From: Rhodanobacter sp.
Lineage (GTDB): Bacteria; Pseudomonadota; Gammaproteobacteria; Xanthomonadales; Rhodanobacteraceae
Assembly (NCBI GenBank): GCA_040371205.1
Contig: AP031382.1
Location: 2,849,562-2,913,561 of the forward strand
Length of the DNA: 64,000 bases
Direction of reading: 5' to 3'
Under the pieces are notes generated by a model. It ran no database searches, was not told the DNA's origin, and was given only the letters and a program-made list of their open reading frames with translations. Below are positions 1 through 64,000 of the stretch, one piece after another. Position 1 is the stretch's first letter, and each line of letters begins with the position of its first letter. Made by a program: the position numbers and the translations under genes.

Positions 1-977
1 AGGCCGTTGTCCTTGGCACGCGCGTGCACGGTCTTCTGCGCCTCGGCGTAGTTGGCCTTCATGTCCTTGGCCCACAGCTTGAGCGCGGCCTGCTGCATGG
101 CGCGGCCGTAGGAGAACGACAGCGGCCACGGATGCGGGCCGATGCGGTTCATCGCGTTGAGGTGGGCCGTGCTCTGTTCGTCGGTCTGGCCGCCGGAGAG
201 GAACACGATGCCAGGCAGCGAAGCCGGCACGCAGGTCTTGAGCACGCGCACGGTGGCCTCGGCCACTTCCTCGACGTCGGCCTGCTCGGACGAATCCTTG
301 CCCGGAATCACCATGCTGACCTTGAGGATGGTGCCCTCCAGCATCACGTTCTGCTCGTACAGCGCGCCGAACAGGCTGCGCAGCACGGCTTCGTGCACCT
401 CGTAGCTCACCTCGATGCTGTGGTCGCCGTCCATGATCACCTCCGGCTCGACCATCGGCACCAGGCCGGCCTCCTGGCACAGCGCGGCGTAGCGGGCCAG
501 CGCGTGGCAGTTCGCCTCGATCGCGGTGGAGGACGGGTTGTCCTCGGAGATGTTGATCACGGCGCGCCACTTGGCGAACTGGGCGCCGAGCTTGACGTAT
601 TCGGCCAAGCGCTCGCGCAGGCCGTCGAGGCCTTCGGTGACCACGTCGCCGGGGAAGCCGGCCAGCGGCACCGGGCCCTTGTCCACCTTGATGCCCGGGA
701 TGATGCCGAGCTTCTTCATCAGCTGGGTGAACGGCACGCCGTCCTTGGTGGACTGGCGGATGGTTTCGTCGTACAGGATCGCGCCGGAGATGTGCTCGTT
801 CAGGCCCGGCGTGGTGAGCAGCAGTTCGCGGTAGGCGCGGCGGTTTTCTTCCGTGTTCTCGATGCCGACGGCCTCGAAGCGCTTCTTGATGGTGTTGGTC
901 GACTCGTCGATGGCGATGATGCCCTTGCCGGGGGCGACCATGGCCAAGGCGACGCTTTCGAGATCTTCGATACTCAT
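1..977 (-). CDS. class I fructose-bisphosphate aldolase (3' end outside the window)
   Basis: Cleaves fructose-1,6-bisphosphate to DHAP and glyceraldehyde-3-phosphate through a Schiff-base lysine; cytoplasmic glycolysis and gluconeogenesis. The frame is open from the ATG at 977 to the window edge (325 codons seen, family length about 340), so only the extreme C-terminus is missing. The start reads MSIEDLESVALAMVAPGKG, followed by the eukaryotic-type signature AIDESTNTIKKRF and NTEENRRAYRELL. The segment EGTILKVSMVIPGK contains the expected Schiff-base Lys. This is the vertebrate-like class I family rather than the metal-dependent class II enzyme. Pyruvate kinase lies just upstream on the same strand, which is a common glycolytic neighbourhood in Xanthomonadales. 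Confidence 0.93.
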   Translation of the reverse strand, partial: MSIEDLESVALAMVAPGKGIIAIDESTNTIKKRFEAVGIENTEENRRAYRELLLTTPGLNEHISGAILYDETIRQSTKDGVPFTQLMKKLGIIPGIKVDKGPVPLAGFPGDVVTEGLDGLRERLAEYVKLGAQFAKWRAVINISEDNPSSTAIEANCHALARYAALCQEAGLVPMVEPEVIMDGDHSIEVSYEVHEAVLRSLFGALYEQNVMLEGTILKVSMVIPGKDSSEQADVEEVAEATVRVLKTCVPASLPGIVFLSGGQTDEQSTAHLNAMNRIGPHPWPLSFSYGRAMQQAALKLWAKDMKANYAEAQKTVHARAKDNG

Positions 978-1086
978 GACGGCTCCGTACGACGAGGCGT
1001 GATCCGCCCGCCCGAGGTGGATGCCGCCCGGACGGGCGGCGGGATAAAGGCCGCCGATTATAACGAAACCGACTTAGCGACGCCGT

Positions 1087-1530
1087 TTAGGACCCGTAAC
1101 CGGGCAATTTGCAGGGTTCCATCACCTTCTGCATGCCGTCCGCCCCGTCGGGCGCGTTGAACGGCACGATGTAGTAGGTATCGACGGGGTCGTCGGCGCG
1201 GTTGGTGAGCGAGGGGCCGTAGCGGAAGTTCTTCACCGCCGTCACCGCCGCGTTGCCCAGGTCGCTCCTGGGCACCAGCTTGACCAATTGCACGTTCATC
1301 GGCACGCCGTCGGAACCGATGGTGAAGGTCACCGCTGCACAACCGGGCTTGTCCAGGTTGAGCCCGGAATTGGGCAGGTCCGTGCTCACCTTGGTGTTGA
1401 GCCGGATCCAGTAATGGTAGAGGTTCTGCGGATCGATCCGGTGCGACGACTGCGCCAGCGCGGGCAGCGCGCAGGCCAGTGCCGGCACCAGCAGCAAGGA
1501 ACGGACCAGGCGAGGGACGCGTAGGTTCAT
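1087..1530 (-). CDS. periplasmic TonB C-terminal-domain-like protein
   Basis: A 147-residue exported protein of unknown role. Residues 1-26 form a signal peptide (basic start, hydrophobic run, ALA-Q cleavage). The mature part resembles a TonB C-terminal fold: GCAAVTFTIGSDGVPMNVQL, then a strand-helix pattern ending in AVKNFRYGPS. It has no N-terminal membrane anchor and no proline-rich spacer, so it cannot be a complete TonB. Two cysteines (GCAA and EPCK) could form a disulfide. It sits between pyruvate kinase and aldolase on the same strand, with a 66-bp gap to pyk and about 110 bp to the aldolase start. Stand-alone TonB-C proteins are frequent in Xanthomonadales; partners cannot be inferred from this sequence. 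Confidence 0.7.
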   Translation of the reverse strand: MNLRVPRLVRSLLLVPALACALPALAQSSHRIDPQNLYHYWIRLNTKVSTDLPNSGLNLDKPGCAAVTFTIGSDGVPMNVQLVKLVPRSDLGNAAVTAVKNFRYGPSLTNRADDPVDTYYIVPFNAPDGADGMQKVMEPCKLPGYGS

Positions 1531-1596
1531 GGCGATGCTCCGGCGAAGTGGGGACGCCGACAGTCTAACTGCGCGGCGTCATGCCGACGTCACGGC

Positions 1597-3069
1597 TCAG
1601 AGGTCGCGCATGCTGTCCACCGCGCCGCCCGCGCCCACCGCCAGCAGCTTGAGCGTGTTGGTGCCGCCGACGTGGCCCACGCGGTCGCCGTAGGTGATCA
1701 CCACGCTGTCGCCCGCGGCCAGCTTGCCTTGCTCGAACAACTGGCGCACGGCGGCACGAGTGGAGGAGGCCATGCTCTGGTTCTGGCCGTGGCTGAATTC
1801 CACCGCGCGCACGTCGCGCAGCACCTGCATGCGGCGGCGTGCGGCGGCGAACGGCGACAGGCCGTAGATCGGCACGGCGCTGCGGTAGCGCGACAGCCAC
1901 TGCGCGGTGGCGCCGGATTCGGTGAGCGCCACGATCGCGCGCACGCCGAGCTGGGCCGCCAGCACCATCGCGGCCAGCGCGATCGCCTGGTCGGTGCGGC
2001 TGAGATGGTGACTGGCGTTGGCCAGGTCTTCCTTCGGCTCGAACTGGCGTTCGGCGCCCAGGCAGATGCGCGCCATCGCCGCCACCGCCTTGTCGGGGTG
2101 GGCGCCGGCGGCGGTCTCTTCGGACAACATCACCGCATCGGTGCCGTCGATCACCGCGTTCGCCACGTCCAGCACTTCGGCGCGGGTGGGGATGGGCGAG
2201 CGCACCATCGACTGCAGCATCTGCGTGGCGGTGATCACCGCGCGGTTGCGCTGCACCGTCTCGCGAATGATCTTCTTCTGCAGGCCGGGCAATTCGGCGT
2301 CGCCGATCTCCACGCCCAGGTCGCCGCGCGCCACCATCACCACGTCGGAGGCGTCGATGATCTCGCCCAGCACGGGGATCGCGTCGGCGCGCTCGATCTT
2401 GGACACCAGCGCGGCGCTGCCGCCGGCCTCTTCGAGCAAGCGGCGCGCCAGGTGCATGTCGTCGGCCGAACGCACGAAGGAGACCGCGAGGAAATCCGCG
2501 CCGATCTCGGCAGCGAGCTTGATGTCGGCCTTGTCCTTGTCCGACAGCGCGGAGACGGACAGGCCGCCGCCCTGGCGGTTGAGGCCTTTGCGGTCGGACA
2601 GCTTGCCGCCCACCAGCACGGTGCAGTGGATCTCGGTGCCGGCGACCTTGTTGACGGTGAGCGCGACCAGGCCGTCGTCCAGCAGCAGCACGTCGTCGGG
2701 GCGCACGTCCTGCGGCAGGCCGAGGTAGCTCACGCCGACGCGGGAAATGTCGCCGGGCGGCGCATCGGCGCGGCAGTCCAGCACGAAGGGCTGGCCGACT
2801 TCGAGCTGGATCGGCCCGTTCGCGAATTTCTCCACGCGGATCTTCGGGCCCTGCAGGTCGGCCAGCACGCCCACTTCGCGACCCGCCGCCGCGGCCGCCG
2901 CCTTCACCGCCGCGGCGCGGGCACGGTGGTCGTCCGGCTGTCCGTGCGAAAGGTTGAGGCGAACCACGTCGACGCCGTTGGCAATGATGCTTTCGAGCAT
3001 GCCCGGCGCGTCGGTGGCGGGGCCGAGGGTGGCGACGATCTTGGTGCGGCGTAGCGGCGAGTTGGTCAT
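1597..3069 (-). CDS. pyk: pyruvate kinase
   Basis: Transfers phosphate from phosphoenolpyruvate to ADP, the last step of glycolysis; cytoplasmic. The 490-residue protein has the family order: N-terminal TIM-barrel start RRTKIVATLGPA with LNLSHG (residues about 40-45), the B domain, the active-site stretch VSKIERADAI, MVARGDLGVEIG with the metal-binding acidic residues, ATQMLQSM, and a C-terminal allosteric-type domain. The ATG at 3069 is preferred over an in-frame TTG 39 bases upstream because family homology begins immediately after MTNSP. It is followed downstream by the TonB-C-like gene and the aldolase, and preceded by the S1/P1 nuclease with a 108-bp gap. Confidence 0.96.
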   Translation of the reverse strand: MTNSPLRRTKIVATLGPATDAPGMLESIIANGVDVVRLNLSHGQPDDHRARAAAVKAAAAAAGREVGVLADLQGPKIRVEKFANGPIQLEVGQPFVLDCRADAPPGDISRVGVSYLGLPQDVRPDDVLLLDDGLVALTVNKVAGTEIHCTVLVGGKLSDRKGLNRQGGGLSVSALSDKDKADIKLAAEIGADFLAVSFVRSADDMHLARRLLEEAGGSAALVSKIERADAIPVLGEIIDASDVVMVARGDLGVEIGDAELPGLQKKIIRETVQRNRAVITATQMLQSMVRSPIPTRAEVLDVANAVIDGTDAVMLSEETAAGAHPDKAVAAMARICLGAERQFEPKEDLANASHHLSRTDQAIALAAMVLAAQLGVRAIVALTESGATAQWLSRYRSAVPIYGLSPFAAARRRMQVLRDVRAVEFSHGQNQSMASSTRAAVRQLFEQGKLAAGDSVVITYGDRVGHVGGTNTLKLLAVGAGGAVDSMRDL

Positions 3070-3177
3070 GCGGTGGCCTGATGAGCTATGGACGTCTAGA
3101 TTCAGCAAGTCACGGAGGCTAACAGATACCCGGGGCCATGCGAGCCTGCATTCGTATGTAACGGCGCATGTAACGCG

Positions 3178-3999
3178 TCACTGCCCCAGCGCGAGGTTCA
3201 GCACTTCGGCGAGGCGGCGGCCGGCGATGCGCAATTGATCCTCGGCCACCGGCAGTTCGGCATCGACGTAGGCCGGGCCGATCTTGTGGCCGTCCGGATA
3301 GAAACCTGGCCTGGCGGTGATGCGGCACGACTCCTCGGCCCACTGCGCGTAGGGATTGTCCAGCGGCGCGATCGGCGGCGGCAGCGCCACCGGACCTTCC
3401 GCATCGAGCCGCTGCGCATAGGCCTTCCAGTCGAGGCCGCGCGTCTTCAACATGCCCGAGTCCCACACGCGGTGCAGGTTGCTGCCCTCGCCTTCGAACT
3501 GCACCTGGTACTTGTTGCCGCCGAGGTCGTCACGGTAGCCGGCGTGCAGCGGCTGATGGATGTCTCCGGCGAAATGCACCACGAACTTCAGCGCCTGCAG
3601 GCGCACGGCGTCCGGTTGCGACTTGTCGCCGAGGATCGCCACGTAATGCGCCAGCCCGTCCACCACGCATTCGCCGTCGCGGCAATCGCGCGGCGGCACG
3701 TAGTCGCAAGTCTGGCCGCCGCGGAAATTGATGTAGTGCAGCTTGCGGGTCTGCTTCCACAGGCTGTCCAGCGCCGGATTGTCCTGGATTTCGTCCGGCC
3801 AGCTGGCGATGTCGGCAAGCCGGGTGGTGTGGTCTGCGGCGAGCAGGTGTTCGACTTCGGCCTCGGCGGCGGGGCTCAGGCGCTCTTGCGCCAGCTCGGC
3901 GACGATGCTGTGCCCCAGCGGGCCCCAGGCCTGCGCAGCGGGAACGAGAGCGAACACGGCCGTCAGCGAGGCGACCAACAAGCGGCGGATGGACTTCAT
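3178..3999 (-). CDS. secreted S1/P1-type nuclease
   Basis: Zn-dependent single-strand nuclease/3'-nucleotidase family, 273 residues, exported. A signal peptide ending in AQA precedes Trp25, which in this family becomes the mature N-terminus and coordinates the trinuclear zinc site. It is followed by GHSIVAELAQ, HYINF, and the central motif VVHFAGDIHQPLHAG, with later DDLGGNKYQV and NLHRVWDSG. All expected His and Asp ligands are visible. The gene starts 43 bp after the second YeeE/YedE gene on the same strand and may be cotranscribed with the sulfide operon, which would be unusual company for a nuclease. Substrate preference cannot be read from sequence. Confidence 0.9.
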   Translation of the reverse strand: MKSIRRLLVASLTAVFALVPAAQAWGPLGHSIVAELAQERLSPAAEAEVEHLLAADHTTRLADIASWPDEIQDNPALDSLWKQTRKLHYINFRGGQTCDYVPPRDCRDGECVVDGLAHYVAILGDKSQPDAVRLQALKFVVHFAGDIHQPLHAGYRDDLGGNKYQVQFEGEGSNLHRVWDSGMLKTRGLDWKAYAQRLDAEGPVALPPPIAPLDNPYAQWAEESCRITARPGFYPDGHKIGPAYVDAELPVAEDQLRIAGRRLAEVLNLALGQ

Positions 4000-4042
4000 G
4001 GCGGCGCTTCAAACCAGGGGGGCTTGGCAGTGTGCCACAGCG

Positions 4043-4450
4043 TCAGTGCGACCAGCGCCTCGCCAGCCACCACCCCAGCAGCATCGCCGGCAGCAACCAT
4101 AAGAGATCGGCATTGCCCAGGCCGACGCCCGCCAGCGCAGGACCGGGGCAATAGCCGCCGAGCCCCCAGCCAAGGCCGAACAGCACCGCACCGACCAGCA
4201 ACCGCTTGTCGATGCGGCGATTCACGGGCACGTGGAATCGCGTGTCCAGCCACGGCCGCTCCCGTCGCATCACGAGTCGCCAACCGATCGCGTAAGTCAG
4301 CGTCGCACCCGCCATCACCAGCAGCAGGCTGGGGTCCCACGCGCCGGCCACGTCGAGGAAACCCAGCACCTTGTGCGGATCCGCCATGCCCGACCAGGCC
4401 AGGCCCGCGCCGAACAGCAGACCGGCCAGCCATGCCGCCAGCCGGTTCAT
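4043..4450 (-). CDS. YeeE/YedE-family half-transporter, second subunit (DUF6691 type)
   Basis: Small polytopic inner-membrane protein, 135 residues, with four predicted hydrophobic segments. It carries the family signature GLGWGLGGYCPGPALAG, whose Cys is thought to relay sulfur in the thiosulfate transporter YeeE. The start ATG overlaps the stop of the upstream YeeE/YedE gene (ATGA), so the two are translationally coupled and probably form one two-part channel. It ends the sulfide-detoxification operon controlled by the divergent ArsR regulator. Transport of thiosulfate or another sulfur species is inferred from the family; these split versions are usually annotated only as sulfur-compound permeases. 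Confidence 0.85.
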   Translation of the reverse strand: MNRLAAWLAGLLFGAGLAWSGMADPHKVLGFLDVAGAWDPSLLLVMAGATLTYAIGWRLVMRRERPWLDTRFHVPVNRRIDKRLLVGAVLFGLGWGLGGYCPGPALAGVGLGNADLLWLLPAMLLGWWLARRWSH

Positions 4451-4881
4451 CGCAGCAGCTCCGGCAACAGATGGCGCCACGCGTACACGCACGCCATCGC
4501 GGTGGCCATGAACACCAGCACCGCCGCCAGCGAACGCGGCGAGAAGCGCCCCAGCCCGCATACGCCATGACCGCTGGTGCAGCCCGAACCGATGCGCGTG
4601 CCCATGCCCACCAGCCATCCGGCCAACACAAGCTGCCAGGGCGGCGCATGGCTGGCCAGCACCGGATCGCCCAGCGCCAACATCCATACGGCCGCACCCA
4701 TCGGCAGGCCGAGCACGAAAGCCAATCGCCATGCGGCATCGCCGCGATGCGGCGGCAACAGGCCCGAGGCGATGCCACTGATGCCGGCGACACGTCCCAG
4801 CGCGACCAGCAACAGCAGCGAAGCGAGGCCGATGAGGATGCCGCCGCCCAGCGCGCTCCATGGCGTGAAGTGGGCGATCAC
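4447..4881 (-). CDS. YeeE/YedE-family half-transporter, first subunit
   Basis: Inner-membrane protein of 144 residues with several hydrophobic helices. It contains the conserved cysteine motif GSGCTSGHGVCGLGR, typical of the YeeE/YedE sulfur-transport family. Translation most likely starts at a GTG at 4881-4879 that overlaps the stop of the MBL-fold enzyme (GTGA); no ATG fits the family start better. Its stop overlaps the ATG of the second half-transporter. Gene order MBL enzyme, YedE-1, YedE-2 matches BigR-controlled operons known from Xylella and Agrobacterium, where such permeases are proposed to move sulfur compounds out of or into the cell. Direction of transport is not determinable here. 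Confidence 0.85.
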   Translation of the reverse strand: MIAHFTPWSALGGGILIGLASLLLLVALGRVAGISGIASGLLPPHRGDAAWRLAFVLGLPMGAAVWMLALGDPVLASHAPPWQLVLAGWLVGMGTRIGSGCTSGHGVCGLGRFSPRSLAAVLVFMATAMACVYAWRHLLPELLR

Positions 4882-5756
4882 GGTTCCGTCGCCAGCGTGC
4901 CTGCATCCACCGGCAGTTTCAGGAAGCGCCGCCCTTCGACGTCCGCCGGCGGCAATTCGCCCGCGCGGATATTCACCTGCAGCGCCGGCCAGAACAGCCG
5001 CGGCACGGCCAGCGTGGCGTCGCGGCGCTCGCGCAGCGCCACGAAGTCTGCAACGCTGGTGCCGGCGGTGAGATGCGCATTGCGCTCGCGCTGTTCGCCC
5101 ACAGGCACCTTGTCGCGCGGCGCGACATCGCCCGCAGGATAGTCGTGGCAGAGGTACAGCTGCGTGTCGTCCGGCAAGGCATACAGCCGGCGCACCGAGG
5201 CATGCAGCACCGCCGCGCTGCCGCCAGGAAAGTCGCAGCGGGCGCTGCCTGCGGCCGGCGAGAACAGCGTGTCGCCAATGAACACCGCATTTCCCACACG
5301 GTAACTCATGCTGTCGGCGGTATGCCCCGGAGTGGCCAGCACTTCGATCGTCGCCTCGCCCAGCGGCAACGTGTCGCCATCGCGCAGCAACCGATCGAAG
5401 TGGGAACCGTCGGCCACGAATTCCTCGTCGAGGCCAAGCCGCCGCTTGAATTCGGCCTGCACCCCGACGATGCCGGCGCCCGCGGCCACCGGCGCGCCGG
5501 TCCGCGACCGCAGCCACGCCGCGGCGGTGAGGTGGTCGGCATGTGCGTGGGTTTCCAGTATCCAGCGCAGATCCAGCCGGTGCGCGCGCAGATGGTCGAG
5601 CACCGCCTGCGCCGGCCCGGCGCCCACCCGCCCGCCCGCAGGATCGAAATCGAGCACGGGATCGATCACCGCCGCCGCGCCGGTGGCGGCATCGCCGGCC
5701 ACGTGCGTCCAGGTGGAGGTGGCGGCATGGAAGAAGGACACGACATTGACTGGCAT
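4878..5756 (-). CDS. MBL-fold persulfide dioxygenase-like hydrolase (Blh/ETHE1 family)
   Basis: A 292-residue cytoplasmic metallo-beta-lactamase-fold enzyme. The metal site THAHADH lies near residue 75, followed by TPGHTADSMSY and FIGDTLF, then LCHDYPAG; these supply the His/Asp ligands of the glyoxalase II/ETHE1 group. Family members oxidise glutathione persulfide to sulfite in sulfide detoxification. The adjacent YeeE/YedE genes and the divergent BigR-like repressor make this role much more likely than glyoxalase II. It starts 77 bp from the regulator gene, across a palindromic AT-rich operator, and its stop overlaps the GTG of the next gene. No rhodanese domain is fused to it. Confidence 0.88.
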   Translation of the reverse strand: MPVNVVSFFHAATSTWTHVAGDAATGAAAVIDPVLDFDPAGGRVGAGPAQAVLDHLRAHRLDLRWILETHAHADHLTAAAWLRSRTGAPVAAGAGIVGVQAEFKRRLGLDEEFVADGSHFDRLLRDGDTLPLGEATIEVLATPGHTADSMSYRVGNAVFIGDTLFSPAAGSARCDFPGGSAAVLHASVRRLYALPDDTQLYLCHDYPAGDVAPRDKVPVGEQRERNAHLTAGTSVADFVALRERRDATLAVPRLFWPALQVNIRAGELPPADVEGRRFLKLPVDAGTLATEP

Positions 5757-5791
5757 GGAGGTGCATCCGCTGGAATCACGCGGGCCACTAT

Positions 5792-5813
5792 ATTAGATAT
5801 TTCTAATTTAGAA
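5792..5813. promoter_or_regulatory. palindromic operator of the BigR-like repressor
   Basis: Two overlapping inverted repeats lie in the divergent gap between the MBL-fold gene and the ArsR gene. The first is ATTAGA-TATT-TCTAAT (5792-5807), with perfect 6-bp arms. The second is TTCTAA-T-TTAGAA (5801-5813), also perfect. The stretch is strikingly AT-rich against the GC-rich flanks. ArsR-family repressors of the BigR/SqrR type bind AT-rich palindromes in exactly this position to control both themselves and the sulfide genes. Binding here is inferred. Confidence 0.72.
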
Positions 5814-5829
5814 AAGCATGCAACAATAG

Positions 5830-7254
<1,425 letters not shown>

Positions 7255-7307
7255 ATCGCCGACACAGGCATGGGTACGGACGGCCTTCGCCGACCGTATC
7301 CGCCAAG

Positions 7308-7335
7308 ACAAAAAGCCCGCGCAAGCGGGCTTTTT
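7308..7335 (+). terminator. intrinsic terminator after gapA
   Basis: The hairpin GCCCGC-GCAA-GCGGGC (7315-7330) is followed by TTTTT and preceded by AAAA, a classic rho-independent terminator about 60 bp after the gapA stop. A second imperfect hairpin with a CTTC loop (7275-7298) lies between the stop and this site. Confidence 0.9.
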
Positions 7336-7524
7336 GCTGCCAGCCGCCGATCGCTGCAAGAACCATCGTCCCATCGGCCGGCCAACGCCTTGGTCCCCAG
7401 CACGTGCGTAGCCAGCGCGAGCAACCCCAAGTGCCAAATCGTTCGCAACCATGACTTCCGGCGATGTCCCGCCGGCGCATGAAGTGGCAGGGTACGAGGT
7501 TGAATTCTTCACGGAGTCCTCGCC

Positions 7525-9264
7525 ATGCGCCCCACCCTGCTTGCGCTCAGCCTCGCCATCGGCTTCGGCGCCGCTGCCGTCGCCCGTGCCGATACCGCGC
7601 TGCCATCGCAACCGCCGCTCACCGCGTTGACCAAGGACTCCGGCACACCGGAGCCGGCCGAGCAGAAGCGCATGCACTTCGACCATGCCGAACTGCACAT
7701 CGCGGTGCATCCGGATACGCAGAGCATCGACGGCCGCGCCACGCTCACCTTCAGCGCGCTGGCCGCCACCGACGTGCTGCTGGTGGACCTCGACCGCAAC
7801 CTGCCGGTGAGCGCAGTCAGCGTGGACGGCCAGGCCTTGCCCGCCAGCGCGTGGAGCAACCCCGAAGGCCGCCTGCGCATCCAGCTGCCTCGGGCCGTGG
7901 CCAAGGGCGGCAAGGTCAGCGCCACCATCGTCTACGGCGGCAAGCCGCACGTGGCGAAGAATGCGCCATGGGACGGCGGCTTCGTGTGGAGCCACACCAA
8001 GGACGGCCAGCCGTGGGTCGGCAGTGCGGTGGAAGGCGAAGGCTGCGACCTGTTCTGGCCCTGCATCGACCAGCCCGATGGCAAGCCGGACCTGGTCGAC
8101 CTCTACGTAAACGTGCCCACGCCGCTGGCGGCACCGGGCAACGGTGTGCTGGTCGGCGTGAGCGACGAAGGCGCCACGCGCACTTGGCACTGGCGCGCCA
8201 AGCACCCCACCACTTACGCCATTTCGATCAACGTGGGCCCGTACAAGGAACTCACCGGCACATACAAGAGCCGCTACGGCAACACCATCCCGCTGGAGTA
8301 CTGGTACCTGCCGGGCGAAAAGGCGCATGCGGAGCAGCTGTTCGCCCAGTTCCCGCGCATGCTGGATTTCTTCGAGGCGAAGATCGGCCCCTACCCCTGG
8401 GGCGACGAGAAGATGGGCGTGGTGGAGACGCCCTACGAGGGCATGGAGCACCAGACCATCAACGCCTATGGCAACCACTACGCGCAGGACGGCAGCGGCT
8501 TCGACTGGCTGCTGCAGCACGAGTTCTCGCACGAATGGTTCGGCAACCAGATGACCAACGCCAACTGGGACGACATGTGGCTGCACGAGGGCTTCGCCAC
8601 GCTGATGCAGCCGCTGTACGCGCGCTACCTGGACGGCGACGCCGAATACTACGCCTGGCTCAACCGCCTGCGCATGATGATCGTGAACCGCTATCCGGTG
8701 GTGTCCGGCCAGCCGCGCACGGAGGAGGCGGTGTACGACGAAAGCCGCGGCGGCCCGGGCCAGGACATCTACAACAAGGGCGCGCTGATGCTGCAGTCGC
8801 TGCAGCACCTGATCGGCGACAAGGCGTTCTACGACAGCATCCGCGAACTGGTGTACGGCCGGCCCGATCCGAAGCCGGGCAACTTCCAGCCGCAGTACCG
8901 CACCACCGCCGACTTCATGCGCATCGTGAACCAGGTGACCGGCAAGGACTACGACTGGTTCTTCAAGGTGTACCTCTACCAGGCCGCACTGCCGAAGCTG
9001 GACGTGCAACGCCACGGCGACACGCTGGATCTTTCCTGGCAGGCGCCGGACAAGCTGCCGTTCCCGATGCCGGTGGACGTACAGGTGGACGACACCGTAC
9101 ACACCGTGGCGATGGACGGCGGCCATGGCAGCCTCGCGGTACCGGCCGGCGCCCTGGTGACGATCGACCCGCACTCGGTGCTGCTACGCGACGAGCCGCG
9201 CGTCACCGAGTTCCAGCATTGGATGCAGCAGCAACGCGCGCATGACAAGGCCGCGCAAAAGTAA
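7525..9264 (+). CDS. exported M1-family metallopeptidase
   Basis: A 579-residue zinc aminopeptidase-like enzyme sent to the periplasm by an N-terminal signal peptide (residues 1-22, cleavage near ARA). It has the gluzincin motif with His332, Glu333, His336 and third zinc ligand Glu355 (HEFSHEW then LHEGFAT). GMEHQT upstream corresponds to the GAMEN exopeptidase motif with the last residue changed. Length and the absence of the C-terminal ERAP-like domain place it near the leukotriene-A4-hydrolase/short M1 group rather than E. coli PepN (870 residues). GGAG at 7513-7516 precedes the ATG. It is probably monocistronic: gapA's terminator is upstream and the next gene converges on it. Confidence 0.93.
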   Translation: MRPTLLALSLAIGFGAAAVARADTALPSQPPLTALTKDSGTPEPAEQKRMHFDHAELHIAVHPDTQSIDGRATLTFSALAATDVLLVDLDRNLPVSAVSVDGQALPASAWSNPEGRLRIQLPRAVAKGGKVSATIVYGGKPHVAKNAPWDGGFVWSHTKDGQPWVGSAVEGEGCDLFWPCIDQPDGKPDLVDLYVNVPTPLAAPGNGVLVGVSDEGATRTWHWRAKHPTTYAISINVGPYKELTGTYKSRYGNTIPLEYWYLPGEKAHAEQLFAQFPRMLDFFEAKIGPYPWGDEKMGVVETPYEGMEHQTINAYGNHYAQDGSGFDWLLQHEFSHEWFGNQMTNANWDDMWLHEGFATLMQPLYARYLDGDAEYYAWLNRLRMMIVNRYPVVSGQPRTEEAVYDESRGGPGQDIYNKGALMLQSLQHLIGDKAFYDSIRELVYGRPDPKPGNFQPQYRTTADFMRIVNQVTGKDYDWFFKVYLYQAALPKLDVQRHGDTLDLSWQAPDKLPFPMPVDVQVDDTVHTVAMDGGHGSLAVPAGALVTIDPHSVLLRDEPRVTEFQHWMQQQRAHDKAAQK

Positions 9265-9425
9265 GCTGCATCAGCCCGCACCGTAAGAGCACGCACCGGC
9301 GCCGTGCCGGTGCCCGGTGCGTGCAACCACCCCGACCATCGCAAGCAGACGCTATAGGAACAAGGCCAGCGACACGCCGGCGGCGCATGCATTGCTCGGG
9401 GATGGAAAGTCCGTGCCGCGCAAAC

Positions 9426-9453
9426 GAACGGGGGCGCCGCAGCGCCCCCGTTC
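9426..9453. terminator. hairpin between convergent genes
   Basis: A perfect 12-bp inverted repeat with a CGCA tetraloop (arms 9426-9437 and 9442-9453; left arm GAACGGGGGCGC). It lies between the M1 peptidase and prc, which converge. There is no long T-run on either side, so termination may be inefficient or Rho-assisted. The rest of the 210-bp gap shows no gene. Confidence 0.7.
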
Positions 9454-9474
9454 ACACCGCCGAACCGCGGCGCT

Positions 9475-11724
9475 TCAGTGCGCTGCCGTGGCCGATGTCG
9501 CGCTGGCTGCCGGCTTGTGCATGGCATCCAGCGTGGCGAGGTAGTCGCTGCCGGGCGGCAGCATGTCGACGGCCAGCTTGGGATCGGCCTTGAGCATGCC
9601 CACTTCGTCGGCCACGATGTGCGCGGCCTCGCGCAGCTGGGCGTCGGGCGCGTCCTTGGCGTCCTTCTCCTGCTTGAGTTCGCTCTTGAGGCTGCGCTCG
9701 CCGGGATCGAGGCCGTCGTCCAGGGCGCTGTCCTCGTCCTTGAGGTAGGCGTCGCTGCCGTCGATCGCCTTCTGGCGCTCGCGGAAGCTGGCCTGTATCG
9801 CGTCCAGCTGCTTGCGTTCGGCTTCGCGCTTGGCGAAGTTGAGCGACACCGAGGTCTTGGCGCGCATCAGCTTGTACTGCGCCAGTTCGTCCAGCATCAG
9901 CTTCCACGCCGGCGACGATGCGATGCGGGCATCGTGCAGGGTTTCCAGCTTCGGCAGATAGAGCTTCACGTCGCCGTCCGGCTGGTAGGCGGCCGGGGCG
10001 ATATGCGTCCAAGGCAGCGCGTTGTCGTAGGTGGACTCGCCGAAGTCCTTGGCGTCGCCGTTCTGCGGGAACTCGATGTCCGGCGTCACGCCCTTGATCT
10101 GGGTCGAGCCGCCGTTGATGCGGAAGAACTCCTGCACGGTCATCTTCAACTCGCCGTACTGCGGATCGCTGCCGGGATCCGGGCCGAAGCGGTCGAGGTC
10201 GACCAGGGTCTGCACGGTGCCCTTGCCGAAGGTGGGCGTGCCGATGATCAGGCCGCGGCCGCGATCCTGAATCGCTGCGGAGAAGATCTCCGAGGCCGAG
10301 GCGGTGCCGCGGTTCACCAGCACGGCGAACGGGCCGTTCCACAGCGGCGCGGCATCGTCCGAGCCCTGCACGTCGACCTGGCCGCGCGCATCACGCACCT
10401 GCACCACCGGCCCCTTGCCGTTGAACAGGCCGGTCATCGAGTCGGCCTCGGCCAGCGAGCCGCCGCCGTTGTCGCGCAGGTCCATGATGATGCCCTGCAC
10501 GCCGGCCGCCTTCAGCTCGGTGACCAGCTTGGCCACGTCGCGGGTGGCGCTGCGGTAATCCTTGTCGCCCTCGCTGCGCGCGCCGAAATCGGAGTAGAAG
10601 CTCGGCAGGTCGATGATGCCGATCTTGCGCACGACATCGCCGTCCTTGATGTCGAGGATCTTCTTCTTGGCGGCGCTTTCCTCGATGTTGACCTTCTTGC
10701 GCACGAGGCTGACGATTTCGTGCTTGCCGTCCGGGCCGGCGTCGGCGGGCAGGATCTCCAGCCGCACCGTGGTGTCCTTCTTGCCGCGGATCAGGTTGAC
10801 CACGTCGTCGATGCGCCAGCCGATCACGTCGGTGAACGGGCCGCTGTCGCCCTGCCCCACGCCCAGGATGCGGTCGCCCGGCTTGAGCTTGCCCGACTTC
10901 TCCGCCGGGCCGCCCGGCACCAGGCTGAAGATGATGGTGTAGTCGTCGCGCGACTGCAGCTGCGCGCCGATGCCTTCCAGCGACAGCTTCATCTGGATCG
11001 CGAAGTCCTCGGCCTTGCGCGGCGTGAAGTAGTCGGTGTGCGGGTCGGTGGTCTCGGCATACGCGGTCATGAAGGTCTGGAAAGCGTCGTCGCCGTCCAG
11101 CTGCTTCACGCGTTCGATGTAGTTGGTGTAGCGCCGGGTGAGCGTCTTGCGGATGTCCTCGTCGCTCTTGCCGGCGAGCTTGAGGCGCAGCCAGTCGTTC
11201 ATGGTGCGCTTGCGCCACAGGTCGTCCAGCGCCGCGTCGTCCTTCGCCCACTTGGCGTCCTTGCGGTCGTACTGGTAGCTCTCGTCGCCGTCGAAGTTGA
11301 AGCCGCCCTTGAGCAGGCTGCGCGCATAGGTCATGCGCTGCACGGCACGCTGCAGGAACTTGTTGTAGATGTCGAACGGGATCGAGAGGTCCTTGTTCCA
11401 GATCGCATTGTCCAGCTTGGTCTGGTCCGGCGCGAACTGGTCCATGTCCTGCTGGGTGAAGAACACCTTGTCGGGATCCAGCAGCTTGAAGTAGTCCGCG
11501 TAGATCTTCGCCGACATCGCATCGTCCAGCGGCTGCGCGTCGTAGTGGAAGCGGGTGAGGAAGCGCGCGGAAAGCTGCGCCGCGTCCGCCTGCGTGGGCG
11601 TGGGTTCGAGCGGCCACACCGCCGCCTTGCGGTTGCCGCCGGCGCCGAGTTCGGCGGCGGATTGCGCGTAGGCGCAGGTGACTGTCAGGCCAAGCAGCAG
11701 GACGAACGAGGGACGCAGTTTCAT
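9475..11724 (-). CDS. prc: tail-specific carboxy-terminal protease (S41 family)
   Basis: A periplasmic processing protease of 749 residues. It has a signal peptide (1-20, AYA-Q), a long N-terminal Prc-type domain, a PDZ domain around residues 245-330 (LEGIGAQLQ, LVPGGPAEKSG, GDRILGVGQ), then the S41 catalytic core. The Ser/Lys dyad is visible as Ser476 in GTASASEIFS and Lys501 in FGKGTVQT, with the same 25-residue spacing as in E. coli Prc. The C-terminal DUF3340-like region is present. In relatives it trims C-termini of periplasmic proteins, including cell-wall hydrolases and PBP3, which fits the neighbouring cell-wall block. It starts 10 bp after the lipA stop, so it may be read through from the lipoate genes. 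Confidence 0.95.
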   Translation of the reverse strand: MKLRPSFVLLLGLTVTCAYAQSAAELGAGGNRKAAVWPLEPTPTQADAAQLSARFLTRFHYDAQPLDDAMSAKIYADYFKLLDPDKVFFTQQDMDQFAPDQTKLDNAIWNKDLSIPFDIYNKFLQRAVQRMTYARSLLKGGFNFDGDESYQYDRKDAKWAKDDAALDDLWRKRTMNDWLRLKLAGKSDEDIRKTLTRRYTNYIERVKQLDGDDAFQTFMTAYAETTDPHTDYFTPRKAEDFAIQMKLSLEGIGAQLQSRDDYTIIFSLVPGGPAEKSGKLKPGDRILGVGQGDSGPFTDVIGWRIDDVVNLIRGKKDTTVRLEILPADAGPDGKHEIVSLVRKKVNIEESAAKKKILDIKDGDVVRKIGIIDLPSFYSDFGARSEGDKDYRSATRDVAKLVTELKAAGVQGIIMDLRDNGGGSLAEADSMTGLFNGKGPVVQVRDARGQVDVQGSDDAAPLWNGPFAVLVNRGTASASEIFSAAIQDRGRGLIIGTPTFGKGTVQTLVDLDRFGPDPGSDPQYGELKMTVQEFFRINGGSTQIKGVTPDIEFPQNGDAKDFGESTYDNALPWTHIAPAAYQPDGDVKLYLPKLETLHDARIASSPAWKLMLDELAQYKLMRAKTSVSLNFAKREAERKQLDAIQASFRERQKAIDGSDAYLKDEDSALDDGLDPGERSLKSELKQEKDAKDAPDAQLREAAHIVADEVGMLKADPKLAVDMLPPGSDYLATLDAMHKPAASATSATAAH

Positions 11725-11734
11725 AGAGTCTCTT

Positions 11735-12745
11735 TTAGGCGTGCTCAGTAACGCCCGCAGCGTGAGCCTGCAGGTCGGCGTGGTAGGACGAACGCACCAG
11801 CGGGCCGGACGCGACGTGATGGAAGCCCATCGCCTCGCCTTCCTTGCGCAGGTCTTCGAATTCTTCGGGCGTCCAATAGCGCACCACCGGGTGATGGTGC
11901 GGCGTGGGCTGCAGATACTGGCCGATGGTGACCATCTCGACGTCGTGCGCGCGCAGGTCGCGCAGGGTCTCGAGCACCTGTTCGCGCGTCTCGCCCAGGC
12001 CCAGCATGATGCCGGACTTGGTCGGCACGTCCGGGTGCTGTGCCTTGAAGCGCTTGAGCAGGTCCAGCGACCACTGGTAGTCGGCGCCGGGGCGCACCTC
12101 GCGGTAGAGGTGCGGCACGGTTTCCAGGTTGTGGTTGAACACGTCCGGCGGGAAGTCCTTCAGCACCTCCAGCGCGCGCTCCATGCGGCCCTTGCCGCGG
12201 AAGTCCGGCGTGAGGATCTCGATGCGGATGTCCGGGCTGGCGTGGCGCACCGCGCGGATGCACGCGGCGAAATGTTCGGCGCCGCCGTCGCGCAGGTCGT
12301 CGCGGTCCACCGAGGTGATCACCACGTACTTCAGGCGCATGTCGGCGATGGTCTCGGCCAGGCGCGCCGGTTCCAGCGGATCGGGCGCGGCCGGGCGGCC
12401 ATGCGCCACGTCGCAGAACGAGCAGCGGCGCGTGCATACCTCGCCGAGGATCATGAAGGTGGCGGTGCCCTTGCTGAAGCACTCGTGGATGTTCGGGCAC
12501 GAGGCTTCCTCGCACACCGTGACCAGCGAGTTCTCGCGCAGGCGCGATTTCAGCTGCTGGACGGCATTGCCCTGCGGCAGGCGCACGCGGATCCAGCTCG
12601 GCTTGCGCAGCACGGGCACGGCCGTGTCGAAACCGGCGCGGTTCAGCGCGATCTTGTCGTTGCCGAGCTGCTTTTCACCCACGGGCGCGCCGCTGACGAC
12701 GCTGATCGGGATGGACTTGGCGGGTGAAGCGGAGGCGTCGCTCAT
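11735..12745 (-). CDS. lipA: lipoyl synthase
   Basis: Radical-SAM enzyme inserting two sulfurs into protein-bound octanoyl groups of the 2-oxoacid dehydrogenases and the glycine cleavage H protein. The 336-residue protein has the auxiliary cluster motif [12 protein letters not shown], the radical-SAM triad CTRRCSFC, and the C-terminal RSSYHAD that ligates the auxiliary cluster through Ser. The ATG at 12745 overlaps the lipB stop (ATGA), so the two enzymes of lipoate assembly are translationally coupled. A longer open frame upstream lies inside lipB and is not coding. Confidence 0.97.
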
Positions 12746-13410
12746 GCGGGTTCGCGTGGGGGAAGTTCGGGGATGACGGGCGCAGCCGGTTCGGCGCGGA
12801 AACCGAACTGGCGGCAGAACTCCTCCACCAGCGCATCTTCCACGTCCGCCAACCGCGACGGGCCGCCCAAGTCTAGCACCTGCGTCACTTCCAAACCCTT
12901 GTAGCCACAAGGGTTGATGCGGTGGTAGGGCTCAAGGTTCATGTTCACGTTGAAGGCCAGCCCGTGGAAGCTGCAGCCGCGCCGCACGCGCAGCCCCAGC
13001 GCGGCCACCTTGGCGTCGGCCACGTAGACGCCGGGCGCGCCCTCGCGGCGTTCCGCGGCGATGTTCCAGTGCGCCAGCGTATCGATGATGGCCTGCTCGA
13101 TCTTGTGGACCAGCTCGCGCACGCCCACGCCGACGCGGCGCAGGTCGATCATCGGGTAGCCCACGATCTGGCCCGGGCCGTGGTAGGTCACCTGGCCGCC
13201 GCGGTCGACCGGGATCACCGGGATGTCGCCGGGCGCCAGCACGTGTTCCATCCTGCCGGCCTGGCCCAGGGTGAACACCGGGTCGTGCTCCAGCAGCCAG
13301 AACTCGTCGACGGTATCGGCGGTGCGGTTGTCGGTGAACGCGCTCATCGCCTTCCACGTCGTCTCGTAGGGCTGGCGGCCGAGACGGCGGATCTTGAGCG
13401 GCAGGGACAT
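12742..13410 (-). CDS. lipB: octanoyl-[acyl-carrier-protein]-protein transferase
   Basis: Moves octanoate from ACP to lipoyl domains, the step before LipA. The 222-residue protein shows [17 protein letters not shown], the active-site Lys in [20 protein letters not shown], and the catalytic Cys in INPCGYKGL. The ATG at 13410 begins [13 protein letters not shown], which matches the family N-terminus; the frame stays open for 41 codons upstream but that part resembles nothing. It overlaps lipA by four bases and follows ybeD by 79 bp. Confidence 0.96.
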
Positions 13411-13489
13411 GGCGTAACCTGGCAAAGCGGTATTGGGGAAGATGCGGCCGGCCGGCGGAAAGCCAAGGGCGGCCAAGCCGCCCGGCCGG

Positions 13490-13780
13490 TCAGAGCGTGT
13501 AGCGGATGTCCGGATCGGTGCGCAGCACGACATGCGCGCTGTCGTATTGCTCGCGGCTGTCGCAACGGAAACTCACCGTGACCGACACGTAGTTGCCGTT
13601 GCCGGAAAGGCGCTGCCGCACGGTCTCGTGCAGCACGTGCAGGCCCGCGCCCTCGAGCAGCTGCGGCACGCGCGCGGGCAGGCCGGCCTCGGCCTTGCCC
13701 ACCGCCGTGATCTCGAACTCGCCGGGAAACTGGAAGCCCTTGCCTTCCCGCTTCGCCTGGCTGAAGTCGATCTCGTGCAT
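13490..13780 (-). CDS. ybeD: YbeD/DUF493-family protein
   Basis: A 96-residue cytoplasmic protein with an ACT-like alpha/beta fold: [18 protein letters not shown] and [11 protein letters not shown]. In E. coli and many gammaproteobacteria ybeD sits between dacA and lipB exactly as here, and has been proposed to assist lipoate or glycine-cleavage regulation; the function is not established. The ATG overlaps the dacC stop by one base (TGATG), indicating coupling with the upstream carboxypeptidase. Confidence 0.9.
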
Positions 13781-15057
13781 CACTTCGCGTCCGGTGCCGC
13801 GGCCGGGGCAAGCGCCGGCGCATCGGTCTTCTTGTTGCCGTGGAACCACAGCAGGATCGAGTCCCACAGGCGCGAGAAGAAGCCGCCCTGCGGCGCGTCC
13901 GCCAGCGCGACCAGCGGCACGCTCTGGATCGGCTGGTCGTCCAGCATGATGCGCAGCGTGCCCACCTGCTGCCCCTTCTTGAACGGGGCGATCAGGGTGG
14001 CGGGGATGTCCATGGTCGCCTTGAGCTTGTCGTACTGGCCGGTCTTCACCGTCACCAGCACGTCGTCGGCCACGCCCAGCGGCAGCGTGTCGGCCTGCCC
14101 CTTCCAGAGGCGCGGGCTGGTCAGCGTCTGGCCGGCCTTGTACAGCTTGTGCGTCTCGTAGAAGCGGAAGCCGTAGTTGAGCAGCGCCATCGCGGCGTCG
14201 GCGCGGCCCTTGTCGCTGCTGGAACCCATCACCACCGCGATCATGCGCTCGTCGCCGTGCACCGCCGAGGCATCCAGGCAGAAGCCGGCGGCGGCGGTAT
14301 GGCCGGTCTTGATGCCGTCCACCGAGGGATCGCGCCAGAGCAGCGCATTGCGGTTCTGCTGCTTGATGCCGTTCCACTCGAACTCCTTGATCTTGGAGAT
14401 CGCGTAGTCGGTGGGGAAGTCGTGGATCAACGCGCGCGAGAGGATCGCGATGTCGTGCGCGGTGGAGTAATGGTCGTCCACCGGGTAGCCGGAGGCATTG
14501 GAGTAGTGCGTGTTGACCATGCCAAGCTGCTTGGCATAGGCGTTCATGAGGTTGGCGAACGCGTCCTCGGAGCCGGCCGCGTGTTCGGCCAGCGCGATCG
14601 CCGCGTCGTTGCCGGACTGCACGATCATGCCCTTCAGCAGATCCTCCAGCTTCACCTGGCTGCCCAGCTTGAGGAAGCTGGTGGAACCGTCGGTGCCGCC
14701 GCCGCCGGCGCGCCACGCGTGCTCGCTGATGGTCACCATGTCGTCGGGATGGATGCGGCCGGCGGCGATCTCGGCAGAGATCACGTAGTCGGTCATCACC
14801 TTGGTCAGCGAGGCCGGGGCGCGGCGCTCGTCGGGATTCTTGGAGGCAAGGATCTGGCCGGTGGCGTAGTCCATCAGCACCCAGCTCTGCGCGTCCACGT
14901 CCGGCGGCGGCGGCACCGGCATCGGCGCCACCACCGGGGTCGGCACCGCGCCGGGATGCGGCGGCGTCGCCGGGTGCGGCGGCGTCTGGGCAACGGCGGC
15001 GCCCGCCGCCAGCGCGGCGGCGGCGAGCGTGGTCAGGGTACGGCGGAGAAAGCTCAT
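13780..15057 (-). CDS. dacC: D-alanyl-D-alanine carboxypeptidase (PBP5/6 type)
   Basis: Removes the terminal D-Ala from peptidoglycan stem pentapeptides in the periplasm. The 425-residue protein has a signal peptide (1-23), a Pro-rich stretch (PPHPATPPHPGAVPTP), then the catalytic motifs Ser83-Leu-Thr-Lys86, SGN in VQSGNDAAIAL, and KTG in DGIKTGHTAAA. A C-terminal PBP5-type beta domain and an amphipathic membrane anchor (FFSRLWDSILLWF) follow. Family members are called DacA or DacC interchangeably, so the symbol is provisional. The stop overlaps the ybeD start. It opens after a 62-bp gap from rlpA and probably belongs to the same transcript. Confidence 0.94.
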   Translation of the reverse strand: MSFLRRTLTTLAAAALAAGAAVAQTPPHPATPPHPGAVPTPVVAPMPVPPPPDVDAQSWVLMDYATGQILASKNPDERRAPASLTKVMTDYVISAEIAAGRIHPDDMVTISEHAWRAGGGGTDGSTSFLKLGSQVKLEDLLKGMIVQSGNDAAIALAEHAAGSEDAFANLMNAYAKQLGMVNTHYSNASGYPVDDHYSTAHDIAILSRALIHDFPTDYAISKIKEFEWNGIKQQNRNALLWRDPSVDGIKTGHTAAAGFCLDASAVHGDERMIAVVMGSSSDKGRADAAMALLNYGFRFYETHKLYKAGQTLTSPRLWKGQADTLPLGVADDVLVTVKTGQYDKLKATMDIPATLIAPFKKGQQVGTLRIMLDDQPIQSVPLVALADAPQGGFFSRLWDSILLWFHGNKKTDAPALAPAAAPDAK

Positions 15058-15119
15058 CGTGATCGTGTTCCGGATGATGGCAGGACGGCGTCAAGCAGTG
15101 CCGTCGATGGAAAAGTGCA

Positions 15120-16037
15120 TCAGTCTACCGCGACCTGCGGCCTCGGCAGGCCCATGTCCTCGATGCGACGGGTCACCGTGTCGGCGCGGTCCACGCTGTC
15201 CAGCGGCCCCACGCGCACGCGGCGGATGGTGCGGCCGCCGACCTGAACCTGCTCCACCTGCACCGGCGCGAAGTTCGCCTGGCGCAGCCGCGCGGCCACC
15301 CGTTCGGCGTTGGCAGGATCGGAGAACGCTCCCACTTGCAGGTAGATTCCCGGCGATCCGCCGCCGCTTGTGACCGGCGGCGGCGGCGATGGTTCCGCGT
15401 CCGGCGCCGACGGGTCGATGCCCTGCACCTCGACCAGCCCGGTGCCCTTGGGCCAGATGCCGATGCGCACCGCCGCCGCGTAGGACAGGTCGATGATGCG
15501 GTTCTCGTGGAACGGCCCGCGGTCGTTGACGCGGACGATCACGCTCTTGCCGTTCGAGAGGTTGGTCACCCGCGCGTAGCTCGGCAGCGGCAGCACCTTG
15601 CTCGCGGCGCTGAACTTGTACATGTCGTAGTTCTCGAGGCTGGACGTCTTGTAGCCGTCGAACTTGTTGCCGTAGAACGAGGCGATGCCGCGCTCGTCGT
15701 AGCCGCGCGCGCTGGGCAGCACGCGGTAGGTCTGACCGCGCACGGTATAGGGCGACTTGTTGCCGTACAGCGAGCGCGGCTCCGTCTTCGGCACCGGCTC
15801 GGGCAAGGTATAGATGTACGCAGGCGGCGGGCCGGCGGGTGAACTGTCGCTGCTGGCGCTGTAGCGCCTGTCCTGGGGCAGGCTGGTATCGTCGTGGTGG
15901 AACCAGCCGTGATGTGCGCTACCCGGCGCTGCGTTGGCGGCGTCGCCCGGCGGCGCGGGCCGCGCGGCATGGCGGCCGCCGCAAGCGGCCAGCGCGAGCG
16001 GCATCGCCAGCAACGCCAGGCCGCGCCAAAGCCTCAC
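15120..16037 (-). CDS. rlpA: septal-ring lipoprotein RlpA (DPBB plus SPOR)
   Basis: A 305-residue outer-membrane lipoprotein. The signal peptide ends in a lipobox (LALAAC). A double-psi beta-barrel follows (ERGIASFYG, TNLSNGKSVIVRVNDRGPF, IDLSYAAAVRIG), then a Pro-rich linker and a C-terminal SPOR domain (IYLQVGAFSDPANAERVAARL). In Pseudomonas RlpA is a lytic transglycosylase acting on glycan strands lacking stem peptides, and SPOR brings it to division sites. The best start is a GTG at 16037 overlapping the mltB stop (GTGA). The gene sits in the usual mltB-rlpA-dacC order. Confidence 0.93.
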   Translation of the reverse strand: MRLWRGLALLAMPLALAACGGRHAARPAPPGDAANAAPGSAHHGWFHHDDTSLPQDRRYSASSDSSPAGPPPAYIYTLPEPVPKTEPRSLYGNKSPYTVRGQTYRVLPSARGYDERGIASFYGNKFDGYKTSSLENYDMYKFSAASKVLPLPSYARVTNLSNGKSVIVRVNDRGPFHENRIIDLSYAAAVRIGIWPKGTGLVEVQGIDPSAPDAEPSPPPPVTSGGGSPGIYLQVGAFSDPANAERVAARLRQANFAPVQVEQVQVGGRTIRRVRVGPLDSVDRADTVTRRIEDMGLPRPQVAVD

Positions 16038-17062
16038 GGAGCGTTGCCTGCGCCGTCCACGCCGTCCGCGTCGCGCACACCGTCCACGATCGCCTGCGCC
16101 AGCTGGTACACCGCCATCGCGTACATCGGGCTGCGGTTGTAGGTGGTGATCACCCGGAAGTTGTTGAAGGTGAACCACTGCTCCGGCCCGCTCAGGCCGT
16201 CCAGCGTCAGCAGGCTGGTCGGCTCGCCCGGATTGAGGTGCTGGAACGGCGCATAGCCCCAGGCCTCCAGTTGCTCCAGCGGCCATTGCGGCGTGGCCTG
16301 CCAGTCGCCCAGCGGCTTGGCCGCGCCATCCGGCTGCGCACGCGCCGCCACCGGGCCGCCCGCGACCCAGCCGTGCTTGGCGAAGTAGTTCGCCACGCTG
16401 GCGAGGATGTCGGGCAGCGAGTTCATCAGGTCGATGCGGCCGTCGCCGTCCTCATCCACCGCGAAGTCGCGGATGCTGTCGGGCATGAACTGGCCCCAGC
16501 CCTGCGCGCCGGCGTAGGAGCCGGTGAGCGTGTCCAGCGGACCGGCGAGGCGGTTGTCCGGCAGCTCCAGCAAGGTCTTCAACTGCTGGCGGAAATAGGC
16601 CGCGCGCTTCGGGTAGTAGAAACCCAGCGTTACCAGCGCGTCGAGCACCTTGTACTTGCCGGTGATGCGCCCGTAGGAGGTTTCCACGCCGATGATCGCC
16701 ACGAGGTACTGCGGCGCCACACCATACTGCTTGCCGATGCGCTCCAGCAATGCGCGATGTTCCCGATAGAACGCCACGCCGTCGTCGATGCGCTTCTGGG
16801 TGAGGAAGATCGGGCGGTACGCGCTCCACGGCTTCGACTCGGCCGGGCGGTTCATCGCGTCGATGATGCTCTGCTGCATCTGCGCCTGGTCGAGCAGCGC
16901 GTCGAGCGCCGCCGGATCCTTGCCGGTGTCGTGCGCCACCTCCTGCACCAGGGCGGACTGGCCCGGATGCGTGTCGGCCAGCAGCGGCAGCGGCGCGAGG
17001 GCAACCAGCAGGGCAAGCGGGAACAGGCTGCGCAAACGGCGCGACACGGCAGGCAAGGGCAT
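16034..17062 (-). CDS. mltB: membrane-bound lytic murein transglycosylase B
   Basis: Cleaves the MurNAc-GlcNAc bond forming 1,6-anhydro ends. The 342-residue protein begins MPLPAVSRRLRSLFPL with a hydrophobic signal sequence but no Cys lipobox, so it looks soluble and periplasmic rather than a lipoprotein as in E. coli. The catalytic Glu is in IIGVETSYGRITGK, followed by GSYAGAQGWGQFMPDS and FNNFRVITTYNRS. Start ATG 17062 was chosen because residues upstream are Arg/Cys-rich and unlike a signal. Its stop overlaps the rlpA GTG. Confidence 0.94.
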   Translation of the reverse strand: MPLPAVSRRLRSLFPLALLVALAPLPLLADTHPGQSALVQEVAHDTGKDPAALDALLDQAQMQQSIIDAMNRPAESKPWSAYRPIFLTQKRIDDGVAFYREHRALLERIGKQYGVAPQYLVAIIGVETSYGRITGKYKVLDALVTLGFYYPKRAAYFRQQLKTLLELPDNRLAGPLDTLTGSYAGAQGWGQFMPDSIRDFAVDEDGDGRIDLMNSLPDILASVANYFAKHGWVAGGPVAARAQPDGAAKPLGDWQATPQWPLEQLEAWGYAPFQHLNPGEPTSLLTLDGLSGPEQWFTFNNFRVITTYNRSPMYAMAVYQLAQAIVDGVRDADGVDGAGNAP

Positions 17063-17153
17063 GGTCGATCGACATGGACAACGATTGCGCCGAAGCGTAG
17101 CACGGGCTTCGGCGCAAACCGTGGCGCGCGCGGGCCGCGCCAAAGACGGAGCT

Positions 17154-18269
17154 TCAGTCGTGCCGTTTGCGGTGCGCGTGGATCGACATCAGCATGCCGA
17201 AGCCGGTCAGCAAGGTCACCGCGGAAGTGCCGCCGTAGCTCACCATCGGCATCGGCACGCCCACCACCGGCAGCATGCCGGACACCATGCCGCCGTTGAC
17301 GAACACGTAGACGAACAGGCTCATGCCGATCGCGCCGGCGAGCAGGCGGGAATAGGTGTCGCGCGCCTCCATCGCGATCCACAGGCAGCGGCCGATGATG
17401 AAGGCGTACAGCGCCACCATCAGGCACACGCCGACCAGGCCGAATTCTTCGGAGAACACCGCGAAGATGAAGTCGGTGGTGTGCTCGGGCAGGAAGTCCA
17501 GTTGCGCCTGCGAGCTGTGCATCCAGCCCTTGCCGAACACGCCGCCGGAGCCCACCGCGATCTGCGACTGGATGATGTGCCAGCCGTTGCCCAGCGGATC
17601 GGACTCGGGATTGAGCATGGTCAGGATGCGGCCGCGCTGGTACTGGTGCATGAAATGCCAGGCCACCGGCGCCATGCCGGCCGCTCCGGCCAGCAACACG
17701 CCGATCCGCCACCACGCCATGCCCGAAAGGAACAGCGCGAAGCCGCCGGTCGCCGCCACCAGCAGCGCCGTGCCCAGATCCGGCTGCTTGCCGATCAGGT
17801 AGGCGGGAATGGCGACCAGCACCCCGACCGCCGCGATGTCCTTCCAGCGCGGCGGAAGCTGGCGCGGATGCAGATACCACGCCGCCATCATCGGCATGGT
17901 GAGCTTCACCAGCTCGGACGGCTGGAAGCGCATCACGCCCAGGTTGAGCCAGCGGTCCGCGCCGCGCCCCTCGCCCAGCACCGCCACCACGACAAGCAGC
18001 AGCACGCTGAACGCATACAACCATGGCGTCCAGTTGCGCAGCGTGGCGGGCGGGATGCGCGAGATCAGCAGCAACAACACGAAGCCCAGCACGAAACGCG
18101 CGGCCTGTCCGCCGACCATGGCCATGCCGCCGTCGGCCGCCGTGTACAGGGTGCACAGGCCGGCAATCGCCAGCAGCAACAGGCCCGCGGCCAGCGGCAG
18201 GTCGATGCGCGGACGGGTGAGCACGCGGCGCAACAGGCGCGTCAGCCGCACTTGCAACATCTCGATCAT
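17154..18269 (-). CDS. rodA: SEDS peptidoglycan glycosyltransferase RodA
   Basis: Polymerises lipid II into glycan strands for sidewall growth, in partnership with PBP2. The 371-residue inner-membrane protein has about ten hydrophobic helices and SEDS signatures FQPSELVKL, GKQPDLGTALL, GNGWHIIQSQIAVGSGG (with GWMHSSQ following), PEHTTDFIFAVFSEEFG, and VGVPMPMVSYGGTSA. The ATG overlaps the mrdA stop (ATGA), coupling the polymerase to its transpeptidase. The C-terminus ends in a short basic tail (HAHRKRHD). Confidence 0.97.
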   Translation of the reverse strand: MIEMLQVRLTRLLRRVLTRPRIDLPLAAGLLLLAIAGLCTLYTAADGGMAMVGGQAARFVLGFVLLLLISRIPPATLRNWTPWLYAFSVLLLVVVAVLGEGRGADRWLNLGVMRFQPSELVKLTMPMMAAWYLHPRQLPPRWKDIAAVGVLVAIPAYLIGKQPDLGTALLVAATGGFALFLSGMAWWRIGVLLAGAAGMAPVAWHFMHQYQRGRILTMLNPESDPLGNGWHIIQSQIAVGSGGVFGKGWMHSSQAQLDFLPEHTTDFIFAVFSEEFGLVGVCLMVALYAFIIGRCLWIAMEARDTYSRLLAGAIGMSLFVYVFVNGGMVSGMLPVVGVPMPMVSYGGTSAVTLLTGFGMLMSIHAHRKRHD

Positions 18270-20362
18270 GGCGTGTTCTCCTGCGATGCCGCTTCGGCAG
18301 GGTCGTCCGGCGGTGCGTCCTGGGGCGCGTCCTGGGGCGCGTCCTGGGGCGCGTCCTGGGGCGCGTCCTGGGGCGCGTCCTGGGGCGCGTCCTGGGGCGC
18401 GTCCTGGGGCGCGTCCTGGGGCGCGTCCTGGGGCGTTTCCGGCGGCGCGGCGGCCGGCGCCGTGCCGGGCGCGGGCAAGCCCCCCGCAGGGAGCGGCGTG
18501 TCCGGCGGCGGATTCGGCTGGGTGGCCAGCCAGGCATCGAGGATCTTGCGGGCGATCGGGCCGGCCGTGGAGGCGCCCCAGGCGCCGTTCTCCAGCAATA
18601 CCGCCACCGCGATGCGCGGCTCTTCGGCCGGCGCGAACATCTCGAACCACGCGCGGTGCCGGCTGGCGAGGTAGGCCAGGTTGGTGTTGTCGTTGTAGGC
18701 GTTGGTATGGCGCGAGTAGATCTCGGCGGTGCCGCTCTTGCCGGCGATGGTGTACGGAAAGCCCTTGCCCAGCCCGTAACCGGTGCCGCGAGGATCGTTC
18801 ACCACCATCTGCATGCCATCGACCACCGCCTGCCATTCCGAGGGGTCGCTGATGACGGGCCGGCCCTCCGGCGGATTCGGCAGCATCTGTTGGGGTTTGT
18901 CCACCCCGGCCTGCGTGGCCATCACCAGCCGCGGCGCATACGGCACGCCATGGCCGGCAAGCGTGGCCAGCGCATGCGCGAGCTGCACCGGCGTCACGCC
19001 CCAGTAGCCCTGGCCGATGCCCGCGATCATCGTCTGACCCGGATACCACGCCTGCTTCAGGTGTTTTTCCTTCCACTCGCGCGAGGGCAGTACGCCGCTG
19101 GCCTCGCCGTCGAGGTCGATGCCGGTGGGCCGGCCGAAGCCGAACCGGCCCATCCACTCGCTGAAGCGGTCGATGCCCATGTCCACCGCCAGCTTGTAGA
19201 AGTAGGTGTTGACCGACCACATGATGGCCATGCGCAGGTTCACCGTGCCGAAGCCGCCGCGGCGGTCGTCGCGGCGGCAGAACGTGGTGCCCGGCAGGCA
19301 CCAGGTGCCGGTGGAGAGCACGGTGTCCGCGGGCGTGCGCAGTCCCAGCTCCAGTCCGCCCAGCGCCACGAACGGCTTGACGGTGGAACCCGGCGGATAC
19401 ACGCCGCGCAGCGCGCGGTTCAACAGCGGCTTGTCGGCCGCGCCGGTCAGCGCGTTGTAGTCGGCATGGCTGATGCCGTCCACGAACAGGTTGGGGTCGA
19501 AGGTCGGCTCGCTGACCATCGCCAGCACCTGGCCGTTGCGCGGGTCGATCGCCACCGCCGCACCCGGCTGGCCGCCCAGCGCCTGTTCCGCGGCCTTCTG
19601 GATGCGCACGTCGATGCTGAGATAGAGGTTTTTGCCGGGCGTGGCCGGATGCGTCTGCAATACGCGCTGGGTCTGTCCGTTCGCGTTGACTTCGACCAGC
19701 TCGTAGCCCGGCGTGCCGTGCAGCACGTCCTCGTAGGAGCGCTCGATGCCGGTGCGGCCGACGTGCGTGGTGCCCTTGTAGCGCGCCGGATCGAGATGGT
19801 CGAGATCGTCCGCGTCGATGCGCGAGACGTAGCCGATCACGTGCGCGAACAACCCGCCCAGCGGGTAGCGCCGGTTGAGGTAGGGCACCACGTCCACGCC
19901 GGGGAAGCGCCAGCGGTTGACCGCGAAGCGGTCGATCTCGTCCTCGGTGAGGCGCAGCTTCAGCGGCACGCTCTCGAAGCGCCGGCTCTGCCTGAGCTGC
20001 TTGTGGAAGGCGTCCAGGTCGTCCTGGCTGAGCGGGATCACCTGCCCCAGCTGCGCCAGCATCGCCTTCATGTCGGCGACCTGCTCGGGCACCACTTCGA
20101 GCCGGAACGCGGGCACGTTGTTGGCCAGCAGCACGCCGTTGCGGTCGTAGATCAGGCCGCGCGCGGGAGGAATCGGGATCGGTTTGACGCGGTTGTTTTC
20201 CGAGCGCGCGGCGAACTCGTCGTAGCGCGCCACCTGCAAGGTCACGTAGCGGCCGATCAGGCCGATCAGGCCGAGCACGATCAGCGCGAAGCCCGCCAGC
20301 GCGCGGCGGCGGAACAGTTCGCCTTCGCGGCGTGCATCCTTGATTGCGCGGCGCGGCTTCAT
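18266..20362 (-). CDS. mrdA: penicillin-binding protein 2 with a QDAP-repeat tail
   Basis: Class B transpeptidase of the elongasome, 698 residues (E. coli 633). It has an N-terminal transmembrane helix (about 24-46), a pedestal domain, then the catalytic domain with Ser326-Thr-Val-Lys329 (PPGSTVKPF), SVN in MWSVNTYFY, and KSGT in TIAGKSGTAEI. Active-site residues are intact. The C-terminus, which is periplasmic, is extended by a Pro/Ala-rich segment containing ten exact QDAP repeats, followed by PDDPAEAASQENTP. The repeat is also perfect at the DNA level. It lies 1 bp after mreD and overlaps rodA by four bases. Confidence 0.97.
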   Translation of the reverse strand: MKPRRAIKDARREGELFRRRALAGFALIVLGLIGLIGRYVTLQVARYDEFAARSENNRVKPIPIPPARGLIYDRNGVLLANNVPAFRLEVVPEQVADMKAMLAQLGQVIPLSQDDLDAFHKQLRQSRRFESVPLKLRLTEDEIDRFAVNRWRFPGVDVVPYLNRRYPLGGLFAHVIGYVSRIDADDLDHLDPARYKGTTHVGRTGIERSYEDVLHGTPGYELVEVNANGQTQRVLQTHPATPGKNLYLSIDVRIQKAAEQALGGQPGAAVAIDPRNGQVLAMVSEPTFDPNLFVDGISHADYNALTGAADKPLLNRALRGVYPPGSTVKPFVALGGLELGLRTPADTVLSTGTWCLPGTTFCRRDDRRGGFGTVNLRMAIMWSVNTYFYKLAVDMGIDRFSEWMGRFGFGRPTGIDLDGEASGVLPSREWKEKHLKQAWYPGQTMIAGIGQGYWGVTPVQLAHALATLAGHGVPYAPRLVMATQAGVDKPQQMLPNPPEGRPVISDPSEWQAVVDGMQMVVNDPRGTGYGLGKGFPYTIAGKSGTAEIYSRHTNAYNDNTNLAYLASRHRAWFEMFAPAEEPRIAVAVLLENGAWGASTAGPIARKILDAWLATQPNPPPDTPLPAGGLPAPGTAPAAAPPETPQDAPQDAPQDAPQDAPQDAPQDAPQDAPQDAPQDAPQDAPPDDPAEAASQENTP
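18312..18435 (-). repeat. ten tandem 12-bp repeats inside mrdA
   Basis: On the plus strand the unit GGCGCGTCCTGG occurs ten times head to tail from 18312 to 18431; the first copy has one T for C. A partial GGCG follows. In mrdA it encodes (QDAP)10. A 12-bp unit keeps the frame, so copy-number changes would only lengthen or shorten the tail. Confidence 0.97.
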
Positions 20363-20363
20363 G

Positions 20364-20849
20364 TCACTGCAGGCGCAGGCGCACGCGCAGGTCGTCCAGC
20401 AGCAGGAACAGGAACGGCCACAACGCGGCGCCCGTGAACGGGGCGATCCACCAGCTTGCCGGCGGCATCGGCGCGCCGGACAGCAGCCGCACCAGCAGCA
20501 ACAGGATACGGTCGTTCAGCAGCAGCGCCAGCACCGCCAGGATCTGCTGCCCCATGGTGAAGAAGCGCAGCCGCGAGCGGAACCGCAGCACGATGAACAC
20601 CAGCGCGCACAGCCGCAGCGCCTGCTCGCCCAGCAGCACGCCGTCGAACAGGTCGGCGCCCAGGCCGAGCAGGAAGGCCAGCCCCAGGCCCACGCGATCC
20701 TCCGACTCCAGCGCCCAGTACAGCAGCACCAGCGCCGGCCAGTACGGCTTGAACGGCTCCAGCACCGCCGGCAGCGGCACCAGCATGAACAGCAGCGCGC
20801 ACAGCAGCGTGCCGGCAAACCACCAGGTGGACAACCGCTGGCGGTTCAT
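20364..20849 (-). CDS. mreD: rod-shape protein MreD
   Basis: A 161-residue inner-membrane protein of the elongasome with five to six hydrophobic helices (LSTWWFAGTLLCALLFMLV, WPALVLLYWALE, VGLGLAFLLGLGADLFDG). The DLFDG motif after the third helix is typical of the family. The ATG at 20849 overlaps the mreC stop (ATGA), and the stop is one base before the mrdA ATG. Order mreB-mreC-mreD-mrdA-rodA is the standard shape operon. Confidence 0.94.
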   Translation of the reverse strand: MNRQRLSTWWFAGTLLCALLFMLVPLPAVLEPFKPYWPALVLLYWALESEDRVGLGLAFLLGLGADLFDGVLLGEQALRLCALVFIVLRFRSRLRFFTMGQQILAVLALLLNDRILLLLVRLLSGAPMPPASWWIAPFTGAALWPFLFLLLDDLRVRLRLQ

Positions 20850-21877
20850 CGCGCACTCCCGGCTGCCGCAGGCGGCACGGCGGGCTTCGCCGCCGGCAGG
20901 ACGGCGGTGGCGCGCGGCAGGGTCGCCCGCACGGTAGCGCTCGTGGCGGCGGCCGACGACGCGGCCGATCCCGGCACGGGCGCCAGCGAGGCCGGCGGCC
21001 CGGCCGGAACCGCCGGCGCGGGCGGGCCGTCGGGCTCGGCCTGGTCGTGCAACAGCAGCACGTCTTCGCTGCGGTCGATGTCGGCCGCCGGCTGCACCTG
21101 CGCCACGCGGAACATGCCGGAAGCACCGGACTGCACGGCAGTCACCTTGCCCACCGGGAACCCCGGCGGAAAGCGGCCGCCCAGGCCGGACGTGAACAGC
21201 TTGTCGCCCGGCCGCACGTCGGCGGACAACGGAATGTTGGGCAACACGAGCCCGCTGCCGTCGCGCGAGCCATAGGCCACCGTGCGCAGGCCGGAGCGGT
21301 CGATCACCACCGGAATCGCGTGCGCGGGATCGGTCACCAGCATCACCACCGACGTGGTCGGCAGCACCTCGACCACCTGCCCCATCACGCCGTGCGCGTC
21401 GATCACCGGCTGCCCCGGCTTCACGCCGTCGCGCGCGCCGAGGTTCAGCACCAGCCGTTGCTGCCAGGCGCCCAGGTCCACGCCCACCACGCGGGCCAAT
21501 TGCACGTTGAGGCCAAGGCTGCGCCGGGTGTCCAGCAACTCCTTCAGGTGCTGGTTCTGCTCGGCCACGCTGGCCATGCGGTTGAGCCGCGCATTGGCCA
21601 AGAGCAGATCCTCGCGCAAGCGCTGGTTCTGCTCGGTGAGCAGCTTGCGGTCGGCGAAGGCCACGCTGAGCGTGCGCACGCCGGCGCCGGGCAGGTTGGC
21701 CAGCCGGTACATCGGCTCCACCACTACCGACGCCGCGTTGCGCACGCGCCACAGCCAACCGTTGCGGTGGTCCAGCACCATCAGTACCACGGCCAGCGCA
21801 AGATAGACGATCAGCCGCAGCGTGCCCGCGGCATTGCCGGCGAACAGGGGCGATGACTCATCGCGCGGACGCGCCAC
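20846..21877 (-). CDS. mreC: rod-shape protein MreC
   Basis: Bitopic elongasome scaffold that activates PBP2-RodA, 343 residues. It has one transmembrane helix (about 22-38), a coiled coil (RKLLTEQNQRLREDLLLANARLNRMASVAEQNQHLKELL; shown here only as positions about 72-112), then the beta-barrel domain with GAWQQRLVLNLG and HGVMGQVVEV. The C-terminus is Ala/Pro-rich and low complexity. Translation starts at a GTG (21877) preceded by AAAGG. It begins 13 bp after the mreB stop. Confidence 0.94.
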   Translation of the reverse strand: MARPRDESSPLFAGNAAGTLRLIVYLALAVVLMVLDHRNGWLWRVRNAASVVVEPMYRLANLPGAGVRTLSVAFADRKLLTEQNQRLREDLLLANARLNRMASVAEQNQHLKELLDTRRSLGLNVQLARVVGVDLGAWQQRLVLNLGARDGVKPGQPVIDAHGVMGQVVEVLPTTSVVMLVTDPAHAIPVVIDRSGLRTVAYGSRDGSGLVLPNIPLSADVRPGDKLFTSGLGGRFPPGFPVGKVTAVQSGASGMFRVAQVQPAADIDRSEDVLLLHDQAEPDGPPAPAVPAGPPASLAPVPGSAASSAAATSATVRATLPRATAVLPAAKPAVPPAAAGSAR

Positions 21878-21890
21878 GACGAGTCAGCCT

Positions 21891-23008
<1,118 letters not shown>

Positions 23009-23176
23009 CCGGAAAGACGTTAAAAAACCCTTGCACAACGCCGCTTTCCGCACATTCCCGAGACTTCGCCTCAGCTCCACCGGATTCGCCATGAACGCCC
23101 GTTCACGTTAGGATGCGAACCTTTGCCGGCCGCCGCGTCGCGCGCCACCCACTCTCGCCGGGGCAATCACCCAACC

Positions 23177-24112
23177 ATGTCAGCCGTCATCTGCGGATCG
23201 CTGGCCTACGACACCATCATGGTGTTCCAGGACCAGTTCAAGAACCACATCCTCCCCGACCAGATGCACATCCTGAATGTGTCCTTCCTGGTGCCGCGGA
23301 TGCGCCGCGAGTTCGGCGGCTGCGCGGGCAACATCGCCTACAACCTCAAGCTGCTCGGCGGCGATCCGCTGCCGGTGGCCGCGGTGGGCCAGGATTTCGC
23401 GCCCTACCGCGCGCACATGGAGAAGTGCGGCATCCCGCTCGACCGCGTGCGCGTATTCGACGACCAGTTCACCCCGCAGTGCTTCATCACCACCGACCTG
23501 GACAACAACCAGATCACCGCCTTCCACCCCGGCGCGATGTCCAGCGCGCACGACAACCACGTGCGCGAGATCCCCGAGATCGACTTCGCCATCGTCGCCC
23601 CCGACGGCCGCGAGGCGATGCTGCAGCACGTGGACGAGTTCGCCGCGCGCGGCGTGCCCTTCATCTTCGACCCGGGCCAGGCGATGCCGCTGTTCAGCGG
23701 CGACGAGTTCCGCGCGATGATCGAGAAGGCGACCTACGTCATCGTCAACGACTACGAGTCGCAGCTGCTGCAGACGCGCACCGGCTGGAGCGCCGGGGAG
23801 ATCGCCAGCCGCGTGAAGGCCTATGTCGTCACGCTGGGGCCGCGCGGCTCGCTGATCCACGCCGACGGCACCACGCACGAAATCCCGCCGGCCCGCGAAC
23901 GCCAGGTCGTCGACCCCACCGGCTGCGGCGACGCGTACCGCGCCGGCCTGATCTTCGGCATCATGCGCGGCAAGGACTGGCCCACCGTCGGCCGCATGGC
24001 CTCGCTGATGGGCGCGCTCAAGGTCGAGCATCCCGGCACGCAGAACCAGCGCTTCGACTACGCGCAGTTCACCGCGGAGTTCAGTCAACAGTTCGGCTAC
24101 GCGCTGGACTGA
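23177..24112 (+). CDS. PfkB-family carbohydrate/nucleoside kinase
   Basis: A 311-residue ribokinase-fold kinase, probably adenosine-kinase-like. It has CGSLAYDTIM at the start, the substrate-side signature GGCAGNIAYNLKLLGG (normally GG-G-AAN-A), and the catalytic anion-hole motif DPTGCGDAYRAGL near residue 250, where GCGD stands for the usual GAGD; the catalytic Asp is retained. The start at 23177 is chosen because MSAVICGSLAYD aligns with family N-termini; an in-frame ATG 54 bases upstream would add a basic, unconserved leader. It diverges from mreB and converges with glpK. The sugar or nucleoside used is unknown. Confidence 0.85.
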   Translation: MSAVICGSLAYDTIMVFQDQFKNHILPDQMHILNVSFLVPRMRREFGGCAGNIAYNLKLLGGDPLPVAAVGQDFAPYRAHMEKCGIPLDRVRVFDDQFTPQCFITTDLDNNQITAFHPGAMSSAHDNHVREIPEIDFAIVAPDGREAMLQHVDEFAARGVPFIFDPGQAMPLFSGDEFRAMIEKATYVIVNDYESQLLQTRTGWSAGEIASRVKAYVVTLGPRGSLIHADGTTHEIPPARERQVVDPTGCGDAYRAGLIFGIMRGKDWPTVGRMASLMGALKVEHPGTQNQRFDYAQFTAEFSQQFGYALD

Positions 24113-24119
24113 ACCAGAT

Positions 24120-24237
24120 GTCGAGAAAGTGCTTTCCTGCACTTTCTCGACTCGCCGAGTCCGGCGCATGTCCCGACTCGGCTCCGTCGATCAAGCTCTG
24201 AAGTGCTTGATCGCGTGCGACACATCCCTGTGTCGCA
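24120..24237. repeat. array of four consecutive inverted repeats
   Basis: Four hairpins fill the gap between the convergent kinase and glpK genes. Their arms are: 12 bp at 24120-24131/24140-24151 (GTCGAGAAAGTG), 8 bp at 24154-24161/24175-24182 (GCCGAGTC), 9 bp at 24188-24196/24205-24213 (CGATCAAGC), and 9 bp at 24216-24224/24229-24237 (TGCGACACA, loop TCCC). All arms are perfect. No T-run follows any of them. They could act as a bidirectional terminator, mRNA-end protectors, or a REP-like mobile palindrome cluster. Confidence 0.85.
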
Positions 24238-24241
24238 GGCG

Positions 24242-25777
<1,536 letters not shown>

Positions 25778-25781
25778 TTAG

Positions 25782-25821
25782 CAAGACGGCGGCACGGCGT
25801 TTGCGCCATGCCGCCGTCTTG
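25782..25821 (-). terminator. 18-bp hairpin terminator of the small secreted-protein gene
   Basis: Arms 25782-25799 and 25804-25821 pair over 18 bp around a CAAA loop on the minus strand, with a single G-U wobble. It starts 20 bp after the stop of the gene ending at 25842 and precedes glpK, so it probably insulates the two genes. Only a weak T-rich tract follows. Confidence 0.7.
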
Positions 25822-25841
25822 TCCGAAGAAGCGCCGGAGGT

Positions 25842-26195
25842 TTACCAGGTGCGCACGTCGCCCACGCTGGCGGTGAAACTGCTCGCGTCCGGCGTGGGAC
25901 GGAACATGCGGCCCAAGTCGAAGCTCACCGAGCCGCCCGGGGGGATGTTGGAGGTACCCGCCGGCCATGCCTGCTTGCTCTGCAGCACCTTGCCCGAGGC
26001 GTCCTTGACATCGATCTTCACCTGCGCGGCCGCAGCGGAAGCGCAGTTGTTGACCAGATCGCCACGCAACACCATGCGACCACCTGCGCCGAGAACCGGC
26101 TTGAAATCCTTGATCGCGAAGTCGGTGGCCGAACAGGCAGCATGGGCGGCGACGGGGGCCAGCAGCAAGGCGGCGGCAACGACAAAAGCTTTCAT
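25842..26195 (-). CDS. small secreted protein, function unknown
   Basis: A 117-residue protein with a clear signal peptide (1-19, AAHA-A). The mature part has two Cys (ACSATDF and NNCASAA), likely disulfide-bonded, and an immunoglobulin-like or FxLYD-like beta pattern: MVLRGDLVNNC, AQVKIDVKDASGKVLQSK, then PGGSVSFDLGRMF. Such domains often occur in periplasmic or surface proteins with no assigned activity. A sigma-28-like sequence lies upstream, so co-expression with motility is possible but weakly supported. I do not recognise a specific family. Confidence 0.75.
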   Translation of the reverse strand: MKAFVVAAALLLAPVAAHAACSATDFAIKDFKPVLGAGGRMVLRGDLVNNCASAAAAQVKIDVKDASGKVLQSKQAWPAGTSNIPPGGSVSFDLGRMFRPTPDASSFTASVGDVRTW

Positions 26196-26233
26196 GCAAG
26201 GCTCCGAAGAACAGTGGGAAACGTACCCGTCTT

Positions 26234-26260
26234 GTTTCGGTTACCCGATCGAAAACTTTA
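26234..26260 (-). promoter_or_regulatory. weak sigma-28-like promoter upstream of the small secreted protein
   Basis: Reading the minus strand: TAAA, a 15-bp spacer, then ACCGAAAC (consensus GCCGATAA; five of eight match). It lies 39 bp before the ATG at 26195. Its presence beside a FliA-controlled cluster makes it worth recording, but the -10 is poor. Confidence 0.3.
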
Positions 26261-26295
26261 GGAAACGCGCTGCAGCGCAGGCATCTCCGTTCGAT

Positions 26296-26601
26296 TCAAT
26301 GCAGCACGAACAACTTGTCGAAACCGGCCACGCGCAGCGTGCCGCGCAGCTCGCCGGAAGCGTTGACGATGCGGATGTCGGCGCGGTCGGCGCCGGCGTG
26401 CTCGCGCAGCAGCAAGAGCATGCCGAGCGCGGAACTGTCCATGCCGGTGACTTCGCCGAGGTCGATCACGTAGCTGCGCGCGCGCTTGCCTTCGCCCAGG
26501 CAGGCGTCGTGGAAATCGCGGTGGATGCTGAAATCGAACCGCTCGCCCAGCTGCAGGGTGAGGCAATCCAGTTCGGCGTCGTGATGGACAATCAGGCTCA
26601 T
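26296..26601 (-). CDS. stand-alone STAS-domain protein (distal end of the che cluster)
   Basis: A 101-residue single STAS domain like anti-sigma-factor antagonists. The strand VIDLGEVTGMDSSALGMLLLLREHAG holds the phosphorylatable-Ser position of the RsbV/SpoIIAA loop (MDSSALG, two Ser available). No anti-sigma kinase lies nearby. It is the last gene of the chemotaxis cluster, 144 bp after the second MCP-like gene, and a second STAS protein opens the same cluster. STAS proteins in chemosensory operons occur in several proteobacteria with undefined roles. The start ATG at 26601 gives MSLIVHHDAELDCLTLQL; upstream in-frame residues are Arg/Pro-rich and probably not translated. Confidence 0.85.
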   Translation of the reverse strand: MSLIVHHDAELDCLTLQLGERFDFSIHRDFHDACLGEGKRARSYVIDLGEVTGMDSSALGMLLLLREHAGADRADIRIVNASGELRGTLRVAGFDKLFVLH

Positions 26602-26676
26602 GGACTTAACTCCAGTGACGAAGTGCGATCCGTCGATGGACCGCACACCCGCCGGACACACATCCGTTGGGCGGAG

Positions 26677-26702
26677 CCGAGCCGGGCACCGGCCTGGCTC
26701 GG
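26677..26702 (-). terminator. hairpin between the second MCP-like gene and the STAS gene
   Basis: Arms CCGAGCC (26677-26683) and GGCTCGG (26696-26702) form a 7-bp stem, extendable by two pairs past one mismatch. There is no T-run. It may attenuate or protect the 3' end of the che mRNA. Confidence 0.4.
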
Positions 26703-26745
26703 ACAAATCAGGGGAAGACGCACAACCCGCTCCCCCGCGCGGGGT

Positions 26746-27936
26746 TCAGAAAAGCTCGATCTCGCCGGCATCCATCGAGTTCTGCAGCGCCGGACCGCGG
26801 GCGCGCAGGCGCGCCTTCTCGCGCTGGATCGCCAGCCGGTTGCGCACGCTCTGCGCCCTCGCCTCCAGCGCTTCCGTCTCCAGTGCGGTGCAGGCCAGGT
26901 CCTCGATGTCGCGGGTGCACTCGCTGGTGATCTCCTGCAATTCGACGAGGCGTTCGCGGGTCTGGCCGATCAGCTGGCGCAGGATGTCCTCGAACTGCAG
27001 CGAACGCACCGTGGTGGAAACGTCGCTGGTGAGGCCGCGGCTGATCTCGACCACCTGGTCGGCCACCTTGCTGGTGCGCGCGTCGCTCTCGGTCACGTGC
27101 GCGGTCATCGCGTCGATGCCGCCCTTGGCCGACAGGGCCACGTTGAGGTCCTGCGAGGCCATCGTGCCGATCAGGCCGCGCAACTGCTCCATCGCGGTGC
27201 GGGCACGCTCGACGTGGCCGCCGATGCGCTCGTTGAGCTGGTTGGAGTTGCTGGCCAGGTTGCGGATCTCGCCGGCCACCACCGCGAAGCCGCGGCCCGA
27301 CTCGCCGGCCCGCGCCGCCTCGATGGCGGCGTTCAGGGCCAGCAGGTTGGTTTCCTCGGCGATCGTGCTGACGTTCTTCAGCAGGCCGAACACCGCGTCC
27401 ATTTCCTTCGCCATGCCATCGATGCGGTAGACGATGCGCAGGCTCTCGCGCGACATCTGCACGATCATGCCCACGAAATGTTCCAGCAGGTCGCCGGTGC
27501 GCGCGGCGAAATCCTGCACCGACACGCCGCCGTTCTGCACGTCGATGATCTGCTTGAGCAGCGACTGCTGCAGCGCGGTCTTGTTGGAGAGGCCATCGAA
27601 GCCGCCGCCGAGTTCGGACACCGCGTCGCGCAGCAGGTCCAGGCACTGGTGCAACTCGCGCGTGGCATGGCCAAGCTCGTCCACCAGCGCACTGCGCACG
27701 TCCTCCAGCGCCTCGCGCACCGGCCCGGTGCTTGCGGCCGCTGCGGCGGCAACCGGCGCCGGCGCCTCGGCCGGCGCTTCGCTGCGCGCGGCGACGAACC
27801 AGGCCGCGGTGAGCGCCAGCACCACCAGCGGCGCCAACCACGCCGGGTGCCAGATCAACGTGAGCAGCAGGGCGATGGCGCTGGCGATCCAGCCGGCCAG
27901 CGGACGTTTGAACAGCAGGGCGGAAACGAAAGACAT
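26746..27936 (-). CDS. membrane-anchored MCP-like protein with a CheZ-like motif
   Basis: A 396-residue protein. Two adjacent N-terminal hydrophobic helices (about 13-47) leave almost no periplasmic part, so it cannot bind external ligands like a classic receptor. An Ala/Pro linker (52-72) leads to a coiled-coil cytoplasmic region with the receptor hairpin tip [18 protein letters not shown] (about 195-212) and [15 protein letters not shown]. There is no HAMP domain. Further on, [14 protein letters not shown] places Phe315, Asp317 and Gln321 in the arrangement of the CheZ active site (F-Q-D-x3-Q). The C-terminus AGEIELF resembles that of CheD in the same cluster. The gene lies directly after cheB, where related F7 operons carry cheY-cheZ. 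Receptor homology is seen; phosphatase activity is inferred. Confidence 0.88.
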
Positions 27937-27951
27937 GGTCCGTGATCCGGG

Positions 27952-29055
27952 TCAGGCGCCTTTGGCGCTGGCAGTGGAGCCTAGGTGGACGTGGTGCGCC
28001 AACGCGAGCAGGCGGGCCGCGACTTGATCGATCGGCAGCATCTCGGACGCCGCGCCGAGCTTCCACGCGGATCCGGGCATGCCCCACACCACCGAACTGG
28101 CCTCGTCCTGCACCAGGGTGGCGGCGCCGGTCTCGCGCAATTCGAGCAGGCCGCGCGCGCCGTCGTCGCCCATGCCGGTGAGCAGGGCCGCCACGGTGGC
28201 CTTGCCCACGCTGGCCGCCATCGAGCGGAACAGCACGTCCACACTGGGTTTGTGGCGATTTACCGGCGGGCCGTCGTGCAGGCGGCATACGTATCTGGCG
28301 CCGTCCCACATCGCGAGCAGGTGATGGCTGCCTGGCGCAATGTAGGCCGAGCCTTGCTGGATCGGCTGGCCGTCCTGCGCCTCGCACACGCGCATCGCCG
28401 AGCAACGATCCATGCGCGCGGCGAACGGCCCGCTGAACGCGGCGGGGATGTGTTGCGTCACCAGGATCGGCGGCGCGTCCGGCGGCATCATCTCCAGCAC
28501 CACGCGCACCGCCTCGGTACCGCCGGTGGAGGCACCGATGGCGATGATCGGGCTGCCGCCGCGGCTGCCCGCCACCTGCGAGCGCGGCAACACGGCATCG
28601 GCCGAAAGCCGCGGCGCCACGTCGAGCTTGCGCACGGCGGTGCGCGCCTGCGGCCTGGCCCTGGCCGCATGCTTGACCTTGGCGCACAGCTCCTGCGCGG
28701 CATCGCCGAAGTTGGCGGCGAGGTCGGCGTTCGGCTTGGCGTAGAAATCCACCGCACCGAGTTCCAGCGCGCGCAGCGTGACGTCCGCCCCGGCGGTGGT
28801 GAGGGTGGACACCATCACCACCGGCATCGGCCGCAGCCGCATCAGGTTTTCCAGGAAGGTGAGGCCGTCCATGCGCGGCATCTCGACGTCGAGCGTGAGC
28901 ACGTCGGGATTCAACTGCTTGATCTTGTCGCGGGCGATCAGCGGATCGGGGGCAGTGCCGACCACCTCGATCTCCGGGTCGGAGGCGAGCATGGTCGACA
29001 TCAGCTTGCGCACCAATGCGGAATCGTCGATTACCAGTACGCGCACTCTTTCCAT
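27952..29055 (-). CDS. cheB: chemotaxis protein-glutamate methylesterase/deamidase
   Basis: Removes methyl groups from chemoreceptor glutamates and deamidates glutamines. The 367-residue protein has an N-terminal receiver domain ([14 protein letters not shown], phospho-acceptor Asp56 in LTLDVEMP), a basic linker, and a C-terminal methylesterase domain with the nucleophile Ser in [11 protein letters not shown], His in [13 protein letters not shown], and the Asp-containing [13 protein letters not shown]. It is the only CheB in the window and probably serves both chemosensory systems. It starts 72 bp after the cheD stop. Its stop is 15 bp before the MCP-like gene. Confidence 0.97.
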
Positions 29056-29127
29056 TGCTCACCTTGGGCTATGCGGGGCCGAGGCCGGCGACGGCCCAAA
29101 AAAGGGCCGGCGCCGGACGCCACAGCG

Positions 29128-29781
29128 TCAGAACAGCTCGACCTCACCCTTTATCGGATCGTTCGCCAACTGCTTGAGGTACTTCCGCTCGTTGTCGACC
29201 AGCTTCACGTCGTCGCCACGGCGCAGCAGGCGCACGCGCGCCTTGCCGCTTTGCGGGAAGAACTGCACCTGGCGCGGGTAGACGTCGCCCAGGTCCTCCG
29301 CCACCACCCTGAGCTTCTCGGTGGCGATGTAGCGGCGCACGAATTCGATGTTGCGCTGACCCACATCGCTCATCTGCGCCAGCACGCGGCCGCCGCCGAA
29401 GAGCTTGACGGTGAAGTCCGCGCGCTGCGCGCCCGCCTTGAGCAGGGCGTTGATGAGGTGCTCCATGGCGTCGGAACCGTAGCGCGCGGCGCGTCCCACG
29501 GTGGACGACCAACTGTCGCCGGCGCCGCGCGGCTCGGGGAGCATGAAGTGGTTCATGCCGCCGATGCCGCGCACCGGGTCGTGGATGCAGGCCGAGACGC
29601 AGGAGCCGAGCACGGTGCTCACCAGTTCCTCGTGCGCGCCGACGTAGAACTCGCCCGGCAGCACCTTCACGTTCATGCAGCCCTGCACCGGATCCCAATA
29701 GCGGCGCAGATGCTCGAAGCCGGGCATGGCCTCGGGCAGGGTGGGCATGGCCCGGCGGTCGGAGCGGCGTGCGTCCATCAT
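29128..29781 (-). CDS. cheD: chemoreceptor glutamine deamidase
   Basis: Deamidates receptor glutamines. The 217-residue protein carries the catalytic triad region: Thr/Cys segment STVLGSCVSACIHD and His in GIGGMNHFMLPE. Translation starts at tandem ATGs (29781, 29778); the first overlaps the cheR stop. The C-terminal half extends well beyond short CheD proteins and ends in KGEVELF, nearly the same tail as the MCP-like protein at 26746 (AGEIELF). No CheC partner is encoded in the window, so CheD is not expected to be sequestered in the Bacillus manner. Confidence 0.95.
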   Translation of the reverse strand: MMDARRSDRRAMPTLPEAMPGFEHLRRYWDPVQGCMNVKVLPGEFYVGAHEELVSTVLGSCVSACIHDPVRGIGGMNHFMLPEPRGAGDSWSSTVGRAARYGSDAMEHLINALLKAGAQRADFTVKLFGGGRVLAQMSDVGQRNIEFVRRYIATEKLRVVAEDLGDVYPRQVQFFPQSGKARVRLLRRGDDVKLVDNERKYLKQLANDPIKGEVELF

Positions 29782-30668
29782 GATCCGCGCTTCCTGTAGA
29801 CGGTACGGCCGATCAGTTCGAAGTCGTCGCTGATGCCGTGCAGCGACTCGGAGTGGCCGAGGAACAGGTACCCGCCTGCCGGCAGCAGCGCGGCATAGCG
29901 GCTGAACAGCTTCTGTTTGGTTGGCTGGTCGAAGTAGATCACCACGTTGCGGCAGAAGATCGCATCGAACGGGCCGCGCATCGGCCAGTCGTGCAGAAGA
30001 TTCAGCGGCCTCACCGTCACCAGCTCGTGCAGGCGCGGATGCACGCAGGCATAGCCTTCGTACTGGCCGGAGCCGCGCTTCATCCAGCGGCGGCGGCGTT
30101 CCTCGCTGATGCCGCCCAGCTTGTCCAGCGCATACACGCCGTTGCGCGCCGCTTCCAGCGCCTGCGGCGACAGGTCGGTGGCGAGGATTTTCGCGTCCAT
30201 GTCGCTGGCGCCGTGCTTTTCCAGCGCCTCGGCGAGCACCATCGCCAACGCATACGGCTCCTCGCCGGTCGAGCAGCCGGCCGACCAGATGCGCAGCCGG
30301 TCGCCGTCGCGGCGCTTGTGCTTGAGCCACGTCGGCAGCAACTCGTTTTCGAGCAGCTGGTAGTGATGCGGCTCGCGGAAGAACGAGGTGACGTTGGTGC
30401 TGATGACGCTGGCCAGCTCACCCAGTTCCTCGTCGGGCTGGCTGCGCAGCAGCTCGCAATAGGCCGCGTAATCGGGCAGGCGCAGCGCGCGCAGGCGACG
30501 CGCCAGGCGCCCTTGCACCAGCTGGCGCTTGTGTTCGCCCAGCGAGATGCCGAGGTGCTGGTACACGAAGTCGCGCATGAAGCGGAATTCGGCGTCGCCC
30601 AGCAGCATGCCGTCGTCGGCCGATGGCGCCGCGTCCTTACGGGTTGCACCGGCTGCGACGGCACGCAT
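29778..30668 (-). CDS. cheR: chemotaxis protein methyltransferase
   Basis: Methylates chemoreceptor glutamates using S-adenosylmethionine. The 296-residue protein has the N-terminal helical domain (FRMRDFVYQHLGISLGEHKR region, residues about 28-48), TNVTSFFREPHH, the SAM-binding IWSAGCSTGEEPYALAM, and FDAIFCRNVVIYFD. A beta subdomain capable of docking pentapeptide-tailed receptors is consistent with the upstream MCP ending in AWKEF. It begins two bases after that MCP's stop and overlaps cheD. Confidence 0.97.
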   Translation of the reverse strand: MRAVAAGATRKDAAPSADDGMLLGDAEFRFMRDFVYQHLGISLGEHKRQLVQGRLARRLRALRLPDYAAYCELLRSQPDEELGELASVISTNVTSFFREPHHYQLLENELLPTWLKHKRRDGDRLRIWSAGCSTGEEPYALAMVLAEALEKHGASDMDAKILATDLSPQALEAARNGVYALDKLGGISEERRRRWMKRGSGQYEGYACVHPRLHELVTVRPLNLLHDWPMRGPFDAIFCRNVVIYFDQPTKQKLFSRYAALLPAGGYLFLGHSESLHGISDDFELIGRTVYRKRGS

Positions 30669-30670
30669 GC

Positions 30671-32410
30671 TCAGAACTCCTTCCAGGCGCCGGCATCCGA
30701 GTCGGCGGTGATGGCGCGTTGCGGCGGCGCCTTGCGCACTGCGGCGAACACCGCCTCGGTAGCCTTGGCCACTTCCTTGGCGCGCGCGGGCGGCGCGCTG
30801 TGGCCCGCCTTGGCACCGGCACCTGCATTGTTGCCGACGCGGAAGAAGCCCACCTGCGTCGTGAGGTCGGCCGCCTGGTCCTGCATGGCGCGCGCGGCCG
30901 CTGAAGCCTGCTCGACCAGGGCCGCGTTCTGCTGGGTCATCTCGTCCATCTGCATCACGGCGTTGTTGACCTGGTCGATGCCGGCGGACTGCTCGCTGCT
31001 GGCCGCCGCGATCTCGGCCACGATGTCGGTGACCTTCTTCACGCTCTCGACGATGTCGGCCAGGGCCTTGCCGGACTGGTTGACCAGTTCCGAACCGGTG
31101 CGCACCTTGTCCGCGCTCTCGGCGATCAGGGTCTTGATCTCCTTCGCCGCCCCGGCGCTGCGCTGCGCCAGGTTGCGCACCTCGCTGGCCACCACGGCGA
31201 AGCCGCGGCCCTGCTCGCCGGCACGCGCCGCTTCCACCGCTGCGTTCAGCGCCAGCAGGTTGGTCTGGAACGCGATGTCCTGGATCAGCCCCACGATCTC
31301 GCCGATCTTGCGGCTGGAGGCGTCGATCTCGGCCATGGCGGCCACCGCCCTGCCGGCCACTTCGCCGCCCTGCTCCGCCTGCGCCCGCGCGCCGCTGGCC
31401 AGCTGGTTGGCGTGGCTGGCGTTCTCCGCGTTCTGCTTCACCGTCGAGGTCATTTCCTCCATCGACGAGGCGGTTTCCTCCAGGCTGGAGGCCTGCTCCT
31501 GCGTGCGCTGGCTCAAGTCGTCGTTGCCGCGCGCGATCTGCTGCGCCGCGCTGCTGACCGCCTCGGAGCCCTGGCGCACTTCGGAGACGATGCCGCTCAG
31601 GCGTTCGTCCATGGCGCGGAAGGCTTCGAGCAGGTTGCCCAGCTCGTCCTGCCGGTCCACCTTGATGTCGTGCCCCAGATGGCCATCGGCAATGGCGTGC
31701 GCCACCGCCATCAGCCGCCGCAGCGTGCCCGTGAGCGAACGAACCAGCAAGGTGGCCACCACGATCGCGATGAGCAGCCCACCTGTGATGCCGATCAGCA
31801 CCAGGATACGTACCTGGTCGTAGCGACTCAGCTGGGTCTCGTAGGCCTGCTTGACCGCGTCGGCCTTCACATCGATCAGCTTGTTGAGCGTATCCATGCG
31901 CAACATCAGCGCCGGCCGGACTTCCATTTCCAGCAGATCGTGCGAACCTTCGTCGCCCTGCTTCAGGGCGTCGGTGACATCCTTCAGGCTGTTGACGTAA
32001 TCCTTGTTCGTGGCGTTGAACGCCTCATACTGCTTTTCGACCGCCGGGGTGAACTTGATGGCATCAAGCCGCTTCATCAGCGGAGGAATCTCTGACTCAT
32101 TCTTCTCGAACTCGGCAAGCTTTTGCTTCACTTCGTCGGGTTTGTTGACCACGGCGGCCGCCTCGCCCAGCACGATGAAGTTCATCTGCGAGCGGCGTCG
32201 CAATTCGCTCATCAGCTGCACCGGCACCATGCCGTTTTCGTAACTGTCGCGCATGCCCTGGTTTTGCCAGGACATCACGCCGAGGCCGACCACCGCGCCG
32301 ATCACCAGCATGGCCGACAGCAGAGCGACCATGCCGATCAGGCGCGCCTTGACCGACAGGGAGGACAGCCTGGAGAGGCTGAAATACGCAATGAGTTTCT
32401 TGATGTTCAT
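30671..32410 (-). CDS. methyl-accepting chemotaxis protein (4HB type, Tar/Tsr class)
   Basis: Transmembrane chemoreceptor of 579 residues. Layout: first transmembrane helix about 24-48, periplasmic four-helix-bundle ligand domain about 49-205, second helix about 206-228 ([20 protein letters not shown]), HAMP ([20 protein letters not shown]), then the methylation helices and tip [20 protein letters not shown] near residue 382. It ends in AWKEF, an xWxxF tail like the E. coli NWETF pentapeptide that tethers CheR and CheB; both enzymes are encoded just downstream. The ligand is unknown. It lies 13 bp after cheW, within the F7-like operon. Confidence 0.95.
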
Positions 32411-32423
32411 CAGGATTCCAGAA

Positions 32424-32930
32424 TCAAGCGGAAACTTCGACGTCGCGGACCGTGGACAGCGCGGAATCCATCACGCCGACGTCCTCGGGACGCATGAGCT
32501 TTTCCACGTCCAGCAGCATCACCATGCGCTCGACGTGGGTGGCCAGGCCTTTCAGGTAACGGGTATCGACGATGGCGCCCATGTCCGGCACCGGCTTGAT
32601 CGCCGCGGGGTCGATGTCGACCACGTCGGACACCGAGTCCACCACGATGCCGAACAGGCGATCGGCCACGGCCACCACGATCATCACGGTGGCGTCGCCG
32701 TAGTCCTCACGCTCCAGCCCGAAGCGCAGGCGCAGATCCATCACCGGCACGATGGCGCCGCGGAGATTGAGCACGCCCAGCAAGTGTTCCGGCGCCTGCG
32801 GGATGCGCGTGACGCGCGTCCAGCCACGGATCTCGCGCACCGACAGGATGTCGACGCCGTACTCCTCGCCCGCGAGGCTGAAGGTGAGTTGCTGCACGGC
32901 GGGCGCCGTGTCCGCAGTGTTTTCGTGCAT
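32424..32930 (-). CDS. cheW: chemotaxis coupling protein CheW (F7-like cluster)
   Basis: Adaptor linking receptors to CheA. The 168-residue protein shows the CheW fold: [43 protein letters not shown], and [11 protein letters not shown]. It sits between cheA (402-bp gap) and the MCP. The unusually long gap upstream contains a sigma-28-like promoter, so cheW and the genes after it may have their own start in addition to readthrough from the cluster promoter. The ATG at 32930 is favoured; the frame is open far upstream but that stretch is Arg-rich and unrelated to CheW. Confidence 0.95.
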
Positions 32931-32977
32931 GGATCGCCTACCTTGTGTGGATCGTTTCGGTACGCCCGGTACGACAG

Positions 32978-33004
32978 GTATCGGCCGCCTCGCCGGACAC
33001 TTGA
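32978..33004 (-). promoter_or_regulatory. sigma-28-like promoter of cheW
   Basis: Minus strand: TCAA (33004-33001), 15-bp spacer, GCCGATAC (32985-32978). That is three of four and seven of eight matches to TAAA-N15-GCCGATAA, 48 bp before the cheW ATG. Confidence 0.6.
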
Positions 33005-33332
33005 ATACGTGCGCCACCGTCGTTAGAACGCGAAAATCCAGCTCGAGCCGTCGTTCCAGCGCATGCTCCGGATTGCGCCAGCGCGCGTTTCTTGACCCCG
33101 TCCCGGCCAACGGCGCCCTGGTAGCGCGCGCACCGCAAATCCCCGCGACAGTGGATTCGATTTCGCTTGCCAACCCACGCATGCGGAGGGCGCGGCTGTG
33201 CAAGGAACTCGTCACAGCGAGTACGCGCGTACCCACGGCCACGGGCACGGTTGGCGCATGGAGGCTCAAGCGTCGCAATGCCATTTCCGGGCGACATCCC
33301 GCTCCTCCCTTGCGGCGGTCGAGCCGCTTCCG
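33005..33332. other. remainder of the cheA-cheW gap, no gene seen
   Basis: About 330 bases between the cheA stop and the cheW promoter. Frames are open but their translations are Arg/Ala-rich and show no family resemblance. The only visible structure is a perfect 12-bp palindrome, GTACGCGCGTAC, at 33221-33232. Confidence 0.6.
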
Positions 33333-35342
33333 TCAGGCGGCCTTTACGCGCCGCCCCAGCCGCACCACGCCGCCCACGTCCACGATCAGCGCCACCGAGC
33401 CGTCGCTGACGATGGTGGCGCCGGACACGCCCTGCACCCGCTCGTAGTGCTTCTCCAGCGACTTGATCACCGCTTGCTGCTGGCCCAGCAGTTCGTCCAC
33501 CAGCAGGCCCACGCGTTGGCCCTCGTCCTCCACCACCACCACGATGCCGCGTTCGATCTCGGCGATCGCATCGGCGCAGCCGAAGGCCCGGTGCAGGCGG
33601 ATGATCGGCAGGTATTCGCCGCGGAACTGGAACACCTCGCCGCCGCCCGCGATCTTGCGCACGGCGCTGCCGTTGAGCCGCAGCGATTCGACGATGGAGA
33701 TCAGCGGCACGATGTAGCGCTCCTCGCCCACCGCGGTGACCAGGCCGTCGATGATCGCCAGCGTGAGCGGCAACGCGATGGTGAACACGCTGCCCTTGCC
33801 CGCGACGCTCTTCACGCCCACGGTGCCGCCGAGGTCGCGCACGTTGCGGCGCACGACATCCATGCCCACGCCGCGCCCGGAAAGGTCCGTGGCCACGGCA
33901 GCGGTGGAGAAACCGGGCTGGAAGATCAGCTCGGCCACTTCGTCGTCGTCGAGCTGCTTGCCGGCGGCGACCAGGCCGCGCTCGACCGCCTTGGCCAGGA
34001 TGCGCTCGTGGTTGAGTCCCGCGCCGTCGTCGCTGATGCGCACCACGATGTTGCCGCCTTCGTGGTGCGCATCCAGCGTGAGGGTGCCGGTTTCCGGTTT
34101 GCCCGCAGCGCGGCGCTGCTCCGGCGTCTCCAGGCCGTGGTCGATCGCGTTGCGTACCAGGTGCACCATCGGATCGCCGATCTTTTCCAGCACGGTCTTG
34201 TCCAGCTCGGTGTGCTCGCCCTGCAGATCCAGCTTCACCTGCTTGCCGAGCTTGCGCTCGAGGTCGCGCACCAGCCGCGGGAAGCGGTTGAACACCGAGC
34301 CGATCGGCAGCATGCGGATGCGCATCACGCTGTCCTGCAGCTCGCGGGTGTTGCGTTCGAGCTGGGCCAGGCCTTCGCGCAGGCGATCCAGCTGCGAAAG
34401 CTCGAAATTGGTGCCGATGTCGTTGAGCATGGACTGGGTGATGACCAGCTCGCCCATCATGTCGATCAGCGCATCGACCTTGTCGATGCCGACGCGGATC
34501 GAACCCACGTCGGAATGCCCGGAGGACGCTTCGCGCGCGGCGGCCGGCGCCGCGGCAGGCGTGGCGGCAACAACCGGCGCAACCACGGCCGCAACCGGTG
34601 CAGGTGCCGGTGCGGACGGTGCAGCCCCGGCCAGCGGCGCGATGGCGAGCTCGCAGTCGCCGTCCAGCCATTCGAATACGGCATCGAGGTCGGCGCGCGC
34701 TACCGCGCCGTGCAAGCGCAACTCCCAGCCCAGATAGCACTGGCTGGGATCGACCGCGGCGAATTCGGCGGGCGCGACGTCGCTCACGAAGGCACGCACC
34801 ACCTCCAGCCGGCCGAGCTGCTGCAGTTCGCGGAACAGGCGCAGCGGCTCGTTGCCGGTCTGCAGCAGGTGCGGCATCGCGACGAAACGGATCTCCCAGC
34901 CGGCCACCGCCGGGGCTTTCGCCTTGGCCGCCGCGGGCGCGGCCGCCGCCTCGCCGTCCACCAGCTGCGCCAGCTCGGAGCGCAACGACTCGCTGGTGGC
35001 GTCGGCGGCGGGCTGGCCCTGCGCGGTACGGTCCAGCATGGCGCGCAGGCAATCGACCGAGCGCAGCAACAGGTCGGTGAGGTTGGCGTCCACCGCACGC
35101 CGCTCGCTGCGCACTTCTTCGAGCAACGACTCGGCCACGTGGGTGAACGCGGCCACGTCGGCGAAACCGAACGTCGCCGCGCCGCCCTTGATGGAATGCG
35201 CCGCGCGGAAAATGGTGTGCACCAGCTCGTGGTCGGTCGAACCCGAGTCCAGCGCCAGCAGCGCGGCCTCCATCGCGTCGAGGCCTTCCAGGCTTTCCTC
35301 GAAGAAGGTCTTGTGGAACTGAGTCAGATCGACCGCGCCCAT
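33333..35342 (-). CDS. cheA: chemotaxis histidine kinase CheA (F7-like cluster)
   Basis: Receptor-coupled kinase of 669 residues. Order: HPt domain with His49 in FRAAHSIKGGAATFGF; a middle domain (about 150-240, YLGWELRLHG) in the place of P2; an Ala/Pro linker; P3 dimerisation (IDKVDALIDMMGELVITQS); HATPase with HLVRNAIDHGLE and ISDDGAGLNHERI; and a C-terminal CheW-like domain ending RLGRRVKAA. All catalytic boxes are intact. It follows cheY by 11 bp. A second, different CheA is encoded at 40317-42245, so the strain runs at least two kinases. Confidence 0.97.
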   Translation of the reverse strand: MGAVDLTQFHKTFFEESLEGLDAMEAALLALDSGSTDHELVHTIFRAAHSIKGGAATFGFADVAAFTHVAESLLEEVRSERRAVDANLTDLLLRSVDCLRAMLDRTAQGQPAADATSESLRSELAQLVDGEAAAAPAAAKAKAPAVAGWEIRFVAMPHLLQTGNEPLRLFRELQQLGRLEVVRAFVSDVAPAEFAAVDPSQCYLGWELRLHGAVARADLDAVFEWLDGDCELAIAPLAGAAPSAPAPAPVAAVVAPVVAATPAAAPAAAREASSGHSDVGSIRVGIDKVDALIDMMGELVITQSMLNDIGTNFELSQLDRLREGLAQLERNTRELQDSVMRIRMLPIGSVFNRFPRLVRDLERKLGKQVKLDLQGEHTELDKTVLEKIGDPMVHLVRNAIDHGLETPEQRRAAGKPETGTLTLDAHHEGGNIVVRISDDGAGLNHERILAKAVERGLVAAGKQLDDDEVAELIFQPGFSTAAVATDLSGRGVGMDVVRRNVRDLGGTVGVKSVAGKGSVFTIALPLTLAIIDGLVTAVGEERYIVPLISIVESLRLNGSAVRKIAGGGEVFQFRGEYLPIIRLHRAFGCADAIAEIERGIVVVVEDEGQRVGLLVDELLGQQQAVIKSLEKHYERVQGVSGATIVSDGSVALIVDVGGVVRLGRRVKAA

Positions 35343-35353
35343 GTGGATTTTCC

Positions 35354-35716
35354 TTAGCCCAGCACGCGCTTGACGGTGGCCAGCAACTGCTCGGGATCGA
35401 ACGGCTTGACCAGCCAGCCGGTGGCGCCCGCGGCCTTGCCTTCCATCTTCTTCTCGGTGTTCGACTCGGTGGTCAGCATCAGGATGGGCACGCCCTGGTA
35501 CTCGGGCCGGGCGCGCAGCGCGCGCACCATGCTGATGCCGTCCATCACCGGCATGTTGACGTCGGCCAGCACCAGGTCGAACGCACCTGCACTGGCCGCA
35601 TCCAGCGCCAATTGGCCGTTTTCGGCCTCGGTCACTTCGTGGCCCGCGCCGCGCAGGGTGAACGCCACCATGCCGCGCATCGAGGTCGAATCGTCTACCG
35701 CCAGAATCTTTGCCAT
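35354..35716 (-). CDS. cheY: single-domain response regulator CheY (F7-like cluster)
   Basis: A 120-residue receiver with acidic pocket Asp8-Asp9, phospho-acceptor Asp52 (LADVNMPVMDG), the conserved Thr in LMLTTES, and Lys in WLVKPFDP. It lacks any output domain. Its partner is most likely CheA at 33333; whether it binds FliM or acts as a phosphate sink is not evident. It sits between the STAS gene (13 bp) and cheA (11 bp) in the operon driven by the sigma-28 promoter at 36103. Confidence 0.95.
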   Translation of the reverse strand: MAKILAVDDSTSMRGMVAFTLRGAGHEVTEAENGQLALDAASAGAFDLVLADVNMPVMDGISMVRALRARPEYQGVPILMLTTESNTEKKMEGKAAGATGWLVKPFDPEQLLATVKRVLG

Positions 35717-35729
35717 GCTGCCACCTCAG

Positions 35730-36062
35730 TTAGGCCGGCCCGACGGCCGGCAATTCCAGAATCCGCGCCAGGCCGAGCAGGCCGGCGGCGTCGTTCAAGG
35801 CTGCGCTGCTGCCGCGCCAGGACAGCGTTCCGCCGCGCCCGTCCAGCGCGCGGCGCAGCAGCATCAGCAACTGCAGCGCCGCCGTGTCCACGCGCTCCAC
35901 CTGGCTGCCGTCGAGTTCGACCGCGCCGCGCTGCAGCGCCTGCGCCAACTCGGCCTGCAACGCCGCTTGCGCCCCGATGCGGCAATCGGCCGGCAACACC
36001 ACCGTTGCCGCCTCGCCTGCCGCTTGTCCTTCGTCCTGCTTTGCCGCCCGCTTGCCGGCCAT
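35730..36062 (-). CDS. stand-alone STAS-domain protein (first gene of the che cluster)
   Basis: A 110-residue STAS-like protein: TVVLPADCRIGAQAALQAELAQAL, then DGSQVERVDTAALQLLMLL, where the RsbV-type Ser is replaced by Thr (VDTAALQ). The frame could start at a GTG at 36116, but that codon lies inside the sigma-28 promoter (36103-36129). The ATG at 36062 is therefore the start. It heads the operon STAS-cheY-cheA. Its family tie to RsbV/SpoIIAA is seen; a role in modulating the kinase or receptor array is inference. Confidence 0.85.
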   Translation of the reverse strand: MAGKRAAKQDEGQAAGEAATVVLPADCRIGAQAALQAELAQALQRGAVELDGSQVERVDTAALQLLMLLRRALDGRGGTLSWRGSSAALNDAAGLLGLARILELPAVGPA

Positions 36063-36102
36063 GCCGTTGCCCCATTCGCGCCACCTGGCGCTGACAGCTG
36101 GC

Positions 36103-36129
36103 TTATCGGCAAGCACGCTAGCCCCTTTA
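36103..36129 (-). promoter_or_regulatory. full-consensus sigma-28 (FliA) promoter of the F7-like che cluster
   Basis: Minus strand: TAAA (36129-36126), exactly 15 bp, then GCCGATAA (36110-36103), a full match to the enterobacterial FliA consensus. Transcription should begin near 36096, some 34 bp before the STAS ATG. The sigma factor FliA is encoded in this window at 43351. Confidence 0.92.
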
Positions 36130-36134
36130 GGCTC

Positions 36135-36161
36135 TAAAGTTTGTGCAGGCGCCGCCGATGT
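36135..36161 (+). promoter_or_regulatory. divergent sigma-28 promoter of the fliK-like/flhX pair
   Basis: Plus strand: TAAA (36135-36138), 15 bp, GCCGATGT (36154-36161); four of four and six of eight consensus bases. The two -35 boxes of the divergent promoters are only five bases apart. Confidence 0.75.
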
Positions 36162-36209
36162 GTTTGCCGATATCCCGGCTTAGGCCCACACCTCCATGCA
36201 GGACCTGCT

Positions 36210-37358
36210 TTGATCATCCAGCCGACCAGTCTTGCCGCCCTGACCTGGGCTGGCGCCGCCGCCGGCACTGCCGCGCCGAGTTGGCGCATCGGCACCGTAC
36301 TGTCCGCGCGGCCGCTGGGGATCAGCCCGCAGGGACTGCAGATACTGCAGATCGGCAGCCTGACCGTCGAAGCGGATGTGCTCGGCGGCCAGCTGCCGGC
36401 GCAGTTCCAGGTTCGGGTGCTGACCCTCGGCAATCAGCCTCAACTGGAGGTGCTCACGCCGCCCGCCGACGCTGCCCTGCAGCGTGCCTTGCGCGAAAGC
36501 CTGCCGCAGCAAAACGGCTACGCGCCGCTGCTGGCCACGCTCGACGCGCTGGCGCAGCGTCCGATGCTGCGCCAGTTGCCGCAGGATCTGCGCACGGCGC
36601 TCGCTTCCCTCGAACAGGCGATGCGCAGCCCGGCGGAAATCACCCGCGGCGAAGGCCTGCGCGAAGCGATCGCGCACAGCGGGCTGTTCCTCGAATCCAC
36701 GCTGGCGGATTCACTGGACCAGTTGCCGCCGGCGCTGCAGGACGACTGGAAGGCGGCCCTGCTGCGCCTCGCCGCCCAATTCAACGGCCGCATGCCGATG
36801 CCGCCGGCGACACCGGCGCAGAACACCGGCGAAACCGCGCCCCCGCTGCTGCAACGCGGCCTGCAGGCGCAGCCGCGCGCGCCCTTGCCCATGCTGCCGA
36901 CCGACGATGTGACGCCCTTGCTGGGCCGCCTGCAGGGCGAAGTGCATGCCGCGCTGGCCCGGATCGAAGTGGCGCAGCTGGAATCCGGCACGGGCCCGCT
37001 GCCGGCATGGATGATCGAAATTCCCATGCACGGCGAAGACGGCAGCGACGTGCTGCAGGTGCAACTGGAATACACCGTCGACGACAGCGACGGCAGCCGC
37101 GGCTGGAACCTCGGTTTCGCGCTCGACCTGCCCTCGCTGGGCGCGATCCAGGGCGAGCTTCAGCTGCGCGAGCCGCGCCTGTCGGTGCGCCTGTGGGCGG
37201 CCCAGTCCAGCACCGTGCACCTGCTGGAACGCCAGTTCACCGCGCTGCGCCAGCGGCTGTCCGCATGCGGCCTGCTGCTCGACCAGCTGACCTGCCAGCT
37301 GGGCCTGCCCGAGCCGCCGAACCGCTACAGCGCCGTGCTCCTGCAGGCCACCGCATGA
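36210..37358 (+). CDS. FliK-like protein with a flagellar hook-length-control C-terminal domain
   Basis: A 382-residue protein. The N-terminal part (1-290) is rich in Ala, Leu and Pro; the C-terminal 80 residues resemble the Flg_hook domain (DLPSLGAIQGELQLREPRL, LLERQFTALRQRLSACGL). The true hook-ruler gene fliK is at 54351, so this is a paralogue. Translation probably begins at a TTG (36210) with AGGA six bases upstream; earlier frame-open codons fall within the promoter. The stop overlaps the next gene (ATGA), which encodes an FlhB-C-like protein. The two form the same ruler-switch pairing seen for FliK and FlhB. Its substrate and role are unknown. Confidence 0.82.
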   Translation: MIIQPTSLAALTWAGAAAGTAAPSWRIGTVLSARPLGISPQGLQILQIGSLTVEADVLGGQLPAQFQVRVLTLGNQPQLEVLTPPADAALQRALRESLPQQNGYAPLLATLDALAQRPMLRQLPQDLRTALASLEQAMRSPAEITRGEGLREAIAHSGLFLESTLADSLDQLPPALQDDWKAALLRLAAQFNGRMPMPPATPAQNTGETAPPLLQRGLQAQPRAPLPMLPTDDVTPLLGRLQGEVHAALARIEVAQLESGTGPLPAWMIEIPMHGEDGSDVLQVQLEYTVDDSDGSRGWNLGFALDLPSLGAIQGELQLREPRLSVRLWAAQSSTVHLLERQFTALRQRLSACGLLLDQLTCQLGLPEPPNRYSAVLLQATA

Positions 37359-37645
37359 ACACGCCGAATACGCCCAACACACCCGGCGCTCCGGCCCCGG
37401 TACGCCGGGTCAGCCTGCGTATCTCCAGTGCCGGCAGCGCGACCGAATCCAGGGCGAGTCTGCCGCCGGAGTCACTCGAAGCCCTGCGCGCACGCGCGCA
37501 GGCGATGGGCATTCCGCTGCATCCCAACCCGCAGATCGCCGCCTTGCTGGCCGGCCTGCGTCTGCGCGACGACGTGCCGGTACTGCTCTACGCCGCCGCG
37601 GCCTCGGTGCTGGCCGCCGTGTACGACGCAGCCTCCGAGCAGTAA
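37355..37645 (+). CDS. FlhB C-terminal-like export switch protein (FlhX family)
   Basis: A 96-residue soluble protein resembling the cytoplasmic end of FlhB/YscU: residues about 35-90 include PESLEALRARAQAMGIPLHPNPQIAALLAGLRL and DDVPVLLYAAAASVLAAVYD (given here as two adjacent blocks). It has no membrane helices and no NPTH autocleavage site. In other bacteria FlhX can partly substitute for the cleaved FlhB C-terminus in export-gate switching. It overlaps the upstream fliK-like gene, so both are made from the sigma-28 promoter. The stop is 22 bp from the convergent DUF2802 gene. Confidence 0.88.
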   Translation: MNTPNTPNTPGAPAPVRRVSLRISSAGSATESRASLPPESLEALRARAQAMGIPLHPNPQIAALLAGLRLRDDVPVLLYAAAASVLAAVYDAASEQ

Positions 37646-37667
37646 TCCGGGGATCGCCGCGCTGCCC

Positions 37668-38015
37668 TCAGATCGGTGCGCGCATGGCGAGGATCAGCTT
37701 CGCCTCGTCGCTGGACAGCCCGCAACACGCCACCAGCTGCTCGGCATCGGCGCCTTCGCGCGCCAGCTGCTTGGCCAGCTCCCACGAGCGGTCGGGCAGC
37801 ACCGGGCGCTCCACCTGGCCGAGCTTGCGTTCGACGCGCCCCAGTGCCGTCACCAGCATCGAAGTCGGTACGTCCGTGCTGGTGCCGGCTGCGTTCTGCC
37901 ACAGCGCATCGACACGCCGCTGCAGGCGGCGCGACTGGCGCCAAAGCAGCAGCAACAGCACGCTCTGGCCAACAGCCACCAGCAGCAGGGCGACCACTCC
38001 CAGCTCAAGCCACAT
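37668..38015 (-). CDS. DUF2802 membrane protein of the chemotaxis/motility cluster
   Basis: A 115-residue protein: one N-terminal transmembrane helix (3-25, VVALLLVAVGQSVLLLLLW), a short coiled coil (RLQRRVDAL), and a conserved C-terminal helix set (SWELAKQLAREGADAEQLVACCGLS, EAKLILAM). DUF2802 genes lie after cheW at the end of polar flagellar/chemotaxis loci in Pseudomonas and Xanthomonas; the function is unassigned. The start overlaps the cheW end by 11 bases. It ends the long minus-strand flagellar block. Confidence 0.88.
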   Translation of the reverse strand: MWLELGVVALLLVAVGQSVLLLLLWRQSRRLQRRVDALWQNAAGTSTDVPTSMLVTALGRVERKLGQVERPVLPDRSWELAKQLAREGADAEQLVACCGLSSDEAKLILAMRAPI

Positions 38016-38490
38016 CGTCGCCGCCTCCGTTCAAGCGGTACAGGCGACGGGCATCGAGCAGCACCACGAAACCGTCCCGCCACGGCAACACGCCGCTGAC
38101 CGGGTCGTCGTCGCGCTTCACCCGCCCGGACGGCGGCGGCGCGATTTCCAGGCCCTCGCTGTTCAGCAGTTCGCCCACCGCATCGACCTTCAACCCCAGC
38201 GACTGGCCCGCATGCGTCAGCAGGATGATGCGCACGCCGAGCGGATCGGCTTCGGGCTGCGCCGGCAGGCCGAGCCGGCGGCGCCCGTCCATCACCGGCA
38301 CGATGCGGCCACGCAGGTGCCGCACGCCGAGCAGGTCGGAAGCGGAGCCCGGCACCGGGGTCAGTTCGTCGTCGCGGATCACCTCGCTGACGTCGGCCAG
38401 CCGCGCGGCGTACACCTGCGCGCCGATGCGGAACGTCAGCCAGTGGCGATCCTCGTCCGAATGTTGCGGGGAAACGGCAAGGGTATTCAT
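38005..38490 (-). CDS. cheW: chemotaxis coupling protein CheW (F6-like cluster)
   Basis: A 161-residue CheW: WLTFRIGAQVYAARLADVSEVI, DLLGVRHLRGRIVPVMDGRRRLGL, FVVLLDARRLYRL. It differs clearly from the CheW at 32424. Its ATG overlaps the motB-like stop, and its end overlaps the DUF2802 gene, so it belongs to the fliA-cheYZA-mot-cheW transcript. The parC/parP genes that lie in this position in Pseudomonas are absent. Confidence 0.94.
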   Translation of the reverse strand: MNTLAVSPQHSDEDRHWLTFRIGAQVYAARLADVSEVIRDDELTPVPGSASDLLGVRHLRGRIVPVMDGRRRLGLPAQPEADPLGVRIILLTHAGQSLGLKVDAVGELLNSEGLEIAPPPSGRVKRDDDPVSGVLPWRDGFVVLLDARRLYRLNGGGDDVA

Positions 38491-39569
38491 GAGGCGTCCT
38501 TGGCGTGCGGCTCGGCACTGGGCGCGGCGGGGGCCGAAGCGGCCGATGCCGGCGTCACCGTGGCCGTGGGCAAGGTCTGGAGGGCGGGAGTGTCCGACCG
38601 GCGCGTCGTATCCGAGGGCACCGGCGAGGTGGATTGCAGCACTTTCGCGGCCGGCAAGCCGCTCGCCGGTGCGGCCGCCGCCGAGGCGGCACCGGCCACA
38701 TTGGCCACACCGGGCTGATGGTCGATATGGCCCACGTCGCTTTGCGTGCGTTGCGGCGACGAACCCTCGCCCATCACCACCACGAGAATGCGGCGGTTGG
38801 CCGCGCGGCCTTCCGCGGTACCGTTGTCGGCCACCGGATGCGTCTCGCCCCAGCCGACGATGCCCAGCCGGTCCTGCGCGATGCCGGCAACCTCGAACAG
38901 GCGCGCCACGCTGGCCGCGCGCGCCGCGGAAAGCTCCCAGTTCGAGGGAAACTGCGCGGTGCTGATCGGCACGTTGTCGGTGAAGCCCTCGATCCGCAAC
39001 GGATTGCTGAAACCGGCCAGCACGCCGGCCAGGTTGTGCAGCACGGTTTCCGCCTTCGTGGACAACTGCGCCACGCCGCTGGGAAACAGCAGGTCGGTGC
39101 GTATCTCGATTTCCAGCCACAGCTGCTTGTTGCGCACCACCACCTGCTTGCTGTCGATCAGCGGCTGCAATGCCTTGCTCACTTCGGAGCCGATGCGCTT
39201 GAGGGTGTCCGCGCCGGACGCATCGGACGCGCCGACGTTGCGCCCGTTGCCGCCCTGCAGCGCCACCGGGTGGGGCGGTATCGGCACGGAGACCACCGCC
39301 ACCGCCCCCGCCTGCCCCTCCGGGGAGGCGATGGACGGATCGACGTTGTGCGGCTTCACCTTGGTGGGTGGCAGCGGCGCGATGACGTGGCTGGAGCCGT
39401 TGAACGCCTCGATCATCGCCTCGGACAGCACGCGGTACTTGCCTGCGTTGACCACCGAGACGGCATACATCACCACGAAGAACGCCAGCAGCAACGTGAT
39501 GAGGTCGGCGTAAGGGATCGCCCAGGCCTCGTGGTTCAGGTGCTCTTCGTGCTTGTGCCGGCGGCTCAC
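38487..39569 (-). CDS. motD: flagellar stator protein MotB/MotD with a long C-terminal tail
   Basis: Peptidoglycan-binding stator subunit of 360 residues. The transmembrane helix PYADLITLLLAFFVVMYA carries the essential proton-binding Asp. A plug/linker follows, then the OmpA-like domain (LLFPSGVAQLS, RIEGFTDNVPI, NWELSAARAASVARLF). After the OmpA domain comes an Ala/Pro/Thr-rich tail of about 90 residues that ordinary MotB proteins lack. Translation starts at a GTG overlapping the motA-like stop (GTGA). The neighbouring fliA-che genes point to MotD of the MotCD stator rather than MotB. Confidence 0.93.
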   Translation of the reverse strand: MSRRHKHEEHLNHEAWAIPYADLITLLLAFFVVMYAVSVVNAGKYRVLSEAMIEAFNGSSHVIAPLPPTKVKPHNVDPSIASPEGQAGAVAVVSVPIPPHPVALQGGNGRNVGASDASGADTLKRIGSEVSKALQPLIDSKQVVVRNKQLWLEIEIRTDLLFPSGVAQLSTKAETVLHNLAGVLAGFSNPLRIEGFTDNVPISTAQFPSNWELSAARAASVARLFEVAGIAQDRLGIVGWGETHPVADNGTAEGRAANRRILVVVMGEGSSPQRTQSDVGHIDHQPGVANVAGAASAAAAPASGLPAAKVLQSTSPVPSDTTRRSDTPALQTLPTATVTPASAASAPAAPSAEPHAKDAS

Positions 39570-40306
39570 GACACGTAGCCCTGCAAACGCGCCTCGATCT
39601 GGCGCGGGTTGTCGCCTTGCGCGATCGACACCAGCCCCTCGATCAGGATCTCGCGCATCTTGGTCTGCTTGTGGACCATGCTCTTCAAGCGCGCCGCCAT
39701 CGGCAGCATGAACAGGTTGGCCAAGCCCACGCCATAGATGGTGGACACGAAGGCGGCGGCGATGCCGTGCCCCAGCTTGCTGGGATCGGCCAGGTTCTGC
39801 ATCACCGCCATCAGGCCCATCACCGCGCCGAGAATGCCCATGGTGGGCGAGAAGATGCCCGCGCTCTCGAACACCTTGGCGCCGGCCAGGTCGATGGCTT
39901 CGCGCGTTTCCAGCTCCACCTCCATCACGCTGCGGATCGCCTCCGGCTCGCCGCCGTCGACGAGCAGTTGCAGGCCCTTGCTGATGAACGGATCGGACTC
40001 GGCGTCGATCTGCGGCTCCAGCCCGAGCAGGCCTTGCCGGCGCGAGATCTCGCTCCAGCCCACCACCCGGCTGATGAGGTCGGAGGGACGGTGCATCGGC
40101 GGCTTGTAGATCATCGACACCATCTTCAGCGCGTGCTTGAGCACGCCGCCGTGGTTCTGCACCAGCAGGGCCGAGATGGTGCCGAATATCACGATCACGA
40201 AGGCGCCGTCGTTCCACAACGCATCGACGGTGGAGCCCTTGAGGATGGTGCCGATGATCAGCACCAGGAAGGCCAGTACCGTACCGATGATGCTGATCAG
40301 GTCCAT
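39566..40306 (-). CDS. motC: flagellar stator protein MotA/MotC
   Basis: Ion-channel stator subunit, 246 residues, four transmembrane helices: residues 4-22, 32-50, about 150-172 (FSPTMGILGAVMGLMAVMQ) and about 183-203 (AAAFVSTIYGVGLANLFMLP). The cytoplasmic loop holds charged residues that contact FliG (VEVELETREAID). The TM3/TM4 Pro and Thr motifs of proton-driven stators are present. It starts 10 bp after... the preceding cheA gene's stop at 40317 and overlaps the motD-like gene. Confidence 0.95.
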   Translation of the reverse strand: MDLISIIGTVLAFLVLIIGTILKGSTVDALWNDGAFVIVIFGTISALLVQNHGGVLKHALKMVSMIYKPPMHRPSDLISRVVGWSEISRRQGLLGLEPQIDAESDPFISKGLQLLVDGGEPEAIRSVMEVELETREAIDLAGAKVFESAGIFSPTMGILGAVMGLMAVMQNLADPSKLGHGIAAAFVSTIYGVGLANLFMLPMAARLKSMVHKQTKMREILIEGLVSIAQGDNPRQIEARLQGYVS

Positions 40307-40316
40307 GAGCAGGCTC

Positions 40317-42245
40317 TCATCCGGTATGCGCGAGCGGAACGAAGGACTTCGCGGCGCTGTCGGCCAGTCCGGCCAGATCCATCACCAGCGCGAGCCGGCC
40401 ATCGCCGGTGACGGTGGCGCCGGCCACACCGGGTACGCCGGCGAACAGGTGGCCCAGCGGCTTGACGATGACGTCCTCGCGGCCGAGCACCTCGTGCACG
40501 AGGCAGCCCAACCGCTGGTGGCCGATATGCAGCACGGCCACATGGCGCACCGTCTCGGACGCCACGCCGGTCCAGGCGACCATGTCCACCAGCGGCAGCG
40601 CGCGACCGCGATGGCGCGCCACCAGGCGGCCGTCGAGCAGGCTGTCCTGGCCGGGGTCCAGCTCGAAAACTTCTTCCACGTTGCCCAGCGGGAGCGCCAG
40701 CAGGCGGTTGCCCACGCGCACCATCAGCACGCGCACCACGGCCAGCGTGAGCGGCACGGCCAGTTCAAGTTCGCTGCCGTGGCCCAGGCGCGAGTGCACC
40801 GCGAGCGTACCGCCCAGCTCGGTGATGCGCGTCTTGACCACGTCCATGCCCACGCCGCGGCCGGAGATGTCCGACACGGTGGCGGCGGTGGAGAAACCGG
40901 GACGGAAGATCAGCTCGTAGCACTCGTTCTCGGACAGCCGTGCGGCCTGCGCCGTGTCGATCACGCCCTTTTCCACCGCCTTGCGCTTGAGGATCTCCGG
41001 ATCCATGCCGCGGCCGTCGTCGGACACCGTGATGACGATGCGCTCGCCGCGCTGGCTGGCCGCCAGCACCACGCGCCCCTTGCGCGGCTTGCCGGCACGC
41101 TCGCGGTCGGCGGGTTGTTCGAGGCCGTGGTCCAGCGCGTTGCGCAGCAGGTGGATCAGCGGATCGGCCAGCGCCTCGACCAGGCTGCGGTCGAGGTCGG
41201 TGCCCTCGCCTTCCAGCACCAGTTCCACTTCCTTGCCGAGCTGGCGCGCAAGGTCGCGCACGATGCGGGGGAAGCGCTGGAACAGACGCCCCACCGGTTG
41301 CATGCGCATGCCCATCACCGCACCCTGCAACTCGTCGGTGATGCGATCCAGTTCGCCGGCCGCCGCAGCCAGCGCTTCGCTGCCGTGACGCGCGGCGAGG
41401 CTGAGCAGGCGGTTGCGCGCCAGCACCAGTTCGCCGGCATGGTTGACCAGCAGGTCCAGCCGCGCCGTGTCCACGCGCACCGTGGTCTCGGCGGCAGGCG
41501 GCGCCGCGGCGGCCCGCACTTGGGGCGCCGCAGCGGCCGGCGCTGGGGCCGGCGCTGGGGCCGGTGCTGGAGCCGGTATGGCAGCCGGTGCCGGCGACGG
41601 AGCCGGCGCGACGGTGCCGGGCTGGCCGCCCTTGCCGTGCAGGGTGTCCAGCAGGGCTTCGAATTCGTCGTCGTCGATGGTGCCGGCGGGCGCGGGCGCC
41701 GCGGCGGGCGGCAACGCCGCGGGTTCCACGGTGCCGTGCACGGCCGTGCCGTAGAGGCTGTCGAGCAGCGCCTCGAACTCGCTGTCGTCGATGGTGCCGC
41801 CGGCCTCGGCGGCCGGTGCGGGTGCGGGCGCCACCGGTGCGGGCGACGGCGCCGGGGCCGCTGCGCCGCGCGGCATCAGCGCCTTGAGCAGCTCGGCCGG
41901 CGGCATCGCCAGCGGTTCGCCGGCGGCCAGCGCGGCCATCATCTCGACCAGCCGGTCCAGCGTCTGCAGCAGCGCGTCCATGTAGCTGGCGTCGAGCGTG
42001 ACGTTGCCGTTGCGGGCCTGGTTGAGCAGGTCCTCGGCGTTGTGGCACAGCTGCACCATCGGTTCGAGCGCGAGGAAACCGGCGCCGCCCTTCACGGTAT
42101 GGAAGGCGCGGAACACCGCGTTCAACAGGTCGCCGTCGCCCGGTGCCGCTTCCAGCCCTACCAGTTGCTCGCCGAGACGCTCGACGAGTTCGCCCGCTTC
42201 GACGAGGAAATCCTGGCGCAGCTCGTTGTCGAAATCCGCGTTCAC
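40317..42245 (-). CDS. cheA: chemotaxis histidine kinase CheA (F6-like cluster)
   Basis: A 642-residue kinase for polar flagellar chemotaxis. The HPt domain holds His49 (FRAFHTVKGGAGF). There is no recognisable P2; instead a long Ala/Pro linker contains two near-identical segments, TIDDSEFEALLDSLYG and TIDDDEFEALLDTLHG (DNA near 41752-41803 and 41636-41685). P3 (RLDLLVNHAGELVLARNRL), the HATPase (HLLRNALDHGLEQ, SDDGRGMDPEIL) and the CheW-like end follow. It starts with a GTG, 11 bp after cheZ. The cheB gene that follows cheA in Pseudomonas is missing here; the F7-like cluster supplies the only cheB. Confidence 0.97.
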   Translation of the reverse strand: MNADFDNELRQDFLVEAGELVERLGEQLVGLEAAPGDGDLLNAVFRAFHTVKGGAGFLALEPMVQLCHNAEDLLNQARNGNVTLDASYMDALLQTLDRLVEMMAALAAGEPLAMPPAELLKALMPRGAAAPAPSPAPVAPAPAPAAEAGGTIDDSEFEALLDSLYGTAVHGTVEPAALPPAAAPAPAGTIDDDEFEALLDTLHGKGGQPGTVAPAPSPAPAAIPAPAPAPAPAPAPAAAAPQVRAAAAPPAAETTVRVDTARLDLLVNHAGELVLARNRLLSLAARHGSEALAAAAGELDRITDELQGAVMGMRMQPVGRLFQRFPRIVRDLARQLGKEVELVLEGEGTDLDRSLVEALADPLIHLLRNALDHGLEQPADRERAGKPRKGRVVLAASQRGERIVITVSDDGRGMDPEILKRKAVEKGVIDTAQAARLSENECYELIFRPGFSTAATVSDISGRGVGMDVVKTRITELGGTLAVHSRLGHGSELELAVPLTLAVVRVLMVRVGNRLLALPLGNVEEVFELDPGQDSLLDGRLVARHRGRALPLVDMVAWTGVASETVRHVAVLHIGHQRLGCLVHEVLGREDVIVKPLGHLFAGVPGVAGATVTGDGRLALVMDLAGLADSAAKSFVPLAHTG

Positions 42246-42256
42246 GCCAGCGCCCG

Positions 42257-42898
42257 TCAGAAACCGAATTCGCTGAGCAGCCGGTCGGCGTCCTCCTGGC
42301 TGGTGACCTTGGCCACGTCGACCGGCGCCTCGGCGCCAGCCAGCGCGCCGGTGAGACGCACCAGTTCCAGCAACGAGGTTTCGACCGTGCCGATGAAGGC
42401 GGACACCTTCTTGATGCGCTGGCCGGAAAGATCCTGCCAGGACTGCGCCACCACCATGTCGGCAAGGCCGGCGCGGCAGGTTTCGGCGAAACCGCCGGCA
42501 TCGCGCGCCAGCCCGGCGGCGAGTTCGTCGCCGCCCGAGCGCTTGAGCACGTCGTCGGCGCGCTGCGCCAGCGCCTCGGCCTGCGGCCGCAGGCGCTCGG
42601 CAAAGTCGATGCTGCGGTTGGCGGCGTTGGCGCTCATCTCCAGCACGTCCTGCAGGTGCTGGCGTGCGTCGGCGACGATGCCGGGGACGCCTTCCTGCGC
42701 CAGTTCGCCGCCGAGCCGGCGCACGGCGTCGTGCAGTTCGCGGGCCAGCTGGCCGAGCGCGCGGAACAGGTGCTGCTCGCGTTGGCGCACCATGGTGTCC
42801 AGCGCATGCTCGAAGGCCGGGCCTTCCGGGCTGTTCAGCAGATCGCGCAATTCGGACGGCAGGCTATCGTCGACGGCGAGGTGGGTCAGGGTGCTCAT
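42257..42898 (-). CDS. cheZ: CheY-P phosphatase CheZ
   Basis: Stimulates dephosphorylation of CheY-P. The 213-residue helical protein has the catalytic motif [15 protein letters not shown] with Asp156 and Gln160, and the C-terminal CheY-binding helix [10 protein letters not shown]. The long paired helices before the motif form the dimeric four-helix bundle. The ATG overlaps the cheY stop (ATGA). It follows cheY and precedes cheA in the standard gammaproteobacterial order. Confidence 0.96.
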
Positions 42899-43290
42899 GC
42901 GTTGGCTCCGCTGGCGGCGATCCGCTCGAAGATCTTGGTGAGCTTCTCCTGCAAAGTGGCCGCGGTGAAGGGTTTGACCACATAGCCGTTCACGCCGGCC
43001 TGGGCGGCAGCGATGATCTGGTCGCGGTTGTTCTCGGCCGTCACCATCAGCACGGGCATGCCTTTGAGCGAGGGCTCGGCGCGGATCGCGCGCAGCAGGT
43101 CGATGCCGGTCATGTTCGGCATGTTCCAGTCGGTGACCACCAGGTCGAACGGTTGGGCGCGCAACATGGTCAGCGCGTTGTTGCCGTCATCGGCCTCCTG
43201 GATCAGGGTGTTGGTGAAGCCCAGCTCCACCAGCAGGTTCCTGACGATGCGCCGCATGGTGGAGAAGTCGTCCACCACCAGGATTTTCAT
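42895..43290 (-). CDS. cheY: flagellar chemotaxis response regulator CheY
   Basis: A 131-residue receiver: [20 protein letters not shown], acidic pair Asp7-Asp8, phospho-acceptor Asp54 ([10 protein letters not shown]), the conserved Thr in MVTAEN, Lys in YVVKPFTA. This is the classic motor-binding CheY; its target motif is visible at the FliM N-terminus (LSQDEIDALL). A TTG four codons upstream (43302) is possible, but the ATG gives the invariant family start. It lies 60 bp after fliA and overlaps cheZ. Confidence 0.96.
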
Positions 43291-43350
43291 GTTCTTGTCC
43301 AAACGACTGCTCCGCGTAACGATGATCTTTGGGGAATGCGGGTTCGAGGT

Positions 43351-44079
43351 TCAGGTGCGCCAGCCGGAGAGCTTGCCGCGCAGCCGGATCACGGCCTGGC
43401 CGTGGATCTGGCATACGCGCGACTCGCTGACGCCGAGCACGGCGCCGATTTCCTTGAGGTTGAGCTCCTGCTCGTAGTACAGCGACATCACCAGTTGCTC
43501 GCGCTCGGGCAGCTCGACGATGGCGTCGATCAGCGCTTCGCGCATGCCGCTGTGCTCGATGCCTTCGTCCGGCGAGAGGCTGTTCTCGTCGGCCACGTCG
43601 TACACGCCCGGCTCTTCGCCGTCGTCGGAGGAGGTGAGGCTGAGCAGGCGCGACGACAGCGCGTCGGAGAGCACCTGGTGGTATTCCTCCGCGCTGATGC
43701 CGAGCCGGCGGATGACTTCGGCGTCGTCCGCCTCGGAGCCGGTTTCGGCCTCGATCTGGCGGATCATCTCCGCCACCTCGCGGGTCTTGCGATGCACCGA
43801 GCGCGGCGTCCAGTCGGCGCGGCGCAGCTCGTCCAGCATGGCGCCACGGATGCGGATGCCAGCGAACGTCTCGAAGCTGGCTCCCTTGTCGTTGGCAAAA
43901 TGGCGCGCTGCTTCTAGCAAACCGATCATTCCCGCCTGGATCAGGTCGCCCACGTCGACGCTGGCCGGCAGGCGCCCCATCAGGTGATAGGCGATCCGCC
44001 GCACCAACGGCGCGTGCCGACGCACCAGCTCGTCGGCACTACCGCGGGAAAATTGTAGATATTCCGAAGTCGCGCTCAT
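43351..44079 (-). CDS. fliA: flagellar sigma factor sigma-28
   Basis: RNA polymerase sigma factor for late flagellar and chemotaxis genes, 242 residues. Region 2 (DLIQAGMIGLLEAARHF, FETFAGIRIRGAMLDELR), region 3 and region 4 (LPEREQLVMSLYYEQELNLKEIGAVLGVSESRV, here given as the positions about 185-220) are complete. It overlaps the flhG stop (ATGA). Consensus sigma-28 promoters at 36103-36161 and a good match at 32978 show its likely targets within this window. The anti-sigma factor FlgM is not in the window. Confidence 0.97.
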   Translation of the reverse strand: MSATSEYLQFSRGSADELVRRHAPLVRRIAYHLMGRLPASVDVGDLIQAGMIGLLEAARHFANDKGASFETFAGIRIRGAMLDELRRADWTPRSVHRKTREVAEMIRQIEAETGSEADDAEVIRRLGISAEEYHQVLSDALSSRLLSLTSSDDGEEPGVYDVADENSLSPDEGIEHSGMREALIDAIVELPEREQLVMSLYYEQELNLKEIGAVLGVSESRVCQIHGQAVIRLRGKLSGWRT

Positions 44080-45035
44080 CCCGAGGTTCCCCCGGCCGGA
44101 CCCGCCCGGCCACCGAAGAAGGAGATGCGATCGAGACCCGCGCGACCGGGCTCGACCCACTTATCGACCGACTCGGCCAGTTTCTTGAATGCCCTGGCCG
44201 ACGGACTCGACGGCCACAGTTCTACCACGGCTGCCTGGCGGCGGATCGCCTGGCGCAACCGTTCGTCGTGTGGTACCCAACCGCAGAACTCGATGGTCAG
44301 GTCGAGAAAGCGGTCGCTGACACGGGCCAGTTTCTGGTGGAGTTGGCGCGCCTCGCCCTCGTTGCGCACCATGTTGGCCACCATGCGCAGGCGGCGCACC
44401 CCGAAATCGCGGCTGAGCACCTTGGCCAGTCCGTAGGCGTCGGTGAGCGAGGCGGGCTCGTCGCACACCACCAGCACCACGTCGTCCACCGCGGCGGCGA
44501 ACATCGTCACGCCGTCGGACAGGCCGGCGGCAGTGTCCACCAACAGGAACTCGGGCGGACGCGCCAGCTCGTCGAAGGCCCGGATGATCGCCGCCAGCTG
44601 GTTGCTGTCGAGCTGCGCCAGCCGGCGCGCGCCGGAACCGGCCGGCACCACCTGCAGGCCGCAGGCCGCCGGCATCACCAGCGACTCCAGCGAGCACTCG
44701 CCGTCGAGCAGGTGCCCGATGTGGCGGGTGGGCGACAGGCCGAGCATCACGTCCACGTTCGCCAGGCCGGTATCGGCGTCCAGCAGCATCACCTCGCGGC
44801 CGGCGCTGGCCAGCGCCGCGCCCAGGTTCACTGCCAGCGTGCTCTTGCCCACGCCGCCCTTGCCGCCGGTGACGGCGATGGTCTGGCAGTGCCGCCGCGA
44901 CGACGGCACCGCCGTGAGCAGGCCGTCGGCCTGATGGCTGGCGGAGGACGTCTGGGCCGGCAGGGTCGGCGCCACCATGGCGGCCAGCAACTGGGTCAAC
45001 CCGGAAGCCTGATTCATCGCAAACACTCCACTCAT
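44076..45035 (-). CDS. flhG: flagellar number regulator FlhG/FleN (MinD-like ATPase)
   Basis: P-loop ATPase that limits flagellar number, in Pseudomonas by restraining FleQ. The 319-residue protein has the deviant Walker A VTGGKGGVGKSTLAVNLG, LLDADTGLANVDVMLGL, and VDTAAGLSD. The ATG at 45035 overlaps the flhF stop (ATGA); a second ATG at 45017 is possible. The C-terminus carries a Gly/Ala-rich tail. It is coupled between flhF and fliA, the standard polar-flagellum arrangement. Confidence 0.95.
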   Translation of the reverse strand: MSGVFAMNQASGLTQLLAAMVAPTLPAQTSSASHQADGLLTAVPSSRRHCQTIAVTGGKGGVGKSTLAVNLGAALASAGREVMLLDADTGLANVDVMLGLSPTRHIGHLLDGECSLESLVMPAACGLQVVPAGSGARRLAQLDSNQLAAIIRAFDELARPPEFLLVDTAAGLSDGVTMFAAAVDDVVLVVCDEPASLTDAYGLAKVLSRDFGVRRLRMVANMVRNEGEARQLHQKLARVSDRFLDLTIEFCGWVPHDERLRQAIRRQAAVVELWPSSPSARAFKKLAESVDKWVEPGRAGLDRISFFGGRAGPAGGTSG

Positions 45036-46468
45036 GCTTCAGCCACGGCCAGGCCGAAGCGCTCGGCCATCATGTCGTCGTCGGGGTTCGCGCTCGCCTT
45101 GACGGCGCGCGCGGCACGGCACACCAGCTCGCGTGCGTCGGCGGTGGCAATATCCTCCGGTACGCGTTGACCGTCGGTGACGTAGTCCAACGGCAAGCGG
45201 TGGCGGATCAGCACCGTCAGCGCGCCGCCCAGCCGCGGCGCCTCGTCCAGCTTGGTGAGGATACAGGCGTGCGGGTTCAGTTCGCGGTAGGCGCTCATCG
45301 CCTCTTCCAGCGAATGGCTCTGCGCGTTGGCCGCCAGCACCAGGCAGGAACGCAGCTCGCCGGCATCGGCAAGGATTTCCAGCTGCTGCTCCAGCCGCGG
45401 ATCGTTGCCGGCCATGCCGGCGGTGTCGATCAGCACGGTATGGCGGCCCTGCAACATCTCCAGCACCTTGCCGAGGCTGCGCGCGTCGTAGGCCGGGTAG
45501 ACCTGCACGCCGAGCAGGCGCCCGTAGTGTTCCAGCTGCGCGGCGGCGCCGATGCGGTAGTGGTCGGTGCTGACCAGCGCCACCTTGGCGGCGCCATGGC
45601 GCATCACCGCCCTCGCCGCCAGCTTCGCAATGGTCGTGGTCTTGCCCACGCCGGTGGGACCGACCAGGGCGGTGACGCTGCGCTCGTCGCCGCACAGGCT
45701 GCGGCCGCTGACCTGCAGGCTGCGGCTGAGCATGCCCAGCGGCAGGTAGCGCGCCTGCTCGGCATTGATCTGCTCCGGCAATTCGTTGACCAGGGTGCGG
45801 GCCACATCGGGCTCGATGCCCAGCCGGGTCATCTCGCGCAGGATGCGCGCGCGCAAGGGCTGGCGCCGTTCCATGTCGTTCCACGCGAGGCTGGACAGCT
45901 GTACCTCCAGCATCGCGCGCAGCTCGTTGAAGTCGCTGCGCAATTGCGCGGTGTCGCGTGCGGTGCGCTCCATCAGCGGATTCGCGACCGGCGCCGCGGC
46001 AACCGGAGCGGCGGTCGGCGACGCCGGCGCGCGCGAACGCAGCGGCGCCGCGTGGGGCGCCGGCGCGACCCGCACCACCGGCGGCGGCACCGCGGGCCGC
46101 GGCGCGGACGGCGCCGGCACCGGTGCGGGCGCGGCCTTCACCGCCGGCTGCGGCGGCTGGACCTGCGGCTGCGGCTGCGACTGGATCTGCTGTTTGGGCT
46201 GCGGCTGAGCCTGCTGCTTCGGTTGCGGCTGCGATTGCGATTGCGGTTGCGGTTGCGATTGCGGTTGCGATGCGGAAGGCACGACGGCGGGCGCGCCATG
46301 CCGCGCGGCCTCGAGCACGAGGGCCTCGTCGTAGTCGATCGCGGCGATCACCTCGATGCCGTCGTCCATGCGCCGGGTGGACAGGATCACCGCATCCGGC
46401 CCTTGTTCTTCGCGCACTTCGCGCATTGCCTGGCGCATGTCGGGCGCCACGAAACGTTTGATCTTCAT
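45032..46468 (-). CDS. flhF: SRP-type GTPase FlhF, polar flagellum placement
   Basis: GTPase that sets the polar site of flagellum assembly. The 478-residue protein has an N-terminal basic domain (MKIKRFVAPDMRQAMREVR), a low-complexity Gln/Pro/Ser linker (about residues 66-105), a Pro/Ala stretch, then the NG GTPase domain with LVGPTGVGKTTTIAKLAAR, LVSTDHYRIGA, LIDTAGMAG and LTKLDEAPRLGG. Start ATG 46468 is chosen because MKIKRF is the conserved family start. It is coupled to flhG by an ATGA overlap and lies 123 bp after flhA. Confidence 0.96.
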   Translation of the reverse strand: MKIKRFVAPDMRQAMREVREEQGPDAVILSTRRMDDGIEVIAAIDYDEALVLEAARHGAPAVVPSASQPQSQPQPQSQSQPQPKQQAQPQPKQQIQSQPQPQVQPPQPAVKAAPAPVPAPSAPRPAVPPPVVRVAPAPHAAPLRSRAPASPTAAPVAAAPVANPLMERTARDTAQLRSDFNELRAMLEVQLSSLAWNDMERRQPLRARILREMTRLGIEPDVARTLVNELPEQINAEQARYLPLGMLSRSLQVSGRSLCGDERSVTALVGPTGVGKTTTIAKLAARAVMRHGAAKVALVSTDHYRIGAAAQLEHYGRLLGVQVYPAYDARSLGKVLEMLQGRHTVLIDTAGMAGNDPRLEQQLEILADAGELRSCLVLAANAQSHSLEEAMSAYRELNPHACILTKLDEAPRLGGALTVLIRHRLPLDYVTDGQRVPEDIATADARELVCRAARAVKASANPDDDMMAERFGLAVAEA

Positions 46469-46591
46469 AACTCGCTCCGCAAGCGGGATGCGGGAACGGA
46501 ACCCGGAACCGGCCAGCGCCGAAGCGGGGGTGGCAACCCACCGCCGCATCACACTTTCCGTTACCGACTCCCTGCCCCCGATGCCCGGTTC

Positions 46592-48685
46592 TTACCGCCC
46601 CAACGCCTGTACCAAGCGCACCCGGCGGTTGTCGGGCACCTCGTTGTAGGCGAGCACGTGCAGGTTTTGTGCCACATGGCGAGTGAAGCGCGCGAGCCAC
46701 GGCCGCAGTTGCGGCGCGACCAGCAGCACGGCCGGCTCGCCGCTCATTTCCTGTTTGCGCGCAGCGTCGGCCACGCTCTGCTGCAGGCGGTCGGCCAGCC
46801 CCGGCTCCACCGCCGCGCCGGCCATGCCGCCCGCGCCGGAGATCGAGCCGAGCAGGATCTGCTCCAGCTCCGGCGCCAGCGTAATCACCGGAATCTCGGT
46901 ACCCAGCCCGGCGATCTCCTGCACGACCTGCCGGCCCAGCGCCACGCGCACGGCCGCGGTGAGCATGCCGGGATCCTGACTCTGGCCCGCATGCTCCGCC
47001 AAGGATTCGACGATGCTGCGCATGTTGCGGATCGGCACGCGTTCGGCCAGCAGGTTCTGCAGCACCTTCACCACCGCGCCCAGCGACAGGCGCTTGGGCA
47101 CCAGGTCCTCCACCAGCTTGGGCGCGCTCTGCGCGAGGCGGTCCAGCAACTGCTGCACATCCTGGTGGCTGAGCAGTTCGTGCGCGTGCCCCTGCAGGAT
47201 GTGCGAGAGATGGGTGGCGATCACCGTGGCCGGATCGACCACGGTGTAGCCGTAGCTTTGCGCCAGTTCGCGCTGGCCGAGCTCGATCCACACCGCCTCC
47301 AGGCCGAAGGCCGGGTCCTGCGTGGCGATGCCGGCCACCGTGCCGTGCACCTGGCCCGGGTTGATCGCCAGCAGGCGCTCGGTGTGCACCTCGGCCTCGC
47401 CCATCGGCACGCCCATCAGCATGATGCGGTAGGCGTTCGGGCCGAGGTCGAGGTTGTCGCGGATATGCACCGCGGGTATCAGGAAGCCGAGTTCCTGCGA
47501 CAGCTTACGGCGCACCGACTTGATCCGCCCCATCAGCTCGCCGCCCTGGTGCGCGTCCACCAGCGGGATCAGCCGGTAGCCCACTTCCAGCCCCAGCGGA
47601 TCGACCGTGGCGACGTCCTCCCAGCCCAGCTCCACGCGTTCGGCGGGCGCGGCGGCGGCCGGCGCCGCGGCGGGCCCGGCGGCCAGTTGCTCGCGCGTTT
47701 CGCGCTGGCGCTTGAACAGCAGCCATGCCGCACCCGCGCATACGCTGCCCAACAGCAGGAAGGCGAGGTTGGGCATGCCGGGCACCAGGCCCATGGCGAT
47801 CAGCACCGCCGCCGCCACCGCCAGCGCGCGCGGTTGGCCGAACACCTGGCGGGCCAGCTGGCGCCCCATGTCCTGCGCCTTGGAAACGCGGGTGACGATG
47901 ATCGCGGTGGCCACCGACAGCATCAGCGCCGGCACCTGCGCCACCAGGCCGTCGCCGATGGTGAGCAGGGTGTAGGTGTGCGCCGCTTCGCTGGCGGACA
48001 GGCCGTGCTGCATTACGCCCACGAAGAAACCGCCGACGATGTTGATGAGCAGGATCAGGATGCCGGCGGTGGCGTCGCCGCGCACGAACTTGGAGGCGCC
48101 GTCCATCGAGCCGTAGAAGTCCGCTTCCTCGCGCACTTCCTGGCGGCGCTCGCGCGCCTGCTCCTGGGTGAGCAGGCCGGCGTTGAGGTCGGCGTCGATC
48201 GCCATCTGCTTGCCGGGCATCGCGTCCAGGGTGAAGCGCGCCGTCACCTCCGACACGCGCGTGGCGCCCTTGGTCACCACCACGAAGTTGATGATGGTGA
48301 TGATGGCGAACACCACCAGGCCCACCGCGAAGTTGCCGCCGATCACGAACTCGCCGAAGGCCTCGATCACCTTGCCGGCGGCGCCGGGGCCGTCGTGGCC
48401 GTGCAGCAGCACCACGCGCGTGGAGGCGATGTTGAGCGCCAGGCGCAGCAGGGTCGCCATCAGCACCACGGTGGGGAACGCGGCGAACTCCAGCGGGCGC
48501 ATCACATAGACCACCGCCAGCAGGATCACCAGCGACAGCGCGATGTTGAAGCTGAAGAGGATGTCGAGCAGGAACGGCGGCAACGGCAACATCATCATTG
48601 CCAGCATCACCAGCATCATGATCGGGGCGCCGGCTCCCCGTCGCGCCAGCTGCTTGAAACTGCCCAGTACCTGCGTGCCCGTCAT
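46592..48685 (-). CDS. flhA: flagellar export gate protein FlhA
   Basis: Largest subunit of the flagellar type III export gate, 697 residues. The N-terminal half has about eight transmembrane helices with the conserved FHIPEP-type loop (FTLDAMPGKQMAIDADLNAG, with RRQEVREEADFYGSMDGASKFVRGD following); the C-terminal half is the cytoplasmic chaperone/substrate-docking domain. It starts 18 bp after flhB. The 123-bp gap to flhF shows no recognised promoter. Confidence 0.97.
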   Translation of the reverse strand: MTGTQVLGSFKQLARRGAGAPIMMLVMLAMMMLPLPPFLLDILFSFNIALSLVILLAVVYVMRPLEFAAFPTVVLMATLLRLALNIASTRVVLLHGHDGPGAAGKVIEAFGEFVIGGNFAVGLVVFAIITIINFVVVTKGATRVSEVTARFTLDAMPGKQMAIDADLNAGLLTQEQARERRQEVREEADFYGSMDGASKFVRGDATAGILILLINIVGGFFVGVMQHGLSASEAAHTYTLLTIGDGLVAQVPALMLSVATAIIVTRVSKAQDMGRQLARQVFGQPRALAVAAAVLIAMGLVPGMPNLAFLLLGSVCAGAAWLLFKRQRETREQLAAGPAAAPAAAAPAERVELGWEDVATVDPLGLEVGYRLIPLVDAHQGGELMGRIKSVRRKLSQELGFLIPAVHIRDNLDLGPNAYRIMLMGVPMGEAEVHTERLLAINPGQVHGTVAGIATQDPAFGLEAVWIELGQRELAQSYGYTVVDPATVIATHLSHILQGHAHELLSHQDVQQLLDRLAQSAPKLVEDLVPKRLSLGAVVKVLQNLLAERVPIRNMRSIVESLAEHAGQSQDPGMLTAAVRVALGRQVVQEIAGLGTEIPVITLAPELEQILLGSISGAGGMAGAAVEPGLADRLQQSVADAARKQEMSGEPAVLLVAPQLRPWLARFTRHVAQNLHVLAYNEVPDNRRVRLVQALGR

Positions 48686-48703
48686 GGATTTGACTCGTGC
48701 CTG

Positions 48704-49837
48704 TTAGCGATAAGGCCCCATCAGATCGGGATCGACCTCGGGGTTCGGTGCGGCCGGCGGCGCCTCGCCCTGCGCCGCAGCCTGCTTCAGCTGGTAGACG
48801 TAGACGAGCACCTGAGCCACCGCCACATAGAGCGCAGCGGGGATTTCCCGGCCCAGCTCCGTGGAGGCATACAAGGCTCGTGCCAGCGGCGGCGCCTCGA
48901 CCAGCGGAATGCGGTGGCTGCCCGCCACCAGGCGGATCTGCTGGGCCAGCATGTCGACGCCCTTGGCGATCACCCGCGGCGCGCCCATGCGGCCGTCGTC
49001 GTAGCGCAGCGCCACCGCAAAGTGGGTGGGGTTGACCACCACCACGTCCGCTTTGGGCAGGTCCTGCATCATGCGGCGCCGCGCCTGCGCCATCTGCACC
49101 TGGCGAATGCGGCCCTTCATCTCGGGACTGCCCTCGCTTTCCTTCATCTCGTCCTTGATCTCCTGCCGGCTCATGCGCAGGTTCTTGTTATGGTCGTACT
49201 TCTGGTAGGCCGCGTCGATGCCGCCGAGCAGCGCCAGGATGCCGCCGAACCACAGCGCGGCCTGGCCCATCAGGCTCATCGCCTCCACGATGCCGTCGAT
49301 CGCCGAGCCGCGCCCGGTGGCCTGGATGCCGGCCTGCCAGTGGCGCAGCAGCAGCGCCAGCACGGTACCGATCAACACCACCTTCAGCAGCGCCTTGCCC
49401 AGCTCCACCAGGCCGCGCATCGCGAAAATCCGGCCCAGGCCCGCTATCGGGTCAAGCCGGTCGAACTTCGGCTCCAGCGCCTGCGTGCTGAAGTTGAGCC
49501 CGCCCAGCAACAGCGGCGCAGCCAGCGCGGCCAGCACGGTGGCCAACGCCACCGGCGCGAACAAGGCCAACGCCTCGCTCACCGCGGCATGCAGCACGCG
49601 TCCGGGCAAGGTGTCCGACAGCAAGGCCTCGCGCGAATAGCCGAGGCCCAGCACGAAGATGTTCCGCGCATGCTCGAACGACACCTTGCCGCCGGCCATC
49701 AAGGCGGCCACGCCGGCCAGCACCACCGCCGCGCCGGAAAGATCGCGCGATCGCGGAAGCTCGCCTTTCTCGCGCGATTCCTTCAGCCGTTTTTCTGTCG
49801 GCTGTTCGGTTTTTTCCTGGTCGCTGTCGTCGGCCAT
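48704..49837 (-). CDS. flhB: flagellar export switch protein FlhB
   Basis: Export-gate component that switches substrate class from rod/hook to filament, 377 residues. Four transmembrane helices are followed by the cytoplasmic domain with the autocleavage site NPTH (VVVNPTHFAVALRY). The N-terminus is charged (DDSDQEKTEQPTEKRLKESR). It starts nine bases after fliR. The soluble FlhX paralogue at 37355 lacks NPTH. Confidence 0.97.
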   Translation of the reverse strand: MADDSDQEKTEQPTEKRLKESREKGELPRSRDLSGAAVVLAGVAALMAGGKVSFEHARNIFVLGLGYSREALLSDTLPGRVLHAAVSEALALFAPVALATVLAALAAPLLLGGLNFSTQALEPKFDRLDPIAGLGRIFAMRGLVELGKALLKVVLIGTVLALLLRHWQAGIQATGRGSAIDGIVEAMSLMGQAALWFGGILALLGGIDAAYQKYDHNKNLRMSRQEIKDEMKESEGSPEMKGRIRQVQMAQARRRMMQDLPKADVVVVNPTHFAVALRYDDGRMGAPRVIAKGVDMLAQQIRLVAGSHRIPLVEAPPLARALYASTELGREIPAALYVAVAQVLVYVYQLKQAAAQGEAPPAAPNPEVDPDLMGPYR

Positions 49838-49846
49838 GAACCGGCC

Positions 49847-50617
49847 CTATCCGCCCAGCAGGCTGCGCATCAAGTCCCAGGCGGCGCCCTGCAAGGTCTC
49901 GAACGCGCCCGGCAGGCTGCGCAGCGACAACCACAAGGCGATGAAGCCCAGCGACACGGTGATCGGAAAACCCACCGCGAACAGGTTCATCGAAGGCGCC
50001 GCGCGGCTGATCGCGGCAAAGCCGATGTTCACCAGCAGCAGCGAGGTCATCGCCGGCAAGGCCACGCGCACCGCGCCGCTGAACAACTGCGCACCGAACG
50101 CCATCACGGCGTGCAAACCGTTGCCGTCGATCGCGAGGGCATCCGGCGACGCATGGCGGAAGCTGTCGGCCAGCAGCGCGATCAATTGCAGGTGGCCGTC
50201 CATCGCCAGGAACAGCAAGGTCACCAGGATCAGGTAGAACTGGCCCAGCACGTTGGCGTTGCCGCCGGCCTGCGGATCGACCACCTCGGCAAAACCGAGG
50301 CTCATGCTCTGCCCGACCAGGCCGCCGCCGAATTCCACCGCGTCGAACACCAGCTTCAGCACGAAACCCACCGCCGCGCCTGCCACGAACTGGCTGACCA
50401 GGTTCACCATGCCCGCCGCGCCGAGCACGTCCGCGACGTTCGGCGCCAGCGGCACCAGCACCAGGGTCAACAGCAGCGCCAAGCTCGTGCGCACGCGCAT
50501 CGGCAACACCGAGGCGCCGAATACCGGCGCGACCAGGCAGAGGCCGCCGACCCGCGCCAATGCCCAGAGGAAACGATTCATCCATGGCACCAGCAGCGCC
50601 ACGTCCAGCGTAGTCAC
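49847..50617 (-). CDS. fliR: flagellar export gate protein FliR
   Basis: Polytopic export-gate subunit, 256 residues, about six transmembrane helices (for example LLTLVLVPLAPNVADVLG and FLAMDGHLQLIALLADSF). It starts at a GTG (50617) overlapping the fliQ stop (GTGA); the longer open frame upstream lies inside fliQ. It forms the FliPQR pore with its two upstream neighbours. Confidence 0.95.
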   Translation of the reverse strand: MTTLDVALLVPWMNRFLWALARVGGLCLVAPVFGASVLPMRVRTSLALLLTLVLVPLAPNVADVLGAAGMVNLVSQFVAGAAVGFVLKLVFDAVEFGGGLVGQSMSLGFAEVVDPQAGGNANVLGQFYLILVTLLFLAMDGHLQLIALLADSFRHASPDALAIDGNGLHAVMAFGAQLFSGAVRVALPAMTSLLLVNIGFAAISRAAPSMNLFAVGFPITVSLGFIALWLSLRSLPGAFETLQGAAWDLMRSLLGG

Positions 50618-50883
50618 CGGATCATCCCCGGCAGGCCCTGGATCAACTCCGCGGTGTAGTGCACCAGCAGGCGCAGCATCCACGGCCCCGTGATCAGCGC
50701 CACCAGGGCCATCGCGACCAGCTTGGGGATGAAGCTCAGCGTCATCTCGTTGATCTGCGTGGCCGCCTGGATCACGCCGATCAGCAGTCCCACCACCAGC
50801 GCCGTGAGCAACAACGGCGCGGCCACCAGCATCGCCACGTACAGCGCATGCTGGCCGATTTCCATGATCGACTCGGGCGTCAT
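50614..50883 (-). CDS. fliQ: flagellar export gate protein FliQ
   Basis: An 89-residue protein with two transmembrane helices (VAAPLLLTALVVGLLIGVIQA and LVAMALVALITGPWML) joined by a TQINEMTLSFIPK loop, the FliQ signature. The ATG overlaps the fliP stop, and its stop overlaps the fliR GTG, so fliP, fliQ and fliR are made in close stoichiometry. Confidence 0.97.
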   Translation of the reverse strand: MTPESIMEIGQHALYVAMLVAAPLLLTALVVGLLIGVIQAATQINEMTLSFIPKLVAMALVALITGPWMLRLLVHYTAELIQGLPGMIR

Positions 50884-51716
50884 GTGTAGAAACTCCCGGC
50901 CAGCGTGCCCAGCAGCAGCGTCCAGCCGTCCACCAGCACGAACAGCATGATCTTGAACGGCAGCGAGATCAGCGAGGGCGACACCATCATCATGCCCATC
51001 GACATCAGCACGCTCGCCACCACCAGGTCGATGATCAGGAACGGAATGAACAGCAGGAAGCCCATCTGGAACGCGGTTTTCAGTTCCGAGGTGAGGAAGG
51101 CCGGCATCGCCACCTTGAACGGCACGTCGGCCTTGCTGGCATAGGGCTGCTCGCCGGCCAGCTTGGTGAACAGCTGCAGGTCGGCCTCGCGCGTCTGGTC
51201 GAGCATGAAGCGCTTGAAGGGCGCGCTGGCCGCCGGCAAGGCCTGCTCGGCGCTCATCTGGCCGTCCATGTACGGCTTCACGCCGTCGACGTAGGAGCGG
51301 TTAAGCACCGGCGACATCACGAACAGGGTGAGGAACAACGCCAGCCCCAGCAGCACCTGGTTCGGCGGCGTGGACTGCGTGCCCAGCGCCTGGCGCAGGA
51401 AGCCCAGCACGATGATGATGCGGGTGAACGACGTCATCATCAGGAAGATCGCCGGCAACATGGTCAGCGCGGTGAGCAGCGCCAGCATCTGCAGCGACAG
51501 CGTCCAGTTCTTCGCGCCGTCCGGCGCGTTGCGCACGGTCAGCACGGGAATGCCCGCGTTGCCAAGGCCCGCCGGGCTGGCCGGCATCGACAGCGGCGCC
51601 GCACTGCCCGCAGGCGCGGCGTTGCGCGCCGCCTGCGGCGCGGCCCACGCCAGCATCGGCAACAGCAGCAAGGCGAGTATCAGCCACCCTCGCGCAAAAG
51701 CACCGCGGCGACTCAC
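50880..51716 (-). CDS. fliP: flagellar export gate protein FliP
   Basis: Core pore subunit, 278 residues, with a cleavable signal peptide (about 1-25) followed by an Ala/Pro-rich spacer. The conserved helices are LPAIFLMMTSFTRIIIVLGF and FLLFIPFLIIDLVVASVLMSMGM (two blocks), plus FMLDQTREADLQLF. Translation begins at a GTG (51716) overlapping the fliO stop. The family motif MMVSPSLISLPFKI is present near the end. Confidence 0.96.
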   Translation of the reverse strand: MSRRGAFARGWLILALLLLPMLAWAAPQAARNAAPAGSAAPLSMPASPAGLGNAGIPVLTVRNAPDGAKNWTLSLQMLALLTALTMLPAIFLMMTSFTRIIIVLGFLRQALGTQSTPPNQVLLGLALFLTLFVMSPVLNRSYVDGVKPYMDGQMSAEQALPAASAPFKRFMLDQTREADLQLFTKLAGEQPYASKADVPFKVAMPAFLTSELKTAFQMGFLLFIPFLIIDLVVASVLMSMGMMMVSPSLISLPFKIMLFVLVDGWTLLLGTLAGSFYT

Positions 51717-52141
51717 GACTTGCCTCTCCAGCGCGACAGCAACTGGGCCAGATCCGGCACCGTCGGCAGGCTGGGCGGATCCTCCGCCACCGGCGCAGCG
51801 CCTTCGTAGACGTGCAGCGTGCGCATGCCGCCCTGACCCACGCCCACCAGCAGGCGCTTGCCGTCGGCTTCGATCAGCAACACGCGGTCGCGCGCGCCCA
51901 CCGCCATCGCCTCGATGCAGCGGATGCGCCGCCCGCCGGGACGGCTGCGCGCCTGCAGGCGCCGGCTCAGCCAGCCCGCCGCGAAGATCAACGCCACCAC
52001 CGCCACGAGGCTGAGCAGCACGCGCAGCAGTTCGCCGCCCACGTCGATGCCCGCCGCCGGCACGGCGGCGGGCGCCAGTGCCGCCAACCGGCGGCCGGTT
52101 CGCGATGCCCTCGCCCAGGACAGCTGGAGAGACCGGATCAC
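51713..52141 (-). CDS. fliO: flagellar assembly protein FliO
   Basis: Small bitopic protein that helps FliP assemble, 142 residues. One transmembrane helix (about 40-58, LLSLVAVVALIFAAGWL), then a cytoplasmic domain with RCIEAMAVGARDRVLLIEADGKRLLVG (as two halves), typical of FliO. The start appears to be a GTG at 52141, four bases after the fliN stop. It overlaps the fliP start by four bases. Confidence 0.92.
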   Translation of the reverse strand: MIRSLQLSWARASRTGRRLAALAPAAVPAAGIDVGGELLRVLLSLVAVVALIFAAGWLSRRLQARSRPGGRRIRCIEAMAVGARDRVLLIEADGKRLLVGVGQGGMRTLHVYEGAAPVAEDPPSLPTVPDLAQLLSRWRGKS

Positions 52142-52145
52142 GCCC

Positions 52146-52496
52146 TTACCTCAACTTGCGCACGCGTTCGGCCGGGCTGATCACGTCGGTCAGGCGGATG
52201 CCGAACTTTTCGTTGATGACCACCACCTCGCCGTGCGCGACCAGGGTGCCGTTGACGAACACGTCCAGCGGCTCGCCGGCCGCGCGGTCCAGCTCCACCA
52301 CCGAGCCCTGGTTGAGCTGCAGCAGGTTGCGGATGCTGATGCGGGTGCGGCCGACCTCCATCGCCAGGGTTACCGGCACGTCCAGGATCATGTCGAGATT
52401 GACTTCGCCGTGGCCGGCCGCGTTGCCTCCGCGCAGCGAATCGAATTCGACGCGTTCGCCGGCGTCTGCGGCCATCGCTTCAGTGGACTGGTTCAT
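52146..52496 (-). CDS. fliN: flagellar switch protein FliN
   Basis: C-ring component, 116 residues, with a single SpoA (SPOA) domain: LDMILDVPVTLAMEVGRTRI, LLQLNQGSVVELDRAAGEPL, VFVNGTLVAHGEVVVINEKFG. It lies between fliM (ATGA overlap) and fliO. The N-terminal 30 residues are variable, as in other FliN proteins. Confidence 0.97.
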   Translation of the reverse strand: MNQSTEAMAADAGERVEFDSLRGGNAAGHGEVNLDMILDVPVTLAMEVGRTRISIRNLLQLNQGSVVELDRAAGEPLDVFVNGTLVAHGEVVVINEKFGIRLTDVISPAERVRKLR

Positions 52497-53509
52497 GCGT
52501 TTTCTTCTCGGCTGGACTGGTCGCCGGCGGTGCGCAAATCGCGCCGGCCGACCTGGGTGTGGAAACGGATGGCATTGCGGCCATTGGCCTGGCCGTAGCG
52601 GCCGCGGAACAACGGGACGTCCTCCGCATACACGGTGGACAGTTCGGGCAACTGGATCGGAATGACGTCGCCGGGGCGCAGCCGCAGGAAGTCGCCCAGC
52701 GTGATCTCGATGTCGAGCAGCTCCGAGCTGAGCGGCACCTCGGCGTCGAGCACTTCCTCGCGCAGCATTTCCGCCCAGCGGTCGTCGCGGTCCACGCGGT
52801 CGCTCTGCACGCCGGCGTCGAGCAGGGTGCGGATCGGCTCCACCATCGCGTAAGGCATGGTGAGATGGATCTCGCCGCCGCCGCCGTCGAGTTCGATGTG
52901 GAAGCGCGACACCACCACCGTCTCGGTGGGGCTGACGATGTTGGCGAACTGCGGGTTGATCTCCGAGCTCTGGTATTCGAAGTTGAGCCCCAGCACCGGC
53001 GCCCACGCCTCGGCCATCGCGGTGAACAGCTCGGCCAGCAGGATCTGGATCACGCGGTTCTCGGTGGCGGTGAAATCGCGCCCTTCGATGCGCGCATGGA
53101 AACGGCCGTCGCCGCCGAAGAAGTTGTCGATCACGCTGAACACCAGGCGCGGCTCGAACACCACCAGCGCGGTGCCGCGCAGCGGCTTGATCCTCACCAG
53201 GTTCAGATTGGTGGGAACCACCAGGCCGTGCACGTACTCGGCGAACTTCACCATCTTCACGCCCAGCACCGAAACTTCGCAGGTCTTGCGCAGCACGCCG
53301 AACAGGCCGGTGCGGAAATAGCGCGCGAAGCGGTCGTTGACCATCTCCAGCGTGGGCAGGCGCCCACGCACGATGCGGTCTTGCTGGGTGAAGTCGTAGG
53401 ACAGCACCGCGCCGGGAGGCAGCGGCTGGTCGCTGCCGGTCTCCACCGCGCCGTCGGTCACGCCGTCGAGCAGTGCGTCGATTTCGTCCTGGGAAAGCAG
53501 GTCGCTCAT
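52493..53509 (-). CDS. fliM: flagellar switch protein FliM
   Basis: C-ring switch protein of 338 residues that receives CheY-P. The N-terminus MSDLLSQDEIDALLDGV is the canonical CheY-binding peptide. The middle CheC-like domain and the C-terminal SpoA domain (LDIEITLGDFLRLRPGDVIP) follow. It starts 16 bp after fliL and overlaps fliN. Confidence 0.97.
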   Translation of the reverse strand: MSDLLSQDEIDALLDGVTDGAVETGSDQPLPPGAVLSYDFTQQDRIVRGRLPTLEMVNDRFARYFRTGLFGVLRKTCEVSVLGVKMVKFAEYVHGLVVPTNLNLVRIKPLRGTALVVFEPRLVFSVIDNFFGGDGRFHARIEGRDFTATENRVIQILLAELFTAMAEAWAPVLGLNFEYQSSEINPQFANIVSPTETVVVSRFHIELDGGGGEIHLTMPYAMVEPIRTLLDAGVQSDRVDRDDRWAEMLREEVLDAEVPLSSELLDIEITLGDFLRLRPGDVIPIQLPELSTVYAEDVPLFRGRYGQANGRNAIRFHTQVGRRDLRTAGDQSSREENA

Positions 53510-53525
53510 GCGCGCGGCGCCTCCG

Positions 53526-54014
53526 TCACTGCATCACGAAACTGGTGAAGTACAAGGCTTCGATGTCGGACTGCCCGTTGGTGTGCGCCTTGACGATCTT
53601 GCGCACGGTCGCCAGTGCCTTGTCCTGCAGGCTGCGGCGCCCGGCAGGCGTGACGATCACCGCGTAGTCCTGGTTGCTGAACAGCGACACCAGCGCGTCG
53701 CGGATCTCCGGGTCCGCGCCTTTCGCCGCGTCGATCGCCTTCTGGTCGTGCGACATCAGCGTCACCGACACCTGCAGGTAGCGCAGCGAATCGCCGTCCT
53801 TGAAATTCACCACGAAGGCCGGCTCCAGCGGCAGATAGAGATCCACCTTGGACACTTCGTGCTGGGCCTGGTCTTGCGGATGCGCCGCGCTCCGCGCCTT
53901 CCAGAAATAGCCGCCGCCGGCTATCGCCAGCACGGCCACCACGCCGATCGCGATCAACGGCTTGCGCGACTTGGCCGCGGGTGCAGCGGGTGCCGCCTTT
54001 TCCTCGTCTGACAT
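53526..54014 (-). CDS. fliL: flagellar basal-body-associated protein FliL
   Basis: Single-pass inner-membrane protein around the stators, 162 residues. A short cytoplasmic Ala/Lys-rich N-terminus precedes the transmembrane helix (PLIAIGVVAVLAIAGGGYFW), then a periplasmic stomatin-like domain (YLPLEPAFVVNFKDG, RYLQVSVTLMSHD, GRRSLQDKALATVRKIV). It is the first gene of the fliLMNOPQR-flhBA run and has its own sigma-54 promoter 38 bp upstream. Confidence 0.94.
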   Translation of the reverse strand: MSDEEKAAPAAPAAKSRKPLIAIGVVAVLAIAGGGYFWKARSAAHPQDQAQHEVSKVDLYLPLEPAFVVNFKDGDSLRYLQVSVTLMSHDQKAIDAAKGADPEIRDALVSLFSNQDYAVIVTPAGRRSLQDKALATVRKIVKAHTNGQSDIEALYFTSFVMQ

Positions 54015-54051
54015 GAAAACCTCGAGTTACCGTGTTGAATGAAACGATGGA

Positions 54052-54067
54052 AGCAATCCATATGCCA
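54052..54067 (-). promoter_or_regulatory. sigma-54 promoter of the fliL operon
   Basis: Minus strand TGGCATA-TGGA-TTGCT (54067-54052): invariant GG and GC ten bases apart, with TTGC exact and five of seven bases of TGGCACG matching. The predicted transcript starts about 27 bp before the fliL ATG. FleQ, a sigma-54 activator, is encoded at 61386. Confidence 0.82.
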
Positions 54068-54350
54068 AAGAAAACCGGACTGCGGAACATCGGCTTCCGC
54101 ATGGCGCGGCGGGGTTATCGCGGGCTGGTGCGACAGCGCGCGGCGATGCAGGCCTCTTGATGGCGGCGCTTTCTTGACGCGCGCCGGAAGCACGTCGCGC
54201 CGCCGTCGCACCATCCACCATGTAAGCGGAATCGGGATGAAGCTGGCGTCTGCGCTGCTCGCCGGCGCGGCCTGCGCCGCATGGCGAACGCCACGCGTCG
54301 TCGTGCGGTGACCGCACGCATGATGCGGCCCGCACGGAATCGCTGCGGCT
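54068..54350. other. remainder of the fliK-fliL gap, no gene seen
   Basis: About 280 bases between the fliK stop and the fliL promoter. Short open frames on both strands are Arg/Ala-rich with no family resemblance. It may contain enhancer sites for FleQ, but I cannot identify one. Confidence 0.5.
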
Positions 54351-55625
54351 TCAGGCGAATGCGTCGAGCAGGCCGACACGGCTGGCGACTGCCAGCGACG
54401 AGGCCGTGCCTTGCGCCTCGCCCACTTCGTCGGCGGCGCCGGTGGCATGACCGTCGCCGCGGGCGTGGCCGTTGCCCTGGTTTTGCTGCTGTCCCACCTC
54501 GGCATGGCCAAGCGCAAGGCCATGCTGCGACAGCATGTGTTCGAGCTGCGGCAGGCTTTGCTGCACGGCGGTCACGGCGGCGGGATGCTGCGCGCTGAAC
54601 ACCACGTCCACGCGGCCATGGCTCACGCTGAGTTTCACGTCGAGCGAGCCCAGATCCTCCGGATGCAGGCGTACCTTCGCCTGTTGCACGCCCTGCTGGC
54701 TGAGCCACACCACCTGCTGGCCAAGGTCGCCGGCAAAGGCGGTGCTGCCGGGCGGCGCCGACAGCTGCAGCTGCGGCACGGCCGAGGCCTGCCCCGGCGC
54801 CGTGGCCGAAAACGGCAGGGAAGCTGGCGACGCCGAGGTCGCCTGGGTCAAGGCATCGAGCGCGCGATCCTTCTCGGTATCGGCACCGGCTGCTGCAGGT
54901 GCGCCAGTGGCGGCGCCCAACGCATTGGCCAGACCGGCGATGGCCGTGTCGTTCGCCGTACCGGCACCGCTTGCCTGGCCGCCCTGCACTGCCGCCTGCA
55001 GCACGGCAGCGGCATGGCCGCGTCCCGATCCTGCGCCGTCCGCCGAGACCTTGCCGCCATCGGCTTCGCCCGGCGCACCCTTGGCCGTGCCGGTGACCTG
55101 GCCGAGCATGGCAAGCATCGCCCCCGCCAGCGAGGCGGCACCTTCGTCGAGGGATGCGTCTGTCTTCGAGTCTGTCGCCGGTTTGCCGGCTGCGCTGTCG
55201 CCGACGTCAGCCGCCGACCCATCCGCAGCCGAGGCGGCCGGTGCCGCCTGCGCCATGGCGAGGGCGGTACCGATCAATGTGGATTCGGCCTGCGCCGCGG
55301 CGGCCGGGGATGCACCCAGCGAAGATGCCTTGTTCGCAGCGGACGCGGCCATGGACGAAGCCTGCGTGGACATGTTCGACTCCTGCTCGGGCTTGCCTGC
55401 GGCACCGGCGGCAGAGCCATCGCTTTGCCCGCTCGCACCGGCCTGGCTGCCGGACGTGTTCTGTGCATCGCCCGATGACGGTGCGTCGCCGGACTGCGCG
55501 CTGCGCGCGGCCTGCAGCTGTTGGTCGAACGGACTGGGCGAGGCATCGCCACCCGGCGCGCTGGCGGGCGCGCTGAGCACACTGGGCGTGGCGGGCAAGG
55601 ACGGAAGTACGGCGGGTGCGGGCAT
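54351..55625 (-). CDS. fliK: flagellar hook-length control protein FliK
   Basis: Secreted molecular ruler and export-switch trigger, 424 residues. The N-terminal two thirds are low complexity (Ala, Ser, Gly, Gln), as usual for FliK. The C-terminal domain (about 300-390) carries DLGQQVVWLSQQGVQQAKVRL, HPEDLGSLDVKLSVSHGRVDVVF (as blocks) and LPQLEHMLSQHGLALGHAEV. Start ATG 55625 follows AGGAG by seven bases. It lies 34 bp after fliJ. A second, plus-strand FliK-like gene occurs at 36210. Confidence 0.93.
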   Translation of the reverse strand: MPAPAVLPSLPATPSVLSAPASAPGGDASPSPFDQQLQAARSAQSGDAPSSGDAQNTSGSQAGASGQSDGSAAGAAGKPEQESNMSTQASSMAASAANKASSLGASPAAAAQAESTLIGTALAMAQAAPAASAADGSAADVGDSAAGKPATDSKTDASLDEGAASLAGAMLAMLGQVTGTAKGAPGEADGGKVSADGAGSGRGHAAAVLQAAVQGGQASGAGTANDTAIAGLANALGAATGAPAAAGADTEKDRALDALTQATSASPASLPFSATAPGQASAVPQLQLSAPPGSTAFAGDLGQQVVWLSQQGVQQAKVRLHPEDLGSLDVKLSVSHGRVDVVFSAQHPAAVTAVQQSLPQLEHMLSQHGLALGHAEVGQQQNQGNGHARGDGHATGAADEVGEAQGTASSLAVASRVGLLDAFA

Positions 55626-55659
55626 GGCGGAGCTCCTGTGCAGGCAACGGTCGTGCGCT

Positions 55660-56085
55660 TCAGCGCGGACGCCGGTGCTGCATGCGTTCGTCGATTTCGG
55701 CCTGTTCGTGCCGCTCCTCGGCGCGGCGTTCGTGTTCCTGGTGGTGCGCGACCACGGTACCCAGCGCGCTTTCGCGCGCATGCGCCTGTTGCCAGTGGTC
55801 GCGCACCTGGTCGAGCCGCCGATGCTGGCGGCTCACCTCGACCACCTGCTGGGCAATCGCCTGGTCGATGCGCGCGACGAACTGCTGCCGGTTGAGCAGC
55901 GCGGTGACGCTGACTGCGCCCGCGCCGGCCTCGGCGTATTCGCGCCGGTAGCGCTCCAACTCGTTCAGTTGCTGCTCGGCCTTGGCCAGCGCCTGCTGCT
56001 GGATCGCCAATTTCGCCAGCGCGTCCTCGGCTCTCTGGTGGGCCTGGTCCACCGCGGGTTGCAGGCGCTTGGAGCGCGAGTTCAT
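55660..56085 (-). CDS. fliJ: flagellar export chaperone FliJ
   Basis: A 141-residue coiled-coil protein that couples the FliI ATPase to FlhA. Nearly the whole chain is heptad-patterned and rich in Gln, Ala, Glu and Arg ([39 protein letters not shown]). The ATG overlaps the fliI stop (ATGA). Its identification rests on composition, length and position. Confidence 0.92.
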
Positions 56086-57449
56086 GTGGTCACCCGTTCG
56101 GCGATGAGGGCGAGCCGTTCGACGGCGGCGGCCAGCGTCACCGGCTCGTCCACTTCTTGCTGCAGGAAGTCGCGCAGCTGGGGCCACATCTCGATGGCCT
56201 GGTCGACTTGCGGGTCGGAGCCCTTCTGGTAGGCGCCCACCGCGATCAGGTCGCGCTGCTGGCGGTAAGCGGAGTACACGCGGCGGAAACGCTGCGCCGC
56301 CTGCAGGTGCACGCGCTCCACCACCTGCGGCATCACGCGACTGATCGAGGCCTCGATGTCGATGGCCGGGTAGTGGCCGGCTTCGGCCAGGTCGCGCGAG
56401 AGCACGATATGGCCGTCCAGGATCGCGCGCGCCGCATCGGCGATGGGATCGTGGCGGTAATCGTCGCCTTCGGTGAGCACGGTGTAGAACGCGGTGATGG
56501 ATCCTTTGCCTTCGGCATCGTTGCCCGCGCGCTCCACCAGTGCCGGCATCATCGCGAACACCGACGGCGGATAGCCCTTGGTCGCGGGCGGCTCGCCGAT
56601 CGCCAGCGCGATCTCGCGCTGGGCCTGCGCGTAGCGGGTCAGCGAATCCATCAGCAGCAGCACGCGCTGGCCGCGGTCGCGGAACCACTCGGCGATGGCG
56701 GTGGCGTATTGCGCGCCGCGCAGGCGCTTCAGCGGCGGCGCGTCGGCCGGCGCGGCGACGATCACCGCGCGGCGGCGGCCTTCTTCGCCCAGGGTGTGCT
56801 CGACGAATTCCTTCACTTCGCGGCCGCGCTCGCCGATCAGGCCCACCACCACCACGTCGGCGTTGGTGTAGCGCGTCATCATCCCGAGCAGGGTGGATTT
56901 GCCCACGCCGGAGCCGGCGAACAGGCCGATGCGCTGGCCGCGGCCCACGGTGAGCAGGGCGTTGATCGCGCGCACGCCCACGTCCAGCGGCGCGTCGATC
57001 GGCTTGCGCGCCATCGGGTTGATCGGCTCGTTCTTCAGCGCGGCATGTTCGTCGAGGTCGAGCGAGCCATGGCCGTCCAGCGGCAGTCCGTCGGCGCCGA
57101 CCACGCGGCCCAGCAGGTGCGCGCCCACCGGCAGGCCGCCGTTGTGCGCGCAAGGGCGGACCCGCGCATTCGGCAGCACGCCATGCATGTCGCCCACCGG
57201 CATCAGCAGCAGGCGTTCGTCGGCGAAGCCCACCACTTCGGTTTCCAGTTGGCCGCCGGCCGCAGTATCGACCAGACAGCGGGCACCCAACGCGGCTTCG
57301 CAGCCTTCGGCTTCGAGGGTGAGGCCAACGACCCGGCGCAGGCTACCTTCGACGGTGAGCATGCGCGCGGCTTCGGCGCGCGCGGATTTCCGCGCGATCT
57401 GTTCTTGCCAGCGCCCGCGCTGCGCCACCGGATCGCCGGCGGGGATCAT
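56082..57449 (-). CDS. fliI: flagellum-specific ATPase FliI
   Basis: Hexameric export ATPase, 455 residues, related to F1-beta. Walker A is [17 protein letters not shown], Walker [17 protein letters not shown], with [13 protein letters not shown] and [18 protein letters not shown]. The N-terminal 40 residues, which bind FliH, are present. It overlaps fliH upstream and fliJ downstream by four bases each. Confidence 0.97.
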
Positions 57450-58081
57450 GGCTCGCCACCGTGCGTTTCGCCGGCTTCGCCAAGCACGGCATCGGCCATC
57501 GCGGCGAGCCGCGTCTCCACCCGCGCGTCCAGCCGCGAGTGTTCGCTTTCCAGCACGCAGTCGCCGCGCACCAGCGCGGGATCGGCCTGCAGCTGCCAGT
57601 GCTTCTCGACTTGCCCCAGGCTTTGCAGCAGGGCGAGATCCTGCGGATGCAGGTGCACGCGGAGTTCGCGGGTATTCGCCGGCAGCGCGCCGGCTGCTTC
57701 GCGCACCGCCCGCGCAATGAGCTCGGGCGACAGTTTCAGTTCGTGCGCGACCACGCGGCCGGCCACCACCATCGCCAGTTGCGCCAGCTCGTGCACCACG
57801 TGCTCGTCCATCGCCTGCAGCGGGCGCGCCGCCGCCTCGCACAGGGCATCGAACTGCGCGAGGCGCTGCAGCAGCTCCTGTTGCGCCAGCGCACGCCCTT
57901 CGGCCAGTCCGGCGGCGCGGCCTTCGTCGCGCGCCTGCTGTTCCAGCGCTTCGAGGTCACGCACGGTAGGCAACGGCGGCAGGTCGTTGGCGGCCTGCGG
58001 CACCGCTTCGGGGTCGTCGCCGACGTTGGGCATTTCCCAACGCTGGTATTCCGAACCTGCATCGTGGATCGCGGCGGCCAT
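57446..58081 (-). CDS. fliH: flagellar export ATPase regulator FliH
   Basis: Stator-like partner of FliI, 211 residues. The N-terminus includes YQRWEMP, the Trp-containing segment that anchors FliH to FlhA and FliN. The middle is a coiled coil ([20 protein letters not shown]), and the C-terminal half ([20 protein letters not shown]) matches the FliH/YscL domain. Its ATG shares one base with the fliG stop (TGATG). Confidence 0.94.
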
Positions 58082-59100
58082 CAGACGTACTCATCCCCAC
58101 CGCCGCCGCCCAGGTTGATCTGGCCGGCATCGGCCAGCTTGCGCGCGGCGGCCAGCACTTCCTTCTGTGCCGCGTCGACTTCGGAAAGGCGCACGGGGCC
58201 TTTTACTTCCAGATCGTCGCGCATCATGTCGGCGGCGCGCTTGGACATGTTGGAGAAGATCTTCTCGCGTATCGCCGGCTCGGCGCCCTTCAGCGCGGTG
58301 ATCAGGATGCCCGACGGCACTTCGCGCAGCAGGGTCTGCATGCCGCGGTCGTCCAGGTCGGCAAGGTCTTCGAACACGAACATCAGGTCTTCGATGCGGC
58401 CGCCCAGCGCGCTGTCATGGCTGCGGATCGCCGTCATCAGCTCGGCCTCGCGGTTGCTGTCCATCGCGTTGAGGATGTTGGCGGCCGCTTTCAGCCCGCC
58501 CACATTGGCGGACTTGAGCTTCTTGGTGTTGCCGTTGAACTGGCGCTCCATGATCTCGTCCAGCTCGTTCAGCGCATGCGGCTGCACGCCGTCGAGCGTG
58601 GCGATGCGCATCACCGCGTCGCTGCGCGTGCGCGGCGGCAGGTAGCCGAGCACTTCGGCGGCCTGGTCAGGCTCGAGGTGCGCCAGCACGAGCGCGATGA
58701 TCTGCGGGTGTTCCTGGCTGATCATCTCGGCGATCGCGCGGCTTTCCATCCACTTCAGCGATTCCAGCCCCTTGCTGCTGCGGCCGAGCAGGATGCGGTC
58801 GATCAGGCCGCCGGCCTTGGTTTCGCCCAGCGCATTGGTGAGTATCTTGCGGATGTATTCCTCGGTGCCCACGCCAAGTGAGGTCTGCATGCCCATGTCT
58901 TCGTCGAGCTTGTCGAGCACCTGCTCGACCTGCTCGCGCGACACGCTGGAGAGCCCCGCCATCGCGGTACCGACCGACTGCACGTCGCGCGCGCTCAGGT
59001 GCTTGAGCACTTCGGCGGCGTCCTGCTCGCCGAGCGTCAGCAGCAGGATGGCCGCGCGCTGCGCGCCGGTGACGGGTGCATCGTGGCGGTTAGTTGCCAT
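58081..59100 (-). CDS. fliG: flagellar motor switch protein FliG
   Basis: Torque-generating C-ring protein, 339 residues. It shows the N-terminal FliF-binding domain, the middle domain with EHPQIIALVLAHLEPDQAAEVLG, and the C-terminal domain carrying the charged torque helix (DDRGMQTLLREVPSGILITALKG, IREKIFSNMSKRAADMMRDDL). It begins inside the fliF end (11-base overlap). Confidence 0.97.
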   Translation of the reverse strand: MATNRHDAPVTGAQRAAILLLTLGEQDAAEVLKHLSARDVQSVGTAMAGLSSVSREQVEQVLDKLDEDMGMQTSLGVGTEEYIRKILTNALGETKAGGLIDRILLGRSSKGLESLKWMESRAIAEMISQEHPQIIALVLAHLEPDQAAEVLGYLPPRTRSDAVMRIATLDGVQPHALNELDEIMERQFNGNTKKLKSANVGGLKAAANILNAMDSNREAELMTAIRSHDSALGGRIEDLMFVFEDLADLDDRGMQTLLREVPSGILITALKGAEPAIREKIFSNMSKRAADMMRDDLEVKGPVRLSEVDAAQKEVLAAARKLADAGQINLGGGGGDEYV

Positions 59101-60826
59101 CTTCGTTCACCCAGTTGCGCACGACCTGCGCCACTTGCTTGGAGTTTTCGCCCACCATGCGGCGGGCCTGGCCCACACGCTGCTCGTAGGCCTGTGAAGG
59201 CGTGGTGTCGATCCGCGCGGCATGCGCCGGCGGTGCGGCGTGCTGGCCCAGTTCCCGCGCGTGCGGCTCGTCGTCGCCCACGCGCACGGACACGCCGGGC
59301 ACCGACGCCGGCAGTGCGGCGGACCTGTCCGGCGCGCTGCGCAGCAGCCCCTTGAGCAAGGGCCGCAGCAGGCCGAACGCCACCACCAGCGCAATCAGGA
59401 TGCCGAGGGATTGCTTGATGAGATCGAGCATGCCGGGGCGTTCCCACAGCGGCACCGACGGCTCGGCCTCCGGCGTGGCGTTGCGGTGGAACGGCTGGTT
59501 GATCACGCTGACGCTGTCGCCGCGCGTGGCGTCGAAGCCCACGACGTTCTTCACCAGGTCCGTGAGGTGCTGCAATTCCTGCGGGGTGAACGGCACTTCC
59601 TTCTGCCCGGCCTTCGCGCCGGCGGCCGCGGCGGCAGTCACCAGCTTGTCGTCCACCAGTACCGCCACGGTGAGCCGGTCCAGCCGGCCTGCCGGGTCGC
59701 TGACGTGGCTGATGGTGCGATCCAGTTCGTAGTTGCGCGTGGCGCTGCTGGAGCTTTCGCCTCCGCTGCTGGAGGAGGAGGCGGTGGCGCTGCCCGGCGT
59801 GGCGGCCGCGCCGGCGTTGGGCTTGGCGGCGGTGGGTTGGGCCACCGTCTTCGGCGGCTGGTTGCTGAGCGCGCCGGGTATGCCGCCGGCCGCGCCGCTG
59901 CCGGTGCGCTGCTCGCTGCTGACCTGCTCGCTGCGCAGCGCGGGGTTGTCCGGGTCGTAGGTCTCGGTGGCTTTCTCGGTCTGGCTGAAATCCAGATCCG
60001 CGTTGACCTGCGCATGCACGCGACCGGGGCCGACCAGCGGCGTCAACAAATCCTCGATGCGCTGCGCATAGGTGTTCTCGATGCGCGTGGCCAGGCGCAG
60101 CCGGTTGTCGCTGATGCTGCCGGGCGTGTCGGCGCTGCCGGTAAGCAGCTGGCCCTGCTGGTCGACCACCGACACCTGGCTGGGGTCCAGCCCCGGCACG
60201 CTGGCGGCCACCAGATGCACGATGGCCGCCACCTGCCCCGCATCCAGCGAACGGCCCTGATAAAGCGTGAGCAGCACCGAGGCGCTGGCCTCGTGGTTGT
60301 CGCGGATGAAGGCCGACGGCTTGGGCAAGGCGAGATGCACGCGTGCGGCGCGCACGGATTGCAGCGAGGCGATGGTGGAGCCGAGGTCGCTTTCCAGCAT
60401 TTGCTGGTAGCGCGTGCGTTCGGCGAGGTCGCTCATGCCGAACGGCGAATCGTTGGCCGACTGCGTGTCGAGCGCGGCGCTGCCCTGCGGCAGGCCCTTC
60501 GACGCCAGCTGCAGGCGCAACGCGCCGAGATCGGCGGCCGGCACCATGATCGAGGTGCCGTCGCTGCCCAGCTTGTACGCGGTGCCGTTGGCTTGCAGTT
60601 CCTGCGTGATCGCGGCGGCGTCCTTTTGGTCCAGCCCGGCATACAGCAGGCCGTAGTTGGGACCGCGCGACCACAGCACCACCGCCACGCCCAGCGCCAC
60701 CGCCGCCGCCACCGCCACCAGCAGGACGAGTTGGCGCGCCGCAGGCGTGCGGGCGATCTGCTTGAAGGGGTCAAGGCGCACGCCGGCGTTGTCGCTACCG
60801 GTCGTTGCGATGGCGTTGTCGGCCAT
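59090..60826 (-). CDS. fliF: flagellar MS-ring protein FliF
   Basis: Inner-membrane ring on which the basal body and export gate assemble, 578 residues. Two transmembrane helices (about 30-48 and about 455-475) flank the periplasmic ring-building domains (PNYGLLYAGLDQKDAAAITQ, VLLTLYQGRSLDAGQVAAIVH). The C-terminal cytoplasmic tail that binds FliG is complete (RVGQARRMVGENSKQVAQVV, NWVNEDGN). A Ser/Gly/Ala-rich loop occurs at about 330-365. It starts 47 bp after fliE. Confidence 0.97.
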   Translation of the reverse strand: MADNAIATTGSDNAGVRLDPFKQIARTPAARQLVLLVAVAAAVALGVAVVLWSRGPNYGLLYAGLDQKDAAAITQELQANGTAYKLGSDGTSIMVPAADLGALRLQLASKGLPQGSAALDTQSANDSPFGMSDLAERTRYQQMLESDLGSTIASLQSVRAARVHLALPKPSAFIRDNHEASASVLLTLYQGRSLDAGQVAAIVHLVAASVPGLDPSQVSVVDQQGQLLTGSADTPGSISDNRLRLATRIENTYAQRIEDLLTPLVGPGRVHAQVNADLDFSQTEKATETYDPDNPALRSEQVSSEQRTGSGAAGGIPGALSNQPPKTVAQPTAAKPNAGAAATPGSATASSSSSGGESSSSATRNYELDRTISHVSDPAGRLDRLTVAVLVDDKLVTAAAAAGAKAGQKEVPFTPQELQHLTDLVKNVVGFDATRGDSVSVINQPFHRNATPEAEPSVPLWERPGMLDLIKQSLGILIALVVAFGLLRPLLKGLLRSAPDRSAALPASVPGVSVRVGDDEPHARELGQHAAPPAHAARIDTTPSQAYEQRVGQARRMVGENSKQVAQVVRNWVNEDGN

Positions 60827-60873
60827 GCTGCTGCTCGTCGGTCAGGGTTGCGCGATGATTGATCGGAGGCCGG

Positions 60874-61200
60874 TCAAACCGTCATGTTCATGATGTCCTG
60901 GTAGGCGCCTACCAGCTTGTTCTGCACCGCCACCGTCGTGCGCAACGCAAGGTCGGCCTTCTGCACGGCGATCATGGTCTTGGCGAGGTCGGCGCCGGGG
61001 TCGCCGCGCTCGAAGCTGGCGGCCATCCGTCCCGCTTGCATCTGGGTGTCGCCCACCGCGGCGATGGACTGCCGCAGCAGCGTGGCGAAGTCCGTCTGTC
61101 CACCGCCGGGCTGCGTTTGCGCCGCGGCTTCCGGCAAGCGCGTCTGCGCCGTCATCTGGCGCATCTGGGCAAGCAGGTTGTTGATGTCGATGGTGCTCAT
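60874..61200 (-). CDS. fliE: flagellar hook-basal body protein FliE
   Basis: Links the MS ring to the rod, 108 residues. The C-terminal signature is clear: DLAKTMIAVQKADLALRTTVAVQNKLVGAYQDIMNM (as positions 70-106), with FATLLRQSIAAVGDTQ before it. It is the first gene of the fliEFGHIJK operon and is preceded by a strong sigma-54 promoter (61267-61282). Confidence 0.97.
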   Translation of the reverse strand: MSTIDINNLLAQMRQMTAQTRLPEAAAQTQPGGGQTDFATLLRQSIAAVGDTQMQAGRMAASFERGDPGADLAKTMIAVQKADLALRTTVAVQNKLVGAYQDIMNMTV

Positions 61201-61266
61201 GGCGCGGCCCCACTGTGATGGACGGAAGACGGAATCCCGTCACGCGACGGTTTCCATCGAGGCAAA

Positions 61267-61282
61267 TGCACGAGCCGTGCCA
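61267..61282 (-). promoter_or_regulatory. sigma-54 promoter of the fliE operon
   Basis: Minus strand TGGCACG-GCTC-GTGCA (61282-61267): the -24 box is perfect and the -12 GC is at the correct distance; only the first T of TTGCA differs. Predicted start near 61256, about 55 bp before fliE. Confidence 0.88.
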
Positions 61283-61347
61283 TGACTGTCGCGGTTGTGC
61301 TTCGGGGTTGAGAAGGCGCATGCGATGCGCGACGGTTCGCTTGCCAA

Positions 61348-61369
61348 GGCGTCCCGCGAGCGGGACGCC
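61348..61369 (-). terminator. hairpin after fleQ
   Basis: GGCGTCCCGC-GA-GCGGGACGCC, a perfect 10-bp inverted repeat 16 bp after the fleQ stop. No strong T-run follows. It likely separates fleQ from the sigma-54 promoter of fliE. Confidence 0.65.
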
Positions 61370-61385
61370 CGGCGCATGGAAGCGG

Positions 61386-62807
<1,422 letters not shown>

Positions 62808-62861
62808 TGCCCCTGTTCCTTAAACACGTCACGCACCCCTGGGCATCCTGCGAGGCACGTT

Positions 62862-62876
62862 GCTTCATCAGTGCCA
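62862..62876 (-). promoter_or_regulatory. candidate sigma-54 promoter of fleQ
   Basis: Minus strand TGGCACT-GATG-AAGCA (62876-62861 region): the GG and GC doublets are ten bases apart and the -24 box matches six of seven, but the -12 has AA for TT. It lies about 55 bp before the fleQ ATG. Confidence 0.42.
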
Positions 62877-63154
62877 GCATTCCGTCACTGGCGCACTGAA
62901 CGACGAGCAACAACGAGGCCAACTTTGACGAAGCGCGCGACAACAAAACGTCAATGGCGACGAATTCACGGCGCACTCACGCCGTGCCCGCGAAGCCGCT
63001 TCATGTAACGCCCGCATGAAAACACATGCCATGTATGGCTTTTTTGCGGAACAAGCGCCAGAGCCCTGACTAGTCCATTCCCTGCAACGCATGGAGAGAT
63101 GTTTTTTTGGCGATTTCCGCAGGTGTGATGCCCGTCACATATGCCATCGTGGCC
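62877..63154. other. upstream region of fleQ, no gene seen
   Basis: About 280 bases that are more AT-rich than the surroundings, with T and A runs near 63040-63050 and 63102-63109. No protein-coding frame is convincing on either strand. A regulatory region or small RNA is possible; no rpoN gene is present here. Confidence 0.5.
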
Positions 63155-63709
63155 TCAGCCAACTTGCTGACGCGCACCTGCCACTTTGCGTCGGTGATGG
63201 CGAAACACGAGACGCTCAATTGCGTCACTTATGGCATCTCCGTGCAGCGTGAACTCCACGAAGCTGCGGCCGCGCTCCAGCACGCGCACCGTGCGCGCCG
63301 GCAATTCCAGCGGCAGGCTGCGGCACGCGTCGAAGCGTATGCGCAGCAGCATGCCTTCGCCCGCCGGCACCATCTCCGTGGGCAGCACAGCGCCCACCGC
63401 GTTGAAACGCAGCGCCTGGCGCGGCGGCAGCGAAGCGGTCGGCGCCAGCATCTGGTTGACGATTTCCACCAGCGCGGTGAGCTTGGCGTCCATGCGGAGG
63501 ATTTCCTGCATCAGCGGGCTTTCCTCGTCGCCGTGATCGGTGCGGCGCTCTTCCAGCGAAGCCAGCGTCGCCAGCACGTTCGCATTGCGATCCGCCAACC
63601 GCTGCTGCAGCTCCTGCGAAGGCGGCCACTCCAACGGCTCGCAGTCGGCATGCAGCCGCTCCTCGCTGCTGAGGCGTTGCTCGAATGCGTCCCAACTGCT
63701 GGCGGTCAT
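63155..63709 (-). CDS. PilZ-like cyclic-di-GMP-receptor family protein
   Basis: A 184-residue protein upstream of fleQ. Residues 1-60 are helical, followed by a heptad-like helix (LMQEILRMDAKLTALVEIVNQML), then a beta-rich PilZ-like part beginning PPRQALRFNAVGAVLP and continuing through GEGMLLRIRFD and RVLERGRSFVEF. An RxxxR (RQALR) is visible, but the second motif D/NxSxxG is not, so it resembles the atypical PilZ group described in Xanthomonas (XC6012 type), in which the coiled coil drives oligomerisation. Whether it binds cyclic-di-GMP is uncertain. A short gene overlaps its start (ATGA). Confidence 0.8.
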   Translation of the reverse strand: MTASSWDAFEQRLSSEERLHADCEPLEWPPSQELQQRLADRNANVLATLASLEERRTDHGDEESPLMQEILRMDAKLTALVEIVNQMLAPTASLPPRQALRFNAVGAVLPTEMVPAGEGMLLRIRFDACRSLPLELPARTVRVLERGRSFVEFTLHGDAISDAIERLVFRHHRRKVAGARQQVG

Positions 63710-63906
63710 GGCGGCTCCGCGTTGATGTGATCCGAAAAATCGGCTTGCGCTGCCGATGCAGCAAGATGCTCGTCAATCGGCCGCGGATCAAGCTCCGCCG
63801 CATCGTGCGGCAACGACCCATGCATCAAATTCTTGACGCCCCGGCGCTTGCCCGGCGCTTCCGCCACGCGGCGGTGGGAAAACCCGCAGCGCTCCGATGC
63901 CCGCAT
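63706..63906 (-). CDS. short hypothetical protein coupled to the PilZ gene
   Basis: A 66-codon frame whose stop overlaps the PilZ-like start by ATGA, the same coupling used throughout this locus. The first 27 residues are Arg-rich and unlike a protein start. From an internal ATG at 63825 the remainder (MHGSLPHDAAELDPRPIDEH and on) has acidic, plausible composition, so the real product may be only 39 residues. No family is recognised. Confidence 0.45.
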   Translation of the reverse strand: MRASERCGFSHRRVAEAPGKRRGVKNLMHGSLPHDAAELDPRPIDEHLAASAAQADFSDHINAEPP

Positions 63907-63923
63907 CCGTTACGGACGTTACG

Positions 63924-64000
63924 TCACCGACCCAAGCCGACGTAGCTGTTCAAAGCACGATGCGCATAGCCGTGCCGACTCAAGGCGTCGGCGACCTGCG
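63924..64000 (-). CDS. C-terminal end of an unidentified protein (start outside the window)
   Basis: An open frame enters at the window edge and ends at TGA 63926-63924; the visible residues are QVADALSRHGYAHRALNSYV plus GLGR. The following short frame starts 17 bp later. In related loci fliD, fliS or small flagellar genes occur here, but these 24 residues do not match the usual FliS end, so no name is given. Confidence 0.5.
   Translation of the reverse strand, partial: QVADALSRHGYAHRALNSYVGLGR

Follow-up and report, generated by a model that had tools for sequence, protein, structure and literature searches.

A McpA-like receptor-scaffold protein of Rhodanobacter as a candidate CheZ-type phosphatase

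A 64,000-nucleotide stretch of the Rhodanobacter sp. genome (the window, at its whole length) contains a chemosensory gene cluster in which one product combines the tip of a chemoreceptor with a short motif resembling the catalytic site of CheZ. This raises the question of whether the protein is a receptor, a CheY phosphatase or a hybrid of the two. The gene and the relevant parts of its product are:

26746..27936, minus strand: McpA-like receptor-scaffold protein, candidate CheZ-type phosphatase (396 aa, ATG start)
27850..27903, minus strand: first predicted membrane helix, residues 12-29 (structure model and hydropathy)
27784..27834, minus strand: second predicted membrane helix, residues 35-51 (structure model and hydropathy)
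27301..27354, minus strand: receptor tip, 18 residues, residues 195-212 (from the translation; inside the MCPsignal match, 169-309)
26974..26994, minus strand: F315-E-D317-I-L-R-Q321, CheZ-type F-x-D-x3-Q site (verified by script and alignment)
26749..26766, minus strand: conserved C-terminal tail GEIELF, residues 391-396 (low model confidence, disordered)

MCPsignal is the sole Pfam family found in the protein (E 2.7e-23, cut-off E up to 0.01), and no sensor or HAMP domain was matched at this cut-off. Its monomer model has a pLDDT of 77 and a pTM of 0.41; given this pTM, the helix borders alone were taken from the model. They delimit two short helices (12-29 and 35-51), a long part (71-134 and 140-349) and another short helix (354-379), with residues 384-396 as a low-confidence end. 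The sequence-only reading had described two N-terminal helices without a sensor, a complete receptor tip and the residues F315, D317 and Q321. All are borne out: the two helices are hydrophobic, the tip is found at residues 195-212, and a script verified the three positions. The protein has the features of McpA-like receptors, namely an MCPsignal tip, membrane helices and no sensor domain. It has no match to Pfam CheZ (PF04344), which counts against a phosphatase. McpA-like receptors are of the PA0180/VCA1088 type, and in the available parts of the sources their function and their conserved C-terminus are called unclear (PMC7184735, PMC7534058). Those of F7 stage 1 and 2 clusters are described there with membrane helices, no sensor and a conserved C-terminus without the CheR pentapeptide, as here.

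The gene lies in the following neighbourhood:

26296..26601, minus strand: STAS-domain protein, anti-sigma factor antagonist type, directly downstream (PF13466, E 5.7e-15; ATG start picked by frame inspection)
27952..29055, minus strand: cheB (profile match)
29128..29730, minus strand: cheD, also ending ..GEVELF (start approximate, frame open to 30330)
29778..30668, minus strand: cheR (profile match)
30671..32410, minus strand: Tar-like MCP with 4HB sensor and HAMP, ending ..AWKEF (profile match)
32424..33284, minus strand: cheW (profile match)
33333..35342, minus strand: cheA of the cluster of the McpA-like gene (profile match)
35354..35716, minus strand: cheY of the same cluster, likeliest substrate (nearest solved chains 4H60 and 4HNR)
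42257..42898, minus strand: genuine CheZ of the neighbouring cluster (PF04344, E 8.8e-27; PDB 1kmi_Z, E 3.5e-9)
42895..43302, minus strand: cheY paired with the genuine cheZ (profile match)

Read along the minus strand, the order is cheY, cheA, cheW, the Tar-like MCP, cheR, cheD, cheB, the McpA-like gene and the STAS gene. The gene thus adjoins cheB and takes the place after it, as earlier proposed, and its own cluster has no cheZ. The same position, after cheB and before STAS, is reported for PA0180/McpA/CttP, VCA1088/Mlp44 and SO_2117/McpAso in the parts consulted of PMC7184735, PMC7534058 and PMC9855816. By anatomy and gene context, the product fits the McpA-like receptors of F7-type clusters. 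According to the available text of PMC7184735, F7 stage 1 and 2 clusters have their own cheY and no cheZ, and McpA-like receptors adjoin the F7 cluster; at stage 3 an F6 cheY/cheZ pair is taken over, and the receptors disappear along with STAS and a serine phosphatase. The cluster in the window is a mixture of the published stages 1/2 and 3: its MCP (30671-32410) is Tar-like, not PAS-type and Aer2-like, yet the McpA-like gene is kept. The STAS gene (26296-26601) is without the adjoining response-regulator PP2C phosphatase reported for F7 stage 1 clusters, and the genome has a single, weak SpoIIE-type match (E 1.5e-6), ~0.9 Mb away.

The full-length protein, searched against 369 genomes of the class, was found in 88 (E up to 1e-20), and 132 frames with distinct ends matched in the fetched loci at E up to 1e-10. 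The alignment comprised the 103 sequences with at least 78.5 bits, query included, and excluded the 29 frames below that score. Position 317 is D and position 321 is Q in 102 of the 103 sequences each. In Jensen-Shannon conservation over these sequences they rank 13th and 12th of 396 positions and are outranked outside the receptor tip by F396 and F315 alone, whereas positions 318-320 and 322-324 rank 73 to 200. The exception at D317 (L131) lacks the tail and resembles an ordinary MCP; that at Q321 (L105) is a 291-residue frame. Both residues are thus kept more strongly than their neighbours, and this near-invariance is the opposite of the free variation that would speak against a phosphatase. 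Position 316 is E in 76/103, Q in 16, G in 7 and otherwise D or S, so that within the F315-E-D317-I-L-R-Q321 stretch first described, F, D and Q stand and E316 does not belong to the strict signature. The motif F lies at +113 from the NAA of the tip wherever both were recognised, and at +114 in two rows (L132, L133). For comparison, 125 MCP-like frames of the fetched loci were considered. Twelve of these had D and Q but were taken for family members and excluded; among the 113 others, 6 have D and Q together at the motif offset. Conversely, 123 of 125 hairpins carrying the tail have D-x3-Q at the usual offset, the other two being L105 and L181. The latter (L181 120-1301), a hairpin frame of 394 residues, carries the tail GDVDLF. 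The D317/Q321 pair is not chance, and the sequence observation on this site is right and stronger than earlier stated. Elsewhere in the protein, F113, A260 and D263 are invariant and S165 nearly invariant across a set of 22 sequences.

The place of the motif belongs, in ordinary MCPs, to the C-terminal (second) methylation region. In the MCP of the window, a 10-residue stretch of this region stands at +107 from the tip, and QNAALVEE.. or a similar sequence occupies the motif place in many further MCPs of the loci. Within the family, the methylation-site consensus matched 3 of the 103 sequences anywhere, and 100 were without it.

We then compared the site with that of CheZ. The motif is FQDLTGQ in E. 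coli CheZ (1kmi_Z, from the alignment), and the genuine CheZ of the window indeed has the previously described site, reading W-Q-D156-L-S-G-Q160 (WQDLSGQ). Position 312 of the McpA-like family is S or A in 80/103 aligned sequences, and the wider CheZ signature AxxF(Y)Q-DxxxQ (PMC7750401, available part) recurs as [SA]xxF[EQ]DxxxQ. On a helical wheel with four window sizes, D317 lies 137-179 and Q321 139-177 degrees off the buried side (absolute values), against 151-177 for the D and 135-169 for the Q of CheZ. D317 and Q321 thus lie on the exposed helix face, like the CheZ pair. Using hhalign, we aligned twenty 50-column windows of the McpA-like alignment with a CheZ alignment of 25 sequences (24 of 30 fetched loci with a recognised motif, plus the window's CheZ). 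The three windows holding the whole motif gave ungapped matches with probabilities of 75-87 and E values of 2.7e-5 to 4.5e-6 (one example: E 1.7e-5, probability 78). The probability was at most 24 in the remaining 17, which lack the full motif; for the corresponding segment from 107 generic MCP-like frames it was 0.3. Masking D317 and Q321 lowered the probability to 3, which counts against the phosphatase reading. The likeness therefore rests on the motif and does not demonstrate ancestry, and common ancestry with CheZ was dropped. What is alike is site and context, with the same register and exposure, and not homology. A Foldseek search of the PDB likewise counts against a phosphatase, with MCPs first and CheZ absent among the best 50 matches listed.

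These results bear on the view that the protein is an ordinary chemoreceptor whose motif is a by-product of coiled-coil packing. An MCPsignal domain with an intact tip is what this view expects, and the relatives are published as receptors. P. aeruginosa CttP is linked to trichloroethylene taxis (PMC7534058), and deletion of Shewanella McpA left swimming unaffected while overproduction increased it (PMC9855816); the taxis link and the deletion, as given in the available parts of these papers, both count against a phosphatase. However, there is no sensor or HAMP match, 100/103 sequences are without the methylation consensus, D and Q lie on the exposed and not the packed face, the generic MCP segment reaches a probability of 0.3 against CheZ, and the two residues are near-invariant. 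We regard the ordinary receptor as very improbable.

The overall build of CheZ is also partly matched. CheZ is described as a dimer of hairpins with a linker leading to a CheY-binding C-terminal part (PMC7750401, available part). In both proteins, the returning helix of a hairpin bears F/W-x-D-x3-Q on its exposed side, and a linker and an acidic-hydrophobic C-terminal tail come next, although the tail sequences differ; pairing of CheZ with cheY has its counterpart in sister families of the McpA-like protein. The latter differs in its longer receptor hairpin, MCP tip, membrane anchor and lack of a Pfam CheZ match. Its site lies ~104 residues from the hairpin turn, placed by judgement, whereas that of CheZ is nearer, at ~41 residues. 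On the phosphatase reading, the protein would work like CheZ; it is not a CheZ family member, and we file it as a McpA-like receptor. CheX, CheC and FliY, which are CheY phosphatases other than CheZ, have a fold that differs from that of the McpA-like protein. The CheX site is ExxN (PMC3510030, available part), in contrast to DxxxQ here. Outside CheZ, DxxxQ is known from NarX/HisKA_3, where it also acts on a receiver from a helical dimerisation domain; NarX/HisKA_3, however, is a bifunctional kinase with the site beside the phospho-histidine, whereas the McpA-like protein has no kinase domain (PMC3510030, same part). Published McpA-like receptors are treated as receptors, with no phosphatase motif mentioned in the available parts of PMC7184735, PMC7534058 and PMC9855816, whereas F-x-D-x3-Q is present here. 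In the open-access literature, as covered by titles and the start of abstracts, we found no phosphatase proposal for McpA-like receptors; PMC10653921 does not mention the McpA-like protein.

The motif might instead be kept for docking CheY, CheA or CheW in the array, with no catalysis. Conserved residues at a surface may serve binding, the protein has another conserved patch (A260, D263, S165), and the phosphatase activity is a prediction. Against docking, it is the catalytic pair of CheZ, with its spacing and exposed face, that is kept while the residues between vary, and the same pair is needed for the phosphatase activity of NarX/HisKA_3 (PMC3510030, available part). We therefore hold docking without catalysis to be unlikely.

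The conserved tail speaks to partners. F396 is kept in 101/103 aligned sequences, and in the family architecture a linker joins the hairpin to a conserved acidic-hydrophobic tail with F as its last residue. Across the 103 sequences, the CheR pentapeptide x-[HFYW]-x2-[HFYW] (as defined in the available part of PMC7184735) is not found at the C-terminus (GEIELF here); the second position has no aromatic residue, and the tail as a CheR/CheB pentapeptide was ruled out. In the window, the end of CheD, GEVELF (29131-29148), is nearly identical to that of the McpA-like protein, GEIELF (26749-26766). Ends like G[DE][IV][ED]LF occur in 118 frames of loci L001-L229: 54 McpA, 10 CheD and 54 that are unlabelled since their loci lie outside the neighbour table and that we judge, by length, position and ending, to be McpA, CheD and the sister family. 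An [IV][DET]LF end, terminal or a few residues short of the end, was present in 22 of 22 CheD frames parsed from 30 loci and in 27 of 28 of a second set, both counts being mostly of best CheD matches. Included in these counts are 24 of the 25 read from the 37 genomes with CheD and no McpA match. Beside McpA, 16 of 21 CheD frames have the tail; it is absent in L118, L121, L125 and L136, and the L122 frame ends at the locus border. The CheD of four sister-family clusters is without it. The tail as a pure CheZ-like dock for CheY was not upheld: because CheD has it too, it need not dock CheY, which counts against the phosphatase reading. Since both carry the same tail, McpA and F7-type CheD seem, from their sequences, to share a docking partner. 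CheZ and FliM bind CheY through acidic-hydrophobic peptides, and by analogy CheY as the partner would fit both.

Gene neighbourhoods bear on the substrate. In 79 of 80 fetched McpA neighbourhoods (~6 kb each side at most, many ending at contig borders), blastp with the window proteins found STAS in 32, CheB in 25, CheD in 21 and CheZ in 2; behind STAS there is often a frame that matches a receiver weakly. A Vibrio locus (L154) reads cheA-cheW-cheW-cheR-cheD-cheB-McpA-STAS-receiver. Family members were seen in Vibrio, Stenotrophomonas and Alteromonas; the scan of named genomes by tip patterns returned mostly ordinary MCPs, with 12 family members by motif plus L151 and L157. The genome of the window itself has a second such protein (G000:C1:2231783-2233102), a 440-residue frame with LLQFQDRVGQ and the end DDITFF. 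The stop of its gene precedes a cheY ATG by 12 bases, and after this cheY come cheA, MCP, cheW, cheR, cheD and cheB. This is a second complete chemosensory cluster (L136, G000:C1:2215000-2234999), in which cheY and cheA come right after the sister McpA-like gene and a search for cheZ found none. The sister family has FQDRxxQ and mostly a ..ITFF tail. A same-strand cheY follows directly in 30/30 sister loci, its ATG 8-62 bases past the stop in 28, two cheY being without an ATG; a stricter frame-distance rule retains 26/30, the other four having a cheY frame open upstream. In a third family (YQD), cheY directly precedes mcp in 2/2. The McpA1 family proper has an adjacent cheY in 8 of 94 judged loci, which counts against the phosphatase reading. 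The 131 motif proteins and 30 sister proteins were picked by the motif itself, and therefore their neighbours alone were counted. The window genome has three CheA/CheY systems and three DxxxQ proteins, namely CheZ, the McpA-like protein and its sister. The genome has one more CheA-domain match, the fourth, which is weak and lies in a 2058-residue frame, probably the type IV pilus kinase.

The protein could also be a phosphatase whose main substrate is the F6 motor CheY or the receiver of the PP2C regulator that follows STAS in relatives. The available parts of the sources report that mcpA-like, STAS and serine phosphatase genes move and vanish together (PMC7184735), that relatives localise with the F6 array (PMC7184735, PMC9855816) and that Shewanella McpA clusters with the F6-type kinase CheA3 (PMC9855816). 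STAS in 32/79 neighbourhoods, often with the weak receiver match, points the same way. On the other hand, no PP2C regulator adjoins in the window, whose genome has the distant SpoIIE-type match alone; the sister families and 8/94 McpA1 loci are coupled to cheY instead; and the F6 CheY already has CheZ. We consider such a substrate rather unlikely, though less so than docking.

CheZ is also present in 82 of the 88 McpA genomes, which counts against the phosphatase reading: McpA would seldom be the sole phosphatase. Its presence alongside McpA is as expected if McpA serves another CheY. McpA as the sole phosphatase was examined in the 6/88 genomes without a CheZ match and not adopted (FliM in 5/6, a CheA domain in 5/6, CheX in 2, CheC in none). 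Two of one genus (G068, G199) have FliM (divergent, E about 1e-38) and CheA with no other phosphatase found, and are suggestive only as McpA-only cases. In G214 and G093, drafts from a single genus, there is no or one weak CheA-domain match, and the McpA copies are altered: in L116 the tail is lost while D and Q remain, and the fragment L105 retains the tail without F and Q. We regard these altered copies as an anecdote. On the substrate side, 28/28 aligned CheYs keep N59 and E89 (E. coli numbering). Position 26, which contacts D143 of CheZ in E. coli, is basic in 20/28, including the CheY of the McpA-like gene's cluster and not the CheZ-paired CheY of the window; it therefore does not discriminate, and was dropped as a marker.

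The direct basis of the phosphatase reading is sequence, conservation, exposed register, the missing methylation consensus and gene context; dimer, docking, catalysis and substrate we infer. The receptor-phosphatase hybrid, put forward in the sequence-only reading as a hypothesis, gains support short of proof from the conservation of D317/Q321, the sister families beside cheY and the F7 stage 1/2 clusters without cheZ (PMC7184735, available part). Two membrane helices would anchor the protein, and its sensorless hairpin would presumably dimerise into the usual four-helix bundle. By analogy with the published work on relatives at the F6 array, the receptor tip may join an array. D317 and Q321, exposed on the returning helix at a distance of about 15 heptads from the tip, would act as do the catalytic D143 and Q147 of E. 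coli CheZ, with Q321 placing the attacking water next to the phospho-aspartate. The tail, being flexible, would probably hold a partner near the site, most simply the CheY substrate. The likeliest substrate would be the CheY of the gene's own cluster, without cheZ. We judge it fairly probable that the McpA-like protein is a dedicated phosphatase of a CheY-type receiver on a chemoreceptor scaffold. Our best reading is that such a receptor-scaffold CheY phosphatase would serve cheY genes without an adjoining cheZ, and the protein would probably supply the off-switch that an old chemosensory system has been missing.

A wider proposal, to which we give slightly less than an even chance, is that receptor-scaffold CheY phosphatases form a widespread second DxxxQ class in chemotaxis, with at least three families having the pair at the methylation-region place. 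They would be carried by cheZ-less clusters, as the original F7 off-switch that was given up when F6 cheY/cheZ was recruited for the motor. The phosphatase reading would account for the loss of the receptor when F6 cheY/cheZ is taken over. To our knowledge, there is no precedent for an enzyme built from a chemoreceptor scaffold. If the reading is true, this protein would be such an enzyme, and an array-anchored phosphatase would let one chemosensory system drain the CheY of another.
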